A stretch of DNA of 64,000 bases from Yonghaparkia sp. Root332. Lineage in GTDB: Bacteria; Actinomycetota; Actinomycetes; Actinomycetales; Microbacteriaceae. Made by a program: the position numbers and the translations under genes. The DNA lies in the NCBI RefSeq assembly GCF_001425665.1, contig NZ_LMCX01000001.1:558001-622000 (forward strand), read 5' to 3'. The notes under the pieces are model-generated. The model was not told the DNA's origin. It saw nothing but the letters and a program-made list of their open reading frames with translations, and made no database searches. The stretch's first letter is position 1; the number at the start of each line of letters is the position of its first letter. Positions 1 through 64,000 of this stretch are shown here, one piece after another.

Positions 1-944
1 ACCTCGGCGAAGAACTGATCACTCGCGCCGCGGCCCCGCAAGTAGGTCTCGAAGCGAGCGATCGGGTCGCGGCGGCGCCACGACTCGACCTCGTCGTCGG
101 CGCGGTACTTGGTGGGGTCGTCGCTCGTGGTGTGCGCGCCCATCCGGTAGGTGAGCGCCTCGATGAAGCGCGGCCCCTCACCGGAGCGCGCGGCGTCGAG
201 GCTCTCGAGGGTCACCGCGTAGCTCGCGAGCACGTCGTTGCCGTCGATCTGCACGCTCGGGATGCCGAACCCGGCCGGTCGGTGGAAGAGGGGCGTGCGC
301 GACTGCACGCTCACGGGCACCGAGATCGCCCAGTGGTTGTTCTGCAGGAAGAACACCTGGGGCGTGGCGTAGCTCTGCGCGAAGACGAAGGCTTCGTTGA
401 CGTCGCCCTGGCTCGTGGCGCCGTCGCCGAAGTAGACCATGACGGCGGTGTCGCGGGTCTCGTCGCCGGTGCCGACGAGCCCGTCGAACTGCACGCCCAT
501 CGCGTAGCCGGTCGCGTGCAGGGTCTGCGACCCGATGACGAGCGTGTAGAGGTGGAAGTTGCCGACCTCCTCCGGCACCCAGCCGCCGTGGCTGAGGCCG
601 CGGAGCATGGCGATGATCTGCACGACGTCGAGGCCGCGGATGTGGCCGACGGCGTGCTCGCGGTAGGCGGGGAAGATGTGGTCCTGCGGGCGGGCGGCGT
701 AGCCGGAGCCGACCTGCGCGGCCTCCTGCCCGAGGCTCGGGATCCACAGCGCGAGCTGGCCCTGGCGCTGCAGGTTGCCGGCCTCGATGTCGAAGGCGCG
801 GATGACCGTCATCGTGCGGTGGAAGCTCTGCAGCAGGCTCTCGTCGAGGCCGTCGACGACGGGCCGGTACCGCTCGGCGCGCTCGCTGTCGACGAGTCGG
901 CCGTCGGGCGCGAGGAGCTGCAGGGTCTCGGCCGTGTGCGACAT
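1..944 (-). CDS. pdhA: 2-oxoacid dehydrogenase E1 component alpha subunit (partial)
   Basis: The gene runs off the left edge, so only the N-terminal 314 residues are visible, starting at ATG 944. It is the thiamine diphosphate-binding alpha chain of an E1 2-oxoacid decarboxylase (pyruvate or branched-chain type), which feeds acyl groups to a lipoyl E2. The diagnostic stretch GDGATSQGDVNEAF at residues 173-186 followed by QNN at 201-203 is the ThDP/Mg motif of the family. The beta subunit and E2 would be expected to follow beyond position 1. Substrate (pyruvate or branched chain) cannot be settled from this part; actinobacterial aerobes usually carry the branched-chain or acetoin type in this form. 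Confidence 0.9.
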   Translation of the reverse strand, partial: MSHTAETLQLLAPDGRLVDSERAERYRPVVDGLDESLLQSFHRTMTVIRAFDIEAGNLQRQGQLALWIPSLGQEAAQVGSGYAARPQDHIFPAYREHAVGHIRGLDVVQIIAMLRGLSHGGWVPEEVGNFHLYTLVIGSQTLHATGYAMGVQFDGLVGTGDETRDTAVMVYFGDGATSQGDVNEAFVFAQSYATPQVFFLQNNHWAISVPVSVQSRTPLFHRPAGFGIPSVQIDGNDVLASYAVTLESLDAARSGEGPRFIEALTYRMGAHTTSDDPTKYRADDEVESWRRRDPIARFETYLRGRGASDQFFAE

Positions 945-978
945 GGAGTCCACTCTAGGCGCGGGCTGGGGCACCCGC

Positions 979-2070
979 TCAGAGGGTGCGGACAACCTCG
1001 CCCGCGATCCGCAGGAGGGTGGCGACAGATCCGGCTTCGCCGATCGAGACGCGGATGCCCTCCGGAGGGAAGGCGCGGGCGATGATGCCAGCCTCGGCCA
1101 GGAGCTCGGCGACCGCGGCCGTGCGCTCGCCCGTCGCGAGCCACACGAAGTTGCCCTCGCTCTGCGGGATCGCCCAGCCCTGCGCGCGCAACGCGTTCAC
1201 GACCTCGTCGCGGCGGTCGGCGAGCTCGGCGACGTGGCCGAGCAGCTCGTCCTCGTGGTCGAGCGCGGCGAGGACGGCCGCCTGCGCGGCGCCGGTGACG
1301 GAGAGCGGGATCTGCGTCGCGCGGGCGGCGTCGATGATCGGGCGATCGGCGATCGCGTAGCCGATGCGGAGGCCGGCGAGACCGTAGGCCTTGGAGAAGG
1401 TGCGGAGGATGACGAGGTTGGGCCAGCGGCGCACGAGGCACGCGCCGTCGACGGCCCCGTCGGCCCGGACGAACTCGGCGTACGCCTCGTCGAGGAGCAC
1501 GAGGAGGTCGGCGGGCACGGCGGCCATGAAGCGCTCGAACTCGTCGGCGCCGACCGCGGGGCCGGTCGGGTTGTTCGGGCTGCAGACGATCACGAGCCGC
1601 GTGCGATCGGTGACGGCCGCGGCCATCGCGGTCAGATCGTGCCGCGCGTTCTCGTCGAGCGCCACGGGCACGCCGACGGCGCCGGCGACCGTGATGAGGC
1701 CGGGGTAGGCCTCGAAGCTGCGCCAGGCGTGGACGACCTCGTCGCCCGCGCCGGCCGCCGCGGAGATGAGCTGGGCGAGGATGCTGACGGATCCGGCGCC
1801 GACGATGATCTCGTCGGCGGTGACCCCGTGGCGTGCGGCGAGGCGCTCCCGGACGCCGAGCGCCGTCGCATCCGGGTACCGATTGGTCGTGGCGGCCGCC
1901 TCGGCGATCGCGGCGAGGACGGCCGGATGCGGCGGGGCGGGGTTCTCGTTGCTGGAGAGCTTGAACGCGTCGGCGGCCGCCGGGCGACCCTGGCGGTAGG
2001 GCTGCATCGCGACGATCTCGGGGCGCAGGCGCACGGTCGGCGCGGGGACGGTCGGCGCGGGCTCGGTCAC
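979..2070 (-). CDS. hisC: Histidinol-phosphate aminotransferase
   Basis: Fold-type I PLP aminotransferase of 363 residues, converting imidazole-acetol phosphate and glutamate to histidinol phosphate in histidine biosynthesis; related aromatic aminotransferases cannot be excluded. The PLP lysine lies in [16 protein letters not shown] (Lys227), with CSPNNPTGP at about 163-171 and the N-terminal LSSNENP at 38-44. The open frame continues far upstream, but homology begins at GTG 2070, which I take as the start; the upstream sequence is an antisense reading of the neighbour. It lies 34 bases from the E1 alpha start on the same strand and is divergent from the gene at 2141. Confidence 0.9.
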
Positions 2071-2140
2071 GCTGTCAGGATACGGCGCGGGCGGCCCGTT
2101 CCTGCTGGCGAGGGGCGGCCGCGCGGGGCATAGTGGGCTC

Positions 2141-2539
2141 ATGAAGCGATTCGTCGTGCGCCTGATCATCAACTCGGTGGCCCTCTGGCTCACCACGCTC
2201 ATCGTCGCGGGCGTCTCGGTCGAGTCGTACGCGCCGGACGACACGCTCGCCACCGTGCTGACGTACCTGCTGGTGGGTCTCATCTTCGGCGTCGTCAACG
2301 CGGTCATCGGCAACTTCATCCGCATCGTCGCCTTCCCCGTGTATCTGCTCACGCTCGGTCTCATCGCTCTCGTCGTGAACGCGCTCCTCCTGCTGCTCGT
2401 CGCCTGGATCTCCGACCTGATCGGCTTCGGCCTCTCGGTCGACGGCTTCTGGTGGGGCGTGCTCGGCGCGGTCGTGCTCGGACTCCTGAGCTGGCTCATC
2501 GGAGTCCTCCTGCGCCCGATCGTGGGTCGCAACCGCTGA
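2141..2539 (+). CDS. Phage holin family (YvlD-like) membrane protein
   Basis: A 132-residue protein made almost entirely of four hydrophobic segments (about 5-25, 38-58, 61-90 and 105-127), ending in a short basic tail. The spacing and the [12 protein letters not shown] and [13 protein letters not shown] segments match the phage holin 4 superfamily 2 (PF04020) group of small chromosomal membrane proteins. Despite the family name there is no phage context here, and no function is established. Its 3' end overlaps the convergent gene at 2496 by 44 bases. A CATAGT hexamer ends six bases before the ATG, so the message may be leaderless. Confidence 0.75.
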
Positions 2540-3929
2540 GCCGGCGCGCGGTGTAGCTGAGCGCGTCGCCCGTCGCTCCGTCGCGGCCGTCGGGCAGCCG
2601 CGCGATGGTCTCGCTGAGCAGCGGTGCACCCGAGGCGTCGACGCGGGCCGCGGTCTCGCGGTAGGCGTCGATCGCGTGGCCCGCGAGCACCGGGTCGCCC
2701 TCGCGCCACCCCTCGCCCCTCGGGGCCGTCACGACGACGGCGTTGGTGATCTCCTGCGGGCCGCCCAGCGCGGTGACGGGATCGTCGTCGTGGGCGACCA
2801 CCACCGCGGGGTAGTCGCCCGTGACGGGAATCCCCCCGGTCGGCGCGCCGACGGTGACGAGGCCGGAGGTCGCGTACTCCCCCGACTCGGCCATGAGTGT
2901 CGCGATCGCCGCGCCCTGCGAGTAGCCCGTGAAGACCACGGGCGATGTCGGACCCGCGCCCGCGTCGGCGAGCGCCTGCCTCACCGCCTGCAGCGAGGAG
3001 GAGTCGTGCTCGGCGATGAGGGCGATGTTGCTCGACATGTCCCACGGATGCTCGCCGCCCTCGACGAGCGGTGATCCGTCGGCCGCGGAGCCCGCCGTGC
3101 CGGCGATGTAGACCTCGAAGCGGTCGCCGCCCGGCGCCGGGTAGCGCTCGATGCGCACGGGCTGGGCGGAGTCGGGGATGCGGGCCACGCGATCGGCGAT
3201 GCCGAGGGGCGCGGCGACGGCGACCGGCGGCGCGGCCCGCGCCACGGCGGCGGGGGCTCGGCCGCGGTCGCCGGAGAGCAGGCCGACGCCGAGCACCGCG
3301 CCCGCCGTGCGCGCCACCGACCCCGACCCGCTGGCGCGGTACGCGGCGAGCATCGCCGGAGGCACGCCGAGCGCCCCGAGCACGGCGTCGTCGACGGAGG
3401 TGGCGAGCAGGCGCAACGCCTCGGTGGTGGCGGGGGAGTCGAGGAGCGTGCCGGCGAACCGCTCGACCCCCGCCGTCGAGCTGCGCGACAGCGAGTCGCG
3501 CGAGGAGGCCGGCAGGAGCATCCACGCACCCGCTGCGAGGGCGACCACGGGAAGGACGGAGGGCAGGAGGCTCAGCCCGAGGCGCCCGGCGAGGAAGCCG
3601 ACGGTCGAGGCGACGGGCGCGATGGCGCCCTCGAGCCACGAGCGCGCGCGGGACTCGGCCCACCCGTAGCCGTCGACGGCCGTGCGGAGGGCGCCGCCGA
3701 GCAGCTCCAGAGCCTCGGACTCGCGACCCAGCGCCGCGGCGGCCTGCGCGAGCTCCGCGCCCGTGCCGTTCCAGCGGTCGCCGGGCGTCGCCGCGGTGAG
3801 CGGGTCGAGCCGCCGCGCCGCGGTCGCGCACGTCACCGAGCTCCGGCGCAGCCGTTCGAGCGAGACGAGCAGGTGCTCCGAGGCGACGGCGGTCGAGCCG
3901 CCCCCGCCGATCAGCAGCGCGTCAGCCAT
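2496..3929 (-). CDS. Alpha/beta-hydrolase-like protein with WXG100-like N-terminus
   Basis: A 477-residue protein of unknown role. Residues 1-100 are helical with a WNGTG turn at 53-57, resembling the WXG100/ESX substrate helical hairpin. Residues about 105-140 are hydrophobic and could cross or enter a membrane. The C-terminal part has a serine-hydrolase nucleophile elbow GYSQG (Ser337) with candidate Asp381-383 and His418, in the order of a lipase-type triad. It overlaps the start-side neighbour at 3922 by eight bases, so the two are probably translated together. The combination suggests an ESX-type or cell-surface enzyme, but I do not recognise a named family. Confidence 0.7.
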
Positions 3930-4248
3930 TGCCCGCCCCCGGGAGCGCGCTCGTCGCCGCCCGTCGCTCGGCCTCCATGCGGGCGAAGGCGAGGGCCTGC
4001 GAGGCGAGATCGAGCGATCGGCGAGCGTCGACGAGTCCGCGCAGGCGGCCCTCCACGGCGCGCGCGTAGGCCCGCGCCGCGGGGCCGCGCCACTGGTCGT
4101 CGTGGGCGGTCGCGCCCACGAGCGACATGACCGTCTCGACCTGCGCGGCGACGGCGTGGACGACGAGCTCGCGATGCCGCAGCTCGGCCGCCTGAGCGGT
4201 CAGCTGCGCGGCGTTCGGATCGGCGTTCGGCAGGGGCGGGTGCGCCAC
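3922..4248 (-). CDS. Small helical WXG100-like protein
   Basis: A 108-residue, mostly helical protein. I chose GTG 4248 because a strong AAGGAGG sits six bases upstream; an ATG at 4278 is possible but has no ribosome binding site. A central DDQWRGPAARAY segment provides the W-x-G turn between two helices, the hallmark of WXG100-superfamily proteins exported by type VII secretion. It is immediately upstream of, and overlaps, the hydrolase-like gene, which has a similar N-terminal hairpin; the two may form a heterodimer. No ESX core gene is in the window, so export is inference. Confidence 0.6.
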   Translation of the reverse strand: MAHPPLPNADPNAAQLTAQAAELRHRELVVHAVAAQVETVMSLVGATAHDDQWRGPAARAYARAVEGRLRGLVDARRSLDLASQALAFARMEAERRAATSALPGAGNG

Positions 4249-4385
4249 GGGGGCCCTCCTTCGACTCGTGGGGGTCATCAGGATGCGGGAGGCGCCCGTC
4301 CGCGGCGGCGTCGCGGGCGCGGTCGGGGCATCCCCTCGCCGTCACGCGGGCTGTGGAGGAGCAGGAAGTGGGGGATGATGGGGGC

Positions 4386-4913
4386 ATGAGCTTCGACCGG
4401 GACCTCGGCGTGCCCGGCGTGTTCCGCATCTGCTTCGTGTGCACCGGCAACATCTGCCGCTCGCCCATGGCGGAGGCCGTGTTCAAGGAGCTCATTCGCA
4501 AGCGCGGCTGGGAGCACCTCGTCTCGGTGCGCTCCGCGGGCACGGGCGAGTGGCACGTGGGCGAGTCGAGCGACCCGCGCACGCTCGCGGCCCTCCGCGC
4601 GCGCGGCTACGAGGGCGACGTGCACCGCGCGCGCCAGTTCGAGAGCCGCTGGTTCACCGACCTCGACCTCATCATCGCCTTCGACCGCACGCACGAGCGG
4701 ATCCTCAAGACCTGGGCGCCCGACGACGACGCGCGCAGCAAGGTCCACCTGCTGATGTCGTTCGACCCCGCCCACAACGAGGCGCAGCTGGACGTGCCCG
4801 ACCCGTACTACTCCGACGCCGCGATGTTCGACACGGTGCTCGGCATGATCGAGCGGGCGTGCACCGCTCTGTTCCGCCAACTCGAACCCGGAATCCGACA
4901 GGGAGCCCCATGA
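4386..4913 (+). CDS. Low molecular weight protein-tyrosine phosphatase
   Basis: A 175-residue LMW-PTP. The P-loop CTGNICRSP at about residues 19-27 carries the catalytic Cys and Arg, and the general-acid region VPDPYYSD lies near residue 138 as expected. It dephosphorylates phosphotyrosine on proteins, often linked to exopolysaccharide export or signalling. I start at ATG 4386 because conserved sequence begins right after it; an in-frame upstream ATG at 4353 would only add eleven hydrophilic residues. Its TGA overlaps the ATG of purB (ATGA), so the pair is translationally coupled. Confidence 0.88.
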   Translation: MSFDRDLGVPGVFRICFVCTGNICRSPMAEAVFKELIRKRGWEHLVSVRSAGTGEWHVGESSDPRTLAALRARGYEGDVHRARQFESRWFTDLDLIIAFDRTHERILKTWAPDDDARSKVHLLMSFDPAHNEAQLDVPDPYYSDAAMFDTVLGMIERACTALFRQLEPGIRQGAP

Positions 4914-6292
4914 GTCTCGCCCCGCAGCCCCTCAGCCCGCTCGACGGCCGCTACCGCGACCAGGTCTCCGCGCTCGGCGAGCACCTCTCGGAGGCCGGGC
5001 TCAATCGCGCGCGCATCCAGGTCGAGGTCGAGTGGCTCATCCACCTCACCGATGCCGGGTTGTTCGAGGCGCCGCGCCTGACCGATGAGCAGAAGGCGAG
5101 CCTCCGCGAGCTCGTCACGGGTTTCGGGCAGGACGACATCGACTCGCTCGCGCGCCGCGAGGCCGTCACCCGCCACGACGTGAAGGCCGTCGAGTACCAC
5201 GTGCGCGACCGCCTCGCCGCGCTCGGCCTCGAGTCGATCGCCGAGCTCACCCACTTCGCGTGCACGAGCGAGGACATCAACAACCTCTCCTACGCCCTCA
5301 CGGTGCGCGCGGCGATCGTCGACGTGTGGATGCCCCGGGCGCGCCTCGTCGTCGCCGCCCTGCGCGAGCGGGCGCTCGCCTTCGCCGACGAGCCGATGCT
5401 CGCGCACACCCACGGCCAGCCGGCGACGCCGACGACGATGGGCAAGGAGCTCGCCGTCACCGTGCACCGCCTCGAGCGCCTCCTCGCCTCGATCGACGAG
5501 ATCGAGTACCTCGGCAAGTTCTCCGGCGCGACCGGAACGTTCTCGGCGCACCTCGCCGCCGACCCCGACCACGACTGGGTCGCGACCTCACGGGCCTTCG
5601 TCGAGGGCCTCGGCCTCACCTGGAACCCGCTCACGACGCAGATCGAGTCGCACGACTGGCAGGCCCAGCTCTACAGCCGCGTCGCGCACGTCGGCCGCGT
5701 GCTGCACAACCTCTGCACCGACGTGTGGACGTACATCTCGATGGGCTACTTCCGGCAGATCCCGCAGCCGGGCGCGACGGGCTCGTCGACGATGCCGCAC
5801 AAGATCAACCCGATCCGGTTCGAGAACGCCGAGGCGAACCTCGAGCTGTCGGCCGCCGTGCTCGACTCGCTCGCCGCGACGCTCGTGACCTCCCGCCTGC
5901 AGCGCGACCTCACCGACTCGTCGGCGCAGCGCAACATCGGCGTCGGCCTGGGGCACTCGATGCTCGCGCTCGACAACATCCTCAAGGGTCTCGGCGAGAT
6001 CGATCTCGATCGGGATGCCCTGGCGCGCGATCTCGACGGCAACTGGGAGGTGCTCGGCGAGGCGATCCAGACCGTCATCCGCGCCGAGGTGACCGCCGGG
6101 CGCAGCTCGATCGCGGACCCGTACGCCATGCTCAAGGAGCTCACGCGGGGCCACCGCGTCGGCGGCGAGGAGCTGCGGGCGTTCGTCGACGGCCTCGACA
6201 TCTCCGACGCCGCGAAGGCGCGGCTGCGCGAGCTCACCCCGGCGAGCTACGTGGGCGTCGCGGGCGAGCTGGCCCGTCGCGTCGCGCGCTGA
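4910..6292 (+). CDS. purB: Adenylosuccinate lyase
   Basis: A 460-residue member of the fumarase/aspartase superfamily that releases fumarate from SAICAR and adenylosuccinate in purine synthesis. The superfamily signature SSTMPHKINP lies at 292-301, and the catalytic THGQPATP loop at 167-174. N-terminal LSPLDGRYRDQV is typical of PurB. Start ATG 4910 overlaps the stop of the phosphatase gene. It ends 70 bases before a convergent membrane-protein gene. Confidence 0.95.
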   Translation: MSLAPQPLSPLDGRYRDQVSALGEHLSEAGLNRARIQVEVEWLIHLTDAGLFEAPRLTDEQKASLRELVTGFGQDDIDSLARREAVTRHDVKAVEYHVRDRLAALGLESIAELTHFACTSEDINNLSYALTVRAAIVDVWMPRARLVVAALRERALAFADEPMLAHTHGQPATPTTMGKELAVTVHRLERLLASIDEIEYLGKFSGATGTFSAHLAADPDHDWVATSRAFVEGLGLTWNPLTTQIESHDWQAQLYSRVAHVGRVLHNLCTDVWTYISMGYFRQIPQPGATGSSTMPHKINPIRFENAEANLELSAAVLDSLAATLVTSRLQRDLTDSSAQRNIGVGLGHSMLALDNILKGLGEIDLDRDALARDLDGNWEVLGEAIQTVIRAEVTAGRSSIADPYAMLKELTRGHRVGGEELRAFVDGLDISDAAKARLRELTPASYVGVAGELARRVAR

Positions 6293-6362
6293 CGCGGGAC
6301 ACGGTCAGCGGGCATCCGTCGCCGGTCGCGCGGTGAGCGCGCCGGTTCGCGATCGCGACCCG

Positions 6363-6602
6363 TCAGTCGTGCGGGGTGTCCGGCGGCAGCTCGCCGTCCA
6401 TCGGCTTGTTGGGCGTGATCGCGAGCATGAGCATCGAGATCGCGATGAGGTCGATGACGAAGGTCGCGCCGAGCACGATCGCGGCGAAGGCGAGGTCGCG
6501 CGTGACGGCGAAGATCGTGCCCCCGGCGAAGAGGGCGATGATGCCGGCGAAGCCGAGGAGCTCGGCGGGGCGCAGGCGCTCGCGACGACGGGGTTCGGTC
6601 AT
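6363..6602 (-). CDS. Small two-helix membrane protein
   Basis: A 79-residue hypothetical protein with basic N-terminus (MTEPRRRERLRP) and two transmembrane segments at about 14-35 and 37-60, then a short acidic tail. AAGGAG lies eleven bases before ATG 6602. The ATG overlaps the stop of the upstream membrane protein (6599), so the two are in one operon. I recognise no family and assign no function. Confidence 0.65.
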   Translation of the reverse strand: MTEPRRRERLRPAELLGFAGIIALFAGGTIFAVTRDLAFAAIVLGATFVIDLIAISMLMLAITPNKPMDGELPPDTPHD

Positions 6603-7162
6603 GACGGGGAGTGCTCCTTCTGCGAGGCGCCCCGGGTGAGGCTGAGCGCGGCGATGACGAGGAAGACGCCGACGAGGATCGCGTAGGCGCCGAGGAACCC
6701 GACGGCCGAGATCGAGTCGGCCACGATCGCGAGGACGACGGCGAGGACGAGCGTGGCGCCGCCGACGACGATCGCGTCGCGAGCGAACGGGTGGTGGGTG
6801 CGGTGGCGGATGCCCCACACGAGCTCGACCGCGCCCGAGAGCACGGCCCACCCGCCAGCGATCACCAGCAGGAAGGGCAGGCCGGCGTCGAGTCGCAGCA
6901 GCGCGAGCGCTCCGGTCACGAGGGCGAGGCCGGCGAGCATCGCGTGCAAGCCGCGGAGCGGCTCGTCGCGGGGGAGCCCGAGCGCGGGAAGGCCGACGGC
7001 GGCGCCGAGGGCGGCGCCGAGCAGCCCGAGCGCGAGGAGGCCCAGGCGCGGGGAGTGGTCCGCGGTGAAGGTGATCACGAGGCCCGCGATGAGGAGCGGC
7101 GCGGCGCGCAGCAGGACGGCGCGGGCGATCGCGCGCGGTTCGGGGGAGGCGGCCGACGCCAT
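6599..7162 (-). CDS. DUF308/HdeD-like membrane protein
   Basis: A 187-residue protein with six predicted membrane helices arranged as three pairs. The repeated pattern of a glycine-rich helix followed by a helix ending in a short basic loop (for example near VELVWGIRHR) is like the DUF308 (HdeD acid-resistance) family, but this assignment is by pattern only. GGAAGGA precedes ATG 7162 well placed for translation. It is co-transcribed with the 79-residue protein that overlaps its stop. Confidence 0.6.
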   Translation of the reverse strand: MASAASPEPRAIARAVLLRAAPLLIAGLVITFTADHSPRLGLLALGLLGAALGAAVGLPALGLPRDEPLRGLHAMLAGLALVTGALALLRLDAGLPFLLVIAGGWAVLSGAVELVWGIRHRTHHPFARDAIVVGGATLVLAVVLAIVADSISAVGFLGAYAILVGVFLVIAALSLTRGASQKEHSPS

Positions 7163-7260
7163 GGGGTCCTTCCGGCGAGGAGCGAGTGGTCGGCCCCAGC
7201 CTACGGCGCGGCGGCCGAGCGAACGCCGCGCCCGCGGGGAACGGGCTGAGGGCGCCCGCT

Positions 7261-8667
7261 CTAGACCCGCGGCATGTCGGCGAAGCGCGAGAAGTGCCCG
7301 TGGAAGCCGACCGTGATGGTGTCGGTCGGGCCGTTGCGGTGCTTGGCGACGATGAAGTCGGCCTCGCCCGCGCGCGGGTTCTCCTTCTCGTAGGCGCTCT
7401 CGCGGTGGAGGAGGATCACCATGTCGGCGTCCTGCTCGAGCGAGCCGGACTCGCGCAGGTCGCTCAGGGCGGGTTTCTTGTCGGCGCGCTGCTCGGGGCC
7501 TCGGTTGAGCTGCGAGAGGGCGACGACGGGAACCTGGAGCTCCTTCGCCATGAGCTTGAGCGCCCGCGAGAACTCGCTGACCTCCTGCTGGCGGCTCTCG
7601 ACGCGCTTGCCGCTCGTCATGAGCTGCAGGTAGTCGATGATGACCATCTTGAGCCCGACGGTCTGCTTGAGGCGTCGGCACTTGGCGCGGATCTCGACCA
7701 GGGTCATGTTGGGGCTGTCGTCGATGTAGAGGGGGGCGTCGTTGATGCGCCCGCGGGTCGACGCGATCGTCGTCCAGTCGCGCGACTCGAGCGTGCCCTT
7801 GCGCATCGCGTGCAGCGGCACGGAGGCCTCCGCCGACAGCAGGCGCATCGCGATCTCGCTGCGCCCCATCTCGAGCGAGAAGAACACGGTCGGGTGGTTG
7901 TGCTTGATGGCGGCCGCGCGAGCGAAGTCGAGGGCGACCGTCGACTTTCCGAGGGCGGGGCGCGCGGCGATGAGGATCAGCTGGCCGGCGTGGAGGCCGT
8001 TCGTGAGCGCGTCGAGGTCGGCGAAGCCCGTCGGCACGCCCGTCATCGAGCCGTCGCGACCGCGCGCCGCCTCGATCTCGTCGATCGCCTCGTTGACCGC
8101 CTCGGTGAGGGGCACGTAGTCCTCCGACTGCGTGCCACCGGCGACGGCGTAGATCTCGGCCTGAGCGTTGTTGACGAGATCGGTGACCTCGCCCTCGCTC
8201 GCGTAGCCCATCTGCACGATGCGCGTGCCGGCATCGACGAGGCGACGGAGCACCGCCTTCTCGGCCACGAGGGAGGCGTAGAAGCCGGCGTTGGCGGCGG
8301 TGGGCACGATGCCGGTGAGGGTGTGCAGGTAGTCGGCGCCGCCGGCTCGCGAGAGGTCGCCCGCCTTCGTGAGCTCGTCCGTCACCGCGATCACGTCGGT
8401 CGGCTCGCCGCGCGAGTACAGCGAGAGGATCGCCTCGAAGATGACCTCGTGCTTGGGGATGTAGAAGTCGATGCCCCGGACGACCTCGATGACGTCGGCG
8501 GTGGCGTCCTTGCTGAGGAGCATGCCGCCGATCGCGCTCTGCTCGGCGAGGAGGTCGTGCGGCGGCGTGCGCTCGGAGTGACGGCCGTCTGAGCCCCGGC
8601 TGTCGGACCCGCGGTTGTCGGAGCCGCCTCGAGCGTCGAGGGCGCTGCCGATGTGCGCGAGGGACAC
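7261..8667 (-). CDS. dnaB: Replicative DNA helicase DnaB
   Basis: A 468-residue hexameric 5'-3' helicase of the replication fork. The N-terminal primase-interaction domain (PPHDLLAEQSAIGGMLL, 35-51) is followed by the RecA-like ATPase with Walker A ARPALGKST at 235-243 and DYLQLM as the Walker B region. The start is GTG 8667, five bases after AGGAGG. The first 30 residues are poorly conserved and contain a threefold GSDNR/GSDSR/GSDGR repeat (15-29). No intein is present. It stands alone behind a 472-base noncoding region rich in DnaA-box-like sites. Confidence 0.96.
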   Translation of the reverse strand: MSLAHIGSALDARGGSDNRGSDSRGSDGRHSERTPPHDLLAEQSAIGGMLLSKDATADVIEVVRGIDFYIPKHEVIFEAILSLYSRGEPTDVIAVTDELTKAGDLSRAGGADYLHTLTGIVPTAANAGFYASLVAEKAVLRRLVDAGTRIVQMGYASEGEVTDLVNNAQAEIYAVAGGTQSEDYVPLTEAVNEAIDEIEAARGRDGSMTGVPTGFADLDALTNGLHAGQLILIAARPALGKSTVALDFARAAAIKHNHPTVFFSLEMGRSEIAMRLLSAEASVPLHAMRKGTLESRDWTTIASTRGRINDAPLYIDDSPNMTLVEIRAKCRRLKQTVGLKMVIIDYLQLMTSGKRVESRQQEVSEFSRALKLMAKELQVPVVALSQLNRGPEQRADKKPALSDLRESGSLEQDADMVILLHRESAYEKENPRAGEADFIVAKHRNGPTDTITVGFHGHFSRFADMPRV

Positions 8668-8814
8668 AGGGCCTCCTAATCTGCGAGCGGATCGCTGAGT
8701 GCTTCAGGTGTACCGCCGACCACGGACAGCGGAGCGATGACACGCGACGGGCTGCGTGCGCGGCGGGATACGGCCTCACCCTAGGGACGGCCGAGCGCGA
8801 CCCTCAACCGGCCC

Positions 8815-8823
8815 TGTGGATAA
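8815..8823 (-). promoter_or_regulatory. DnaA box outside oriC
   Basis: TGTGGATAA, the exact reverse complement of the consensus TTATCCACA. It lies 148 bases upstream of the dnaB start and about 18 kb from oriC. A DnaA site here could titrate DnaA or couple dnaB expression to initiation; that role is inference. Confidence 0.6.
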
Positions 8824-8932
8824 CGATGTGGAGAGCAGTCGAGAAACGCCGGGGACCGTGTGCACAGCCTGTGGACAGATCTGTGGCATTCCCCCATTGC
8901 TTCGCGCAGAAAGCGGCGATGACCTGGGTTTT

Positions 8933-8961
8933 CTGTTTCCACACCATGTGTGGGGAAACAG
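8933..8961. repeat. 29-base imperfect palindrome upstream of dnaB
   Basis: CTGTTTCC and GGAAACAG form outer arms, with ACAC-CAT-GTGT inside and a two-base GG bulge on one side. It contains TTTCCACA and TGTGGGGAAA words related to the DnaA box. It could be an operator or a hairpin in the dnaB leader; there is no T-run, so it is not a standard terminator. Confidence 0.55.
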
Positions 8962-9090
8962 GGTTCAAGTGCCGCTTCAGGGTTGCCGTTCTGAATGCTC
9001 ACCTGTGCACAGAACGACGCTCGAAGCTCTTGCGCAGACCGCCGCCGACCCGCTAAGGCGCGGCCTGACCGGGGGCCGCGGGACGACGAA

Positions 9091-9120
9091 GCGCCCCCGG
9101 GATCGAGACCCCGGGGGCGC
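9091..9120 (-). terminator. Terminator of the rpsF-ssb-rpsR-rplI operon
   Basis: An 11-bp perfect GC stem (GCGCCCCCGGG and its complement) with a seven-base loop, 20 bases after the rplI stop. There is no long T-run, as is common in high-GC actinobacteria. Confidence 0.75.
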
Positions 9121-9139
9121 TGCCGTTGCGCGCTCGCGA

Positions 9140-9592
9140 CTACTTCGCGGCGACCACCTGGAGGGTGATCGTCGCGACGATGCCGTCGCGGAGCTTGAGG
9201 ATCGCCTCGTGCGTGCCGACCGACTTGATCGGCGAGACGAGCTCGACGAGTCGCTTGTCGATCGAGCCGATGCCGGCCTTCTCGACGGCCGCGGCCACGT
9301 CAGCGGTCTTCACCGAGCCGAACAGCCGGCCCTCGGCGCCCGCCTTGACGGCGAGCTTGACGGGGTTGGCCTCGAGGCGGGCCTTGAGGTCCTGGGCCTC
9401 TTCGATCGTGGCGTGCTCGCGGGCGCTGCGGGCGGCCTTGATCTGGTCCACCTGCTTCTCGCCACCGCGGGTCCACGCCACGGCGTAGCCCTGGGGGATG
9501 AGGTAGTTGCGGGCGTACCCGTTCTTGACCTCGACGACGTCGCCGGGGGCACCGAGACCGGTGACCTCCTGCGTGAGGATGAGCTTCGACAT
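9140..9592 (-). CDS. rplI: 50S ribosomal protein L9
   Basis: A 150-residue L9, the elongated two-domain protein at the base of the L1 stalk. The N-terminal domain has the signature [21 protein letters not shown], followed by the long connecting helix and the C-terminal rRNA-binding domain. ATG 9592 follows AAGGGGG. It is the last gene of the S6-SSB-S18-L9 operon, ten bases after rpsR. Confidence 0.95.
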
Positions 9593-9602
9593 CACGGCCC
9601 CC

Positions 9603-9863
9603 TTAGCGGCCAGCGCCGGCGTACGGAAGCAGAGCCATCTCGCGCGCGTTCTTGACGGCGCGGGCGATGAGGCGCTGCTCCTGCACGGAGACACCGGTGA
9701 TTCGGCGAGCACGGATCTTCCCGCGCTCGGAGATGAACTTGCGGAGGGTGGCGACATCCTTGTAGTCGATGATGCCAACCTTGATCGCCTTCGCGGGGGC
9801 GGCGTTCTTCGCGCCCTTGCCGCCGCGAGGCTTGCGGCGGTCGCCGCTGCTCTTGCCAGCCAT
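9603..9863 (-). CDS. rpsR: 30S ribosomal protein S18
   Basis: An 86-residue S18 with the core [18 protein letters not shown] and [22 protein letters not shown]. It binds S6 on the 30S platform. No CxxC zinc motif is seen in the N-terminus, so this is the zinc-free form. Lies between ssb and rplI in the usual operon order. Confidence 0.96.
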
Positions 9864-9907
9864 AGTGGTTGTCCTTTACGAAATCAGCTGCCGGTCGTCG
9901 GACCGGA

Positions 9908-10423
9908 TCAGAACGGGGTGTCGTCGGAGAAGGAGCCGGGCGTGTTCCACACGTCCCCGGCGTTGGAGGAGCCGGAGCTCTGCGCCGGAGCGCCCCACGG
10001 CTCGTCGGCGACCTGGGCGCTGCCGCCGCGGCCTCCGCCCATGGCTCCGCCCGAACCACCCGACGTGCGGGTGATCTGAGCGGTGGCGTAGCGCAGGCTC
10101 GGGCCGATCTCGTCGACCTCGAGCTCGATGCTCGTGCGCTTCTCGCCTTCCTTCGTCTCGTACGACCGCTGCTTCAGGCGACCCTGCGCGATGACGCGCG
10201 AGCCCTTCGTCAGCGATGAGGCGACGTGCTCGGCGAACTCACGCCACACGCTCGCGCGCAGGAACAGCGCCTCGCCGTCCTTCCACTCGTTCGCCTGACG
10301 GTCGAACGTGCGGGGGGTGGACGCGATGGTGAAGTTCGCCACTGCGAGCCCGTTCTGCGTGTAGCGCAGCTCGGGGTCGGCGGTCAGGTTGCCGACGACG
10401 GTGATGATCGTCTCGCCGGCCAC
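9908..10423 (-). CDS. ssb: Single-stranded DNA-binding protein
   Basis: A 171-residue SSB: OB fold at about 1-115 ([16 protein letters not shown] near the start, [24 protein letters not shown] in the middle), a Gly/Ser-rich flexible linker, and the acidic partner-binding tail ending DDTPF. It protects ssDNA at the fork and recruits repair proteins. GTG 10423 is preceded by GGAG and is only two bases from the rpsF stop, so it is translationally coupled to S6. Confidence 0.96.
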
Positions 10424-10425
10424 GA

Positions 10426-10815
10426 CTACTCCGCGGCCTTGGGCGCGGCGGCCTTGGCGGCGTCGCGCGCGGACTTGGACGCGGCCTTCTCCGCGGCCTT
10501 CGCCTCGAAGGCGGCGACGCGAGCGACGGCCTCCTCGGCACGCAGCACCTTGGTGCGCATGACCGCTTCGCTGAGCTTCAGCTGGCGGTCGAGCTCCTGC
10601 GTGGCCGCGGGGTTCGCGGTGAAGTTGACGACGGCGTAGATGCCCTCGGTCTTCTTCTGGATCTCGTATGCGAGGCGACGACGGCCCCAGATATCGACGT
10701 TCTCGATGTTCCCACCGTCATTGCGGATGACGTTGAGGAACTTGTCGAGGCTCGGAGCGACAGTGCGCTCGTCGATCTCGGGGTCGAGGATCACCATCAT
10801 TTCGTACTGATGCAT
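10426..10815 (-). CDS. rpsF: 30S ribosomal protein S6
   Basis: A 129-residue S6 with the family start [16 protein letters not shown] and the core [17 protein letters not shown]. Residues after about 100 form an Ala/Lys-rich tail, longer than in many S6 proteins. A very strong AAGGAGGTGGG ribosome binding site precedes ATG 10815. First gene of the operon, with a structured leader that can pair with that site. Confidence 0.96.
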
Positions 10816-10825
10816 GACTCACCCA

Positions 10826-10869
10826 CCTCCTTCGGACTCGAACGGCTGCAGACGATCTGCAGCAGGAGG
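10826..10869 (-). promoter_or_regulatory. Putative S6:S18-type leader element covering the rpsF ribosome binding site
   Basis: Read in the transcript direction, CCTCCT (10869-10864) pairs perfectly with the AGGAGG ribosome binding site (10831-10826). Directly stacked inside is a perfect 8-bp hairpin, GCTGCAGA-TCG-TCTGCAGC (10863-10845). The remaining 13 bases on the 3' side form an asymmetric bulge ending TCCGA. A P1 stem, a P2 hairpin and a 3' bulge with CCG is the layout of the known rpsF-leader element bound by the S6:S18 complex. A TACGCT hexamer at 10923-10918 could be the promoter -10. Confidence 0.6.
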
Positions 10870-10949
10870 GTATGGCATCAGTCACCCGCTGGAGACAGGG
10901 CTCCGGGCAACCTGCACAGCGTAGTCGATGACGGATGACCGGCGCCAGT

Positions 10950-12392
10950 TCAGGACGCGCCGCCGCGCTCCTGCCACCACGCCCGCAGTCGTCGCTCGGC
11001 CTCCTCCGCCCCCAGGGGCCCCTCGTCGAGCCGCATCTCCAGGAGGAAGCGGTAGGCCTCACCGACGACGGGGCCGGGCCGGACGCCGAGGATCGCCATG
11101 ACCTGCTCGCCGTCGAGGTCGGGGCGGATCGCCGCGAGCTCCTCCTGCTCGGCGAGCGCGGCGATGCGCGCCTCGAGCTCGTCGTAGGCCCCCCGCAGCC
11201 GCGCCGCCTTGCGGCGATTGCGGGTCGTGACGTCGGCGCGCGTGAGGATGTGCAGCCGTTCGAGCTGCTCGCCCGCATCGCGCACGTAGCGGCGCACGCC
11301 CGAATCCGTCCATGGGGCGTCGCTGTAGCCGAAGAAGCGCAGGTGCAGCTCGATCAGGCGCGAGACCGCGACGATCGTGTCCTTGTCGAAGCGCAGCGCC
11401 GTGAGCCGCTTGCGGGCGAGCTTCGACCCGACGGCGTCGTGGTGGTGGAAGGTCACGGCCCCGCCCGGCTCGACCCTCTTCGTCGCGGGCTTGCCGATGT
11501 CGTGGAGGAGGGCCGCGAGGCGCAGCACGACGTCGGCGGGAGCATCCGCCCCCGGACCGCGCGAGGCCTCGAGCTCGATCGCCTGGTCGAGCACCGTGAG
11601 CGAGTGCTCGTAGACGTCCTTGTGGTGAGCGTGCTCGTCGATCTCGAGCCTGAGGGCGGGCAGCTCGGGCAGAACGAGGTCGGCGAGGCCCGTGGAGACG
11701 AGCAGCTCGAGACCGCGACGCGGGGAGGAGGTCGAGAGCAGCTTCACGAGCTCGTCGCGCACGCGCTCGGCCGAGATGATGCCGAGACGATCGCGCATCC
11801 CCTCGATCGCCCGCAGCGTCGCGTCGTCGACGTCGAGGCCGAGCTGCGCCGCGAACCGCACCGCCCGCAGCATGCGCAGCGGATCGTCGCTGAAGGAGCG
11901 CTCGGGCGAGATCGGCGTGCGCAGGCGCCCGGCCAGCAGGTCGTCGAAGCCGCCGCTCGGGTCGACGAGCGTGAGCGAGGGCAGGCGCAGGGCCATCGCG
12001 TTGACGGTGAAGTCGCGGCGCTCGAGGTCGCCGTCGAGCGTGTCGCCGAACGCGACCTCGGGCTTGCGCGAGTCGGCCTCGTACGCATCGGAGCGGTACG
12101 TCGTGATCTCGACCGTGTCGGCGCCGATGCGCGCGCCGATCGTGCCGAAGGCGCGCCCGATGTCCCAGTGCGCGCTCGCGACCGGCGCGACGATGCGGAT
12201 GATGTCTTCCGGGCGCGCGCTCGTCGTGAGGTCGAGATCGTTGACCGGCCGGCCGAGGAACGCGTCGCGCACGGGCCCGCCGACGAGGGCGAGCTCGTGG
12301 CCCGCGGCCTCGAAGCGCGCCGCGAGGGTCGCCAGGGGCTCGGCGGCGGCGAGTGCCCGCAGCCGGTCGAGGGCCTCGGCCACGCTCTGCAT
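10950..12392 (-). CDS. cca: CCA tRNA nucleotidyltransferase
   Basis: A 480-residue class II nucleotidyltransferase that adds or repairs the 3' CCA of tRNAs. The head domain shows GGPVRDAFLGRPVNDLDLTT near residues 38-57, with catalytic Asp pair in NDLDL, then RRDFTVNAMAL. An HD domain follows (LAALLHDIGKP with HHHDAVG), as in the actinobacterial form. I prefer ATG 12392 over GTG 12398 because the divergent promoter hexamer places the transcript start beside it. It is divergent from the DUF6049 gene with only 26 bases between. Confidence 0.92.
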   Translation of the reverse strand: MQSVAEALDRLRALAAAEPLATLAARFEAAGHELALVGGPVRDAFLGRPVNDLDLTTSARPEDIIRIVAPVASAHWDIGRAFGTIGARIGADTVEITTYRSDAYEADSRKPEVAFGDTLDGDLERRDFTVNAMALRLPSLTLVDPSGGFDDLLAGRLRTPISPERSFSDDPLRMLRAVRFAAQLGLDVDDATLRAIEGMRDRLGIISAERVRDELVKLLSTSSPRRGLELLVSTGLADLVLPELPALRLEIDEHAHHKDVYEHSLTVLDQAIELEASRGPGADAPADVVLRLAALLHDIGKPATKRVEPGGAVTFHHHDAVGSKLARKRLTALRFDKDTIVAVSRLIELHLRFFGYSDAPWTDSGVRRYVRDAGEQLERLHILTRADVTTRNRRKAARLRGAYDELEARIAALAEQEELAAIRPDLDGEQVMAILGVRPGPVVGEAYRFLLEMRLDEGPLGAEEAERRLRAWWQERGGAS

Positions 12393-12401
12393 AGTCACCA
12401 G

Positions 12402-12411
12402 AGTCTAGACT
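12402..12411. promoter_or_regulatory. Shared palindromic -10 region for divergent cca and DUF6049 genes
   Basis: AGTCTAGACT is a perfect 10-base palindrome that gives a TAGACT hexamer on each strand. On the plus strand it ends seven bases before ATG 12419, so that transcript would start at the ATG (leaderless). On the minus strand it ends nine bases before the cca ATG. The whole divergent spacer is 26 bases. Confidence 0.55.
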
Positions 12412-12418
12412 TCCGAGC

Positions 12419-14584
12419 ATGTCGGCCGAGCGGGTGCGGGGGGGTTCTGCCGCGCCCGCGACCCCGCTTCGCGCACTGCTCTCCGCGCTCCTCCTGCTGC
12501 TGCTCGCCGGTCCGACCGCCGCCGCGCCGGCCGCTGCGGCCCCCTCCGCCGTGCCGGCTCCGTCGACCTCCGCGACTCTCGCGACGACGAGCGACGTCGC
12601 GAGCGCGAGCGGCCTGCAGCTCACGGTCGCCCCGCTCGGCTCGGGCATCGTCGAGCCCGACTCCCCTCTCGCGGTGCGGGTCGTCGCCACCAATCTCTCG
12701 ACCGCGGCGACGCCCGCCGGCACCGTGACGATCGCCGTCGCGGCCGGCGCTCCCGCCGACTCCGCGACGCTCGCCTCCTGGTTCGGCGAGAGCGATGCGG
12801 ATGTCCGCCCCGTCCCGGTCGCGACGGCGGCCATCGCCGCGCTCGAGCCCGGATCGAGCACCGCGGTCGAGCTGCGCGTCGAGCCCGCCGCCGCGGGCTT
12901 CGCCGGCGCCTGGGGCCCACGGGTGATCGAGATCGCGGCGGAGGGGGAGGGCCGCGTCCTCGGCGCCGCGCGCTCCGCCGTCGTCTGGGTTCCGGAGGGC
13001 ACGACGCCCCCGACCGCAACCGTGGTCGCCGCCGTGCCCCTCACCGCACCCGGCTTCGAGGGCGCCGTCATCCCGGCGGAGGATCTGGCCGTGCTCACCG
13101 CGCCCGGCGGGCTGCTCGTCCGCACGCTCGACGCCGTCGCCGGCCGCGCCGTCGCGATCGGCGTCGATCCGCGCATCATCGCCTCCATCCGCATCCTCGG
13201 CACGACCGCGCCCGAGTCGGCGACGGCGTTCCTCGACCGGCTCGCGCTCGTGCCCAACGACACCTTCGCGCTCGCCTGGGCCGACGCGGATCCGCTCGCC
13301 ACGGCTCACGCCCGCGGCATCCCGCTGCCGCCCGTCGAGGGCGCGGGGGCGGCGCTCGACCCGAGCGTGCTCAGTACCGACCCCAGCGGGGGAGGCGACG
13401 GGGGCGATCCGAGCCCGTCCGCCGCGCCCGGCGACCCGGATGCCTCGCCCTCGGCGACCCCCGACCCGGGCGATGAGCCGCCGACCCTCGCCGAGCTCAG
13501 CGCCTGGCCGCACGACCTCACCGACATCGTCTGGCCGCAGGAGGGCACGGCGACCGCGAGCGCGCTCGGCGTGCTCGCCGCCTCGGGCGTGGGCACCGCC
13601 ATCGTCGGCAGCGCCAACCTCGACGGCGGCCGCGGACTCGTCGCCCGGGTCGGCGACCTGCGGATCCTCCGCAGCGACGACGCCCTCTCCCGCGCCGCCC
13701 GCGCCGCCGTCGCGGCGACCACCGAGCAGGAGTGGCAGAGCGCCGCCGCGCAGGTCTCGGCCCTCATCGCGGCCTCGAGCGCGGCCGACGCCTCCGTCGT
13801 GCCGTTCATCACCCTTGACCGCGAGCGGCTGGGCAACTCGCTGCGCCTGCTCGACCTCCTCGGCGCGATCGAGGCGCTGCCGTGGGCGCGCGGAGGCGGC
13901 CTCGCGACCGCGAGCGCCGCATCCGGCCCCGAGGTCGGCGTCGTCGACGCGACCATCTCCGAGGAGCGACTCGTCGACGTCGGGCGGATGCTCGACGCCG
14001 AGACCCTGGACCGCGCGTTCGCCGAGGTGGCCGTCCAGCCCTCCCTCATCACCGATGAGCGCCGCCTCGAGCTGCTCGCCGCCCTGTCGCTCGGCTGGGA
14101 CGAGGAGGCGCCGGCTGCGGCCGATCGGTACGTCGAGGCGTCGGCGGACCTGCGCTCGTCCGTGCAGATCGTCGAGGGCAGCACGATCACGCTGCTCTCC
14201 GACCGCACGTCCCTGCCCGTCACGGTGCAGAACGCGCTCGACGTGGCGATCCGGGTCTTCGTGCGCGTCGACAGCTCGACGGGTCGCCTGCTCGTCGAGG
14301 ATCGCCTCGTCGAGACGATCGTCGAGCCGCAGTCGCAGACGCGCGCGCTCGTCCCGGTGCAGTCGCTCACCAACGGCGAGGTGCCCATCACCGTGTCGCT
14401 CAGCGATGCCGCCGACCGCACCGTCGGCCAGCCGACGAGCGTGCTGCTGAACCTGCAGGCGGGGTGGGAGACCGCCGCGATCGTCGTCATGGCGGTGCTC
14501 GTGGGCGGGCTGCTCGCGTTCGGCCTCTCGCGCGACATCCGCCGTCGGCTCCGCGCCCGGCGCGGCGAGGAGGAGGCGGCGTGA
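12419..14584 (+). CDS. DUF6049 family exported membrane-anchored protein
   Basis: A 721-residue protein with a cleavable-type signal (hydrophobic 19-42), a large Ala/Asp-rich extracellular region, a Pro/Ser/Asp low-complexity linker at about 322-350, and one C-terminal transmembrane helix (about 684-703) with a basic cytoplasmic tail. This layout, immediately upstream of and overlapping murJ, matches the DUF6049 family found between cca and murJ in many actinobacteria. Function is unknown; position suggests a role in lipid II export or envelope assembly. Its stop overlaps the murJ GTG (GTGA). Confidence 0.8.
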   Translation: MSAERVRGGSAAPATPLRALLSALLLLLLAGPTAAAPAAAAPSAVPAPSTSATLATTSDVASASGLQLTVAPLGSGIVEPDSPLAVRVVATNLSTAATPAGTVTIAVAAGAPADSATLASWFGESDADVRPVPVATAAIAALEPGSSTAVELRVEPAAAGFAGAWGPRVIEIAAEGEGRVLGAARSAVVWVPEGTTPPTATVVAAVPLTAPGFEGAVIPAEDLAVLTAPGGLLVRTLDAVAGRAVAIGVDPRIIASIRILGTTAPESATAFLDRLALVPNDTFALAWADADPLATAHARGIPLPPVEGAGAALDPSVLSTDPSGGGDGGDPSPSAAPGDPDASPSATPDPGDEPPTLAELSAWPHDLTDIVWPQEGTATASALGVLAASGVGTAIVGSANLDGGRGLVARVGDLRILRSDDALSRAARAAVAATTEQEWQSAAAQVSALIAASSAADASVVPFITLDRERLGNSLRLLDLLGAIEALPWARGGGLATASAASGPEVGVVDATISEERLVDVGRMLDAETLDRAFAEVAVQPSLITDERRLELLAALSLGWDEEAPAAADRYVEASADLRSSVQIVEGSTITLLSDRTSLPVTVQNALDVAIRVFVRVDSSTGRLLVEDRLVETIVEPQSQTRALVPVQSLTNGEVPITVSLSDAADRTVGQPTSVLLNLQAGWETAAIVVMAVLVGGLLAFGLSRDIRRRLRARRGEEEAA

Positions 14585-16260
14585 CCGACGAGCCCCGCCC
14601 GGGAGCGCCCGGCGACGTGCCGGAGGACCGCTCCGGCGGCATCGGTCGTGCGAGCCTCGTGCTCGCCTCCGGGACGATCGTCTCGCGCCTGCTCGGCTTC
14701 GTCAGCGCGGTCATGCTCACGACGACGATCGGTGCGCTCGGGTCGGGCGCCAACACCTTCGCGCTCGCCAACCAGCTGCCGAACAACATCTACGCGATCG
14801 TCGCGGGCGGAGTGCTGAGCGCCGTGCTGGTGCCGCAGATCGTGCGGGCGAGCGTGCACGACGACGGCGGCGAGCGCTTCATCAACCGGCTCGTGACGCT
14901 CGGGCTCGTGGTGTTCCTCGCCGCCGCGGTCGTCGCGACGCTCGCCGCTCCGCTGCTCGTCTCGCTCTACGCCGCCTCCTCCGACGGCGGCGGTCGCGGC
15001 TTCACGGGCGAGGAGATCGCCCTCGCGACGGCCTTCGCCTACTGGTGCCTGCCGCAGGTGCTCTTCTACGCGCTCTACACGCTCTTCGGCGAGGTGCTCA
15101 ACGCGCGCCGCGTGTTCGGGCCGTTCACGTGGGCGCCCGCGATCAACAACGTGGTCGCGGTCGCGGGCCTCGTCGCGTTCGGCGCGATGTTCGACGCCGA
15201 CGTGACGCGGGCATCCGCCTGGACGCCGGAGATGATCGCGGTGCTCGGCGGGTCGGCGACCCTCGGCGTCGCGGCCCAGGCGCTCGTGCTCGTGCTCTTC
15301 TGGCGTCGGGCCGGCCTGCGCTACCGGCCCGACTTCACCTGGCGCGGCGTCGGCCTCGGCGCGACCGGCCGCGCCGCCGGCTGGATCTTCGCGATGATCG
15401 TCGTGATGCAGATCGGCGGCATCGTGCAGACGCGCGTGGCCTCGGAGGCCGCGACGGCCGACGACGCCTCGCTCATGGTCATGCGCACGGCGTGGCTGCT
15501 GTTCATGCTTCCGCACTCGGTCGTCGTCGTGTCTCTCGTGACCGCCTACCTGACCCGCATGAGCGCCCACGCGCGCGACAAGGATCTCGAGGCCGTGCGC
15601 ATCGACACGACCGAGGCGATCCGCATCACGGGCCTGCTCATGACGCTCGCGACGATCGGGCTCATCGCCGTCGCGGTTCCGTTCGCGCGCCTCTTCGCGG
15701 CGAACGCCGTCGACGAGATCGCGACCGTGCTCATCGCGTTCGTCGTCGGGCTCGTGCCCTTCAGCGTGTACTTCGTCATGCAGCGCGTCTTCTACGCCCT
15801 CGACGACACGCGCACGGCGTTCTGGCTGCAGGCGGCGCACACGGCGTTCTTCATCACGGGCGCGCTGCTGTGCACGCTGCTGCCGACCGCGTGGATCGTC
15901 CCCGGGCTCGGCCTCGTGACCTCCGCGGCGGGGGCCTTCCAGATGGTGCTCGGCGGCGTCGTCCTGCGCCGACGTCTGGGGGGCCTGGATGCTCCGCTCA
16001 TCGCCCGGCGCATGACGCAGTTCCTCGTCGCGGCCGTTCCCGCGCTGCTCATCGGCCTCGGCATCGGCGCGGCCCTGGGCACGCTCGGCGGCGGTCTCGT
16101 CGGAGACGGCGTCGCGCGCGCCAGCGTCGGAGGAGCGATCGTGACCATCGTCGCGATCGCCGTGCCGATGGTGCTGGCCTACGGCGGAGCGCTGCTCGCG
16201 ATGCGCGTACCGGAGGCGGTCAGCACGCTCGCGCTCGTGCGCGGGCGGCTCGGGCGCTGA
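14581..16260 (+). CDS. murJ: Lipid II flippase MurJ
   Basis: A 559-residue multi-helix membrane protein of the MviN/MurJ (MOP) family, which moves lipid II across the membrane for peptidoglycan synthesis. It has about 14 hydrophobic segments. The N-terminal SGTIVSRLLGFVSAVMLTTT and the LPNNIYAIVAGGVLSAVLVP segment are typical. The mycobacterial C-terminal pseudokinase and FhaA-binding extension is absent. GTG 14581 overlaps the upstream stop. Upstream in-frame sequence belongs to the DUF6049 gene read in another frame. Confidence 0.92.
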   Translation: MTDEPRPGAPGDVPEDRSGGIGRASLVLASGTIVSRLLGFVSAVMLTTTIGALGSGANTFALANQLPNNIYAIVAGGVLSAVLVPQIVRASVHDDGGERFINRLVTLGLVVFLAAAVVATLAAPLLVSLYAASSDGGGRGFTGEEIALATAFAYWCLPQVLFYALYTLFGEVLNARRVFGPFTWAPAINNVVAVAGLVAFGAMFDADVTRASAWTPEMIAVLGGSATLGVAAQALVLVLFWRRAGLRYRPDFTWRGVGLGATGRAAGWIFAMIVVMQIGGIVQTRVASEAATADDASLMVMRTAWLLFMLPHSVVVVSLVTAYLTRMSAHARDKDLEAVRIDTTEAIRITGLLMTLATIGLIAVAVPFARLFAANAVDEIATVLIAFVVGLVPFSVYFVMQRVFYALDDTRTAFWLQAAHTAFFITGALLCTLLPTAWIVPGLGLVTSAAGAFQMVLGGVVLRRRLGGLDAPLIARRMTQFLVAAVPALLIGLGIGAALGTLGGGLVGDGVARASVGGAIVTIVAIAVPMVLAYGGALLAMRVPEAVSTLALVRGRLGR

Positions 16261-16310
16261 CGGGCGACCGGGTCGGCACGCGTGAACGGCCGGTGAACGC
16301 GCCGACCGCC

Positions 16311-16337
16311 GGAATACCCCCGACCTAGGATGGGTTG
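16311..16337 (+). promoter_or_regulatory. SigR/SigH-type promoter of trxB-trxA
   Basis: GGAAT at 16311-16315 and GTTG at 16334-16337 are separated by 18 bases, the consensus of the thiol-oxidative-stress ECF sigma factors SigR (Streptomyces) and SigH (Mycobacterium). trxBA is a classic target of these factors. A TAGGAT hexamer (16326-16331) inside the spacer could serve a housekeeping promoter. The site lies 52 bases before the trxB ATG. Confidence 0.65.
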
Positions 16338-16388
16338 TCACCCGTGTCGGAGCGGCACCCGCCCGGCACCCACCTCGTGAGGAACGAC

Positions 16389-17345
16389 ATGCGCCACGTC
16401 ATCATCATCGGCTCCGGCCCCGCGGGCTACACCGCCGCCATCTACGCCGCGCGCGCCAACCTCGAGCCGCTCGTCATCGCGAGCTCGGTCGAGTTCGGCG
16501 GCGAGCTCATGAAGACGACCGAGGTCGAGAACTTCCCCGGCTTCCCCGAAGGCGTCATGGGCCCCGACCTCATGGTCAAGATGCAGCAGCAGGCCGAGCG
16601 CTTCGGCGCCGAGATCGTCTACGACGACGTCGTGTCGCTCGAGCTCGAGGGCCCCGTCAAGTCGGTCACGCTCGGCAACGGCGATCGCCACGAGGCGCAC
16701 GCCGTGATCTTCGCCACGGGCTCGGCCTACCGCAAGCTCGGCATCGCCGACGAGGAGCGCCTCAGCGGCTACGGCGTCTCGTGGTGCGCCACGTGCGACG
16801 GCGCCTTCTTCCGCCAGAAGACCGTCGCGGTCGTCGGCGGCGGAGACTCGGCGATGGAGGAGGCGACCTTCCTCACGCGCTTCGCCGACAAGGTCTACGT
16901 CATCCACCGCAGCGAGACCCTGCGCGCCTCCGCCGCGATGCAGGACCGCGCGAAGAACGACCCCAAGATCGAGTTCGTGCTCAACAAGACCGTCGAGCAC
17001 ATCTACGGCGGCGACCTCGTGACGGGCGTGGGCCTCGTCGACACGGTGACGGGGGAGGAGACCACGCTCGACGTCTCCGGCCTCTTCATCGCGATCGGCG
17101 CCGACCCGCGCACGCACCTCGTGCACGGCGTCCTCGACCTCACCGAGCACGGCACGATCGCCGTCGAGGGTCGCTCCTCGCGCACGAGCGTCGAGGGCGT
17201 CTTCGCCGCCGGCGACGTCGTCGATCCGACCTACCGCCAGGCCATCACGGCCGCCGGCAGCGGCACGGTCGCGGCGCTCGACGCCCAGCACTACCTCGAG
17301 ACCCTGCACGACGCCGCGCGCGAGACCGCGTCGGCGACCGTCTGA
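16389..17345 (+). CDS. trxB: Thioredoxin-disulfide reductase
   Basis: A 318-residue FAD enzyme that reduces thioredoxin with NADPH. GSGPAG (8-13) binds FAD, CATC (Cys133 and Cys136) is the redox disulfide, and GGGDSA near 153 binds NADPH. I start at ATG 16389, seven bases after GAGGA; upstream in-frame codons to 16335 are unlike the family. It is followed 32 bases later by trxA, its substrate, and preceded by a SigR-type promoter. Confidence 0.96.
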   Translation: MRHVIIIGSGPAGYTAAIYAARANLEPLVIASSVEFGGELMKTTEVENFPGFPEGVMGPDLMVKMQQQAERFGAEIVYDDVVSLELEGPVKSVTLGNGDRHEAHAVIFATGSAYRKLGIADEERLSGYGVSWCATCDGAFFRQKTVAVVGGGDSAMEEATFLTRFADKVYVIHRSETLRASAAMQDRAKNDPKIEFVLNKTVEHIYGGDLVTGVGLVDTVTGEETTLDVSGLFIAIGADPRTHLVHGVLDLTEHGTIAVEGRSSRTSVEGVFAAGDVVDPTYRQAITAAGSGTVAALDAQHYLETLHDAARETASATV

Positions 17346-17377
17346 ACCGCAGAACCCGCAACCCCTAGGAGAGATTC

Positions 17378-17701
17378 ATGAGCACGCGCGACGTCACCGA
17401 CGCCACCTTCGAGGCCGAGGTCCTCAACAGCGAGAAGACGATCATGGTCGACTTCTGGGCCGAGTGGTGCGGCCCCTGCCGCGCCGTCTCGCCGATCCTC
17501 GACGCGATCGCGACCGAGAACGCCGACAAGATCGACATCGTCAAGCTCAATGTCGACGACAACCCCCAGACGGCCATGAAGTACCAGATCACCTCGATCC
17601 CCGCGATGAAGGTCTTCAAGGGCGGCGAGGTCGTCAAGACCGTCATCGGCGCGAAGCCCAAGCCGGCTCTCGAGGCCGATCTGGCCGAGTTCCTGGCGTA
17701 G
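17378..17701 (+). CDS. trxA: Thioredoxin
   Basis: A 107-residue thioredoxin with the active site WCGPC (Cys31, Cys34), and the cis-proline loop SIPAMKVFKGGE. It reduces protein disulfides in the cytoplasm and is recharged by the adjacent TrxB. TAGGAGAG lies seven bases before ATG 17378. A strong hairpin terminator ends the operon 36 bases after the stop. Confidence 0.97.
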   Translation: MSTRDVTDATFEAEVLNSEKTIMVDFWAEWCGPCRAVSPILDAIATENADKIDIVKLNVDDNPQTAMKYQITSIPAMKVFKGGEVVKTVIGAKPKPALEADLAEFLA

Positions 17702-17736
17702 TCCGCCCCGCCCCGCGCATCCCTCTGTTCGGGATG

Positions 17737-17774
17737 CGACGATCGGCCCGCCCCACGGGGCGGGCCGATCGTCG
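17737..17774 (+). terminator. trxBA terminator
   Basis: A perfect 18-bp inverted repeat with a two-base loop, beginning CGACGATCGG and ending CCGATCGTCG, followed by a short T-containing stretch (TTCC). It separates trxA from the aminotransferase gene. Confidence 0.85.
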
Positions 17775-17837
17775 TTCCGGCCGTATCCTGGAAGGCACTG
17801 CCGCATCGGGCAGCCGCGTGATGGGTGGTGAAACGGC

Positions 17838-19145
17838 GTGATTCCCCGCGAAGGAACCAATCTCGACCCCTGGTACGGCCTCTACGCCGACCGCACCGCC
17901 GGCCTGAGCGCCTCCGAGGTCCGAGCCCTGTTCGCGGTCGCCTCGCGCCCCGAGGTGGTCTCTCTCGCGGGCGGCATGCCCTTCGTCAGCGCGCTGCCCC
18001 TGGAGAGCATCCGCACCTCGATGGAGCGCGTCATGCGCGACCAGGGGGCCCGCGCCCTGCAGTACGGATCGGGGCAGGGGACGCCCGAGCTGCGCGAGCA
18101 CATCCTCGAGATCATGGCGCTCGAGGGGGTCCGCGCGGGCATCGACGACGTCGTCGTCACGACCGGCTCGCAGCAGGCGCTCGACCTGATCGCCAAGCTC
18201 TTCCTCGACTCGGGCGACGTCGTGCTCGCCGAGTCGCCGTCGTACGTCGGCGCGATGGGCATCTTCCGCTCGTACCAGGCCGAGGTCAGCCACATCGCGA
18301 TGGACGCCGACGGCATGATCCCGGCCGCGCTCGTCGAGCGCATCGCGTCGCTGCGGGCCGCGGGGCGCCGCATCAAGTTCCTGTACCTGATCCCGAACTT
18401 CCACAACCCGGCCGGGGTGACGCTCAGCTGGGAGCGCCGGCTCGAGATCATCGAGATCGCGCGTCGCGAGGGCGTTCTGATCGTCGAGGACAACCCTTAC
18501 GGGTTGCTCTGGTTCGATCGTCCGGCCCCGCACGCCATGCGCTCGGTCGAGACCGACGGCATCGTGTACCTCGGCTCGTTCTCCAAGACCCTCGCGCCGG
18601 GCTTCCGCATCGGCTGGGCCCTCGCGCCGCACGCGATCCGCGAGAAGCTCGTGCTGGCGGCGGAGTCGGCGATCCTCTCGCCGAGCGCCGTCAACGAGCT
18701 CGTCGTGAGCGACTACCTCGCGAACGCCGACTGGAAGGGGCAGATCGACACCTTCCGCGGTCTGTACCGAGAGCGGCGGGATGCCCTCATCGACGCTCTC
18801 GAGCACTACCTGCCCGATCTGAGCTGGACGAACCCGAACGGCGGCTTCTACGTCTGGGTCACCCTGCCCGACGGCCTCGACGCGAAGGCGATGCTCCCGC
18901 GCGCGGTCAAGGAGCTCGTGGCCTACACGCCGGGCACGGCGTTCTTCGCGGACGGCTCGGGGCGCGCCAACCTGCGCCTGTCGTACTGCTACCCGCCACC
19001 GAGCGAGATTCGCGAGGGGGTCCGCCGCCTCGCGAGCGTCGTGCGCGGCGAGCAGGAGCTGCTGTCGACCTTCCACCCCACGGGCCCGGTCGATCTGGTC
19101 CTGCCGGAGCCGCACGTCATCAGCCCGCCGCCGAACCTGGGATGA
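17838..19145 (+). CDS. PLP-dependent aminotransferase (LysN/2-aminoadipate type)
   Basis: A 435-residue fold-type I aminotransferase without the GntR DNA-binding domain of MocR regulators. The Schiff-base lysine is in GSFSKTLAPGFRIGW (Lys250), with PNFHNPAG at 186-193 and EDNPYG at 217-222. N-terminal SLAGGMP is typical of the 2-aminoadipate or aromatic aminotransferase group; exact substrate unknown. GTG 17838 is the likely start. It runs into the D-Ala-D-Ala-ligase-like gene ten bases later, so a shared role in amino acid or cell-wall precursor metabolism is possible. Confidence 0.82.
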   Translation: MIPREGTNLDPWYGLYADRTAGLSASEVRALFAVASRPEVVSLAGGMPFVSALPLESIRTSMERVMRDQGARALQYGSGQGTPELREHILEIMALEGVRAGIDDVVVTTGSQQALDLIAKLFLDSGDVVLAESPSYVGAMGIFRSYQAEVSHIAMDADGMIPAALVERIASLRAAGRRIKFLYLIPNFHNPAGVTLSWERRLEIIEIARREGVLIVEDNPYGLLWFDRPAPHAMRSVETDGIVYLGSFSKTLAPGFRIGWALAPHAIREKLVLAAESAILSPSAVNELVVSDYLANADWKGQIDTFRGLYRERRDALIDALEHYLPDLSWTNPNGGFYVWVTLPDGLDAKAMLPRAVKELVAYTPGTAFFADGSGRANLRLSYCYPPPSEIREGVRRLASVVRGEQELLSTFHPTGPVDLVLPEPHVISPPPNLG

Positions 19146-19155
19146 GCCCGATCGC

Positions 19156-20142
19156 ATGACCCGACCCCCCCTCGATCCCCCGGCCCAGCGCGTCGTCGTG
19201 CTCGCCGGCGGAATCTCGCACGAGCGCGACATCTCGCTGCGCTCCGGGCGCCGCGTCGCCGACGCGCTCGCCTCGCACGGGCTGCAGGTCGAGCTGCGCG
19301 ATCCCGACGCCACGCTCCTCCCGGCCCTCCTCGCCGACCGACCGGACGTCGTCTGGCCCGCGCTGCACGGTGCGAGCGGGGAGGACGGCGCTCTGCGGAG
19401 CCTCCTGGAGTTCCTGGGCGTGCCCTACGTGGGCTCGCGCGCCGCGGCGACCCGCCTGGCGTGGGACAAGCCCGCCGCGAAGACCCTCGTCGAGCGCGCG
19501 GGCGTCCCGACCCCGCACTCGATCACCCTGACGCGCGACGCGTTCCGCGAGCTGGGCGCCGAGAGCGTGCTCGCCGTCGTGCGCGGAGAGCTGCCGGGGG
19601 AGCTCGCGGTCAAGCCCGCCCAGGGCGGGTCGGCGCAGGGCGTGAGCCTCGTCGCGACCGACGATGAGCTGCGCCGCGCGATGGTGCAGGCGTACACGTA
19701 CTGCGACGTCGCGATCATCGAGCAGCGCATCCGCGGCACCGAGATCGCGATCGGCGTCATCGACACCGGCGACGGCCCCGTCGCCCTCCCCGCGGTCGAG
19801 ATCGAGCCGCTCTCGGGCGTCTACGACTTCGAGGCGCGCTACAACGCGGGGGAGACCCGCTTCTACGCCCCCGCCCGCATCGCCGACGACGTCGCGGAGC
19901 GGGCGACCGCGATCGCCCTCGCGGCGCACCAGGCGCTCGGCCTCCGCCATCTGAGCCGCATCGATCTCATCGTCGACGGCGCCGGAACTCCGTGGTTCCT
20001 CGAGGCGAGCGTCATGCCCGGGCTCACGGAGACCTCGACCATCGCGCTCGCGCTCGAGGCCGCGGGCCACGACGTCGGGTGGGTCTACGCCGAGCTCGCC
20101 CAGGCGGCCATCCGCGACGAGGTCGGGTCGAGAAAGTCCTGA
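19156..20142 (+). CDS. D-alanine--D-alanine ligase-like ATP-grasp protein
   Basis: A 328-residue ATP-grasp enzyme with the Ddl layout: glycine-rich N-terminal domain (LAGGISHERDISLRSG, 17-32), P-loop KPAQGGSAQGVSLV (153-166), and the Mg-binding end RIDLIVDG (268-275) with FLEASVMPGLTETS (281-294). In ordinary Ddl the metal-binding pair is E-x-N; here the Asn is Ser285, so activity or substrate may differ. It follows an aminotransferase gene. There is no clear ribosome binding site at ATG 19156, so translational coupling to the upstream gene is likely. Another bona fide ddl probably exists elsewhere. Confidence 0.8.
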   Translation: MTRPPLDPPAQRVVVLAGGISHERDISLRSGRRVADALASHGLQVELRDPDATLLPALLADRPDVVWPALHGASGEDGALRSLLEFLGVPYVGSRAAATRLAWDKPAAKTLVERAGVPTPHSITLTRDAFRELGAESVLAVVRGELPGELAVKPAQGGSAQGVSLVATDDELRRAMVQAYTYCDVAIIEQRIRGTEIAIGVIDTGDGPVALPAVEIEPLSGVYDFEARYNAGETRFYAPARIADDVAERATAIALAAHQALGLRHLSRIDLIVDGAGTPWFLEASVMPGLTETSTIALALEAAGHDVGWVYAELAQAAIRDEVGSRKS

Positions 20143-20182
20143 TCAGAGCGGTTTTACTGAGCAGCTCTGCCTCCGCTGACGG

Positions 20183-21133
20183 CTAGCGGAATCCGTCGTC
20201 GCCGAGCTCGCCGAGGATGCGATTGAGGTCGCCGATCGTCGCGAAGTCGATGACGATCGAGCCCTTCTTCGCGCCCAACGAGATGCTCACGCGAGTGTCG
20301 AGCCGGTCTCCGAGCCGCTCGGCGATCTCCGCGAGCTGCGCCTGGCGCCCCCCGGGGGCCGGCTTCTTCTGCTTGCGGGTGCCCGCCGCACCGCTCAACT
20401 GCTGTGCGACGGCCTCCGCCTGGCGGACGGAGAGCTCCTCGTTGACGATCTTGTCGGCGAGGCGCTGCATGAGCTCGGGCTCGTTGGTCGACAGGATCGC
20501 GCGCGCGTGCCCCGCGCTCAGCACGCCAGCGGCGACCCGCGTCTGGACGGCCTCGGGCAGGCGCAGGAGTCGCAGCGTGTTGCTGATCTGCGGGCGCGAG
20601 CGGCCGAGGCGCTCGGCGAGACGCTCCTGGGTGATGCCGAAGTCCTCCAGCAGCTGCTGGTAGGCGCTCGCCTCCTCCAGCGGATTCAGCTGGGCGCGGT
20701 GGAGGTTCTCCAGCAGGGCATCCCGCAGCATGTCCTCATCGGCGGTGTTGCGCACGATCGCGGGGATCGTCTCGAGCCCGGCGATGGTGGATGCCCGGAG
20801 CCGACGCTCGCCCATGATGAGCTCGTACTGCGGCTCGCCCTGCTGGGCGCCCGCGCGCTCACGGACGACGATGGGCTGGAGCACCCCGAACTCGCGCACG
20901 GAGTGCACGAGCTCGGACAGCTCCTCCTCGCGGAACTCCGTGCGCGGCTGCTGCGGGTTGGGCACGATGTCGCTCGGCGCGATGGCCGCGAGACGCGCAC
21001 CCGGGACGGCGGCGAGCTCGGCGGAGTCGGGTGCGGGCGGGAAGAAGACGTCGACCGGGCGATCCCGATCGCCGTCGCTCATGGGGATGAGCGCGCCGAT
21101 GCCGCGTCCGAGTCCTGTGCGCTTGGTGGCCAT
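20183..21133 (-). CDS. parB: Chromosome-partitioning protein ParB
   Basis: A 316-residue ParB/Spo0J. The CTP-binding N-terminal domain shows GERRLRAS (108-115) and ENLHRAQLNPLEEA (142-155), the helix-turn-helix follows at about 165-190, and the C-terminal dimerisation domain ends with the protein. It binds the two parS sites at 22047 and 22865 and spreads to form the partition complex. ATG 21133 overlaps the parA stop (TAATG), so the pair is coupled. Confidence 0.96.
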   Translation of the reverse strand: MATKRTGLGRGIGALIPMSDGDRDRPVDVFFPPAPDSAELAAVPGARLAAIAPSDIVPNPQQPRTEFREEELSELVHSVREFGVLQPIVVRERAGAQQGEPQYELIMGERRLRASTIAGLETIPAIVRNTADEDMLRDALLENLHRAQLNPLEEASAYQQLLEDFGITQERLAERLGRSRPQISNTLRLLRLPEAVQTRVAAGVLSAGHARAILSTNEPELMQRLADKIVNEELSVRQAEAVAQQLSGAAGTRKQKKPAPGGRQAQLAEIAERLGDRLDTRVSISLGAKKGSIVIDFATIGDLNRILGELGDDGFR

Positions 21134-22026
21134 TACTGCCCCGCCCCTCTCTGAGCGATCTCCGCGGCGGCCTCGAGGTACGAGAGGGAGCCGGCGGACG
21201 ACTGGTCGTAGCTGATGACGCTCTGCCCGAACGACGGCGCCTCGCTGATCCGCACGGAACGGGGGATGAGGGTGGAGAGCACGAGGTCCGGGAAGTGCTC
21301 GCGGACGTCGGCGACCACCTGCTGGGCGAGGTTCGTGCGGCCGTCGTACATCGTCATGAGGATGGTGGAGACCCGCAGATCGGGGTTGAGGTGCTTCTCG
21401 ATGAGCTTGATCGAGTTGAGCAGCTGGCTCAGGCCCTCGAGCGCGTAGTACTCGCACTGGATCGGGATGAGGACCTCGCGCGCGGCCACGAAGGCGTTGA
21501 TCGTGAGGAGGCCGAGCGAGGGAGGGCAGTCGATGAAAACGTAGTGGACGGGCTCGTCGACCTCCTGCAGGTAGGTGTCGAGCGCGGTGCGCAGTCTCTG
21601 CTCGCGCGCGACGAGCGAGACGAGCTCGATCTCGGCGCCCGCGAGATGGATGGTCGCCGGCACGCAGTAGAGGTGATCGAACTCGGGACTCTTCTGCACG
21701 ACGTCGTCCATCTCGGCCTCGCCGACGATCACGTCGTAGACGCTCGGGGTGTCGGCGCGGTGCTCGACGCCGAGCGCGGTCGACGCATTGCCCTGCGGGT
21801 CGAGGTCGATCACGAGCACGCGAGCGCCCGACCGCGCGAGCGCCGCCGCGAGGTTGACGGTGGTCGTGGTCTTCCCGACACCGCCCTTCTGGTTCGAGAC
21901 GGTGAAGACGCGCGGAGCCGGGGGGAGCGGAAGATCCTTCTGCTGCAGGGCCATGCGACGACGCGTGATGTCCGCGATCTCCCGTGCGAGGGGAGTGGAC
22001 TCGTCGTAGCTGCCGCCCGCAGTCAT
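21133..22026 (-). CDS. parA: Chromosome-partitioning ATPase ParA
   Basis: A 297-residue Walker-type ATPase with the deviant Walker A KGGVGKTTT (47-55), switch I DLDPQGNAS, and Walker B YVFIDCPPSLG. It moves ParB-parS complexes, and so the origin, toward the cell pole. GGGAGG lies seven bases before ATG 22026, and a parS site lies 21-36 bases upstream in its leader. Confidence 0.96.
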   Translation of the reverse strand: MTAGGSYDESTPLAREIADITRRRMALQQKDLPLPPAPRVFTVSNQKGGVGKTTTTVNLAAALARSGARVLVIDLDPQGNASTALGVEHRADTPSVYDVIVGEAEMDDVVQKSPEFDHLYCVPATIHLAGAEIELVSLVAREQRLRTALDTYLQEVDEPVHYVFIDCPPSLGLLTINAFVAAREVLIPIQCEYYALEGLSQLLNSIKLIEKHLNPDLRVSTILMTMYDGRTNLAQQVVADVREHFPDLVLSTLIPRSVRISEAPSFGQSVISYDQSSAGSLSYLEAAAEIAQRGAGQ

Positions 22027-22046
22027 CGGAGAGCCTCCCGATTCGA

Positions 22047-22062
22047 TGTTTCACGTGAAACG
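22047..22062. promoter_or_regulatory. parS site 1
   Basis: TGTTTCACGTGAAACG, differing from the universal parS palindrome TGTTTCACGTGAAACA only in the last base. It lies between rsmG and parA in the parA leader, so ParB binding could also repress parAB. Confidence 0.92.
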
Positions 22063-22105
22063 GGCGTCGAATCGACGCCCGCCGGTCGCGGCCGAGCCGA
22101 CGGGC

Positions 22106-22873
22106 TCAGGACGCTGCGTCCACTGTAGCCCGAAAGACGCGCGTCGCTTCGGGCACCAGACCGGCGCCGAGCTCGATGACCGCGATCGACGAGAGCCGGT
22201 GCCTCGCGATCTGCTTGCGCGCGGCCTCGACCTCATCGTGGACGCGTGCGCCCTTCAGCAGGATGAGCTCGCCGCCGCGGCGCACGAGCGGCGCCGCGAG
22301 GGGGATGAGGGTGCGCAGTGCACTGACCGCGCGCGCCGTGACCTGGTCGAGAGGCGCCGCGGAGAACGCCTCCTCGGCCCGAGCGCGGAGGACCGTCACG
22401 TTCTCCAGGCCCAGGCGGTAGGATTCGGAGCGGAGCCAGTCGCAGCGCCGCTCCATGGGCTCGATGAGCACGAAGCGCGCATCCGGTCGGGCGATCGCCA
22501 GGACGAGACCGGGCAGCCCGGCCCCGCTCCCGATGTCTCCGACACGAGCCCCCTCCTGGATGAGCGGAGCGAGCACTGCGGAGTTCAGCACGTGGCGCGT
22601 CCAGAGTCGCGGAGGCTCGAGGGGCCCGATGAGACCGAGGGTCTCGCCGTGCTCGGCGAGATCGCGAGTGAAACGACGAGCCATCTCGATCCGCTCGCCG
22701 AAGAGGATCGGCGCCGCGGCGGGCTCCGCCTCGAGCGCCACGAGACCGCTCGCATCGCGGACGGCCCCGGCGTCGGTCGTGCTGACGCCGCCGTCGACAG
22801 CGTCGAGCTCGACAGCCACGACGGACTCGGCGTCGCCGGGCACGTTCGGGGGAGTGGTCTCAGGATGTTTCAC
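22106..22873 (-). CDS. rsmG: 16S rRNA (guanine-527-N7)-methyltransferase
   Basis: A 255-residue SAM-dependent methyltransferase that makes m7G527 in 16S rRNA. The SAM site VGDIGSGAGLPG is at 111-122, preceded by RLWTRHVLNSAVL (89-101). The longest start is GTG 22873, which falls inside the second parS palindrome and has no ribosome binding site. Homology only begins near residue 45 (LVALEAEP), so the true start may be an internal GTG such as codon 45 or one near 20. Flanked by the two parS sites. Loss of RsmG is known to give low-level streptomycin resistance. Confidence 0.88.
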   Translation of the reverse strand: MKHPETTPPNVPGDAESVVAVELDAVDGGVSTTDAGAVRDASGLVALEAEPAAAPILFGERIEMARRFTRDLAEHGETLGLIGPLEPPRLWTRHVLNSAVLAPLIQEGARVGDIGSGAGLPGLVLAIARPDARFVLIEPMERRCDWLRSESYRLGLENVTVLRARAEEAFSAAPLDQVTARAVSALRTLIPLAAPLVRRGGELILLKGARVHDEVEAARKQIARHRLSSIAVIELGAGLVPEATRVFRATVDAAS

Positions 22874-22880
22874 GTGAAAC
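22865..22880. promoter_or_regulatory. parS site 2
   Basis: TGTTTCACGTGAAACG, identical to site 1, 818 bases away. It occupies the 14-base jag-rsmG gap and overlaps the upstream-most rsmG start codon. Confidence 0.92.
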
Positions 22881-22887
22881 GGAGTGC

Positions 22888-23397
22888 TCAGCCGCGACGG
22901 ATGACCGTGTGACGGTCGGCGCCCTCGCCCTCGGACTCCGAGGTGAAGCCGCGGTCGGCGACGAGATCGTGCACGAGCTTGCGCTCGTAGCTCGACATCG
23001 GGGGCAGTGCGGCGGAGGACGCGCCGGCCTCGAGCCGCTCGACCGCGCGATCGACGAGGAGCGAGAGCTCCTGCGCACGCGCATCCCGCGACCCGCCGAT
23101 GTCCAGGATCAGCCGGGAGAACTCGCCCGTGCGCGCGTGGACGGCCAGTCGAGTGAGCTCCTGCAGAGCCGAGACGACATCCGGCTTCGAGAGCAGGCGC
23201 AGGTCATCCGGGCTCTCGGATTCGACGGACAGATAGACGCGACCCGCGCGCGACTCGATCTCGAGATCGCCGTCCAGGTCGGCGAGGTCGAGGAGCTCCT
23301 CGAGGTAGTCCGCCGCGATGTCTCCCTCGTCGTGCAGCGTCTGCCCGCTCGACTCGGTCTGGTCGAGGTCCTGCTCGCTCACATCGGTCATGGTCAT
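22888..23397 (-). CDS. jag: Jag/KhpB RNA-binding protein
   Basis: A 169-residue protein with a KH-like region (about 70-110) and a C-terminal R3H domain (about 115-166, with LPPMSSYERKLVHDLVADRG). The Jag N-terminal domain is missing, as usual in actinobacteria, and replaced by an acidic segment. Family members bind RNA and, with KhpA, affect cell size and division. Start ATG 23397 overlaps the yidC stop. Confidence 0.9.
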   Translation of the reverse strand: MTMTDVSEQDLDQTESSGQTLHDEGDIAADYLEELLDLADLDGDLEIESRAGRVYLSVESESPDDLRLLSKPDVVSALQELTRLAVHARTGEFSRLILDIGGSRDARAQELSLLVDRAVERLEAGASSAALPPMSSYERKLVHDLVADRGFTSESEGEGADRHTVIRRG

Positions 23398-24350
23398 TTC
23401 CCCGTCTTCTTCTTGGCGCGGTTCTTGCCGACCGGCTGCTGGCGCTGGGTCTTCTTGGGCTCCTCGGGCGCCGCTTCAGGGGCATCCTCCACGATCGTCG
23501 GGAGACCGCGGCGCTGGCGCTTCTTCGCCAGTCGGGCCTCGCGAGCGAGCGCCGCCTCCGAGCCGGGCGTCGGCATGTTCCGGATGACGATGAACTGCTG
23601 CACCATCGTCCAGATGTTGGAGACGAACCAGTAGAACATCACGCCGAGCGGGAAGGCGAAGCCCGAGAACGCGAAAACCAGGGGGAGCAGGTACAGCAGA
23701 ATGCGCTGCTGCTTGTACATCGGAGAGGCCTTCATCTCCGGTGACTGGTTCTTCGACATGATCTGCAGCTGCGTGATGAATTGCGACGCCGTCATGAGGA
23801 TCACGAGCACGACGGCGATCACGATCACCCACACGTTGCCCTCGGAGGTGATCATCGACGAACCGAGGGGAGCGAGGCCGAGGAGGTTGGCCTCACCGAA
23901 CTGCCGCGAGAGCTCCTCGCTCAGCAGGCCGACACCGGGCTTCTCCTGGTAGGCGTTCTGCAGCGTGTAGAACAGGCTGAGGAAGATCGGCATCTGCAGC
24001 AGCAGCGGCAGGCACGAGGAGAGCGGGTTGGTGCCCGTCCGCTTGTAGAGCTCCATCGTCTCGCGCGACATGGCCTCACGGGAGAACTGGTCGCGCTTGC
24101 CCTTGTACTTGTCCTGGATCTTCTTGAGCTGCGGCGCGATCTCCATCATCCGCCGCTGGCTCTTGATCTGCCGGACGAAGACGGGGATGAGAAGAGCGCG
24201 CACCACGAGCACCAGGCCCGTGATCGACAGCACCCAGGTCACGCCGGAGGCGGCGTCCATGCCCGCGAGCATGAGCAGCGAGTGCCAGCCGACGAGGATC
24301 GCCTCGATGACCCACTTGATGGGCCACAGGATGAGGCTGAAGAAGTCCAT
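23394..24350 (-). CDS. yidC: Membrane protein insertase YidC
   Basis: A 318-residue Oxa1/YidC insertase with five hydrophobic segments. Segments near RALLIPVFVRQIKSQRRMMEIAPQLKKIQ and SSCLPLLLQMPIFLSLFYTL are the conserved core with the substrate groove arginine. The C-terminal 45 residues are strongly basic for ribosome contact. The open frame extends upstream into yidD, but ATG 24350 begins the conserved MDFFSLILWPIKW helix and is used here. The protein lacks a cleaved lipoprotein signal. Confidence 0.94.
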   Translation of the reverse strand: MDFFSLILWPIKWVIEAILVGWHSLLMLAGMDAASGVTWVLSITGLVLVVRALLIPVFVRQIKSQRRMMEIAPQLKKIQDKYKGKRDQFSREAMSRETMELYKRTGTNPLSSCLPLLLQMPIFLSLFYTLQNAYQEKPGVGLLSEELSRQFGEANLLGLAPLGSSMITSEGNVWVIVIAVVLVILMTASQFITQLQIMSKNQSPEMKASPMYKQQRILLYLLPLVFAFSGFAFPLGVMFYWFVSNIWTMVQQFIVIRNMPTPGSEAALAREARLAKKRQRRGLPTIVEDAPEAAPEEPKKTQRQQPVGKNRAKKKTGK

Positions 24351-24358
24351 GAGGGGAA

Positions 24359-24676
24359 TTATCCCTTTCTCTGAGTGGCCACGAAGCCGAACCGCGTGCG
24401 GCGGTAGGGGGAGTGCTCGTGGACGGGTACGTCGTCGATGCCGCCCTCGGCCCACGGGTGGCAGCGAGCGAGTCGTCGTGCGGTGAGCCAGCTGCCGCGC
24501 GCGACGCCGTGCTCCTGCACGGCCCCGAGGGCATAGGCCGAGCAGCTCGGGTAGTAGCGGCAGACATCGCCGTACAGGGGCGACACGACCGCCCGATACA
24601 CCCGCAGGAGGGCGATCACCGCGTTGCGCGGCAGAAGCACGATGGTCTGGACCGCAGTGCTGCGCAGCATCGTCAT
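24359..24676 (-). CDS. yidD: Membrane protein insertion efficiency factor YidD
   Basis: A 105-residue YidD with the family core YRAVVSPLYGDVCRYYPSCS and the HPWAEGG motif. It is a peripheral, amphipathic-helix protein that assists YidC. ATG 24676 overlaps the rnpA stop. The N-terminus is slightly extended compared with the family minimum. Confidence 0.92.
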   Translation of the reverse strand: MTMLRSTAVQTIVLLPRNAVIALLRVYRAVVSPLYGDVCRYYPSCSAYALGAVQEHGVARGSWLTARRLARCHPWAEGGIDDVPVHEHSPYRRTRFGFVATQRKG

Positions 24677-25017
24677 GCCGTCACCACCCGTCGAACGCCG
24701 CCGTCGATCTCCGCCCGCAGGGTATCCCAGTCGATCTCTCCGGCTCCTGGGAGGGCGCGGATGACGATGAGGTCCGTGGGCGGGACGGGGATGTCGGCGA
24801 TCGCCATCGCGCAGACGGCCTGGATGCGCCGACGAACCCGGTTGCGAACGACAGCGCTCCCGACCTGCTTGGAGACGATGACCCCGAAACGGGGTCCGTC
24901 AGCAGATGGGGAGCGCAGTCGGTGGATCACGGCGTGCTCGGCGGTGGCGCGACGACCTTTTCGCACTGCGGCGCGAAAGTCATCCGGGTGCGTGACCCGG
25001 TGGGCCCGGCCGAGCAC
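24673..25017 (-). CDS. rnpA: Ribonuclease P protein component
   Basis: A 114-residue RNase P protein that helps the RNA subunit cut tRNA 5' leaders. The RNR motif is SAVVRNRVRRRIQAVC, after FGVIVSKQVG. I place the start at GTG 25017, eight bases after the rpmH stop, which gives the usual family length; the frame is open further upstream over rpmH in another frame. Confidence 0.9.
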   Translation of the reverse strand: MLGRAHRVTHPDDFRAAVRKGRRATAEHAVIHRLRSPSADGPRFGVIVSKQVGSAVVRNRVRRRIQAVCAMAIADIPVPPTDLIVIRALPGAGEIDWDTLRAEIDGGVRRVVTA

Positions 25018-25025
25018 CGGGAGTC

Positions 25026-25163
25026 TTAGGCCGAGAGCTCGGTGCGACCCTTGCGGCGACGCGCGGCCAGGATGGCGCGGCCGGCACGGGTGCGCATGCG
25101 CAGGCGGAAGCCGTGCACCTTGGCACGACGGCGGTTGTTGGGCTGGAACGTGCGCTTGCTCAT
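25026..25163 (-). CDS. rpmH: 50S ribosomal protein L34
   Basis: A 45-residue L34 ([19 protein letters not shown] at the start, then [17 protein letters not shown]), with the typical very basic composition. It is the first gene of the rpmH-rnpA-yidD-yidC-jag-rsmG run and is transcribed away from dnaA. GAGGAGATAACC precedes ATG 25163. Confidence 0.96.
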
Positions 25164-25430
25164 GGTTATCTCCTCGGCCACTGCAGGGCGGCGACGACGG
25201 GCGGTGCCCGGACATCGCAGAACCGACCCGGACAGAAGTCAACCGGTTAACAGTACGGTGGCCGGGGCCCGCGGTCAAACCGCGCGAGCACAGCTCCGCA
25301 TTATCACCACCACCCGCCGGGACCATTGGTAACGACGCGCCGCTCCCGTCTACAGTGGAGGGCTATGGCGCGCCGCGGTGAACCGTGCTGCCGCTGAAAC
25401 CGGTGCCACTCACCCCCGAGGAGTCCAGCG
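25164..25430. other. rpmH-dnaA divergent promoter region
   Basis: A 267-base noncoding spacer. On the minus strand TTGACT (25242-25237), a 17-base gap and TGCGAT (25219-25214) make a plausible rpmH promoter. On the plus strand TACAGT (25351-25356), with TTGGTA 19 bases before it, is a plausible dnaA promoter. GAGGAG lies ahead of the dnaA ATG. No consensus DnaA box is seen here. Confidence 0.5.
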
Positions 25431-26840
25431 ATGACGGATGAGTCCGATTCCACCGTCGATCTGTGGAACTCGGTCAAGAGCGTCCTCACCGCCGACGAGC
25501 GCATCACCCCCCAGCTGCACGGCTTCATCAACCTCGTCGAGCCGCGCGGCGTCATGGCCGGAACGCTCTACCTCGAGGTGCCGAACGAGCTGACGCGCGG
25601 CATGCTCGAGCAGCGCATCCGTCTGCCTCTTCTCAATGCTCTGTCGGGCGTCGCCGGCGAGGCCGTGACGAGCTTCGCGATCGTCGTCAACCCCGAGATC
25701 CAGAACGACGGCTTCGACGCTCCCGTGGAGAAGATCGAGCCCACTCCCTATATCGAGCAGCCGCAGGCCTCCACCCCGGTCAACGCGAGCGACCGCCGCA
25801 GCGACAGCCGGCTGAACCCCAAGTACAGCTTCGACAATTTCGTCATCGGCGGCTCGAACCGCTTCGCCCACGCCGCGGCCGTCGCCGTGGCCGAGGCTCC
25901 GGCGAAGGCGTACAACCCGCTCTTCGTCTACGGCGAGTCCGGGCTCGGCAAGACGCACCTCCTCCACGCGATCGGCCACTACGCCGAGAGCCTGTACCCC
26001 GGAATCCGCGTCCGGTACGTGAGCTCCGAGGAGTTCACGAACGACTTCATCAACTCGATCGCGAACAACCGTGCGAGCCTGTTCCAGTCGCGGTACCGCG
26101 AGATCGACATCCTGCTGATCGATGACATCCAGTTCCTGCAGGGGAAGGACTCGACGCAGGAGGCCTTCTTCCACACCTTCAACACGCTGCACGACCACAA
26201 CAAGCAGGTGGTCATCACGAGCGACCTGCCGCCGAAGCACCTCACGGGCTTCGAGGACCGCATGCGCAGTCGCTTCGAGTGGGGCCTCATCACCGACGTG
26301 CAGGCGCCCGACCTCGAGACGCGCATCGCGATCCTGCGCAAGAAGGCGCAGAACGACAAGCTGCAGGTGCGCGACGACGTGCTGGAGTACATCGCATCGA
26401 AGGTGTCGAGCAACATCCGCGAGCTCGAGGGCACGCTGATCCGCGTCACGGCGTTCGCCAACCTCAACCGCACGCCCGTCGACATGCAGCTCGTGCAGAC
26501 GGTGCTGAAGGACCTCATCACGCTCGACGAGGACAACGTCATCGCGCCGGTCGACATCATCAATCACACCGCCGCCTACTTCAAGCTCACGGTCGACGAC
26601 CTCTACGGCTCATCCCGCTCGCAGGCGGTCGCGACGGCACGGCAGATCGCGATGTACCTGTGCCGCGAGCTGACGAACCTCTCCCTCCCGAAGATCGGGC
26701 AGCTGTTCGGCAACCGCGACCACACGACCGTGATGTACGCCAACAAGAAGATCAGCGAGCTCATGAAGGAGCGCCGCTCGATCTACAACCAGGTCACCGA
26801 GCTCACGAGCCGCATCAAGCAGAACCACCGCTACAGCTGA
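25431..26840 (+). CDS. dnaA: Chromosomal replication initiator protein DnaA
   Basis: A 469-residue initiator. Domain I is at about 1-95, a short linker to 125, the AAA+ domain with Walker [10 protein letters not shown] (168-176) and Walker [10 protein letters not shown], and domain IV with the DnaA-box-recognition signature [11 protein letters not shown] (427-437). It melts oriC in the next intergenic region. GAGGAGTCC lies ahead of ATG 25431. A terminator hairpin follows 47 bases after the stop. Confidence 0.98.
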
Positions 26841-27333
26841 CGCGGCACCGCTCTCCTCCCTCCTCCTGATCACGGCGATCCGGGATGCGGCCCGGGCATG
26901 CGCCCGGGCCGTTTTCGCGTCTTCACACAGCTTTCTGCCAGTTTCAGAGGGGGTTTCGCACACTGGGGAGAGGTTGTGGATAACCCGGGGATGAGGGGGG
27001 CACGGATTGTGGAGTCCGCCCCGAAACATGTGAGGAGACGCGGATGCCGGCCGAGATCCGTCCCCGGACGTTCACGACTTCGGAACCCGATCATCCACAA
27101 ATCACACGAATGTGGTTCAGCCTGATTCCGCGTTTCCCACCGAGTTATCCACACTGTGCACAGCGGTTAACGGTGTTAGAACTTCTTCTCAATGAATGAG
27201 CGAGGGGGATAACCCTTCCGGGCTCGAACGACAGGAATCCGCGCTGTTCGCGCCGCATCAGCGCTGTGCCAGTATTGAAGCCCCCGCAACCGGGGCAGCA
27301 GCATCCGCAGCATTCACGACCGAGAGGGAGCCC
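26841..27333 (+). other. Predicted origin of replication oriC
   Basis: The 493-base dnaA-dnaN spacer, the usual actinobacterial oriC. It has two exact DnaA boxes (TGTGGATAA at 26975-26983 on the minus strand; TTATCCACA at 27145-27153), a one-mismatch box TCATCCACA at 27091-27099, and weaker sites near 27008. A locally AT-rich stretch at about 27155-27195 is a candidate unwinding region. The dnaA terminator lies at its left end. A short in-frame extension of dnaN from 27196 is judged noncoding. Confidence 0.88.
26888..26915 (+). terminator. dnaA terminator
   Basis: CGGCCCGGGC-ATGC-GCCCGGGCCG forms a perfect 10-bp stem with a four-base loop and is followed by TTTT, a standard intrinsic terminator. 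Confidence 0.85.
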
Positions 27334-28476
27334 GTGAAGTTCCAGGTCAATCGCGACGTCTTCGCCGATGCCGTGTCGTTCGCCGTGAAACTGCTGCCTC
27401 AGCGCACCACCCTCCCGATCCTCAGCGGGGTCCTGCTGCGGGCCGAGGGAGACACCCTGACGCTGTCGTCGTTCGACTACGAGGTCTCGGCGCAGACGGC
27501 GATCACCGCCGACATCGAGGAGGACGGAACCGTCCTCGTCTCCGGCCGTCTCCTGTCGGAGATCGCCTCGCGGCTTCCCAACGCTCCCGTGCAGTTCACG
27601 ACGGAGGACAACAAGATCGCCGTCCGCTGCGGGTCGGCGCGCTTCACCCTCTCGAGCATGCCCGTCGAGGAGTACCCGAGCCTTCCCATCGTCGACGGCC
27701 CCGCCGGAATTCTGCCCGGTGACGCGTTCTCCGACGCCGTCGGCCAGGTCTCGGTCGCCGCATCGCGCGACGACGTGACCCCCGTCATCACGGGCGTGCA
27801 GCTCGAGATCGCCCAGAACCGCCTCTCGCTCGTCGCGACCGACCGCTACCGGGTCGCCGTGCGCGAGATCGACTGGGAGTCCTCCGCCGTCGCCGAGGGC
27901 GTCACCGCTCTCGTGCCGGCGCGCACGCTCGCCGAGCTCGGCAAGATCTTCGGCCATTCCGCGCAGATCGAGGTCACGATCGTCACGGGCGGCGACCGCG
28001 AGCTCATCGCGTTCTCAGCCGACAAGAAGACCGTCACCTCGCTGCTGATCAAGGGCAACTTCCCGCCCGTCAAGCGCCTCTTCCCCGAGACGGTCGACAA
28101 CTACGCGGTCATGAACACCGCCGAGCTCATCGAGGCCACCCGTCGCGTGGCCCTCGTGCTCGAGCGCGACGCCGCCCTCCGCTACAGCTTCTCGGTCGAC
28201 GGCCTCACTCTCGAGGCGATCGGCAGCGAGAACGCGCAGGCCTCCGAGACGATCGACGCGCACCTCGTCGGCGGCGACACGGTCGTCTCGCTCAAGCCCC
28301 AGTTCCTCATCGACGGTCTCGCCGCGGTGCACAGCGAGTTCGTGCGCATCTCGTTCACGAAGACCGACAACCCCAACAAGCCGGGGCCGGTGCTCATCAC
28401 GAGCCAGTCGTCGAAGGACCAGCCGGGCGCCGACAACTACCGCTACCTGCTGCAGCCGAACCTGCTGCTGCGCTAG
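27334..28476 (+). CDS. dnaN: DNA polymerase III subunit beta (sliding clamp)
   Basis: A 380-residue beta clamp with three tandem clamp folds; recognisable segments are LPQRTTLPILSGVLL near the start, VATDRYRVAVRE in the middle and a C-terminal YRYLLQPNLLLR (clamps of this group end in a short hydrophobic tail). It tethers the replicase to DNA. The start is GTG 27334, preceded by GAGGGAG; the frame is open to 27196 but that part lies in oriC and is unlike the family. Confidence 0.97.
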   Translation: MKFQVNRDVFADAVSFAVKLLPQRTTLPILSGVLLRAEGDTLTLSSFDYEVSAQTAITADIEEDGTVLVSGRLLSEIASRLPNAPVQFTTEDNKIAVRCGSARFTLSSMPVEEYPSLPIVDGPAGILPGDAFSDAVGQVSVAASRDDVTPVITGVQLEIAQNRLSLVATDRYRVAVREIDWESSAVAEGVTALVPARTLAELGKIFGHSAQIEVTIVTGGDRELIAFSADKKTVTSLLIKGNFPPVKRLFPETVDNYAVMNTAELIEATRRVALVLERDAALRYSFSVDGLTLEAIGSENAQASETIDAHLVGGDTVVSLKPQFLIDGLAAVHSEFVRISFTKTDNPNKPGPVLITSQSSKDQPGADNYRYLLQPNLLLR

Positions 28477-28486
28477 CGCTCGCGGC

Positions 28487-29647
28487 GTGCACGTCACCCA
28501 CCTCTCGCTCGCGGACTTCCGCAACTACGCGCGCGCCGAGGTCGAGCTCGCACCCGGTCCCGTCCTGTTCGTCGGCCGCAACGGCCAGGGCAAGACCAAT
28601 CTCGTCGAGGCGATCGGCTATGCGAGCACGGTCTCGAGCCACCGGGTCTCGACCGATCAGGCTCTCATCCGATTCGGCGCCGAGTCCGCGATCGTGCGGA
28701 TGCGCGTGCAGCACGACGATCGAGCGCTCGTCATCGAGATCCAGCTCAATCGCACCGGCGCCAACAAGGCGCAGGTCAATCGCGGAGCGATCCGCGTGCG
28801 CGAGCTGCCGCGCTACTTCTCGAGCGTGCTGTTCGCGCCGGAGGATCTGGCGCTCGTCCGCGGCGAGCCCGGCGGTCGCCGCACCTTCCTCGACACGCTC
28901 GTCGTCCAGCGGAACCCTCGCTTCGCCGGTGTGATCTCCGACTACGAGCGAGTGCTGCGGCAGCGCAACACCCTCCTGAAGTCGGCGCGCGCCTCGCGCA
29001 TCGCCGCCGATGCACTGACGACGCTCGACGTGTGGGACGACCGCCTCGTCGACCTCGGCACGGAGCTCATGGTCGCGCGCTGGCAGCTCGTCGCCGCCCT
29101 CCGCCCCCACGTCGCCGACGCCTATCGCGCGGTCGCGGGCGATGACCACCGCACCCGCCTGGGCCTGCAGCACTCGATCGACGGCGACGCGGTCGGCCCG
29201 CACCTCGACGACGATGCGGCGGATGCCCCGCTCGACCCCGAGGCGACGCGCGAGCGCTTCCGCTCCGTCCTCGCCGACCGCCGCCGGGCCGAGCTCGAGC
29301 GCGCCGTCACGCTCGTCGGCCCCCACCGCGACGACCTCGTGCTCGAGCTCAACGGGCTCCCCGCCCGCGGCTACGCGAGCCACGGCGAGAGCTGGTCGTA
29401 CGCGCTCGCGCTCAAGCTCGCTTCGGCGCACGTGCTGCGCACGGACGCCGTCGCCGGCGACCCCGTCCTCGTGCTCGACGACGTCTTCGCCGAGCTCGAC
29501 GAGGGGCGGCGGGAGCGTCTCGCCGACGCGGTGCAGGGCTTCGAGCAGGTGCTCATCACCGCCGCGGTCGGCGGCGACGTCCCCGATCGGCTGCGCGCGA
29601 CGACCGTCCGCATCGCGGCCGGCGCCGTCGTGGAGGACGAGGACTGA
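28487..29647 (+). CDS. recF: DNA replication and repair protein RecF
   Basis: A 386-residue SMC-like ATPase for RecA loading at gaps. Walker A GRNGQGKT is at 30-37, the ABC signature region GESWSYALALKLA near 301-313, and Walker B VLVLDDVFAELDEGRRERL near 326-344. It starts with GTG 28487, ten bases after dnaN, and its stop overlaps the next ATG (TGATG). Confidence 0.96.
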   Translation: MHVTHLSLADFRNYARAEVELAPGPVLFVGRNGQGKTNLVEAIGYASTVSSHRVSTDQALIRFGAESAIVRMRVQHDDRALVIEIQLNRTGANKAQVNRGAIRVRELPRYFSSVLFAPEDLALVRGEPGGRRTFLDTLVVQRNPRFAGVISDYERVLRQRNTLLKSARASRIAADALTTLDVWDDRLVDLGTELMVARWQLVAALRPHVADAYRAVAGDDHRTRLGLQHSIDGDAVGPHLDDDAADAPLDPEATRERFRSVLADRRRAELERAVTLVGPHRDDLVLELNGLPARGYASHGESWSYALALKLASAHVLRTDAVAGDPVLVLDDVFAELDEGRRERLADAVQGFEQVLITAAVGGDVPDRLRATTVRIAAGAVVEDED

Positions 29648-30147
29648 TGCCGGCCCGCGAGCAGCCCGAGTCCGAGGCCGCGGCCGTGTACCTGCGACTG
29701 CGCCGGCTCATGGGCGACCCGGCGAAGCGATCGGGGGATGCCCGCAAGCGGTCCACGGTCGCCCGCGGGGCATCCGTGCCCTTCGGCATCGGGCGCGACC
29801 CCTCGGGCCTCGGCGACGTCATCGACTCGATGAGCGCACGGATGGGCTGGACGTCGCCGCTCGCGAAGGGCGAGCTGCTGCTGTCGTGGCCCGAGCTCGT
29901 GGGGGAGGACACCGCTGCGCACTCGACGCCCGTCGGCATCGAGGAGGAGGTGCTCACGGTGCAGTGCGACTCGACGGCGTGGGCGACGCAGCTGCGGCTC
30001 ATGCGGGCCGATATCCTGACCTCCATCCTGAAGCGCTACCCCGATGCGGGCGTGAGATCGATCCGCTTCGACGGGCCGGGCGCACCGAGCTGGAAGCGCG
30101 GCCCCCGGTCGATTCCCGGGCGCGGCCCACGCGATACCTACGGCTGA
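29647..30147 (+). CDS. dciA: DciA family (DUF721) replication protein
   Basis: A 166-residue protein with the DUF721 domain at about 60-140 (WPELVGEDTAAHSTPVGIEEEVLTV is split across its core). DciA is the ancestral helicase operator that helps load DnaB in bacteria without DnaC or DnaI, in agreement with its place in the dnaA-dnaN-recF operon. The N-terminal 55 residues are basic and disordered-looking. ATG 29647 is coupled to recF. Confidence 0.88.
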   Translation: MPAREQPESEAAAVYLRLRRLMGDPAKRSGDARKRSTVARGASVPFGIGRDPSGLGDVIDSMSARMGWTSPLAKGELLLSWPELVGEDTAAHSTPVGIEEEVLTVQCDSTAWATQLRLMRADILTSILKRYPDAGVRSIRFDGPGAPSWKRGPRSIPGRGPRDTYG

Positions 30148-30179
30148 GATAGCGAATCACTCCGCCCAGAGCGAGAAAT

Positions 30180-30221
30180 CGCCCCTGAGGGGCGTCAGAG
30201 GCCCGCTGAGGGCCGGATTTT

Positions 30222-30223
<2 letters not shown>
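30180..30223 (+). terminator. Double-hairpin terminator after dciA
   Basis: Two tandem hairpins, CGCCCC-TGA-GGGGCG (30180-30194) and GGCCC-GCTGA-GGGCC (30200-30214), followed by ATTTTTG. They end the dnaN-recF-dciA transcript just before gyrB. Confidence 0.7.
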
Positions 30224-32303
<2,080 letters not shown>

Positions 32304-32366
32304 TCGAGCCCCGCACCCTCCGCACTGCCGACCCGCACGACGACACGAATCTGAAGGACTGACACC

Positions 32367-34937
32367 ATGGCCGACGACATCACCGACGTCGACGACACCT
32401 CCCCCGGCCCCGGCGGCCGGGTGAACCAGGTCGACCTGCAGCTGGAGATGCAGAGGTCGTACCTCGACTACGCGATGAGCGTCATCGTCGGGCGCGCGCT
32501 GCCCGACGTGCGCGACGGCCTCAAGCCCGTGCACCGCCGCGTGCTCTACGCCATGTACGACGGCGGCTACCGGCCCGACAAGGCGTTCTCGAAGTGCTCG
32601 CGCGTCGTCGGCGACGTCATGGGCCAGTTCCACCCGCACGGCGACTCGGCGATCTACGACGCGCTCGTCCGCCTCGTGCAGCCGTGGTCGATGCGGTACC
32701 CGCTCGCCTCCGGACAGGGCAACTTCGGCTCGCCCGGCAACGACGGCGCGGCCGCCCCTCGGTACACCGAGACGAAGATGGCGCCGCTCGCGATGGAGAT
32801 GGTCCGCGACATCGACGAGGACACCGTCGACTTCCAGGACAACTATGACGGCCGCACGCAGGAGCCGGCGATCCTGCCCTCGCGCTTCCCGAACCTGCTC
32901 GTCAACGGGTCGGTCGGCATCGCGGTCGGCATGGCCACGAACATCCCGCCCCACAACCTGCGCGAGGTGGCCTCGGCCGCCCTGTGGCACCTCGAGAACC
33001 CCGAGGCCGACCGCGAGACGCTGCTCGACGCGATCATGCAGCGCGTGAAGGGCCCCGACTTCCCGACGGGCGCGCAGATCCTCGGCGTCAAGGGCATCCA
33101 CGACGCGTACCGCACGGGCCGCGGCTCGATCACGATGCGCGCGGTCGTGACGGTGGAGGAGATCCAGAACCGCACGTGCCTCGTCATCACCGAGCTGCCG
33201 TACCAGGTGAACCCCGACAACCTGGCGATCAAGATCGCCGACCTCGTCAAGGAGGGCAAGCTCGGCGGCATCGCCGACATCCGCGACGAGTCGTCGGGCC
33301 GCACCGGCCAGCGCCTCGTGATCGTGCTCAAGCGCGACGCGGTCGCGAAGGTCGTGCTCAACAATCTCTACAAGCACACCCAGCTGCAGGACAACTTCGG
33401 CGCCAACATGCTCGCGATCGTCGACGGGGTGCCCCGCACACTGCCGATCGACGGGTTCATCACCTACTGGGTGTCGCACCAGATCGAGGTCATCGTCCGG
33501 CGCACCGCCTTCCGTCTGAAGAAGGCGGAGGCGGACGCCCACATCCTGCGCGGCTACCTGAAGGCGCTGGATGCCCTCGACGAGGTCATCGCCCTGATCC
33601 GTCGCTCGCCCACGGTGGAGGAGGCTCGCGAAGGGCTCATGCAGCTCCTCGCCGTCGACGAGCTGCAGGCCACGGCCATCCTCAATCTCCAGCTGCGCCG
33701 CCTCGCGGCGCTCGAGCGGCAGAAGATCCAGGAGCAGGCGGAGGAGCTCGAGCGGCTCATCGCCGACTACCAGGAGATCCTCGCGAGCCCGGTGCGACAG
33801 CGCTCGATCGTCGCCGACGAGCTCACCGAGATCGTCGACAAGTTCGGCGACGACCGCCGCACCGAGATCATGTTCGGCTTCGACGGCGACATGAGCGTGG
33901 AGGACCTCATCCCCGAGGAGGAGATGGTCGTCACCGTCACCCGTGGCGGGTACATCAAGCGCACGCGCAGCGACAACTACCGCTCGCAGCACCGCGGCGG
34001 CAAGGGCGTGAAGGGCGCGCAGCTGCGCGCCGACGATGTCGTCGAGCACTTCTTCGTCACGACGACCCACCACTGGCTGCTCTTCTTCACCACGACCGGG
34101 CGGGTCTACCGCCTCAAGACGTACGAGATCCAGGAGGCCGGTCGCGACGCGAAGGGCCAGCACGTCGCCAACCTCCTCGCGCTGCAGCCGGGGGAGGAGA
34201 TCGCGCAGATCCTCGACATCCGCGACTACGCGGCGGCGAAGTTCCTCGTGCTCGCGACCCGCAACGGTCTCGTGAAGAAGACCGCGCTCACCGAGTACGA
34301 CACCAACCGCTCGGGCGGCATCATCGCGATCAACCTGCGCGACGGCGACGAGCTCGTCTCGGCGATGCTCGCCGAGGAGGAGAGCGACATCCTCCTCATC
34401 TCGCGCGGCGGCATGTCGGTGCGCTTCACCGCGAGCGACTCGGCGCTGCGCCCCATGGGCCGCTCGACCTCGGGCGTGCGGGGCATGAGCTTCCGCGGCG
34501 ACGACCACCTGCTGTCGGCCTCGGTCGTGCACGACGACGGCTACGTCTTCGTCGTCACGGAGGGCGGCTACGCCAAGCGCACCGCGGTCGACCAGTACCG
34601 CGTGCAGGGCCGCGGCGGCCTCGGCATCAAGGTCGCCAAGCTCAACGACGACCGGGGCGGACTCGCCGGCGGCATCATCGTCGCCGAGGACGACGAGGTG
34701 CTCGTCGTGCTCGCCGGCGGCAAGGTCGTCCGCTCGGCGGTGTCGGAGGTGCCGGCGAAGGGTCGCGACACGATGGGCGTCGTGTTCGCCCGACCGGACG
34801 ACGACGACCGCATCATCGCGATCGCGCGCAACAGTGAGCGAAACCTGGAAGAATCAGACGCCGACACGGCGGACGCCGAGAATGACGCCGCCACCGACGG
34901 AACCGAGACCGCTGACGCGGCCGAGGCCGGGAAGTAA
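32367..34937 (+). CDS. gyrA: DNA gyrase subunit A
   Basis: An 856-residue GyrA with catalytic Tyr133 in PRYTE, and six C-terminal beta-pinwheel blades holding the GyrA box [10 protein letters not shown]. The quinolone pocket reads [10 protein letters not shown] with Ser94 and Asp98, the residues seen in sensitive enzymes. An acidic tail of about 30 residues ends the protein. GAAGGA precedes ATG 32367. It is followed 12 bases later by the DUF3566 gene, the usual actinobacterial arrangement. Confidence 0.97.
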
Positions 34938-34949
34938 GGAAGACACCCT

Positions 34950-35357
34950 GTGAGCACGGTCGCCGAGAAGCTGCAGCGCAAGTCGCAGCGATCCACCCCC
35001 ACCAAGCAGGTCCGCCTCAAGCTCGTCTACATCGACTTCTGGTCCGCGGTTAAGCTGTCGTTCCTCATCGCCATGTGCGGCGCGATCGTGCTCATCGTCG
35101 CGACGTTCTTCATCTGGCTCGTCATGCAGTCCATCGGCATCATCGAGGACATCGACTCGGTCTTCGCGGACATCCTCGGCGACGACGCCGCGAGCCTCGC
35201 CTCCATCCTCTCGCTCGGCCAGGTGATGCTCTTCGCGATCATCGTCGGCGTGCTCAACGTCGTCAGCGGCACCGCGCTCGGCGCCATCGGCGCACTGCTC
35301 TACAACCTCTCGGTGAAGGTCACCGGCGGGCTGCTGGTGGGCTTCACGAACAACTGA
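34950..35357 (+). CDS. DUF3566 transmembrane protein
   Basis: A 135-residue protein with a basic N-terminus, two transmembrane helices (about 36-60 and 90-118) and the DUF3566 core (VRLKLVYIDFWSAVKLSFL near 27-45). It is found directly after gyrA across actinobacteria, for example Rv0007 of M. tuberculosis. Function unknown; location suggests co-expression with gyrase. GTG 34950 is preceded by AAGGAAG. Confidence 0.85.
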   Translation: MSTVAEKLQRKSQRSTPTKQVRLKLVYIDFWSAVKLSFLIAMCGAIVLIVATFFIWLVMQSIGIIEDIDSVFADILGDDAASLASILSLGQVMLFAIIVGVLNVVSGTALGAIGALLYNLSVKVTGGLLVGFTNN

Positions 35358-35422
35358 TCGGCGAGCATCCGCCCCGATTTCGGGGAAGGTGACCGGGTCG
35401 TGTACAGTCATATCCGGTCTGA

Positions 35423-35496
35423 GGGGATATAGCTCAGGCGGTTAGAGCGCTTCGCTGATAACGAAGAGGTCCGAGGTTCAAGTCCTCGTATCCCCA
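35423..35496 (+). tRNA. ileT: tRNA-Ile (GAT)
   Basis: A 74-base cloverleaf: acceptor GGGGATA pairs with TATCCCC, the anticodon stem is CTTCG/CGAAG with loop CTGATAA giving GAT, and the T-arm GAGGTTCAAGTCCTC is intact. CCA is not encoded. It sits after gyrA as in other actinobacteria. Confidence 0.97.
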
Positions 35497-35504
35497 CGCG
35501 ATCG

Positions 35505-35529
35505 GGCCCCGTTTCGGCGGGGCCTTTTT
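35505..35529 (+). terminator. Terminator after tRNA-Ile
   Basis: GGCCCCG-TTTCGG-CGGGGCC followed by TTTTT, a textbook intrinsic terminator 8 bases after the tRNA. It suggests that tRNA-Ala has its own promoter. Confidence 0.88.
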
Positions 35530-35569
35530 CGTGCCCGCACCGCCGCGACGGGTACGCTGGTCGTCGATC

Positions 35570-35642
35570 GGGGCCTTAGCTCAATTGGTAGAGCGCCTGC
35601 TTTGCAAGCAGGAGGTCAGGGGTTCGATTCCCCTAGGCTCCA
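35570..35642 (+). tRNA. alaT: tRNA-Ala (TGC)
   Basis: A 73-base cloverleaf: acceptor GGGGCCT pairs with AGGCTCC (one G-T wobble), the anticodon stem CCTGC/GCAGG encloses loop TTTGCAA with TGC, and the T-arm AGGGGTTCGATTCCCCT is standard. CCA is not encoded. No rRNA genes lie nearby; the next 249 bases to 35891 hold no recognisable gene. Confidence 0.97.
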
Positions 35643-35891
35643 CTGTGCTTCTCTGGCGCGCCGCCGCTCCTGTGGCGCGCTTCCGCTCCGCGTCAGGAGC
35701 GCGGTCGCGACGCTCCGCGCTTCCCGCGACGGTGATAGCGCGTCGCCACGTGCTGCGGGTCTGCCAGGCGAGCGCGGTCTGGTTGTCCACCGGACGCTCT
35801 CCGTTCTCCCGGGGGATGCCCGGCGCACCTAGCGTGGGAGTCCCGCGACGCCGCCGAACCGGGCACAGTCGCCCGACGGAAGGGGAACCCC

Positions 35892-37133
35892 GTGCGCACG
35901 AAGCGCCCTCTCATCCGCATCCTCTCGCTCACGACCGCGACGACCGTCGCTCTCGGCATCGCCCCGCTCGCCGCGAGCGCGGCGCCGCACGACCCGGCCG
36001 GGCCGACCGAGCTGCGCGTCGCCACCTACAACGCGTCCCTCAACCGGGCCGCGGCCGGCGAGCTGGTCGCCGACCTGTCGACGCCCGACGACGCGCAGGC
36101 GCAGGCGGTCGCGGAGGTCATCCAGCGCACCGACCCCGACGTCGTGCTCCTCAACGAGTTCGACTACGTGGCCGACGGCGCCGCCATCGACCTCTTCCGT
36201 GAGAACTACCTCGAGGTCGGGCAGGACGGCGCCGAGCCGGTGACGTACCCGTACGCCCTCGTCGCCCCGTCCAACACCGGAGTCCCCAGCGGCGCCGACC
36301 TCAACAACGACGGCCGGATCGGCGGGGGCGACGACGCCTTCGGCTTCGGCGTCTTCGAGGGGCAGTACGGGATGGCCGTGCTCTCGAAGCACCCCATCGA
36401 GCTCGACGCGGTCCGCACCTTCCAGAACTTCCTCTGGAAGGACATGCCGGGCGCACTCCTGCCGGATGACCCGGCGACTGCCGCGCCGAGCGACTGGTTC
36501 TCGCCCTCGGAGCTCGACGTCGTCCGGCTGTCGAGCAAGTCGCACTGGGATGTGCCGATCGACGTCGACGGCACGACCGTGCACCTCCTCGCCTCGCACC
36601 CGACTCCTCCCACCTTCGACGGGCCGGAGGACCGCAACGGGCGGCGCAACCACGACGAGATCCGCTTCTGGGCCGACTACATCACGCCCGGCAGCGCCTC
36701 CCGCTACATCGTCGACGACGCGGGGCGGCGCGGCGGACTTCCCGCGGGCAGCCCCTTCATCGTCGCCGGCGACCAGAACGCCGACCCGCTCGACGGCGAC
36801 TCGGTCGACGCCGCGATCGACCAGCTGCTCGGGCATCCGTTCATCGTCGATCCGGCACCGCGATCCGAGGGGGCGGTCGAGGCATCGGGGCTGCAGGGCG
36901 GCGCGAACCTCGCGCACGAGGGCGACCCCTCGCTCGACACCGCCGACTTCGCCGACGCGGCACCGGGCGACCTCCGCGTCGACTACGTCCTGCCCTCGCG
37001 CCGCCTCGCAGTCGCGGGCTCCGGCGTCTTCTGGCCCGTGCTCGCCGACCCGCTCTCGTCGCTCACCGGGGTCTTCCCCTTCCCGACGAGCGACCACCGC
37101 CTGGTGTGGGTCGACGTCGCTGTCCGGGGCTGA
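35892..37133 (+). CDS. Secreted endonuclease/exonuclease/phosphatase-family protein
   Basis: A 413-residue exported protein. Residues 1-30 form a signal peptide with an ASAAP cleavage region. The EEP fold is shown by RVATYNASLNRA, VVLLNEFD (the catalytic Glu), VAGDQNADPLDG and the final SDHRLVWVDV with the active His. An NNDGRIGGGDD stretch at about 138-148 looks like an EF-hand or dockerin-type calcium loop. It probably hydrolyses phosphodiester or phosphomonoester bonds outside the cell; scavenging of phosphate from nucleic acids or phospholipids is plausible. GTG start after GAAGGGG. Confidence 0.85.
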   Translation: MRTKRPLIRILSLTTATTVALGIAPLAASAAPHDPAGPTELRVATYNASLNRAAAGELVADLSTPDDAQAQAVAEVIQRTDPDVVLLNEFDYVADGAAIDLFRENYLEVGQDGAEPVTYPYALVAPSNTGVPSGADLNNDGRIGGGDDAFGFGVFEGQYGMAVLSKHPIELDAVRTFQNFLWKDMPGALLPDDPATAAPSDWFSPSELDVVRLSSKSHWDVPIDVDGTTVHLLASHPTPPTFDGPEDRNGRRNHDEIRFWADYITPGSASRYIVDDAGRRGGLPAGSPFIVAGDQNADPLDGDSVDAAIDQLLGHPFIVDPAPRSEGAVEASGLQGGANLAHEGDPSLDTADFADAAPGDLRVDYVLPSRRLAVAGSGVFWPVLADPLSSLTGVFPFPTSDHRLVWVDVAVRG

Positions 37134-37136
37134 GCT

Positions 37137-38528
37137 CTACGGCTGGGCGCGGCGGAACTCCACCGTCGCGTCCAGCCCGCGCTCCGCTCGACGACCGAGC
37201 CGCACGCGCGCTCCGCTCGACGAGGCGAGCTCCTGCACGATCGCGAGCCCGAGACCCGTTCCGCCCGGTGTCGCCGATCGGCCCCGCCAGAAGCGGTCGA
37301 AGGCGCGGGCGATCTCGTCATCGGAGAGGCCGGGGCCGTCATCCCGCACGCGCAGCGTCGGGTTCGCGCCGCCATCGACCCGGACCTCGAGGGTCGACCC
37401 CGGGGGGCTCACCTCCAGTGCGTTGTCCACGAGGTTGTCGACGATCTGCTCCACCGCTCCCGGGATGGCGCGCACGGGGATCGCCGGCTGAGCGGGCACC
37501 GCGACCCGGAGGTCGACGCCGAGCTCGGCGCACAGCGGGCGCCATTGCTCGACGTGATCGCGCGCGATCGCGGCGAGGTCGACCGTGATCACCAGGTCGT
37601 CGCGGCGCTCGGCCCGGCCGAGCGCGAGCAGCCCCTCGACGATCGCGACCAGACGGTCGGTCTCCGCCTCGGCGGCGGCGATCCGGTCGGCGGCCGCCTC
37701 GGGATCGTTCGCCATCAGCTCGCGTGCGCGCTCGAGCCGGAGACGGAGCGCCGTGAGCGGCGTGCGGAGCTGATGCGAGGCATCCGAGGCGAACGATCGC
37801 TGCTGCTCGATGAGCGTCGAGACGCGCTCCGCCATCCGGTTGAACGACCTCGCGAGCGTGCGGATCTCGGGCGCCCCGAGCATCGGGTCGGCCCGCGCCG
37901 ACAGGTCCCCATCGGCGAGGCGCTCGCTCGAGGCCGTGAGGGCGGTGAGTCTGCGGGTCACGGAGGCGGAGAAGACGAACGCCGCGAGGCCGGAGATCAG
38001 GAGGGTGATGAGCGCGACGGAGCCGATCACGCCGAGCCGACCGCGAACCGTCTCGTCGATGACCGCGGACGGATATGTGAGCCGCACCGCTCCGACGACG
38101 CTGTCGGCGCTGATGACCGGCACCGCGACGTACAGCAGCGACGTGGATAGCGTCTCCGAGTCTCGGGATCCCGTCGCGACGGAGCCACCCAGGGCATCGG
38201 CGATCTCGGGGCGCGTGCTGTAGTCGCCGCCGAGGCTCGACTGGTCGTCGTCGCTCGTCACGATCGCGCGACCGTCGCGGTCGACGACCACGACTCGGGC
38301 GCCGCTCGTCTCCCGGTACTCGTGCGCGGCCTCCCCGAGCGCATCGGCACCGACGCCGCTCTCCAGCGCCTCCTCGCTGCGACCGGCGAGGATGAACGCG
38401 TCGCGCTCGAGACTCGTCGTGAGCCGATCGCGCTCGACCTGCTGCAGGTAGCTCGCGAGCGGCAGCAGCTGGACGAGCAGTACGATGCCGGTGATCGCCA
38501 TGACCACGCCGATGAAGTGCCACTTCAT
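37137..38528 (-). CDS. Sensor histidine kinase
   Basis: A 463-residue membrane kinase. TM1 is at 5-27, an extracytoplasmic sensor domain at 28-164, TM2 at 165-188, HAMP at 189-245, the DHp box SDASHQLRTPLTALRLRLER with His252, and an HATPase with NALEVSPPG, DDGPGL and GGTGLGLAIV. ATG 38528 overlaps the response-regulator stop. It forms a two-component pair with that regulator and is divergent from the ApbE redox operon, which is its likely target. It ends three bases from the convergent phosphatase-like gene. Confidence 0.92.
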   Translation of the reverse strand: MKWHFIGVVMAITGIVLLVQLLPLASYLQQVERDRLTTSLERDAFILAGRSEEALESGVGADALGEAAHEYRETSGARVVVVDRDGRAIVTSDDDQSSLGGDYSTRPEIADALGGSVATGSRDSETLSTSLLYVAVPVISADSVVGAVRLTYPSAVIDETVRGRLGVIGSVALITLLISGLAAFVFSASVTRRLTALTASSERLADGDLSARADPMLGAPEIRTLARSFNRMAERVSTLIEQQRSFASDASHQLRTPLTALRLRLERARELMANDPEAAADRIAAAEAETDRLVAIVEGLLALGRAERRDDLVITVDLAAIARDHVEQWRPLCAELGVDLRVAVPAQPAIPVRAIPGAVEQIVDNLVDNALEVSPPGSTLEVRVDGGANPTLRVRDDGPGLSDDEIARAFDRFWRGRSATPGGTGLGLAIVQELASSSGARVRLGRRAERGLDATVEFRRAQP

Positions 38529-39208
38529 GAGGGTTCGCCGAGGCGGAATCCGACACCGCGGACCGACTCGATCCAGGCGGGGTCTCCGAGCTTGCGCCGC
38601 ACGGCCGCCACGTGGGCGTCGAGCGTCTTGGCGGTTCCGAACCAGTCGGTCTCCCACACGTCGCGCAGCAGGTCCGAACGCCGGCACACGGCCCCGCGGT
38701 CGCGGTCGAGGTACTCGAGCACGTCGAACTCCTTCGGCGTCAGGAGTATCTCGCGGTCGTCCAGCCGCACGCGGCGCGTGCGTCGATCGATCGCGAGTCG
38801 GCTCGAGCCGGCAGGCGGGGGCTCCACCGGCGCGGCGGACCGCGCGGCCGACGCGGAGCGGCGACGCACGGCGCCGATCCGGGCGACGAGCTCGCGCATC
38901 CCGAACGGCTTCACGAGGTAGTCGTCGGCTCCGAGCTCGAGCGCCACGACGCGGTCGATCTCGTCGTCGCGCGCGCTCACGATGATGATCGGCAGCTCGC
39001 TCGAGGCGCGGACGCGACGGCACAGCTCGGTCCCGTCCATGTCCGGCAGGCCGAGGTCGAGGAGCACGACGTCCGGCTCCTCGCTCTCGATCGCGCGGAG
39101 CGCCTCGTCCCCCGTCGCCACCCGGACGACATCCATCGCGCGGGTGGAGAGCGCGTCGACGACGCTGTCCGCGACGGCGTCGTCATCCTCCACGAGCAGC
39201 ACTCTCAT
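38525..39208 (-). CDS. OmpR-family response regulator
   Basis: A 227-residue regulator: receiver domain with the acidic pocket EDDD (7-10), phosphoacceptor Asp51 in LLDLGLPDMDG and Lys in VKPF, then a winged helix (about 130-222) with LTPKEFDVLEYL and the RRKLGDP recognition region. ATG 39208 begins the conserved MRVLLVEDD; the open frame extends 34 residues further upstream without homology. Direct repeats in the divergent promoter are a likely binding site. Confidence 0.93.
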   Translation of the reverse strand: MRVLLVEDDDAVADSVVDALSTRAMDVVRVATGDEALRAIESEEPDVVLLDLGLPDMDGTELCRRVRASSELPIIIVSARDDEIDRVVALELGADDYLVKPFGMRELVARIGAVRRRSASAARSAAPVEPPPAGSSRLAIDRRTRRVRLDDREILLTPKEFDVLEYLDRDRGAVCRRSDLLRDVWETDWFGTAKTLDAHVAAVRRKLGDPAWIESVRGVGFRLGEPS

Positions 39209-39269
39209 GGGCTCATTCTGCTGCCACGGGAGCGGTGGGATCATCGGCGCGCGTCGATCGCGCGATGGT

Positions 39270-39290
39270 TCTTGGACGAATCTTGGATGA
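39270..39290 (+). promoter_or_regulatory. Tandem repeat, candidate response-regulator binding site
   Basis: TCTTGGA occurs at 39270-39276 and again at 39281-39287, an 11-base period, inside TCTTGGACGAA/TCTTGGATGA. One helical turn spacing is the mark of OmpR/PhoB-type dimers. It lies 43-63 bases before the start of the divergent operon, the normal activator position. Confidence 0.5.
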
Positions 39291-39320
39291 CCGCGCGCCG
39301 ATCGTGCCATCGCGGCTTCC

Positions 39321-39326
39321 TAGCGT
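39321..39326 (+). promoter_or_regulatory. -10 element of the ApbE redox operon
   Basis: TAGCGT ends six bases before ATG 39333, which would make the mRNA leaderless. GGAGG lies only one base from the ATG, too close for a normal ribosome binding site. Confidence 0.4.
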
Positions 39327-39332
39327 GGAGGC

Positions 39333-39656
39333 ATGAAGACCTCGCTCTTGCTCTCCATCGCCGGTGTTCTGCTCGCCGCGGGCGGCGCCTACGCGGTCAA
39401 CACCGCCGTGCTCTCCTCCCCGTCGATCGAGACGATCGGCAATACCGAGACCGCCGCGGTGATCGTCCCCCACCAGAAGACCGTGCCGGGGACGCCCTCG
39501 CCGGGCATCCCCTCGTCGGGAGCGACCGCGACGGACGCCGGCCCCGGCGTCTTCGCGGACGACGACTATGACGAGGCCGACGACGCCCTTGAGTCGGGGG
39601 ACCGGGCGGACGAGGACGAAGCGGGAGACGACGATGAGCTCGGCGACGACGACTGA
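39333..39656 (+). CDS. Small exported acidic protein with SGATAT motif
   Basis: A 107-residue protein of no recognised family. Residues 1-25 are a signal peptide or anchor, 45-70 a Pro/Ser/Gly linker containing SGATAT (62-67), and 75-107 an Asp/Glu-rich tail. S-G-A-T-x-T/S is the core of the flavinylation site at which ApbE attaches FMN to threonine, and apbE is two genes downstream. The rest of an FMN-binding domain is absent, so the match may be chance or a minimal substrate. Acidic tails may also bind metal. First gene of the four-gene operon. Confidence 0.6.
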   Translation: MKTSLLLSIAGVLLAAGGAYAVNTAVLSSPSIETIGNTETAAVIVPHQKTVPGTPSPGIPSSGATATDAGPGVFADDDYDEADDALESGDRADEDEAGDDDELGDDD

Positions 39657-39999
39657 GCGGCACCCCGCGGCAGCGGCCCGGCGCATCGTCGCCGTGTCGA
39701 CCACGGCGCTGCTCATCGTCGGCGTCGCTGGCCTGCAGCTGCAGGATCAGGCGGCACAGGCCGACGGCCAGGCCTCGGCGCTGAAGGAGCGCGCGATCAC
39801 GCAGACCACGATCATCGGGGCACCCGGTCGGGCCGAGCCGAGCTCGAGCGAGTCGCCGGCGGCAGCCGCCCCCTCGGTGGCGAGCGCTCCGACGATCGCC
39901 GCGCCCGCGCCGACTCGCGCGCCTGTCGCGGCGACCCCTCCGCGCGCGCCCGCCCCGCAGCCGCGGGCGCCGGCCGACGCGACGAGTCAGGGATCATGA
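39634..39999 (+). CDS. Small membrane-anchored Ala/Pro-rich protein
   Basis: A 121-residue protein with a basic N-terminus, one transmembrane helix (about 17-35) and an extracytoplasmic Ala/Pro/Ser-rich tail. I start at ATG 39634 behind GGGAGA; it overlaps the end of the upstream acidic protein by 23 bases. No family recognised. The position between the acidic protein and apbE suggests a structural or tethering part of the redox system. Its stop overlaps the apbE ATG. Confidence 0.6.
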   Translation: MSSATTTERHPAAAARRIVAVSTTALLIVGVAGLQLQDQAAQADGQASALKERAITQTTIIGAPGRAEPSSSESPAAAAPSVASAPTIAAPAPTRAPVAATPPRAPAPQPRAPADATSQGS

Positions 40000-40943
40000 C
40001 CGCCGTGATCGCCGACGCTCGTCCCGCGAGCCGGCGCGACGATGTGATCCATCGGAGGTTCCGGGCGATGGGAACGCAGGGCTCGGTCGTCGTCGTCGGC
40101 GCACCGGCGGAGGTCGCGGCGGGGGCCGTCGAGGAGATCGCCCGCCTGGAGGCGCGCTGGACGCGCTTCCGCGCCGACAGCGATCTCATGCGGCTCGCCC
40201 TCGGCGCGGGGGCGGCGCACGCCGTCGATCCGTCGACGGTCGCGCTGATCACGGCGATGCGGGACGGCTGGCACGCGACCGGTGGAGACTTCGACCCGAG
40301 CGTTCTGCCCGCCCTGCTCGGGATCGGCTACGACCGCTCGCTCGTCGACGGCGCGCCCGCGCCGTCGCTGCCGCACGGTGCGCGCTCGCGGCACGATCTC
40401 GACCTCATCCGCATCGAGGGTGACGCCGTGGCGCTCCCGCACGGCATGGCTCTCGACCCCGGGGGGATCGGCAAGGGCCTCGCCGCCGACCTCGTCGCGG
40501 AGCGGCTCATCGAGTCGGGGGCACGGGGTGCCCTCGTCGAGATCGGAGGGGATGTGCGGGCGCGAGGCGAGTCTCCCGACGGTACGGCATGGCGCATCCG
40601 CGTCGCCGACCCCGTCGACGCCCGGACGGACGCGGCGCTCGTCCGGATCGTCGAGGGCGCCGTGGCGACCTCGAGCCAGCGCCGTCGACGCTTCCGGGGG
40701 GCCGACGGCGTCGAGCGCCACCACATCATCGACCCGCGCACCGGTGGAAGCGCCGACTCGTCCGTCCAGTCCGCGACCGTGATCGCCGCGACCGCCGCGG
40801 CCGCGGAGGTGCTCACGAAGCCGGCGTTCGTGCGCGAGCCCGGCGCGTACCTCGCATGGCTCGAGGGGCTCGGCGCCCAGGGCATGCTCATCGACGCCGC
40901 GGGCGCGCGGTCGACCACGACCGGATGGCAGGAGTTCTCATGA
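39996..40943 (+). CDS. apbE: FAD:protein FMN transferase ApbE
   Basis: A 315-residue ApbE. It shows the FAD-binding start FRAMGTQGSVVVVG, the DPGGIGKGLAADLVAE metal/FAD loop, EIGGDVRARG, and the C-terminal HHIIDPRTGG and TAAAAEVLTKPAF. ApbE transfers FMN from FAD to a threonine in exported or membrane proteins. No lipoprotein signal is seen, so it may act on the cytoplasmic side or be exported another way. It overlaps both neighbours, so it must be produced with the ferric-reductase-like protein that follows. Confidence 0.92.
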   Translation: MTAVIADARPASRRDDVIHRRFRAMGTQGSVVVVGAPAEVAAGAVEEIARLEARWTRFRADSDLMRLALGAGAAHAVDPSTVALITAMRDGWHATGGDFDPSVLPALLGIGYDRSLVDGAPAPSLPHGARSRHDLDLIRIEGDAVALPHGMALDPGGIGKGLAADLVAERLIESGARGALVEIGGDVRARGESPDGTAWRIRVADPVDARTDAALVRIVEGAVATSSQRRRRFRGADGVERHHIIDPRTGGSADSSVQSATVIAATAAAAEVLTKPAFVREPGAYLAWLEGLGAQGMLIDAAGARSTTTGWQEFS

Positions 40944-42436
40944 CCGACCCGCACCTGTGGTGGTACGTCACCCGCATCAGCGCGATGCTCGCCTGGATCG
41001 TCATGACGATCGCGGTGCTGTGGGGGATCGTCCTGTCGACCCGCATCTTCCGCGGCGCCGACAACCCCGCGTGGCTCCAGGACCTCCATCGGTTCCTCGG
41101 CGGAACCGCGGTGGTGCTCACCATCCTGCACGCGGTCTCGCTCATGCTCGACCCGTGGCTCTCGCTCACTCCGCTCGAGGCTCTGGTGCCGTTCGTCGGC
41201 GACTTCAAGCCCCTGCCCGTCGCTCTCGGCATCGTGTCGTTCTACGTTCTCGTCGCGGTGCAGTCGAGCTCCCTCCTGAAGGACCGCCTGCCGCGGCGGG
41301 TGTGGCGCGGGATCCATCTCTCCAGCTACGTCGCCGTGCTCGCGGTCGCCTTCCACGCCGGAGCGGCGGGCACGGATCGCGGCACCTGGTGGTACCAGGC
41401 GGTCGCGACCGTGCTCATCACGGCCACGGTGCTCGCCGCGATCGTCCGCCTCATCATGGCGGGGCGCCGGTCGGGCGAGCGGCCCGCGCCGTCGCATCCG
41501 ATCGATCCCCGAACGCGAACGCGGATGCGCGTGGTCGCGCTGGACGACATCGCCGACGGTGTGCGCCGCATCCGCCTCGCTCCCGCCGACGGCTCGTCGA
41601 TCGAGCCGTGGGAGGCCGGCGCGCACATCACCGTCGTGCTGCCGGACGGCGTCGAACGGCAGTACTCCCTCTGCAGCGACCCCGCCGACCGCGACCATCT
41701 CGACATCGCCGTCCGCCGCGTGGAGCCGGCCGGGCACGGCAGCGCGTGGATCCACTCGACGCTCGCGCCGGGCGACGAGCTCGAGGTCGTCGGGCCGCGC
41801 TGCACCTTCCCCCTGCGACCCGCGCACCGCTACCTGTTCATCGCCGGCGGCATCGGCATCACGCCGCTGAAGGCGATGATCGCGGCCGTGCCCCCGCAGC
41901 GCGACTGGCGGCTCGTCTACGTCGGTCGCAGCCGCGCGAGCATGCCCTTCGCCGACGAGCTCGAGCGAACCCACCCCGGTCGGGTGCGCGTCGTCGCGCG
42001 CGACGAGCGCGAGGGCCGGCTGCCGCTCACGGAGATCCTCGCGGACGACGCCGAGGTCTACGCGTGCGGACCGACCGGCCTCCTCGATGAGCTCGAGCGC
42101 CTCGTTCCCGCCGATCGCCTGCACCTCGAGCGGTTCGTCGCCGTCGATCGGAGCTCGGGGCGGCCCTCGACGCCGTTCGCCGTCCGGCTGGCCCGCTCGC
42201 AGCGGATCCTCCGGGTGCCGGCCGACGAGTCGATGCTGCATGCCCTGCAGCGGTCGGGCGTCGCGGTGCCCACCTCGTGCGGCACGGGTGTGTGCGGCAC
42301 ATGCGAGACGAGGGTCGTCGCCGGGGTGCCCGACCACCGGGACTCGGTGATGTCGGACGCGGATAAGGACGAGATCGGCGTCGTCTACCCGTGCGTGTCG
42401 CGCGCGAGTTCGGCGGAGCTCGTGCTCGATCTCTGA
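40940..42436 (+). CDS. Ferric-reductase-like membrane protein fused to 2Fe-2S ferredoxin reductase
   Basis: A 498-residue fusion. Residues 8-175 hold about five membrane helices with two His pairs, H50/H64 and H126/H139, spaced like the two-heme ligands of ferric reductases and NADPH oxidases. Residues 195-390 are a flavin/NAD(P)H reductase domain (RQYSLCSDP-type flavin motif, GGIGITPLKAM, YACGPTG). Residues 410-498 are a plant-type 2Fe-2S domain with Cys447, 452, 455 and 485. Electrons could pass from NAD(P)H through flavin, 2Fe-2S and heme to the outer face. The coupled apbE points to a flavinylated acceptor. Confidence 0.85.
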   Translation: MTDPHLWWYVTRISAMLAWIVMTIAVLWGIVLSTRIFRGADNPAWLQDLHRFLGGTAVVLTILHAVSLMLDPWLSLTPLEALVPFVGDFKPLPVALGIVSFYVLVAVQSSSLLKDRLPRRVWRGIHLSSYVAVLAVAFHAGAAGTDRGTWWYQAVATVLITATVLAAIVRLIMAGRRSGERPAPSHPIDPRTRTRMRVVALDDIADGVRRIRLAPADGSSIEPWEAGAHITVVLPDGVERQYSLCSDPADRDHLDIAVRRVEPAGHGSAWIHSTLAPGDELEVVGPRCTFPLRPAHRYLFIAGGIGITPLKAMIAAVPPQRDWRLVYVGRSRASMPFADELERTHPGRVRVVARDEREGRLPLTEILADDAEVYACGPTGLLDELERLVPADRLHLERFVAVDRSSGRPSTPFAVRLARSQRILRVPADESMLHALQRSGVAVPTSCGTGVCGTCETRVVAGVPDHRDSVMSDADKDEIGVVYPCVSRASSAELVLDL

Positions 42437-42448
42437 CCCCGCGCACGA

Positions 42449-42479
42449 CGAAGGGCGCCCCGTCGCGGGGCGCCCTTCG
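42449..42479. terminator. Bidirectional terminator
   Basis: A 14-bp perfect stem (CGAAGGGCGCCCCG and its complement) with a three-base TCG loop between two convergent genes; it can serve both strands. Confidence 0.85.
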
Positions 42480-42500
42480 CTGGTGCGGTGGTGCGGCGGG

Positions 42501-43094
42501 TCACATCGCCGTGGAGGTCTCCTCCGGGGTCGCCGACCCGAGGTCGTCGTCGAGGTCGTCCTCGACCCACAGGTCGTCGTCCGGGCGGAACGTCTGCCAC
42601 GCCGCGTAGGCGATCGCGGCGGCCGCCACCACGCCGAGCCCGATGAGCACGAAGGTGCCGGGACCGGGGGAGCGCTTGACCTCGACGAGCCCGAGCCGCT
42701 GGCCGGCCTTCGTCGCGATCTCGGTGCTCGTGCGCGACGCGGTGCGGATCGCCTCGCGCAGGTGCTTGTCGCGGGCGACCTCGACGGCGGCCACGGCCGA
42801 CCCGAGCGCACCAGAGATCGCGGGCAGGATGTCGTCGGTGACGGTCGACTTCGTGGCGTGCGTCGCGTGACGGACGGCGTCGACGCTCGCGTCGATGCCG
42901 GGCTGCACCCGGCGCTCGTACGAGTCGCGGACGCGCGGACCGACGTCCTTGCGGGCGACGACCGACGCCTGCCGGCCCGCATCCCGCAGCACCTTCGACG
43001 CGTGATCGAGCACCTCGCGCTGCTCGTTCCAGACGTTCTCGGCCGCGCCGCGCAGCTTCTTCAGCTCGCGGCGCCGCTTGCGTGACAGCTCCAT
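42501..43094 (-). CDS. Hypothetical single-pass membrane protein
   Basis: A 197-residue protein: strongly basic N-terminus (MELSRKRRRELKKLRG), about 120 residues of charged helices, a transmembrane helix at about 149-170, and an acidic C-terminal tail. GGGAGGACCGC precedes ATG 43094. I do not recognise the family. The amphipathic helix-rich part may lie along the membrane. Confidence 0.7.
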   Translation of the reverse strand: MELSRKRRRELKKLRGAAENVWNEQREVLDHASKVLRDAGRQASVVARKDVGPRVRDSYERRVQPGIDASVDAVRHATHATKSTVTDDILPAISGALGSAVAAVEVARDKHLREAIRTASRTSTEIATKAGQRLGLVEVKRSPGPGTFVLIGLGVVAAAAIAYAAWQTFRPDDDLWVEDDLDDDLGSATPEETSTAM

Positions 43095-43221
43095 GCGGTC
43101 CTCCCAGGGGTGCGATCGGTAGCGTGCGCCTCCCATCCTGGCACTGCGGCTCCGGGGCCCCAACCCGCGCAGACGTAACGCTCAGGAAGCGCCCGGCGCG
43201 CACCGTGGAAGAATGACCGCT

Positions 43222-43761
43222 ATGTCGATCCACACCGCAGTCGCGACCGTCCACACCACGCTCGGCGACATCACGATCAACCTCTACGGCAACCACGCCC
43301 CGAAGACCGTGGCGAACTTCGTCGGTCTGGCGACCGGCCAGCTCGAGTGGACCCACCCCGCCACCGGCCAGAAGACCACCGACCCGCTCTACGACGGCGT
43401 GATCTTCCACCGCATCATCAAGGACTTCATGCTCCAGGGCGGCGACCCGCTCGGCCAGGGCATCGGCGGCCCCGGCTACGAGTTCGACGACGAGATCCAC
43501 CCCGAGCTGCAGTTCGGCGAGCCGTTCCTGCTCGCCATGGCGAACGCGGGCAAGCGCGGCGGTCGCGGCACCAACGGCTCGCAGTTCTTCATCACGACCG
43601 TTCCCACCCCGTGGCTCAACGGCAACCACACGATCTTCGGCGCCGTCGCCGACGAGGACTCGAAGGCCGTCGTGAAGGCCATCGAGGCCGTGCCGACCGA
43701 CGGCCGCGACAAGCCCCTCACCGATGTCGTGATCACGGGCATCGAGGTCGTCGAGGTCTGA
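43222..43761 (+). CDS. ppiA: Peptidyl-prolyl cis-trans isomerase (cyclophilin)
   Basis: A 179-residue cytoplasmic cyclophilin with the signature FHRIIKDFMLQGGDP (active Arg and Phe), TNGSQFFITT, and PWLNGNHTIFG. It speeds proline isomerisation in protein folding. ATG 43213 is three codons upstream and in frame; I favour 43222 because GGAAG then has normal spacing. Its stop overlaps the rhomboid ATG (TGATG). Confidence 0.95.
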   Translation: MSIHTAVATVHTTLGDITINLYGNHAPKTVANFVGLATGQLEWTHPATGQKTTDPLYDGVIFHRIIKDFMLQGGDPLGQGIGGPGYEFDDEIHPELQFGEPFLLAMANAGKRGGRGTNGSQFFITTVPTPWLNGNHTIFGAVADEDSKAVVKAIEAVPTDGRDKPLTDVVITGIEVVEV

Positions 43762-44609
43762 TGAGCGACGCGGCTCCCGGCGGCTCCGCGCCGGAGGCGG
43801 GCGTCAGCGTCTGCTACCGGCACGGAGATCGCCGGAGCTTCGTGCGCTGCCAGCGCTGCGGCCGCGTGGTCTGCGGCGAGTGCCAGACCCCGGCCGCGGT
43901 CGGGGTTCACTGCCCTGAGTGCACGGCCGCGGCACGGGCATCCGCCCCGAAGCCGCGATCGGCGATCGCGCGCGCCTTCCGTCCCGGATCCCGCACGCCC
44001 GTCGTGACCTACTCGATCCTGGCGGTCACGGTCGCGGTGTTCCTCCTGCAGCAGGTGACCGGCGGGGCCGTCACCCAGCTGCTGCTCTACTGGCCGCCGC
44101 TCACGCCGACCGAGCCGTGGCGGATGCTCACGGCCGCTCTCGTGCACAGCGAGCGGTCGCTGTTCCACATCCTGTTCAACATGTACTCGCTGTTCGTGCT
44201 CGGCCCGCTGCTCGAGGGGCTCATCGGTCGGGCGCGGTTCCTCGCCGTGTACGTGCTCTCGGCGTTCGGCGGCTCGCTCGCCGTCCTCTATCTCGACCCG
44301 GCGCAGGCGGTCGTCGGGGCATCCGGAGCGATCTTCGGGATGCTCGGCGCCTTCTTCGTCATCCAGCGACGTCTCGGCGGGCGGAGCGCGCAGCTCATCG
44401 TCCTCATCGGCATCAACCTGGCGATCGGCTTCATCGTGCCGGGGATCTCGTGGCAGGCGCACGTCGGAGGTCTGGTGGTCGGGGCGCTCGCGGCTCTCAT
44501 CATGGTCCGCACGCGGCGCATCGACGAGCGGCGGACGCAGAGCGTGCTGCTCATCGGGCTCGGCGCCGTGCTCGTCCTCGCGACGATCGCCCGATTCGCG
44601 CTGATCTAG
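43761..44609 (+). CDS. Rhomboid intramembrane serine protease with N-terminal zinc finger
   Basis: A 282-residue protein. Residues 18-54 contain Cys18, 30, 33, 38, 41, 51 and 54, a zinc-ribbon or B-box-like finger. The rhomboid core follows with six to seven helices: His136 and Asn140 in the HILFNMYSL loop, catalytic Ser188 in GASGAIFG, and His234 in WQAHVGGLVVG. It cuts transmembrane substrates. Translationally coupled to the cyclophilin. Confidence 0.92.
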   Translation: MSDAAPGGSAPEAGVSVCYRHGDRRSFVRCQRCGRVVCGECQTPAAVGVHCPECTAAARASAPKPRSAIARAFRPGSRTPVVTYSILAVTVAVFLLQQVTGGAVTQLLLYWPPLTPTEPWRMLTAALVHSERSLFHILFNMYSLFVLGPLLEGLIGRARFLAVYVLSAFGGSLAVLYLDPAQAVVGASGAIFGMLGAFFVIQRRLGGRSAQLIVLIGINLAIGFIVPGISWQAHVGGLVVGALAALIMVRTRRIDERRTQSVLLIGLGAVLVLATIARFALI

Positions 44610-44618
44610 CCCGCGAAG

Positions 44619-44627
44619 TTATCCACA
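44619..44627 (+). promoter_or_regulatory. DnaA box between rhomboid and crgA genes
   Basis: An exact TTATCCACA, followed within 25 bases by TTCCACA and TGGGGATAG, related words. It is about 17.5 kb from oriC and in a 114-base gap. Confidence 0.55.
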
Positions 44628-44723
44628 GGTGATTCCACACTGGGGATAGTCACACCGTTGTAGTTCCACCCCCTCTTCGGGGGATGACCGGACGGTGAAC
44701 GGGAGGTCGACGGATGGCGCCGG

Positions 44724-44963
44724 CTACCGCCAGCGCGTGGTCATCAGGAAGCCGATGAACATGATGCCGAAGCCGACCATGATGTTCCACGGGCCGAGAG
44801 CCGGAACGGGCCACGAGGTCTGGCTCAGGTAGTAGACGATGATCCACAGCAGACCGACGAGCATGAAGCCGAACATCACGGGCTTGAACCAGACCGGGTT
44901 GGGGGCGTCCTTGCCGCTCGGGGTCTCGGGGTTCTCTGCGTTGCGAGTGGTTCCACGGGCCAT
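44724..44963 (-). CDS. crgA: Cell division protein CrgA
   Basis: A 79-residue protein with two transmembrane helices (about 28-48 and 58-76) after a polar N-terminus, ending TTRWR. CrgA is an actinobacterial septum protein that interacts with FtsZ and penicillin-binding proteins. Its location next to pabA and the pknB operon is conserved. TAGACT ends seven bases before ATG 44963, so the mRNA is probably leaderless. Confidence 0.92.
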   Translation of the reverse strand: MARGTTRNAENPETPSGKDAPNPVWFKPVMFGFMLVGLLWIIVYYLSQTSWPVPALGPWNIMVGFGIMFIGFLMTTRWR

Positions 44964-44970
44964 GGGGGAC

Positions 44971-44993
44971 AGTCTAACGGTGCGGCCTACAAT
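44971..44993. promoter_or_regulatory. Divergent -10 elements for crgA and sortase
   Basis: On the minus strand TAGACT (44976-44971) ends seven bases before the crgA ATG. On the plus strand TACAAT (44988-44993) ends six bases before the sortase ATG at 45000. Both transcripts should start at their initiation codons. The spacer is only 36 bases. Confidence 0.55.
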
Positions 44994-44999
44994 GACCGC

Positions 45000-45785
45000 A
45001 TGCCCGAGCAGCCTCCGCCGCGCCCGCGTGCGCCCCGACGCCTCAGCGTCGTCGGGGTTCTCGGCGAGCTGCTCATCACCGTCGGCGTGCTCGTGCTGCT
45101 CTTCATCGGCTGGTACGTCTGGCTCAACGACATCATCGTCGGCGGCGAGCAGACGCAGGCCGCGGTGGAGCTGCAGCAGCAGTGGGCCGAGCAGTCGCGC
45201 GGCGAGCGCGGGGAGGACGCCCCGCCGCCTCCGCCGGTGTACGAGGGCCAGAGTCCTGACGCCGCCCCGGTGCGCGCCGAGCCCGGTGGCGTGAACGACG
45301 CCCTCGCCACGCTCATCGTCCCGCGATTCGGTGCCGACTACGCCCGCACGATCGGGCAGGGCATCGACGTCCGCGACGTGCTCAACAGCCGGCGCACCGG
45401 AGTGGGCCACTACCCGGGCACTCAGATGCCCGGCGAGCTCGGCAACTTCGCCATCGCCGCTCATCGCAACGCGAACGGCGCACCCTTCGGCCGCCTCGTC
45501 GATCTCCGCGTCGGCGATCACGTCTACGTCGAGACCGCCGACGGCTGGTACGAGTACACCTTCCGCGGCCTCGAGTACGTGGCGCCGACCCAGGTCGACG
45601 TCATCGCGCCCGTCCCGCGCGATGCCGGCGCCGACCCGGCCGAGCGCATCCTGACGATGACGACGTGCAACCCCCTGTTCTCGACCGCCGAGCGCGCGGT
45701 CGCGTACTCCGTCATGACCGCGTGGTACCCGCGCGAGGGCGGCATGCCCGCCGAGCTCAGCGAGCTCGGCCAGGGGGAGGCCTGA
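45000..45785 (+). CDS. Class E sortase
   Basis: A 261-residue transpeptidase that attaches surface proteins or acts on pili. A transmembrane anchor is at 22-42, then a Pro-rich linker (about 70-95). The catalytic triad is His155 (AAHRNANGAP), Cys223 (LTMTTCNP) and Arg232. Class E sortases typically recognise LAXTG signals. No substrate gene is visible nearby. The stop overlaps the next ATG. Confidence 0.9.
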   Translation: MPEQPPPRPRAPRRLSVVGVLGELLITVGVLVLLFIGWYVWLNDIIVGGEQTQAAVELQQQWAEQSRGERGEDAPPPPPVYEGQSPDAAPVRAEPGGVNDALATLIVPRFGADYARTIGQGIDVRDVLNSRRTGVGHYPGTQMPGELGNFAIAAHRNANGAPFGRLVDLRVGDHVYVETADGWYEYTFRGLEYVAPTQVDVIAPVPRDAGADPAERILTMTTCNPLFSTAERAVAYSVMTAWYPREGGMPAELSELGQGEA

Positions 45786-45943
45786 TGTACGCGGCGCTGT
45801 GGCGCGCCCTGCCCGGGCCGGTGTGGCTGCGAGTGCTGATCGTTCTCGTGCTTCTCGCGGGCATCCTGTGGGCCCTCGCGTACGTCGTGTTCCCGTGGGC
45901 GGCGGACGTCCTGCTTCCTCAAGACGTGACCGTGGAAGAGTAG
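45785..45943 (+). CDS. Small single-helix membrane protein
   Basis: A 52-residue protein with one transmembrane helix (about 15-40), beginning MYAALWRALPGPVWLR. Translationally coupled to the sortase (TGATG). Small proteins of this type follow sortase E in related actinobacteria; function unknown. Confidence 0.65.
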   Translation: MYAALWRALPGPVWLRVLIVLVLLAGILWALAYVVFPWAADVLLPQDVTVEE

Positions 45944-45947
45944 GGCC

Positions 45948-46595
45948 GTGCGCGTTCTCGTCATCGACAACTACGACAGCTTCGTCTACACCCTCGACGG
46001 CTACCTGCAGGAGCTCGGGGCCGAGACGGAGGTGGTCCGCAACGACGTCGTGGCTCCCGAGCGGGCGGCCGAGCTCATCGCCGGCTACGACGCCGTGCTC
46101 GTCTCGCCCGGCCCCGGCACGCCCGCCGACGCGGGCATCTCGGTCGCGGTCGTGCGCGCGGCGATCGCGACCTCGACGCCGCTTCTCGGCGTCTGCCTCG
46201 GGCACCAGGCGATCGCCGAGGCGCTCGGTGCGACGGTCACGCACGCCGAGGAGCTCATGCACGGCAAGACGTCGATGATCGAGCACGACGACAGCTCGCT
46301 CTTCGCCGACGTGCCCCAGCCGTTCCGCGCGACCCGGTACCACTCGCTCGCCGTCGTCGACGGCACCGTGCCCGCCGAGCTCGAGGTCACCGCGCGCACG
46401 CCCGGCGGGGTCATCATGGCGCTGCGGCACCGCGACGCCCCGGTCGTCGGCGTGCAGTTCCACCCCGAGTCCGTCCTCACCGAGGGCGGCTACCGGATGC
46501 TCGGCAACTGGCTCGCCGACGCCGGGCTCCCCGGCGCGCGCGAAGCGGCCTCGACGCTCAGCCCGCTCGTCTCGCCGAGCGTCCGCACGAGCTAG
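45948..46595 (+). CDS. pabA: Anthranilate/aminodeoxychorismate synthase component II (glutamine amidotransferase)
   Basis: A 215-residue class I amidotransferase: IDNYDSFVYTL at 4-14, SPGPGTPADAG, nucleophile Cys in LLGVCLGHQAIAEALG, and the His-Glu pair in QFHPESVLTEGG. It releases ammonia for aminodeoxychorismate (folate) or anthranilate (tryptophan) synthesis. The origin-proximal copy, like Rv0013 of M. tuberculosis (there called trpG), cannot be assigned to one pathway by sequence. GTG 45948 is four bases after the small membrane protein. Confidence 0.88.
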   Translation: MRVLVIDNYDSFVYTLDGYLQELGAETEVVRNDVVAPERAAELIAGYDAVLVSPGPGTPADAGISVAVVRAAIATSTPLLGVCLGHQAIAEALGATVTHAEELMHGKTSMIEHDDSSLFADVPQPFRATRYHSLAVVDGTVPAELEVTARTPGGVIMALRHRDAPVVGVQFHPESVLTEGGYRMLGNWLADAGLPGAREAASTLSPLVSPSVRTS

Positions 46596-46603
46596 AGCCC
46601 GCC

Positions 46604-46625
46604 GCGACCGCGGCCTCGCGGTCGC
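46604..46625. terminator. Hairpin between convergent pabA and pknB
   Basis: GCGACCGCG-GCCT-CGCGGTCGC, a perfect 9-bp stem with a four-base loop in the 48-base convergent gap. There is no T-run. Confidence 0.6.
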
Positions 46626-46643
46626 CGCTGCCGGCGTCGCCGC

Positions 46644-48428
46644 TCAGCCGTCGTTCCCGCGACCGTTGCCCGGCCCGCCGGTGCCGTCCGTGCCCGTGGT
46701 GTCGCCCGTCGAGCCACCGGCGACGCCCGAGCACCAGGTGAGGGTGATCTCGGAGTTCTGCGGCTGATCGCCCGGCGCGAGCGACTGGTTCGTGACGAGC
46801 CCGCCGGAGCAGCCGTTGTTCCCCTGCACCCGGATCTGCAGCTGCAGCGGGCTCAGCTGCGCCGTCGCGTCGCCGATCGGCAGGTTGCGCACGTCGGGCA
46901 CGGTGATGAGCCCCGACGAGATGACGATCGCGATGGTGTCGCCCTCGCGGACCTCCGCCCCGACCGCCGGGTCGGTGCGGATCACGATGTCCTTGCGGAT
47001 GTTCGGCGAGTTCTCGGCCGTGATCGTTCCGACGCGCAGGCCCACCGCTTCGATCGCGACCTGCGCGTCGGCGAGCGACAGGCGGTCGATGTTGGGCACC
47101 TGGACGGTGGGCGGCCCGGTGGAGACGTAGACGCGCACCTCCTGCCCGGGCGACACGGTGACGCCCGCCGCCGGCACGGTGCGCAGGATGTCGCCTTCGG
47201 GGACGTCGGCGCTCGCCTCGCGGAACGGGTTGGGGGTGAGGCCGTCGTCGACGAGCCGCTGCGCGCCGTCCTCGTAGGCCTGGCCGGTGACATCCGCCAC
47301 CGTCACCGAGATCGAGGGCGCGAGCTGCGTGCGCTCGAGGTTGAAGGCCCAGAACAGCACCGAGGCGACGACGACGGCGAGGACCGCGATCCCGGCCCAG
47401 ATCCAGGCGACCGGCGGGCGGCTCTGCGTGCGGGTGCGGCGCTCCTCGTCATCGACGCTCAGCTGCCGCATGGCCGCCTCGGTGTCGGCGGTCGCCTGCG
47501 GGTTGACCCCGAAGAGCGTGGCGCTGAAATCGGTGGGGGCGTCGACGCGCTTCGGCGGGACCTGGCCCGCGGCGGCCGCCGCGACATCCGACCGGAAGTC
47601 GGCGGCGGTCTGGAAGCGCTCGAAGCGGTCCTTCGCGAGGGCGTGCAGCACGACGGCGTCGAGCGCGGGCGAGATCGAGGGCACGATCGTGCTCGGCGCG
47701 ACGGGCGCCTCGCTCACGTGCTGGTAGGCGACGGCCACGGGGGAGTCGCCGCGGAACGGCGCGCGCCCGGTCAGCATCTCGAAGAGCACGACGCCCGTGG
47801 AGTACAGGTCGCTGCGGGCGTCGACCGTCTCGCCGCGCGCCTGCTCGGGCGAGAAGTACTGCGCGGTGCCGAGGATGGTGCTCGTCTGGGCGACCGTCGC
47901 CGCGGAGTCGGACACCGCGCGCGCGATGCCGAAGTCCATGACCTTCACCTGGCCGGAGTTCGTGATCATTATGTTGCCCGGCTTGATGTCGCGATGCACG
48001 ACGCCGGCGCGGTGCGAGTACTCGAGCGCGGTGAGCACGCCCTCGATGATGCGCGTCGCCTCGGCGGGGTCGACGGGACCGTCGGCGATGACGTCCTTCA
48101 GCAGCCGGCCCTCGACGTGCTCCATGACGATGAAGGGCGAGATCGTCTCGCCGCCGCCCGGCTCGGTCACCGACTCCTCGCCGGCGTCGAAGACGCGGAC
48201 GATCGTGGGATGCGCCATGCGCGCGGCGGCCTGGGCCTCCTGGCGGAAGCGGGTGCGGAAGACGGGGTCGCTCGCGAGGGAGGACTTCAGGAGCTTGACG
48301 GCGACGCGACGGCCGAGCCGGGCATCCGTCGCGATGTGGACGTCGGACATGCCGCCGCGACCGATGAGGGAGCCCAGCTGGTAGCGGCCCGCGAGCAGGC
48401 GCGCGCTCTGAGCCGTTCCGTCGATCAT
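46644..48428 (-). CDS. pknB: PASTA-domain Ser/Thr protein kinase PknB
   Basis: A 594-residue transmembrane kinase. The kinase domain has GRGGMSDV, the ATP lysine in VAVKLLK (about 45), HRDIKPGN and DFGIAR. A juxtamembrane segment leads to a TM helix at about 344-367 and three extracellular PASTA repeats (about 373-440, 441-507, 508-572), then a Gly/Thr-rich tail. PASTA domains sense muropeptides or lipid II and control cell-wall growth. AAGGA precedes ATG 48428. Last gene of the fhaA to pknB operon. Confidence 0.95.
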   Translation of the reverse strand: MIDGTAQSARLLAGRYQLGSLIGRGGMSDVHIATDARLGRRVAVKLLKSSLASDPVFRTRFRQEAQAAARMAHPTIVRVFDAGEESVTEPGGGETISPFIVMEHVEGRLLKDVIADGPVDPAEATRIIEGVLTALEYSHRAGVVHRDIKPGNIMITNSGQVKVMDFGIARAVSDSAATVAQTSTILGTAQYFSPEQARGETVDARSDLYSTGVVLFEMLTGRAPFRGDSPVAVAYQHVSEAPVAPSTIVPSISPALDAVVLHALAKDRFERFQTAADFRSDVAAAAAGQVPPKRVDAPTDFSATLFGVNPQATADTEAAMRQLSVDDEERRTRTQSRPPVAWIWAGIAVLAVVVASVLFWAFNLERTQLAPSISVTVADVTGQAYEDGAQRLVDDGLTPNPFREASADVPEGDILRTVPAAGVTVSPGQEVRVYVSTGPPTVQVPNIDRLSLADAQVAIEAVGLRVGTITAENSPNIRKDIVIRTDPAVGAEVREGDTIAIVISSGLITVPDVRNLPIGDATAQLSPLQLQIRVQGNNGCSGGLVTNQSLAPGDQPQNSEITLTWCSGVAGGSTGDTTGTDGTGGPGNGRGNDG

Positions 48429-48510
48429 GCTGTGGGAGTCCTTGCTGTCACCTGGTGCGGTCGGGCCCCAGTGTACGGGGCGTACCCGCGAGCGCCGCGA
48501 AGGCGGAGGG

Positions 48511-50229
48511 TCAGCCCTCGGCGGGCGGCGGCTCGACCGGCGGCGCCGCCGCCGGCTCGATCGGCACGGCGAGCTCGGCGGAGCGCTCCGACTGCAGATC
48601 GCCGCACAGGGCCGTGTAGGTCACGCGCAGCTGCCCGCTGTCGGCGAGCGTCACGACGAGCGACGTCGCCTCCGCGGGGAGCGGGTTCGCCTGCGCGGGC
48701 GAGCCGCCGACGATCGTGAAGTTGTACCCGGTGAGCGAGTAGCCGGCGGGGCAGCCGGTGTAGCTCGGCCAGCTCAGCGTGACGTCCTCTCCGCCGGGGT
48801 ACGGCCCCGAGCCCGGGTCGATCGCGAGGCTCGACGGGGCCGGCGGCGTCGGGATGTCGGTGTAGAAGTACACGGTGATGAGCGTGCCGGGCTGCACCTC
48901 GCCGCGCGGGTTCACGCGGTACGACAGCCCGACCTGGTCGCCGCTCGGGGCGATGTTGCCGTCGACCGCATCGAGGCGCAGGCCGAGCTGGGCGATCTTG
49001 TCCTCGACGGCGGCGCGGGTGAGGCCGACCCACTCCTCCTCGGTGATGATGACCGCTTGCGGGGTTGGCGTCGCGGAGGGCGATGTGCTCGGCGTCGTGA
49101 CGGTCGGCGTCGGCGAGGGGGTCCCTGCCGGGTCCTCGTCGTTAGGCGCGACGAAGATCGCGATGAGCGCGCCGACGATGAGCACGAGCAGCAGGCCGAT
49201 GAGGGCGATGAGCGGCCACGTCCAGGGGGAGCGCCGGGTCTCGGTCGTCGTCGTCTCGGTGGTGGCGGATGCGCCCGCGGCTCCCGCGGTCGAGGGCATC
49301 ACGCGCGTGGCGCCGTCCGCCGCCGACGGCATGACCCGCGTCGCGGCGGTCGCGGCGGCGGCCGCGGCCACTCCGCCGATGCCGGCGACGATCGCCGTGG
49401 CGCCCGCGACGTCGCCGCGGCGCAGCGCCTGGGCGGCGCGGGCGAAGTGCTGGGCGGAGGCGGGGCGCTGATCGGGCTTCTTCGCGATCGCGGAGAACAC
49501 GAGGTTGCGCACGGGCTCCGGCACCGTGACGGGAAGCTCGGGCGGCTGGTCGTTGATGTGCGACATCGCGATCGCCACCTGCGACTCGCCCGTGAAGGGG
49601 CGGCGGCCGGCGAGGGCCTCGTAGGCGACGATGCCGAGCGAGTAGACGTCGGTCGACGGCGATGCGGGATGCCCGCTCGCCTGCTCGGGCGACAGGTACT
49701 GCACCGTGCCCATGACCTGGCCGGTCGCGGTGAGCGGCACCTGGTCGGCGATGCGCGCGATGCCGAAGTCGGTGATCTTGACGCGGCCGTCGGGCGTGAT
49801 GAGCAGGTTGCCGGGCTTGATGTCGCGGTGCACGAGGCCGGCCTGGTGGGCGGCGTGCAGGGCGGATGCGGTCTGCGCGACGATGTCGAGCACCTGGTCG
49901 GTGGAGAGCACGCGCTCGCGCTCGAGCACGGTCGACAGGGCCTCGCCGGGGACGAGCTCCATGACGAGGAAGGCGCTGCCCTCCTCCTCGCCGTAGTCGT
50001 AGACGTTGGCGATGCCCTCGTGGTTGACGAGCGCTGCGTGGCGGGCCTCGGCGCGGAAGCGCTCGAGGAAGCCCGGGTCGCCGAGGTACTCGTCCTTGAG
50101 GATCTTGATCGCGACGGTGCGCCCGATGACGAGATCGGTCGCCTGCCACACCTCGCCCATGCCGCCGATCGCGATCCGGGAGAGCAGCTGATACCGCCCA
50201 CCGAAGGTGAGCCCGCTCGTGGGTCTCAT
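48511..50229 (-). CDS. pknA: Ser/Thr protein kinase PknA with extended extracellular region
   Basis: A 572-residue kinase. The kinase domain covers about 13-270 (GGMGEVWQATD, Lys42, HRDIKPGN, DFGIAR), followed by an Ala/Thr-rich linker and a TM helix at about 336-356. Outside lie a PASTA-like repeat (about 395-455) and an FN3- or Ig-like beta domain (about 460-555, with paired Cys). Mycobacterial PknA lacks such an ectodomain, so the sensing part is unusual. Its start overlaps the pbpA stop. Confidence 0.92.
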   Translation of the reverse strand: MRPTSGLTFGGRYQLLSRIAIGGMGEVWQATDLVIGRTVAIKILKDEYLGDPGFLERFRAEARHAALVNHEGIANVYDYGEEEGSAFLVMELVPGEALSTVLERERVLSTDQVLDIVAQTASALHAAHQAGLVHRDIKPGNLLITPDGRVKITDFGIARIADQVPLTATGQVMGTVQYLSPEQASGHPASPSTDVYSLGIVAYEALAGRRPFTGESQVAIAMSHINDQPPELPVTVPEPVRNLVFSAIAKKPDQRPASAQHFARAAQALRRGDVAGATAIVAGIGGVAAAAAATAATRVMPSAADGATRVMPSTAGAAGASATTETTTTETRRSPWTWPLIALIGLLLVLIVGALIAIFVAPNDEDPAGTPSPTPTVTTPSTSPSATPTPQAVIITEEEWVGLTRAAVEDKIAQLGLRLDAVDGNIAPSGDQVGLSYRVNPRGEVQPGTLITVYFYTDIPTPPAPSSLAIDPGSGPYPGGEDVTLSWPSYTGCPAGYSLTGYNFTIVGGSPAQANPLPAEATSLVVTLADSGQLRVTYTALCGDLQSERSAELAVPIEPAAAPPVEPPPAEG

Positions 50230-51680
50230 CTGTTCAGCACCGCCTCAAGTACCTGTTTCGCGATCGGAGCCGCGACGCGGTTTCCGAAGGCGGTCTGGCC
50301 GAAGCCGCCGCCATCCTCGACCACGACCGCGATGGCCACCTGCGGGTCGTCCGCCGGGGCGAACCCGGTGAACCACAGGGTGTAGGGAGCCTCGCCGCCG
50401 TTCTCGGCGGTGCCCGTCTTGCCCGCGACCGCGACTCCTTCAATTGTCGCATTGCTCGCGGCGCCGTTCGCGACGCCGTCGACCATGAGCTGCGTCATGA
50501 TCGAGGCCGTCTCGCGGCTGATGGGCTGGCTGAGCAGCACGGGCTCGTCCTCCTGGACGATCGAGAGGTCGGGCGCGATCACACGCTCGACGAGCGTGGG
50601 CTGCATGAGGTTGCCGCCGTTGGCGATCGCGGCGCTGATCATCGCGATCTGCAGCGGCGTCACGCGCACGTCGTACTGGCCGAAGCTCGAGAGCATGAGC
50701 TGCGCGTCGTCGAGGCCGCTCGGGAACGTGCTCGCCGTCGCCCGCATCGGGATCTCGACGCGCGTGCCGAAGCCGAAGGCCTGCGCGTACTCCGAGATCG
50801 TGTCCTCGCCGAGAGCGAGACCGAGCTGCGCGAAGGGGATGTTGCAGCTCAGGCGCAGCGCCGTGGCGATCGTCACGGTGTCGCCGCCGCCGCATGCGCC
50901 GCCCTCGGAGTTGGAGATGACGCTCGACGAGTTCGGCAGCTCGAGGGTCGGCGGGTTCGGGAACTCCGACTCCGGCTCGAACTCGCCGCTGTCGATCGCC
51001 GCGGACGCCATGAGCACCTTGAAGACGGAGCCCGGGAAGTAGAGGTCTCCGGCGATGGCGCGGTTGACGAGCGGGTCGTCGGGGTTGTTGATGAGTTCCT
51101 CGTACGCCGCGAGCACGGCCTGCGTGTCGTGCGCCGCCAGGCGGTTGGGGTCGTAGGAGGGCTTGGAGACCATGGCGAGGATGCGCCCGGTCGACGGCTC
51201 GATGGCGACCACCGACCCCTGCTGGTCGCCCAGGGCATCCCACGCCGCCTGCTGCACGACGGGGTCGACGGTGAGCTCGACCGCCGCGCCGCGCGGGCTC
51301 TGACCCGTGACGAGCGCACCGAGCTGGTCGAGGAACTGCTCGTTCGCGGTTCCGGAGAGGAAGTCGTTGAGCTCGCCCTCGATGCCCGTCGTGCCCTGAT
51401 TGAGCGTGAAGTATCCGGTGATCGCGGCGTACAGCTCGGGCTGCGTGTAGGTGCGCAGGAACTCGTACTGGGTGTCGACCGGCACCGACTCGGCGATGGG
51501 GGTGCCGTCGACGAGGATGGGGCCGCGCTCGGCCGAGTAGCTCTCGTACAGGGTGCGGGAGTTGCGGCCGTCGGCGCGCAGCTCGTCGACGGCGAAGACC
51601 TGGATGACGCTCGTCGAGACGAACAGGGCCAGGAACATCGTCAGTGCGACGATGCTGACGCGGCGGAGCTCCTTGTTCAT
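50226..51680 (-). CDS. pbpA: Class B penicillin-binding protein (PbpA)
   Basis: A 484-residue D,D-transpeptidase. TM anchor at 9-30, pedestal domain, then the penicillin-binding domain with S218-x-x-K221 (GSVFK), S278CN280 and K421TG. It crosslinks septal or lateral peptidoglycan, working with the neighbouring SEDS protein and under PknB control. ATG 51680 overlaps the stop of the SEDS gene. The long upstream extension of this frame is antisense to the SEDS gene and is not used. Confidence 0.94.
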   Translation of the reverse strand: MNKELRRVSIVALTMFLALFVSTSVIQVFAVDELRADGRNSRTLYESYSAERGPILVDGTPIAESVPVDTQYEFLRTYTQPELYAAITGYFTLNQGTTGIEGELNDFLSGTANEQFLDQLGALVTGQSPRGAAVELTVDPVVQQAAWDALGDQQGSVVAIEPSTGRILAMVSKPSYDPNRLAAHDTQAVLAAYEELINNPDDPLVNRAIAGDLYFPGSVFKVLMASAAIDSGEFEPESEFPNPPTLELPNSSSVISNSEGGACGGGDTVTIATALRLSCNIPFAQLGLALGEDTISEYAQAFGFGTRVEIPMRATASTFPSGLDDAQLMLSSFGQYDVRVTPLQIAMISAAIANGGNLMQPTLVERVIAPDLSIVQEDEPVLLSQPISRETASIMTQLMVDGVANGAASNATIEGVAVAGKTGTAENGGEAPYTLWFTGFAPADDPQVAIAVVVEDGGGFGQTAFGNRVAAPIAKQVLEAVLNR

Positions 51681-53062
51681 TCGTCCACCACCAGTCGTGG
51701 CTGGTGCCGCACCTCGTCGGAGAGGCGCAGCAGGAGGGCGGCGATGATCCAGTTGGCGACGAGCGAGGAGCCGCCCGCGGCGAGGAACGGCGTCGTGAGG
51801 CCCGTGAGCGGGATCACCCGGGTGACGCCGCCGACGACGACGAAGACCTGCAGCACGATGACGAACGAGAGGCCGACGGCGAGGAGGCGACCGAAGTCGT
51901 CGGTGCCGTTGAAGCCGATGCGGAAGCCCCGGGCGACGAACAGCAGGTACAGGCCGAGGATGGCGAAGAGACCGACGAGGCCCAGCTCCTCGCCGAGGCT
52001 CGCGATGATGTAGTCGCTCTCGGCGAGCGGGGTGATCGTGGGGTCTCCCTGGCCGAGGCCGCGGCCGACGAGCCCGCCGTGCGCCATGCCGAACAGACCC
52101 TGCACGAGCTGGTAGCTGCCGCCCTGCGCGTCGTACACCGCGGGGTTGAACGAGTCGAGCCACGCGGCGAAGCGGCCCTCGACGTAGGTGAGGGTGCGGC
52201 TCGCGATGGCGGCGCCGCCGAGGAACAGGCCGAGACCGATGAGCACCCAGCTGAGCCGGCCGGTCGAGACGTAGATCATGACGACGAAGAGGCCGAAGTA
52301 GAGCAGCGAGGTGCCGAGGTCGCGCTGGAAGATCAGCACGCCCATCGCGGCCACCCAGATGATGAGGATGGGCCCGAGGTCGCGCGCGCGCGGCAGCTGC
52401 AGGCCGAGAATGCGCCGCCCGACCAGCGAGAGCGAGTCGCGCGCGGTGACGAGGTACCCGGCGAAGAACACCGCGAGCGCGATCTTCGCGATCTCGCCGG
52501 GCTGGAACGTGAAGCCCGCGATCTGGATCCAGAGGCGCGCGCCGTTGAGCGTGAGACCGATGCCGGGGAGCATCGGCAGCAGGAGCAGGACGATGCCGAC
52601 GAACATCGCCACGTAGCGGTAGCGGGCGAGGACGCGGTGGTTGCGGATGGCGATGATGACGCCGAGGGCGATGACCATCGCGAGGCCCGTCCACACCATC
52701 TGCCGGACGCCCTGACCCTCCCACCCGCTGAGGCCGCGGGCGAGGTCGATGCGGTAGATCATGGCGATGCCGATGCCGTTGAGCGTCGTGGCGATGGGGA
52801 GGATGAACGGGTCGGCGTCGCGCGCCACGACGCGCATGGCCACGTGCATGCCGAGAGCGAGCATCCCGAGCGCAGCCGCCTGGAGGAGGAAGCCGGGGTC
52901 GATCTCGCCGTTCACGCCGAGCTGCACGAGCACGAAGGCGGTGCCGCTGATGCCGATCGCGACGAGCAGCAGGAACAGCTCGAGGTTGCGCAGCTTCGAC
53001 GGCTGCCGAACGGTGATCGCGATCGACTTCGTGAAGGTGGGGAGGCTGTCAGTCGGCGGCAC
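51677..53062 (-). CDS. rodA: SEDS peptidoglycan glycosyltransferase (RodA/FtsW family)
   Basis: A 461-residue protein with ten or more membrane helices. SEDS signatures include GEIAKIALAVFFAGYL, IFQRDLGTSLLYFG and the C-terminal GVTRVIPLTGLTTPFLAAGGSS. It polymerises lipid II together with the class B PBP encoded next to it. Start GTG 53062 overlaps the phosphatase gene by 14 bases. Whether it serves elongation or division cannot be told from sequence; the position equals Rv0017c rodA. Confidence 0.93.
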   Translation of the reverse strand: MPPTDSLPTFTKSIAITVRQPSKLRNLELFLLLVAIGISGTAFVLVQLGVNGEIDPGFLLQAAALGMLALGMHVAMRVVARDADPFILPIATTLNGIGIAMIYRIDLARGLSGWEGQGVRQMVWTGLAMVIALGVIIAIRNHRVLARYRYVAMFVGIVLLLLPMLPGIGLTLNGARLWIQIAGFTFQPGEIAKIALAVFFAGYLVTARDSLSLVGRRILGLQLPRARDLGPILIIWVAAMGVLIFQRDLGTSLLYFGLFVVMIYVSTGRLSWVLIGLGLFLGGAAIASRTLTYVEGRFAAWLDSFNPAVYDAQGGSYQLVQGLFGMAHGGLVGRGLGQGDPTITPLAESDYIIASLGEELGLVGLFAILGLYLLFVARGFRIGFNGTDDFGRLLAVGLSFVIVLQVFVVVGGVTRVIPLTGLTTPFLAAGGSSLVANWIIAALLLRLSDEVRHQPRLVVDE

Positions 53063-54284
53063 GCTCGAGCCTCTCGATGATCGACAGCGCGTCCTGGAGG
53101 TCGTCGGCGTTGATGGTCGCCTCGACGGTCTGCCGGCTGAACGGCGGGAGGTCGTCGAGCGCGATGTCGGTCTCGCGGTAGACGCTCGACAGCGGGATGG
53201 GCCCGATGCCCTGCTGGACGCCCTGGAAGATCGCGACGTTGCCGTCGACGACGCCGACGAAGTAGCGCGACTGCGTGTAGCGGTAGCCCGCGACCGCAGC
53301 GGTGACGATGAGCGCGACGATGAGGAGGATGCCGACCGACCAGGTGATGCGGCGGCGGATGCGACGGCGACGGTCCTCCGCGATGAGCTCGCGCAGGAAC
53401 TCCTCGCTCTCCGGCTCGAAGTGCTCGTCCTCGGCGACGCTCGTCATGAGCGGGTGCAGCAGCAGGGCCGGCAGGCGCACGCCGCGGCGCGAGGTGTCGA
53501 CCTCGAAGGTCAGGGGCGCGCCGGCCGAGCCGACCATGACGGGCTGGCTCGTCGCGCTCGAGGGGCCGTCGTCGACGCCGACGAGGACGACGGTGACGTT
53601 ATCGGGGGCGCCGTGATCGAGGCTCTCGTCGATGAGCGCCTGGCCGGCGAGGGCGGCGTCGGGCTGCTCGGCGAGGATCTCGGCGACCTTCTCCTCGGTG
53701 ACGTACCCGCTGAGTCCGTCGGAGCAGAGGAGCCAGCGGTCGCCGGGGAGGGTGTCGAGCACCATCGTGTCGATCTCGGGGTTGAGGTCGACGTCGCCGA
53801 GCACGCGCATGAGCACCGAGCGCCGGGGGTGCACGGCGGCCTCCTCGGGCGTGATGCGGCCGCTGTCGACGAGGCGCTGCACGAAGGTGTGGTCCTTGGT
53901 GATCTGCTCGAGCGAGTCCTCGCGGAAGCGGTAGATGCGCGAGTCGCCGATGTGAGCGATGACGACCTTGTCGCCGACGCGGATGAGCCCGCTGACGGTC
54001 GTGCCCATGCCAGTGAGCTCGGGGTGCTCGAAGACGGTCTCGGCGAGCTCCTGGTTGGCCTCCAGCAGCGCCTGGCTGAGCACCTGCTCGGCCTCCTCGA
54101 CCGAGTCGTACGCCCGATCGGTGTGCGCGATCGCCTGGATGGCGAGCGCCGAGGCGACGTCACCGCCCGCGTGGCCGCCCATCCCGTCGGCGACGACGAA
54201 GAGGTGCTCGCCGGCGTAGCCCGAGTCCTGGTTGTTGGCTCGGATCTTTCCGACGTGCGAGAGGGCGACTGTGCGGCTCGTCAT
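53049..54284 (-). CDS. pstP: PP2C-type Ser/Thr phosphatase PstP
   Basis: A 411-residue phosphatase that reverses PknA/PknB phosphorylation. The PP2C domain (about 1-240) has RANNQDS, VADGMGGHAGGD, IGDSRIY, LCSDGLSGYV and GAPDNVTVVLV metal-binding motifs. A TM helix lies at about 314-336, followed by a roughly 70-residue extracytoplasmic tail. ATG 54284 is four bases after the fhaB stop. Confidence 0.95.
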   Translation of the reverse strand: MTSRTVALSHVGKIRANNQDSGYAGEHLFVVADGMGGHAGGDVASALAIQAIAHTDRAYDSVEEAEQVLSQALLEANQELAETVFEHPELTGMGTTVSGLIRVGDKVVIAHIGDSRIYRFREDSLEQITKDHTFVQRLVDSGRITPEEAAVHPRRSVLMRVLGDVDLNPEIDTMVLDTLPGDRWLLCSDGLSGYVTEEKVAEILAEQPDAALAGQALIDESLDHGAPDNVTVVLVGVDDGPSSATSQPVMVGSAGAPLTFEVDTSRRGVRLPALLLHPLMTSVAEDEHFEPESEEFLRELIAEDRRRRIRRRITWSVGILLIVALIVTAAVAGYRYTQSRYFVGVVDGNVAIFQGVQQGIGPIPLSSVYRETDIALDDLPPFSRQTVEATINADDLQDALSIIERLERAAD

Positions 54285-54288
54285 CGAC

Positions 54289-54852
54289 CTACCGTCGCAG
54301 CTCGAACGTCGTCGTCCCGATGCTGACCGGGGTGTTCAGGGGCACGGGGGTCGGAATGCTGACGCGCTTGCCGTTCAGGAAGGTGCCGTTGGTGGAGTCG
54401 AGGTCCTGGATCATCCACTGGTCGCTCCAGAGCATGAGGCGCGCGTGGTGGGTGGAGGTGTAGTCGTCGCGGATGACGAGGCCGGAGTCGGCGGAGCGTC
54501 CGATCGTGAGCTGGTCCTCGCCGAGCTCGAGCTCCATGCCCTCCTTCGCGCCGGAGGTGATGACGAGGCGGCGGGCGACGGGCTCGTCGGCGACCTGCTG
54601 CGCGGTGGGCGCCGGGGCCGCGGCGGCGGGGGGCGCGATCGCCTCGGTGCGGGCGGTCGCGCTTCCGGCGGCAGCGGGGGCCGGTGCGGGGGCGGGCGGG
54701 GCGGATGCTGCGCTCGCGCCGTTCTGCGCGGGCAGTCGGCGCACCTTCTGCCCGAAGAGGTCGCTGCGCAGGGCGTAGACGATGGCGAAGACGAACGCCC
54801 ACAGCAGGATGAGGAAACCGATGCGGAGGATGAGGAGGGTGAGTTCGCTCAA
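54289..54852 (-). CDS. fhaB: FHA-domain protein FhaB
   Basis: A 187-residue protein with an N-terminal TM helix (6-28), an Ala/Pro linker and a C-terminal FHA domain (about 95-187) with TIGRSADSGLVI and STHHARL, DLDSTNGTFLNG. It binds phosphothreonine in the PknA/PknB network. The start is TTG 54852 (rare but typical here), after GAGGAGG. The start overlaps the fhaA stop. Confidence 0.93.
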   Translation of the reverse strand: MSELTLLILRIGFLILLWAFVFAIVYALRSDLFGQKVRRLPAQNGASAASAPPAPAPAPAAAGSATARTEAIAPPAAAAPAPTAQQVADEPVARRLVITSGAKEGMELELGEDQLTIGRSADSGLVIRDDYTSTHHARLMLWSDQWMIQDLDSTNGTFLNGKRVSIPTPVPLNTPVSIGTTTFELRR

Positions 54853-55553
54853 CGTGGTCCTCCTCGGGTGCTTCCGCCTCTCGGCGGCTCGGACTGGGCG
54901 AGCACCCGGAAGAGGATGCGGGTGCGCCCGATCTGGATCACGCTATCGGGAGGCAGGGCCGCCTGGGTGAACGGCTCCCCATTGAGGAGCGACCCGTTGG
55001 TGGAGCCGAGGTCGTTGACCTGGCCGCGCGTGCCGTCCCAGAGGATCTCGATGTGCTTGCGGCTCGTGCCGGAGTCGTCGAGCGTGATGTCGGCCTCGGA
55101 GCCGCGGCCGACGATCGTGCGCGAGGTCATGAGCGGGTATCGCTTGCCGTCGATGTCGAGGACGGGGTTCCAGACCACCGCGCCCTTGATGGTGTGCGAG
55201 TCGACCTGGATGACGCCCTCGGAGAGGCTGTCGTCGGCCTGCAGGGTGATCCGGATGCCGCCGGGGAAGGTGTAGCGCTGCGCGGTCGCGTGCTTCTGCA
55301 CGAGCTGGGTGAGCTCGTCGGTGAGCGATTCGCCGAGCGAATCCATGCGCTGCTTGTCGGCGGGGGAGAGCCGGACGGTGAGGTCGTTGGGGGCGAGGAT
55401 GCGGTCGCGGGAGACGACGGCGGCCTTCGTGTCGAGCTCGCGTCGGAGCGCGGCGGAGATCTCGAGCGGCTGCACGCCGCTCTTGAAGGTCTTGGCGAAC
55501 GCACCGCCGACGGCGCGCTCGAGACCGCGCTCGAAGCTGTCGAGAAGCCCCAC
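54849..55553 (-). CDS. fhaA: DUF3662/FHA-domain protein FhaA
   Basis: A 234-residue protein with the DUF3662 domain at 1-110 (GLLDSFERGLERAVGGAF) and a C-terminal FHA domain (about 145-225) with IVGRGSEADITL, SRKHIEI and DLGSTNGSLLNG. FhaA binds phosphorylated MurJ and other cell-wall proteins in mycobacteria. I use GTG 55553, preceded by GGAAGGA; the frame extends upstream without homology. It is the first gene of the seven-gene signalling operon, divergent from tRNA-Leu. Confidence 0.94.
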   Translation of the reverse strand: MGLLDSFERGLERAVGGAFAKTFKSGVQPLEISAALRRELDTKAAVVSRDRILAPNDLTVRLSPADKQRMDSLGESLTDELTQLVQKHATAQRYTFPGGIRITLQADDSLSEGVIQVDSHTIKGAVVWNPVLDIDGKRYPLMTSRTIVGRGSEADITLDDSGTSRKHIEILWDGTRGQVNDLGSTNGSLLNGEPFTQAALPPDSVIQIGRTRILFRVLAQSEPPRGGSTRGGPR

Positions 55554-55684
55554 GGCAAGCGTCCTTCCCTGGCAGTTGACCCTCTGAGGATAGTGGGGTG
55601 CTCTGAACGGCGCCCCCACCGCGCCTTTTCGCCGGCACGCGCTGTGATAATCTCGCTGGGCTGGCGGGGTTCCGACCCCGACTC

Positions 55685-55768
55685 GCGCGAGTGGCGGAAT
55701 TGGCAGACGCGCTGGCTTCAGGTGCCAGTGCCCTTACGGGCGTGGGGGTTCAAGTCCCCCCTCGCGCA
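55685..55768 (+). tRNA. leuT: tRNA-Leu (CAG)
   Basis: An 84-base class II tRNA: acceptor GCGCGAG/CTCGCGC, anticodon stem CTGGC/GCCAG with loop TTCAGGT giving CAG, a long variable arm (TGCCCTTACGGGCG), and T-arm GGGGGTTCAAGTCCCCC. CCA is not encoded. A tRNA-Leu in front of fhaA is conserved in actinobacteria. The repeat-bracketed island begins at its 3' end. Confidence 0.97.
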
Positions 55769-55852
55769 CGCGGCCCTCTCTTCTCGAGAGGTTCGGTGCG
55801 CGGATGAACGGCCTCGGTCTTCGGATCGGGGCCGTTTCGCGTTTCCGGGGTC
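55767..55852 (+). repeat. Left 86-bp direct repeat
   Basis: Matches 58945-59030 at 84 of 86 positions, with no gaps. It begins at the last two bases of tRNA-Leu and contains the tRNA terminator. Weaker similarity continues another 100 bases in both copies (to GGCACTACCGATGTAGAGGA and its counterpart), so the duplicated unit was once longer. Confidence 0.93.
55807..55837 (+). terminator. tRNA-Leu terminator (left repeat copy)
   Basis: AACGGCCTCG and CGGGGCCGTT form a 10-bp stem (one G-T pair) with a ten-base loop, then TCGCGTTT. It sits inside the left direct repeat. Confidence 0.7.
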
Positions 55853-56000
55853 AGTGGGGCGGGGCCGACGGGGCGGCCGCAGCCGGCTGAGCGTGGACGG
55901 CTTCGCCTCGCGGGCACTACCGATGTAGAGGAGTGTCGTAACACGCTTCACTTTCCGGTCGCCTTCGCGAAGTCCGCCCGGTGGTCCCGCAGCGGGTGCC

Positions 56001-57041
56001 GTGACGAACGTGATGAAGCAGACCGAGAGCGGCAGGCCGTTCGATGCGGGCTCCTTCGCCCGCGACACTCTCATCGGGGGCGCGGCCGGGTTCCTTGGCG
56101 GTGCGGCCGGGCCGGTTCTGGGCGCTGCGGTGCGCGGTGTGACGAGCACCGGTGCAGGTGCTGCGGCGATCGCGGCAACGCGCAGCTCGGTGCAGAACGC
56201 TCTCAGCCGCGCTCCGTCGTTCCGTCCGTCGGCGGCGCCCGTGCGGCCGACTGCCATGGCTGGTGGTGGGTCGAAGCCGTCGGGCATGTCGTCGGCAGGT
56301 GCCTCCTGCCGGACCAACAGCTTCGTTCCGGGCACGTTGGTGCTGATGGGTGACGGTCAGGCCAAGCCGATTGAGGATGTCCGGCTCGGCGACACGGTGC
56401 TGGCTGCGGATCCTGAGACGGGTGAGTTCGGGTCGCGGCCGGTGACGGCGCTGATCGAGGGTACGGGTGTGAAGGAGCTCGTGACCGTCACGACCGAGCA
56501 TGGGTCGGTGGTCGCCACGGCGGGGCATCCGTTCTGGAGCGAGTCGGATGCGGCGTGGGTGGACGCGGGAGACCTTGAGGTCGGGGATGCTGTGCTCGAG
56601 GCTGACGGTGGCACGAGTGTGGTGACTGCTCTGGCCGAGGTGGTGCAGCCGGCGACGGTGCGGAACCTGACGGTGGCGGATCTCCACACGTACTTCGTGG
56701 TGGTGGGGGATGCGCCTACGCTGGTGCACAATTGCGGCGGTAGCGAAATTCCCTTTGGCCCGGCACCAGAAAAGGTGGCGAAAACCCTTGATCGCGTCGA
56801 CTCCGTTGGGGCCCCGTTTCCTAACACCAGTGGGGGAAGGATCTGGCGAAATGATCGCTCGCAACTTCCAAATAGGACATCAGATGGGAATGCCGTGACA
56901 TATCGTGAATGGGACGTAGACCCGCGAATCCCTGGCTTCTCGCGTAACGCTGACAGACTAGTCACCGGATCAAACGGGTCGGCCTATTACACGAATGATC
57001 ACTATGGTTCCTTCTTCATGATCCGTGGGTCGGCGAAATAA
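56001..57041 (+). CDS. Polymorphic toxin C-terminal part: Hint domain plus RNase Sa/N1-type ribonuclease
   Basis: A 346-residue protein that looks like the back end of an Rhs- or WXG-type polymorphic toxin. Residues 1-100 are a Gly/Ala-rich linker. The pre-toxin Hint peptidase runs from Cys103 to HNC (His243-Asn244-Cys245) with block B TAGHPFW (His176). Residues 246-346 match bacterial guanyl-specific RNases (RNase Sa/T1 family): WRNDRSQLPN, Glu303 in YREWDV, Arg315 and Arg319, and His334 in TNDHYGSF. It should cleave RNA of rival cells. No secretion domain remains; GTG 56001 has no good ribosome binding site, so this may be an orphan cassette. Confidence 0.85.
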   Translation: MTNVMKQTESGRPFDAGSFARDTLIGGAAGFLGGAAGPVLGAAVRGVTSTGAGAAAIAATRSSVQNALSRAPSFRPSAAPVRPTAMAGGGSKPSGMSSAGASCRTNSFVPGTLVLMGDGQAKPIEDVRLGDTVLAADPETGEFGSRPVTALIEGTGVKELVTVTTEHGSVVATAGHPFWSESDAAWVDAGDLEVGDAVLEADGGTSVVTALAEVVQPATVRNLTVADLHTYFVVVGDAPTLVHNCGGSEIPFGPAPEKVAKTLDRVDSVGAPFPNTSGGRIWRNDRSQLPNRTSDGNAVTYREWDVDPRIPGFSRNADRLVTGSNGSAYYTNDHYGSFFMIRGSAK

Positions 57042-57532
57042 TGAAGACTGCAAGTGGGGCTCACGAATTCACTCCAAGAGACATCGCGTTCCTAGACAAT
57101 TCGATTCTGCATACTCAGCCTTTGATGCACCTGCTGCCACCCGATGAGGTTCGACTAGTGAGAGGTGCACAATGCAAAACCAGGGCAGGTCTCTTCAACG
57201 AGTTCTCCGCCGCATTGCAGTTCCCATGGTACTTCGGCCACAACTGGGACGCGTTCGATGAATGCCTGCACGACGTAGGTGAATGGATGATCGAGGCAAA
57301 GTCGCTCACTGTAGTCATTTCAGAGTCGTCGATGTTGCTTACTGATGAGGAGAGCGAAAGCGAGTTTCATGTTTTCACCCGCATCATGCGGCGAGTCGTT
57401 CGTTTCGATGCAGCAGAGTCTGAATGGCTTGGCCAAAACTTTGCGCACTTTGTCCCATTGTCGCTCGTGCTAATCGAGAGTGCGGACAAAATCGAGGGTG
57501 TCTCGAACAGATGGACATCGTCAGGGCCTTGA
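57041..57532 (+). CDS. Barstar-family immunity protein
   Basis: A 163-residue protein with the barstar core FPWYFGHNWDAFDECLHDV at 61-79, where Asp70 corresponds to the RNase-contacting Asp35 of barstar; the Asp39 position is Glu74. Barstar is known to inhibit barnase and RNase Sa. Its ATG overlaps the toxin stop (TAATG), so immunity is made with the toxin. It is longer than barstar (90 residues). Base composition is low in GC, like the nuclease part. Confidence 0.85.
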   Translation: MKTASGAHEFTPRDIAFLDNSILHTQPLMHLLPPDEVRLVRGAQCKTRAGLFNEFSAALQFPWYFGHNWDAFDECLHDVGEWMIEAKSLTVVISESSMLLTDEESESEFHVFTRIMRRVVRFDAAESEWLGQNFAHFVPLSLVLIESADKIEGVSNRWTSSGP

Positions 57533-57663
57533 GTGTGATCAAAAATCCGCGAATTGTCGTGCACCCCTGGTTGTTGATGAAGCAGGAGCTGAGGTTTGAC
57601 GCAATTCGCGTAACTCGCACATCGCTAGGGAACCACACGCCGATTAGTTGGGACCTGCCGTGA
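57511..57663 (+). CDS. Unknown 50-residue protein in the toxin island
   Basis: ATG 57511 to TGA 57663. It overlaps the end of the barstar gene by 22 bases and the next gene by four (GTGA), as in a tightly coupled operon. The protein is basic with a TRTSLGNHTPISWDLP end. I recognise no family. It may be a shortened immunity protein or a fragment left by cassette exchange. Confidence 0.45.
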   Translation: MDIVRALSVIKNPRIVVHPWLLMKQELRFDAIRVTRTSLGNHTPISWDLP

Positions 57664-58037
57664 CCGACAAGGGCTATGGCATTCCGGCGCTCCGCGACGT
57701 GTATCTCGAAGGCAGTTGGGTCTTGGGATTCACGATCCGGCCAGATTCCTTCACCATGCGCGTGGAGTTCGTTCTCCTGCCAACACACCCGGCATATCGA
57801 AAACCGCAACATGGGGAGATGTACTCCTACCGCCGAGGCGATCTTTCGTTCGAACACTTCGCGACTTTTGAGTGGAAACCTGCGGGCTTCCGGCCTGCAA
57901 CGGACGCGAAGGGTGAGGTTGACTACGGATCGATTGATTTACTCCAGGCGGACCACGAGGTTGTCCAAATCGAGGGTGACTTTGGTGTAATTCGCGTTAT
58001 GGGAGGATCCGTTGCGATGAATCTGCTGGGTCCGTGA
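57660..58037 (+). CDS. Unknown 125-residue immunity-like protein
   Basis: GTG 57660, overlapping the stop of the 50-residue protein. The predicted protein is beta-rich, opening TDKGYGIPALRDVYLEGSW and continuing VEFVLLPTHPAYRKP, with no signal or TM segment. Similar-looking small cytoplasmic proteins occur beside toxin genes, but I cannot name the family. Low GC content, like its neighbours. Confidence 0.6.
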   Translation: MTDKGYGIPALRDVYLEGSWVLGFTIRPDSFTMRVEFVLLPTHPAYRKPQHGEMYSYRRGDLSFEHFATFEWKPAGFRPATDAKGEVDYGSIDLLQADHEVVQIEGDFGVIRVMGGSVAMNLLGP

Positions 58038-58127
58038 GCCGAATCGGCCGATCTGCCCGGCTTGTATCTCCTTTCTCGAAGAGGCGGGCGCAACGATCAC
58101 GCGTCCGACGAGAGCGTGGTGGTTCTG

Positions 58128-58724
58128 GTGAGTCACCGCGCATATGACGAGCAATCCGTGCTTGATCGGCTCGCTCGGCTAGAGCGTCGTTCAAGGACTG
58201 CATTTGCGGCATCTTGTGCGCAGCGCTTGCTGCCGCTGTTCGAGCGCTACGCGCAGTCAACGGGCGACCCGGGGCTGGGCGCGCGGCTGGGGAACGTCGT
58301 GGCAGCGGCGTGGGATGTCGCCTCCGGTTCGGGTGCTGACGTAAGTGCGCTCCAAGCCGAGGCGGAGGCGATGGTGCCCTCACACCGCGACGGCTGGACC
58401 TTTGAGATGGGCTATGGACAAAACGCGGCCGCTGCTGCCGCATACGCCATCAGGACATGGCTGACCGACGACGCGCAGGAGGCGGCGTGGGCGGCGCGAC
58501 AGGTCTACGAGCTAGCTGACTATGCCGTGTTACACGGCAGCTCGGAACTTGACCTGAACGAACCCGGAGCGGAGTCGCAGATTCTGGCATCGGAGATCGT
58601 CCAGGGGGTGCTCGAGGCACTTGCTCAGTCTCTGGACGCCGTAGAGGCGGGCCCACCGACCTGGGACGAACTGCAGGAGACAGCGGCGGCGCAGGGCCGG
58701 GCCTGGGCTGACGCGATGCCCTGA
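58128..58724 (+). CDS. DUF416 family protein
   Basis: A 198-residue, helical, acidic protein. SHRAYDEQSVLDRLARLERRS at the start and RTAFAASCAQRLLPLFERYA are typical of DUF416 (PF04222). GTG 58128 matches the family N-terminus; the frame is open further up to 58062 without homology. GC content rises back to the genome level within this gene. Function unknown; lying after an immunity gene it may be another immunity protein. Confidence 0.75.
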   Translation: MSHRAYDEQSVLDRLARLERRSRTAFAASCAQRLLPLFERYAQSTGDPGLGARLGNVVAAAWDVASGSGADVSALQAEAEAMVPSHRDGWTFEMGYGQNAAAAAAYAIRTWLTDDAQEAAWAARQVYELADYAVLHGSSELDLNEPGAESQILASEIVQGVLEALAQSLDAVEAGPPTWDELQETAAAQGRAWADAMP

Positions 58725-58944
58725 ACCCCGTCATTTCTCCGCTGTCGCTGGCGAGGACCTTGAGTCTGGTTTGGGTGACGAGGGGCGTCGATGATGCTGA
58801 TGACTCGGGTGAAGTCTTCTTTTGAACGAGTTGGGCAACGAATACTTGTTTGGGGGATGACTTCCCCGATAACGCGGGAATAGGACATCGGGCGTACCGC
58901 TAGAGGTCACGTGTCACGCGGTTCATGGGGTTTCTTGAACACCC

Positions 58945-59030
58945 CACGCGGCCCTCTCTCCTCGAGAGGTTCGGTGCGCGGATGAACGGCCCCGGTCTTC
59001 GGATCGGGGCCGTTTCGCGTTTCCGGGGTC
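58945..59030 (+). repeat. Right 86-bp direct repeat
   Basis: Second copy of 55767-55852. The two differences are C for T at its position 16 and C for T in the terminator stem, the latter restoring a G-C pair. Confidence 0.93.
58985..59015 (+). terminator. Terminator (right repeat copy)
   Basis: AACGGCCCCG and CGGGGCCGTT form a perfect 10-bp stem with a ten-base loop; the counterpart of the tRNA-Leu terminator but with no tRNA upstream. Confidence 0.65.
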
Positions 59031-59216
59031 CGCGTTCGGCGTCGGGCACCCGATCCGGGCCCAACGGACCCACCGAGCTGGGGCGCGCTGCTGGCACTGC
59101 AGATGTTGAGGAGCGTCGCAATTGGCCTCAGTTTCTACCTGCGTTGGCGGCTCGGTCGCCCGTCGTCCACCGGCGGGTGTGGACGCCGAGGGAAGCTCTC
59201 GAGATAGTGGTCACCA

Positions 59217-59711
59217 ATGAACGCAGCGGAGGGGTCGTCGGTGAAGAGCACGTTGAAGAGGCGGACGCGCGACTGTTCACCGACCGCGCGAGAAGGGTCC
59301 TCGCCATGGCTGCGCGCTTCTGTCCTGGTGCTGGCTGTCCATGCCTCTGCCCGCGCGATTGCGCTGACGGTTGATCTGGCGAGCGCTGAGGACAGACCGC
59401 AAAGCCAATGGGTAGGCGGCGTCACTGTGGCCCTGATGATGGTGACGATCATCATGTGCGTGCACGGCGCGGTCATCTACGCGCTCGTCCACGGCGTCCG
59501 AGGCGGACGCGCCGGAGCGTCCGCGCTCGCCATCGTCACGCTGCTCGGCGCGGTGAGTGCTGGCTCGATCCCGTCCGCGCTCGTCGCGCTCGCACTTGGG
59601 GTCGCGACACTCTGGGCGGTGTGGCTCGAGTCCGGCGCGGCGCGACACGACCGCGGCATCGGAGTGGCCGATCCCGTAACGCGGTCACACAGCCCCGGGC
59701 AGCGCCCGTAG
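59217..59711 (+). CDS. Hypothetical membrane protein
   Basis: A 164-residue protein with a polar, basic first 30 residues and four hydrophobic segments (about 33-53, 67-92, 100-115, 118-136). No family is recognised. The first residues may be untranslated if a later start is used. It begins about 190 bases after the right repeat and is probably part of the ancestral locus. Confidence 0.55.
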   Translation: MNAAEGSSVKSTLKRRTRDCSPTAREGSSPWLRASVLVLAVHASARAIALTVDLASAEDRPQSQWVGGVTVALMMVTIIMCVHGAVIYALVHGVRGGRAGASALAIVTLLGAVSAGSIPSALVALALGVATLWAVWLESGAARHDRGIGVADPVTRSHSPGQRP

Positions 59712-59722
59712 GCTCGAGCACC

Positions 59723-60262
59723 ATGGCTACCGGCGCAGTGATGCACACGTTCACGGGGTCGCTCGCCGACGTCGACCGGGGCGTCTACGAGGAGCTCTCG
59801 CTGCGGGTGGCGCGGCACCCGTCGGAGACCGACTCCTACATGCTCGTGCGCGTGCTGGCCTTCTGCCTCGAATGGGATGAGGGCGCTCAGTTCAGCGAGG
59901 GCGTCTCGGCGGTCGACGAGCCCGCGGTGGTCATCCGCGACCGCACCGGACGGCTGACGGGCTGGATCGAGGTCGGCGCACCCGACGCCGATCGGCTCCA
60001 CCGCGGGAGCAAGCTCGCCGAGCGCACGGCGATCTACACGCACCGCGACCCCGCGAAGGTGCTCGCGCTGTGGGCGGGCAAGAAGATCCACGAGTCCGAG
60101 CGCATCAGCCTCTACAGCTTCGACCCCGGTTTCATCGACGACGCGACGGGCGCGCTCGAGCGCCGCAACACCCTCACGGTGTCGGTCACCGAGCAGCAGC
60201 TCTACCTCGATCTGAACGGGTCGACGTTCAGCACGGTGATCCACGAGCATCCGCTCGCCTGA
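59723..60262 (+). CDS. yaeQ: YaeQ family protein
   Basis: A 179-residue YaeQ with VARHPSETDSYMLVRVLAF, DEPAVVIRDRTGRLTGWIEVG and LAERTAIYTH, the conserved core of a restriction-endonuclease-like fold (PF07152). Function is unsettled; linked to RfaH suppression in enteric bacteria. ATG 59723 follows TAGGCT by eight bases, so the start may be leaderless. Confidence 0.88.
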   Translation: MATGAVMHTFTGSLADVDRGVYEELSLRVARHPSETDSYMLVRVLAFCLEWDEGAQFSEGVSAVDEPAVVIRDRTGRLTGWIEVGAPDADRLHRGSKLAERTAIYTHRDPAKVLALWAGKKIHESERISLYSFDPGFIDDATGALERRNTLTVSVTEQQLYLDLNGSTFSTVIHEHPLA

Positions 60263-60286
60263 CGCGGTTTCTGGTTCAGTGGTCGC

Positions 60287-60721
60287 ATGGATGTCCGCGA
60301 ACTGTCCGATGACGACTGCCGCCTCGCTCATGCGGCGATGCGCGAGCTGCGGCCGCAGGTCGGCGACGAGGCCTCGTTCGTCGAGCGCGTGCGGAGCCAG
60401 TTCGCGCAGGGCTACCGGCTGATCGGCGCGTTCGACGGCGAGCACGAGCACGCCGTGTCGGTCGCGGGGTTCCGCATCGACGAGAAGCTCGCGTGGGGGC
60501 GGCACGTCTACATCGACGACCTGTCGACGCTGCCCGAGGGGCGCGGTCGCGGTGCGGCCACGGCGCTGCTGCGGCGGATCGACGCGCTCGCGGCGGCGGA
60601 GGGCATCGTCGAGGTGCACCTCGACTCGGGCGTGCAGCCCGAGCGGCAGGCCGCGCACCGCCTCTACTTCAGTGAGGGTTACCGCATCAGCTCGTACCAC
60701 TTCCAGAAATCGCTGCCGTGA
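60287..60721 (+). CDS. GNAT family N-acetyltransferase
   Basis: A 144-residue GCN5-type acetyltransferase. The acetyl-CoA loop is LPEGRGRGAATALLRRI, after VYIDDLSTL. The C-terminal HRLYFSEGYRISSYHF is typical. Substrate unknown. Its stop overlaps the start of the EamA transporter (GTGA), so the two may act on or export the same compound. Confidence 0.88.
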   Translation: MDVRELSDDDCRLAHAAMRELRPQVGDEASFVERVRSQFAQGYRLIGAFDGEHEHAVSVAGFRIDEKLAWGRHVYIDDLSTLPEGRGRGAATALLRRIDALAAAEGIVEVHLDSGVQPERQAAHRLYFSEGYRISSYHFQKSLP

Positions 60722-61617
60722 CGCGCGCGGCGCGCGTGCCCCCGTGGAGCTACGCGGTGCTCGCCATGCTCTCGGTGCAGCTCGGCTCGGCGCTCTCGGT
60801 CGGGCTCATCGACGAGGTGGGCGCGGCGGGCACGGCGTGGCTGCGGCTGAGCATGGGGGCGATCGTGTTCCTCCTCATCGCGCGGCCGCGGCTGTCGGCG
60901 ATCCGTCGCGCCGACGTGCTGCCGCTGCTGGCACTGGGGGTCGCCACCGGTCTCATGACCGTGTTCTTCCTTGCGGCGCTCGAGCGCATCCCCCTCGGAA
61001 CGGCGGTGGCGATCGAGTTCCTCGGCCCGCTCACCGTCGCGGCCGTGCGCAGCGGCGGTCGTCGCGCGCTCGTGTGGCCGATCGTCGCGTTCGTCGGCGT
61101 CGTGCTGCTGACCGAGCCGTGGCTCGGCGAGATCGACCTGCTCGGCGTGGGCTTCGCGGCGCTCGCCGGCATCGGCTGGGGCACGTACATCCTCTACACG
61201 CAGCGCATCGGCGACCGGTTCGACGGCATCCAGGGGCTCGCGCTCACGATTCCGGTGGCGGCGCTCGCCGCAGCCGTCGTCGGGGTTCCGCAGGCGTGGG
61301 GTCAGATCGACGGCACAGTGCTGCTCATCGCTCTCGGGCTCGCGGTGCTGCTGCCGGTGCTGCCGTTCGCGCTCGAGATGCTCGCCCTGCGGCGCATGAC
61401 CCACACGGCGTTCGGCACGCTCATGTCGGTCGAGCCCGCGATCGGACTCATCCTCGGCCTGCTGATCCTCGCCCAGTCGCCGTCGATCGTGCAGCTCGTC
61501 GGCATTGCGATCGTTGTCACGGCGGGCGCGGCGGCCCAGCGCGGCGGTCGCCGAGAGGCAGCGGATGCTCGGCGCGAGCCGAGCGACGGGGATCAGCTGC
61601 CCGAGCTCATCGGCTGA
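60718..61617 (+). CDS. EamA/DMT family transporter (RhtA-like)
   Basis: A 299-residue protein with ten membrane helices in two EamA repeats. The first repeat has GTAWLRLSMGAIVFLL, IPLGTAVAIEFLGPLTVA, and the second EMLALRRMTHTAFGTLMSVEPA, as in the threonine/homoserine exporter RhtA group. Likely exports amino acids or related metabolites. Start GTG 60718. Its 3' end overlaps the convergent blh gene by 25 bases. Confidence 0.86.
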   Translation: MTRAARVPPWSYAVLAMLSVQLGSALSVGLIDEVGAAGTAWLRLSMGAIVFLLIARPRLSAIRRADVLPLLALGVATGLMTVFFLAALERIPLGTAVAIEFLGPLTVAAVRSGGRRALVWPIVAFVGVVLLTEPWLGEIDLLGVGFAALAGIGWGTYILYTQRIGDRFDGIQGLALTIPVAALAAAVVGVPQAWGQIDGTVLLIALGLAVLLPVLPFALEMLALRRMTHTAFGTLMSVEPAIGLILGLLILAQSPSIVQLVGIAIVVTAGAAAQRGGRREAADARREPSDGDQLPELIG

Positions 61618-62546
61618 GGGGCGCGTTCCGGCTCGCTGGCGTCGGCGGCGTCGGTTGCGGCGGCCGCGGCTGCGCGCCGCAGCGCCCGGTCGCCGAGCGC
61701 GATGAGCGCCATGTGCGGCACGGTGAGCGCGGCGAGGCCGATGAAGACGACGCGGAGCAGCTGGTCGTCGAGGCTCGCGGTTCCGGCGGTCGCGGTGAGG
61801 AAGAGCGCCGCGGCCGCGAGCGGGATGACCGTGTACGCGACGACGACGAGCGCCGTCAGGCGGCGGGGCTGCGCGCGCTCTTCGACGAAGCCCTCACGTA
61901 AGTGGCGGGCGCTGTGCAGCGTGCAGAAGTAGACGATGAAGAACACCAGGGGCGGCGTCGTGAGGGCGAGCAGCGCGACGAGTCCGAGCTCGACGGCCTC
62001 GTGCGGGGCGCGGCGGGCCGCGAGAACCGCGAGCCCGAGCAGCAGGACGAGCAGCGGCAGTCCGATCGCGGCCTGCGCCGCGGCGACCGAGCGGGCGCCC
62101 TCTCCCGCAAGGGTCGCGTAAAGGCCGGCCACCGCATCCTCATCGCGGAAAGCGGGGAGCGAGAGCAGCGCCGCTCCCGCGAGCGACCGCAGCCAGGGGG
62201 AGCGCTCGCGCATCCAGTCGCCGCCGAAGTGCACGGCCGACACGACGAGGAACAGCACGAGACTCGGCAGGGGCGCGACGAGCCACAGGCCGATGACGGC
62301 GACCGCCGCGGCCGTGTAGACGAGGTTGAACACGCCGAAGCCGACGGGCCCGCGCCACAGGCCGAGGCGGCGGGCGACGAGCGGGTCGAGGGCTCCGTGC
62401 GGTATGCCGAGCAGCGCTGCGAGGATCGCGATCGCGGCGATCTGCACGACGAGCGGCGGCTCGGGATCGGCGAGGAGGAACGCGAGGACCGTCGCGACAG
62501 CGACGCCGGTGAAGAGGTAGGTCTCGAGCGGCGGGCGGCGCATCAC
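61593..62546 (-). CDS. blh: Brp/Blh-family beta-carotene 15,15'-dioxygenase
   Basis: A 317-residue membrane enzyme that splits beta-carotene into two retinal molecules. The conserved histidines lie in IPHGALDP, SAVHFGGDWMRE, FCTLHSARHL and VPHMALIA, typical of Brp/Blh. Eight or so membrane helices. It overlaps the crtY stop, so both enzymes are made together. Retinal is needed for microbial rhodopsins; no opsin gene is in the window. Confidence 0.9.
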   Translation of the reverse strand: MMRRPPLETYLFTGVAVATVLAFLLADPEPPLVVQIAAIAILAALLGIPHGALDPLVARRLGLWRGPVGFGVFNLVYTAAAVAVIGLWLVAPLPSLVLFLVVSAVHFGGDWMRERSPWLRSLAGAALLSLPAFRDEDAVAGLYATLAGEGARSVAAAQAAIGLPLLVLLLGLAVLAARRAPHEAVELGLVALLALTTPPLVFFIVYFCTLHSARHLREGFVEERAQPRRLTALVVVAYTVIPLAAAALFLTATAGTASLDDQLLRVVFIGLAALTVPHMALIALGDRALRRAAAAAATDAADASEPERAPQPMSSGS

Positions 62547-63916
62547 GCGACCTGGTCGGCCGTCTCGGGCTGGGGTTGCGGCTCGCGCTGCGGCGCGGGT
62601 GCGCGGCGCACGGGGGGGAGCGCCCGCACGAGGTCGGGGCGCCGCGCCGAGCTCGTGGCGAGCGCGCGCGAGCGGTCGGGCAGCTGCGCGAGGAACGGCA
62701 GCAGCGGCAGGCTCGCGATGATCGCGAGCAGGTCGCTCAGTCGCGCGCGGTCGGTGAGGAAGCGCAACAGGCGAGCGGGCGCGACACCGCGCGCCATCGC
62801 CGCGAAGTAGTCGGCCGTGCGCTCGGGGTGCGCGCGCAGCGCCTGGAGGAAGATGCGGTCCATCTGGCGGCGGATGAACGGCTCGGGCGGGTGGCCGATC
62901 GGCGCCTCGCCGCGCGCGAGGCGGTCGGCGCAGTCGCGGGCCCAGGCCTGGATGCGCGCGAACCCGTAGCCGGAGGCGTCGCGGAGCGCGCCGCCCGCGG
63001 CACCGGCGACGACGACGCCGGGGACGCTCGGTGTCGCGTCAGCCGACGGGCTCGGCACGCGCCCCATCGGCAGCACGCCGGCCTCCTCGCGGAGGACGCG
63101 CACGTGCGGCGCCCCGAGAGGCGCGCCGAGCGCGGCGAGAGCGGCGTCGCGCCCCGCCCGCACCTCGGAGGCGCGGAGCGGCGAGGGCGAGAAGCGCGTC
63201 CACTCGACGAGCGCGGTGGAGTCAGACAGCGGCAGCACGTAGACGAAACCGAGCCCGTCGGCGTCGGCGCGCATCCCGGTCATGAGGCCCGCGGCGCCGG
63301 GGGCGATGCCGAGCGCGGCGAGGTCGAGGGAGCCGCCGTGGTCGACCTCGGCCCCCGAGAAGCACTGGAAGAGCATCGCCGCCGTGCGGCGCGGGCGCGT
63401 GTCGACAACCCAGCGGGCGGTGAGGTCGCCGGCCGACGTGCTGACGATGACGCCCTCGCCGGCCGGCCGCGAGATCGAGGGGTGTAGCGCGCGCACCTCG
63501 CCCGCCGCGACGCCGAGCCGCAGCTCGACGCGGTCGCTCGCCTCGATGAGCGCGCGAGCGTGAGCGTAGAAGTCGGCGCCGCGCACGTACTGGTAGGTCT
63601 CACCGTCGACGTGGTGCGCGACGCCCGGGCCGCCCTCGGCCTGGTACGTCCAGTCGCGCCACTCGTGCGCGACGATCGGGCGCAGGTCGTGTGCGTCGTC
63701 GGCCCAGAAGCACCACGAGCGGTCGTCGGAGTAGTCGGTGCGGACATCCACCGCGATCACCCGCAGCCCCGAGTCGCCCTCCGCGAGCCGCGCCGCGAGC
63801 GCGAGCCCCGCGCAGCCCGCGCCGAGGATCACGAGGTCGGCGTCGTACGCGCGCGTGCGAGGCAATCCGGGCTCCGTCGCTCGAAGAGAAACGGCACCCG
63901 GGGCTGGTGCCGACAT
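62543..63916 (-). CDS. crtY: Lycopene beta-cyclase
   Basis: A 457-residue flavoprotein that cyclises lycopene to beta-carotene. The FAD-binding DLVILGAGCAGLALAARL is near the N-terminus, with DDRSWCFW, GAAGGALRDASGYGFARI and MDRIFLQAL as CrtY-type motifs. Its Pro/Gln/Arg-rich last 60 residues are not conserved. ATG 63916 is preferred to the in-frame GTG five codons upstream. Followed by blh in an operon for retinal. Confidence 0.9.
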   Translation of the reverse strand: MSAPAPGAVSLRATEPGLPRTRAYDADLVILGAGCAGLALAARLAEGDSGLRVIAVDVRTDYSDDRSWCFWADDAHDLRPIVAHEWRDWTYQAEGGPGVAHHVDGETYQYVRGADFYAHARALIEASDRVELRLGVAAGEVRALHPSISRPAGEGVIVSTSAGDLTARWVVDTRPRRTAAMLFQCFSGAEVDHGGSLDLAALGIAPGAAGLMTGMRADADGLGFVYVLPLSDSTALVEWTRFSPSPLRASEVRAGRDAALAALGAPLGAPHVRVLREEAGVLPMGRVPSPSADATPSVPGVVVAGAAGGALRDASGYGFARIQAWARDCADRLARGEAPIGHPPEPFIRRQMDRIFLQALRAHPERTADYFAAMARGVAPARLLRFLTDRARLSDLLAIIASLPLLPFLAQLPDRSRALATSSARRPDLVRALPPVRRAPAPQREPQPQPETADQVA

Positions 63917-64000
63917 CGCGACGCTAAGCACGCTTGCTGGATGCTCGCCGCGGGTTCGATGCCGATTGACTGACCGTCTGCTCCCGGTTCGGCGGGTCGC
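63917..64000. other. Upstream region of crtY at the window edge
   Basis: 84 bases with no coding evidence; presumably the crtY promoter region. The next gene upstream is not visible. Confidence 0.4.

Follow-up and report, generated by a model that had tools for sequence, protein, structure and literature searches.

A shared tag on two apparently unfolded proteins beside ApbE suggests electron carriers built on a loose tail in actinobacteria

Introduction

MsrQ-like flavinylation systems, which have been called broadly conserved in Actinobacteria, combine apbE with an adjoining ferric-reductase-like membrane protein that often carries an NAD-binding domain, and their clusters typically hold a gene for an FMN-binding-domain protein (PMC8238504, in the part of that survey drawn on here). 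The same part of the survey, by Meheust et al., reports that 4% of flavinylation genomes (670) have apbE with no known substrate. The target of ApbE can be short. Seven residues are enough, the Asp at their head is not required, Ser will also serve, and flavin tags perform best at protein termini, according to the cited sections of PMC12052999.

The locus described here lies in a window of 64,000 nucleotides, the whole stretch of Yonghaparkia sp. Root332 DNA that was analysed. It shares with the MsrQ-like systems the membrane protein and the adjoining apbE, but two small proteins, A and B, stand in place of the FMN-binding-domain gene. They carry a common tag, appear to be unfolded and lie beside ApbE, which together suggests that electron carriers are made by placing a flavin on a loose tail and not within a folded flavin-binding domain.

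Results

Four overlapping genes occupy positions 39333-42436 on the forward strand of the window. The first (39333..39656) encodes protein A, 107 amino acids with an N-terminal hydrophobic segment, a linker and a D/E-rich tail. The second (39634..39999) encodes protein B, 121 amino acids with one hydrophobic helix and an Ala/Pro-rich stalk. These are followed by ApbE, of the FAD:protein FMN transferase family (39996..40943, 315 amino acids), and by a fusion protein of 498 amino acids (40940..42436) comprising a four-His ferric-reductase-like membrane domain, FAD and NAD domains and a 2Fe-2S ferredoxin. Genes and overlaps lie where a sequence-only reading of this DNA had placed them, and its assignment of ApbE is borne out by a match to PF02424 (E = 4e-55). 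The same reading had described the last gene as a fusion of heme domain, flavin reductase and ferredoxin. In the Pfam search Fer2, FAD_binding_6 and NAD_binding_1 (PF00175) all matched above their cut-offs, but Ferric_reduct (PF01794) fell just below its own, with E = 5e-6 and 26.9 bits against a cut-off of 28 bits; NQR2/RnfD (PF03116) was also searched for and gave no match. Across five orthologues the fusion shows no change at His 50, 64, 126 and 139 or at Cys 447, 452, 455 and 485. On the reverse strand lie a divergent OmpR-like response regulator (38525..39208), its class taken from its own sequence, and an adjoining sensor histidine kinase (37137..38528), named from sequence alone.

The order A, B, ApbE, heme-FAD-2Fe-2S fusion recurs across actinobacteria, mostly with the divergent response regulator alongside. 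Counts were made over 49 in-group and 26 outgroup loci, after removal of L043 and L044 (on the same contigs as L006 and L004), the duplicates L064 and L065, L045 (a locus lacking A and B) and L057 (a locus lacking apbE). The response regulator is present at 43 of the 49 in-group loci, and the fusion lies downstream at 46/49 in-group and 21/26 outgroup loci. Among 299 genomes of the family, 35 contain an ApbE of the operon clade (membership set at E ≤ 1e-70), 41 contain A and 34 contain both, and in all 34 the two genes are no more than 2.5 kb apart. The grouping of A with this ApbE clade exceeds chance. For 23 of the 34 genomes the adjacency is partly by construction, since loci of this kind went into the A profile; the remaining 11 contributed no row to the profile, and A and apbE are adjacent there too. 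At the level of sequence these comparisons establish the operon and its recurrence.

Protein B was read at 42 of the 49 in-group loci, giving 40 distinct sequences. The remaining seven were L047 and L052, both too short; L067, where the position rule overlooked a B ending NGTTGGSGAVKP; L074, with a run of N; and L081, L085 and L092, in which no separate B is present. The C-terminus of B carries a tag of the form [NDSH][GA][TS][TS][GAS][GA]S. The pattern [ST].[GA]S followed by zero to four residues ends 39 of the 40 distinct proteins, against 1.36 expected from composition-preserving shuffles, with the reservation that the pattern was defined with the sequences already in view and that the relatives counted are not independent. 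The sole exception ends TGTTKPSGG. The tag Ser is the only invariant column among the 36 of 40 B sequences aligned with a chosen start (L073, L079, L080 and L090 were left out). A relaxed motif, [S/T]-G-[G/A]-[S/T], is found at the C-terminus in 21/40 against 0.19 expected. The window's own B fails this version, its tag (DATSQGS, 39976..39996, forward strand) being degenerate and lacking the trailing GG of the family.

The pattern extends to the outgroup, where the gene preceding apbE contains [ST].[GA]S in 17 of 26 cases (1.3 expected) and has a Ser within its last three residues in 24 of 26 (8.2 expected). Control C-termini bearing the tag numbered 0/75 for ApbE and 0/9 for FMN_bind-type proteins.

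Protein A was also read at 42 of the 49 in-group loci, again 40 distinct (L047, L052, L062, L063, L077, L083 and L088 are missing); its alignment holds 35 of 41 sequences, leaving out L054, L073, L079, L081, L085 and L092. The linker contains [ST]-G-[GA]-[ST] in 28 of the 40 distinct proteins, against 8.9 expected by shuffling and 5.4 by a second shuffle, and in 22 of these 28 no more than 15 residues separate the motif from the acidic tail. In the window's A the tail comprises residues 76-107 (39558..39653, forward strand, as read directly from its residues), and the candidate tag IPSSGAT (39507..39527, forward strand) occupies the position of the family's DGTTGGS-type motif; it meets the relaxed form as SGAT, without a leading Asp. 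The earlier reading had proposed a very small flavinylation substrate that lacks an FMN-binding domain on the strength of SGATAT at residues 62-67, and had named failure of that motif among orthologues as grounds against itself. SGATAT is indeed at that position, and lies within the same 15 residues of the tail, but its literal form occurs in none of four congeners, which by the reading's own criterion counts against it; the linker motif is absent from 12/40 A proteins, including all four. The core idea gains support from the family as a whole, while the SGATAT evidence fails as written.

Comparison of the A and B profiles gave an alignment confined to the motif (17 columns, probability 87%, E = 4e-6). 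At least one tag is present at each of 46 in-group loci, that is at all except L047 and L052, where nothing was read, and L074, where A is motif-free and B is masked by N. Strict [ST]GA[ST] was rejected as the family motif, being at chance in B (2/40 against 2.0 expected) and found in 6/40 distinct A proteins against 2.2 expected; D..[ST]GA[ST] occurs in 0/40 B and 1/40 A. In the tag family Gly takes the place of Ala, and the last residue is nearly always Ser. Published ApbEs prefer Thr. The motif of B is steadier than that of A, and the earlier reading had passed over B.

No flavin-binding fold was detectable in either protein. Pfam searches at E ≤ 1 matched no family in A or in B, and FMN_bind scans of 35 A and 36 B proteins returned no matches. 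The AlphaFold2 model of B has a helix at residues 11-60 with coil after it and no domain; that of A (pLDDT 56.5) has no confident fold and no domain, and is too poor for more.

The tag resembles the published ApbE target D-x-x-[S/T]-G-A-[S/T], which performs best at protein ends; we read it as a natural flavin tag and a putative flavinylation site. The reading we favour, and consider somewhat probable, is that the operon is an MsrQ-like flavinylation electron-export system in which two small, largely disordered tagged proteins replace the FMN-binding-domain substrate. A and B would each be held in the membrane by one hydrophobic segment, with their tails predicted from the charges to face outward. 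ApbE would transfer FMN from FAD onto the last Ser (or Thr) of the short tag, at the C-terminus of the Ala/Pro stalk in B and in the linker ahead of the acidic tail in most relatives of A. Electrons would pass through the fusion from NAD(P)H to FAD, probably to two hemes and across the membrane, where the fusion would reduce the tethered flavins on A and B; these may in turn hand electrons to an outside acceptor.

It is possible, although unlikely, that ApbE, the membrane reductase or another enzyme instead reads the tag as a signal for docking, sorting or processing, and that the true substrate is an unlinked FMN_bind protein. A recognition signal would also explain a conserved C-terminus, and the strict [ST]GA[ST] core is unenriched in B. 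Such a protein is at hand. An FMN-binding domain had been claimed to be absent; this holds for the operon, where none was detected, but not for the genome, in which an FMN_bind-like lipoprotein with clear relatives adjoins a second apbE, at C1:937737-938186, about 340 kb away. It was recognised by reading that second locus. Its FMN_bind match is sub-threshold (13.8 bits against 22). A PF04205 search of the window genome gave zero matches at E 1e-3; relaxed to E 10 it brought up two weak matches, neither of them the lipoprotein. The lipoprotein was found by a second profile only, whose later match to it (E = 1e-69) is by construction, as it is a row of that profile. The statement that the window genome has no FMN_bind was accordingly rejected. 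The earlier reading had given a sole, unlinked FMN-binding-domain substrate of ApbE as its other ground for refutation; the lipoprotein, with an apbE of its own beside it, decides that neither way. With the two profiles, searched in 31 of the 37 operon genomes (G215, G221, G250, G268, G287 and G329 were left out), one or the other gave an FMN_bind match in 26. Against this alternative, the lipoprotein sits by the other apbE, and among the matches listed (32 and 14 for the two profiles) none lies within 40 kb of the operon apbE on the same contig. In four of the 31 genomes (94, 88, 82 and 77% complete) the sole ApbE is of the operon type and FMN_bind was not found. Moreover, a docking role would not call for a copy of the motif partway along A.

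A second alternative, which we regard as doubtful, is that A alone or B alone is the substrate, the other motif being ancestral or serving a partner role. The window pairs a degenerate B with an A bearing SGAT, and in four congeners the reverse is found. At L081, L085 and L092 neither B nor the fusion lies directly downstream, yet A has at least two motifs. However, by the rules used both proteins carry the motif at 24 in-group loci.

Some features of the enzyme itself could be taken to mean that this ApbE no longer flavinylates proteins (it might, for example, be an FAD pyrophosphatase or act upon a different nucleotide), with A and B as structural partners of the membrane reductase. Metal site 1 of the E. 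coli enzyme has the ligands D280 and T284 (Table 3 of PMC4767422, in the part consulted), and the same source describes an FAD-pyrophosphatase ApbE in Treponema. At the Asp and Thr positions the operon ApbE has Glu271 and Lys275 (40806..40820, forward strand); Glu/Lys replaces Asp/Thr in 48/48 in-group ApbEs, the outgroup has Glu in 25/26 and Lys in 14/26, and the window genome's second ApbE retains Asp and Thr. The chemistry may therefore differ. Neither a crude hydropathy scan nor inspection of the N-termini showed an evident signal peptide on the operon ApbE, so that modification may precede export; an export signal is typical of ApbE, but not universal. We nevertheless think loss of flavinylation very improbable, since it leaves the tag unexplained, and the enzyme matches solved flavin transferases clearly at the level of fold (13 distinct PDB sequences at E ≤ 1e-5) and keeps the D-x-G-G-x-x-K-G and H-x-x-D regions.

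Finally, it is scarcely credible that the motif arose as a by-product of low sequence complexity, or of DNA signals where genes overlap (for instance the apbE ribosome-binding site): A and B are of low complexity, their genes overlap or abut, the in-group tag Ser codons are all TCN and GGAGG lies close to the tag at 6/40 in-group loci, but all four third bases occur, the outgroup codon is AGY at 20/25 loci with GGAGG near none of 25, the B stop precedes the estimated apbE start by 31-82 bases at 31/40 in-group loci, the A motif is distant from every gene start, and the shuffles, with these codon and GGAGG counts, led us to reject both ribosome-binding-site and compositional origins.

Discussion

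Beyond this locus, we put at about even the chance that the tagged proteins form a widespread fold-free class in actinobacteria, in which disordered, membrane-tethered substrates fed by a heme reductase would use a near-terminal flavin as a swinging redox arm, flavinylated by a signal-less Glu/Lys ApbE, possibly in the cytosol before export. If the tails are flavinylated, ApbE substrates do not need a flavin-binding fold, searches by domain miss such substrates, and laboratory flavin tagging gains a natural counterpart. A literature search, mostly outside subscription journals, found no report of fold-free tagged ApbE substrates. The MsrQ-like survey discarded genes without a predicted signal peptide (PMC8238504, in the part cited), whereas the operon ApbE has no evident one.

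Several described substrates come close. DUF2271 and DUF3570 proteins likewise lie beside orphan apbE genes, lack FMN_bind and have conserved flavinylation motifs; they differ in being named domains, roughly 135 and 420 amino acids long, that carry [S/T]GA[S/T], while neither A nor B matches a Pfam family as an FMN carrier (PMC8238504, as far as its cited part describes them). The FMN_red proteins, in the sections of PMC11334425 used here, also carry their flavinylation sites on a C-terminal extension that is unstructured, but there the extension is attached to a folded flavin-binding domain, predominantly in Firmicutes, and no such fold was detected in A or B. Closest in form is the engineered flavin-tag, a seven-residue terminal tag flavinylated by ApbE. 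That tag is laboratory-made, with the sequence D-x-x-[S/T]-G-A-[S/T] (PMC12052999, in the sections cited), and the operon tag would be its natural Gly/Ser variant.

The operon and its recurrence

The operon lies at positions 39333-42436 of the forward strand, and its four overlapping genes are present in the window as the sequence-only reading described them. They encode protein A (39333..39656), which has an acidic tail, protein B (39634..39999), which has an Ala/Pro stalk, ApbE (39996..40943), and a fusion of a heme membrane domain, FAD/NAD domains and a 2Fe-2S domain (40940..42436). In a Pfam search ApbE and the fusion matched their families, but neither A, with 107 aa, nor B, with 121 aa, matched any.

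The surrounding genome comprises 2.63 Mb. An ApbE of at least 50% identity was found in 5 of 25 genomes of the genus searched, the window included, and the order A, B, ApbE, fusion is kept in all five. Among 299 family genomes the ApbE clade (E ≤ 1e-70) occurs in 35 and A, by profile search, in 41. Both are present in 34 genomes and lie no more than 2.5 kb apart in 34/34; the A profile was made from such loci, so that 23 of these co-occurrences are partly by construction, and 11 contributed no row. ApbE without A was found in one genome (G243), and A without a member of the ApbE clade in seven. A search of 396 phylum genomes (E ≤ 1e-50) gave 26 additional, more distant ApbE loci besides the window, taken as an outgroup to the 49 loci of the clade (the in-group, whose genomes in the operon-genome survey span 12 genera). 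Relatives of the fusion lie downstream at 46/49 in-group and 21/26 outgroup loci; named loci include Microcella, Cryobacterium, Salinibacterium, Galbitalea, Agromyces, Mycobacterium and Rhodococcus, and there are several bins, one labeled Acidobacteria. The four-gene operon is a recurrent unit. A divergent response regulator is found at 43/49 in-group and 9/26 outgroup loci; three in-group loci (L047, L052, L088) are too short to reveal one, and none was seen within ~1.47 kb at L067, L069 and L089.

A short motif in proteins B and A

Of 40 distinct B proteins, 39 have [ST].[GA]S followed by 0-4 residues at the C terminus, compared with 1.36 expected from shuffling, where the patterns were drawn up after the sequences were seen and the relatives are not independent; the single exception ends TGTTKPSGG. 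The form [ST]G[GA][ST] occurs at 21/40 C termini (0.19 expected). Over the seven tail positions (n = 40) we find N 15, D 7, S 5 and H 5 at the first, G or A in 40 at the second, T or S in 35 and 40 at the third and fourth, G 21, A 9 and S 5 at the fifth, G or A in 39 at the sixth, and S in 40 at the last. This Ser is the sole invariant column in an alignment of 36 B proteins. The tag of the window B, DATSQGS (39976-39996, forward strand), has Gln at position 5 and has lost the trailing GG.

The literal SGATAT in A, proposed earlier as the site, is not conserved, being found in 0/4 congeneric A proteins; the window A has acquired a canonical SGAT that its congeners lack. A looser motif does recur in the linker, with [ST]G[GA][ST] in 28/40 distinct A proteins (8.9 expected on linker shuffling) and [DNH].[TS][ST]G[GA][ST] in 18/40 (0.34 expected). 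In 22 of the 28 no more than 15 residues separate it from the acidic tail; IPSSGAT occupies this place in the window. Comparison of the A and B profiles gives an alignment confined to the motif.

At three loci of genus g62 (L081, L085, L092) clade members lack B and have no fusion directly downstream; A adjoins apbE there and bears at least two motifs. Three consecutive A-profile matches precede apbE at G122:C4:43679-45076 and G184:C1:50944-52501, as if A had been duplicated.

In the outgroup, the product of the gene before apbE is often quite different from B. This product carries C-terminal [ST].[GA]S in 17/26 cases (1.3 expected); in 24/26 a Ser is among its three final residues (8.2 expected), and in 17/26 Ser is the very last one (3.4 expected). 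At L105, L109, L110 and other distant actinobacterial loci there is often a differing protein that is still Ser-ended (e.g. TTTAPS), as if the tag moved between carriers. Control C termini lack the tag (ApbE 0/75, FMN_bind-type proteins 0/9).

A ribosome-binding site for apbE does not account for the tag, because the Ser codon is TCN in every in-group case, with all four third bases, and AGY in 20/25 outgroup cases, and GGAGG occurs nearby at 6/40 in-group and 0/25 outgroup loci.

The strict core [ST]GA[ST] is not enriched in B (2/40, 2.0 expected) and is weakly enriched in A (6/40, 2.2 expected). Identification of the tags therefore rests on resemblance, position, a motif common to two apbE neighbors and the lack of another adjacent substrate. 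From these we infer that the tags of A and B are probable ApbE flavinylation sites.

ApbE and FMN_bind proteins

No hydrophobic signal was evident at the N termini of the ApbE clade by a crude hydropathy scan and reading. At the positions of the E. coli ApbE metal-site-1 residues D280 and T284 (as listed in Table 3 of PMC4767422), Glu and Lys occur in 48/48 aligned in-group ApbEs (L074 left out), with Glu in 25/26 and Lys in 14/26 of the outgroup. The second ApbE of the window genome retains Asp and Thr. The Glu/Lys site may be an adapted site or reflect altered chemistry.

Among 31 operon genomes, FMN_bind (PF04205, E ≤ 0.1) was matched in 25 and a profile of FMN_bind-like lipoproteins in 11; none of the matches listed lies within 40 kb of the operon apbE on its contig. 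The two PF04205 matches of the window genome are both weak, and neither is the lipoprotein. Neither profile found FMN_bind in G222, G308, G194, G243 and G052; in the last four (completeness 94, 88, 77 and 82%) the operon ApbE is the sole ApbE. The B profile showed no relation to the lipoproteins.

The second apbE, in a locus at L037:4368-7187 (window genome C1, ~340 kb from the window), has upstream an FMN_bind-like lipoprotein with a conserved VAGSSLTS. On its downstream side is a reading frame that combines membrane segments with a weak NAD-binding match and looks like Nqr/Rnf-like two-subunit systems.

Proposed mechanism and comparison with known systems

Most likely, NAD(P)H electrons would enter the fusion, pass FAD and hemes and reach the outer face, where the fusion would most likely reduce FMN borne by the B and A tails, taken to face outward. 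We speculate that the acidic tail of A might hold cations near the site.

According to the review PMC12052999, ApbE recognizes D-x-x-[S/T]-G-A-[S/T] as its target, seven residues being enough. The Asp is nearly dispensable, Gly-to-Ala and Ala-to-Val changes lower the label to about half, Ser is accepted with lower yield, and flavin tags perform best at termini. The A/B motif resembles this target in length and in ending with a hydroxyl residue, and it likewise has S/T at position 4 followed by two small residues (positions 5 and 6), but it differs in the Gly at position 6 and the final Ser. The literature collection searched yielded no domain-less ApbE substrates. MsrQ-like systems (PMC8238504) share the membrane part and apbE with the operon, but typically also have FMN_bind. 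For a site on a tail, the closest parallel is offered by the FMN_red proteins with flavinylated C-terminal extensions (PMC11334425), which, unlike A and B, retain a flavin-binding fold.
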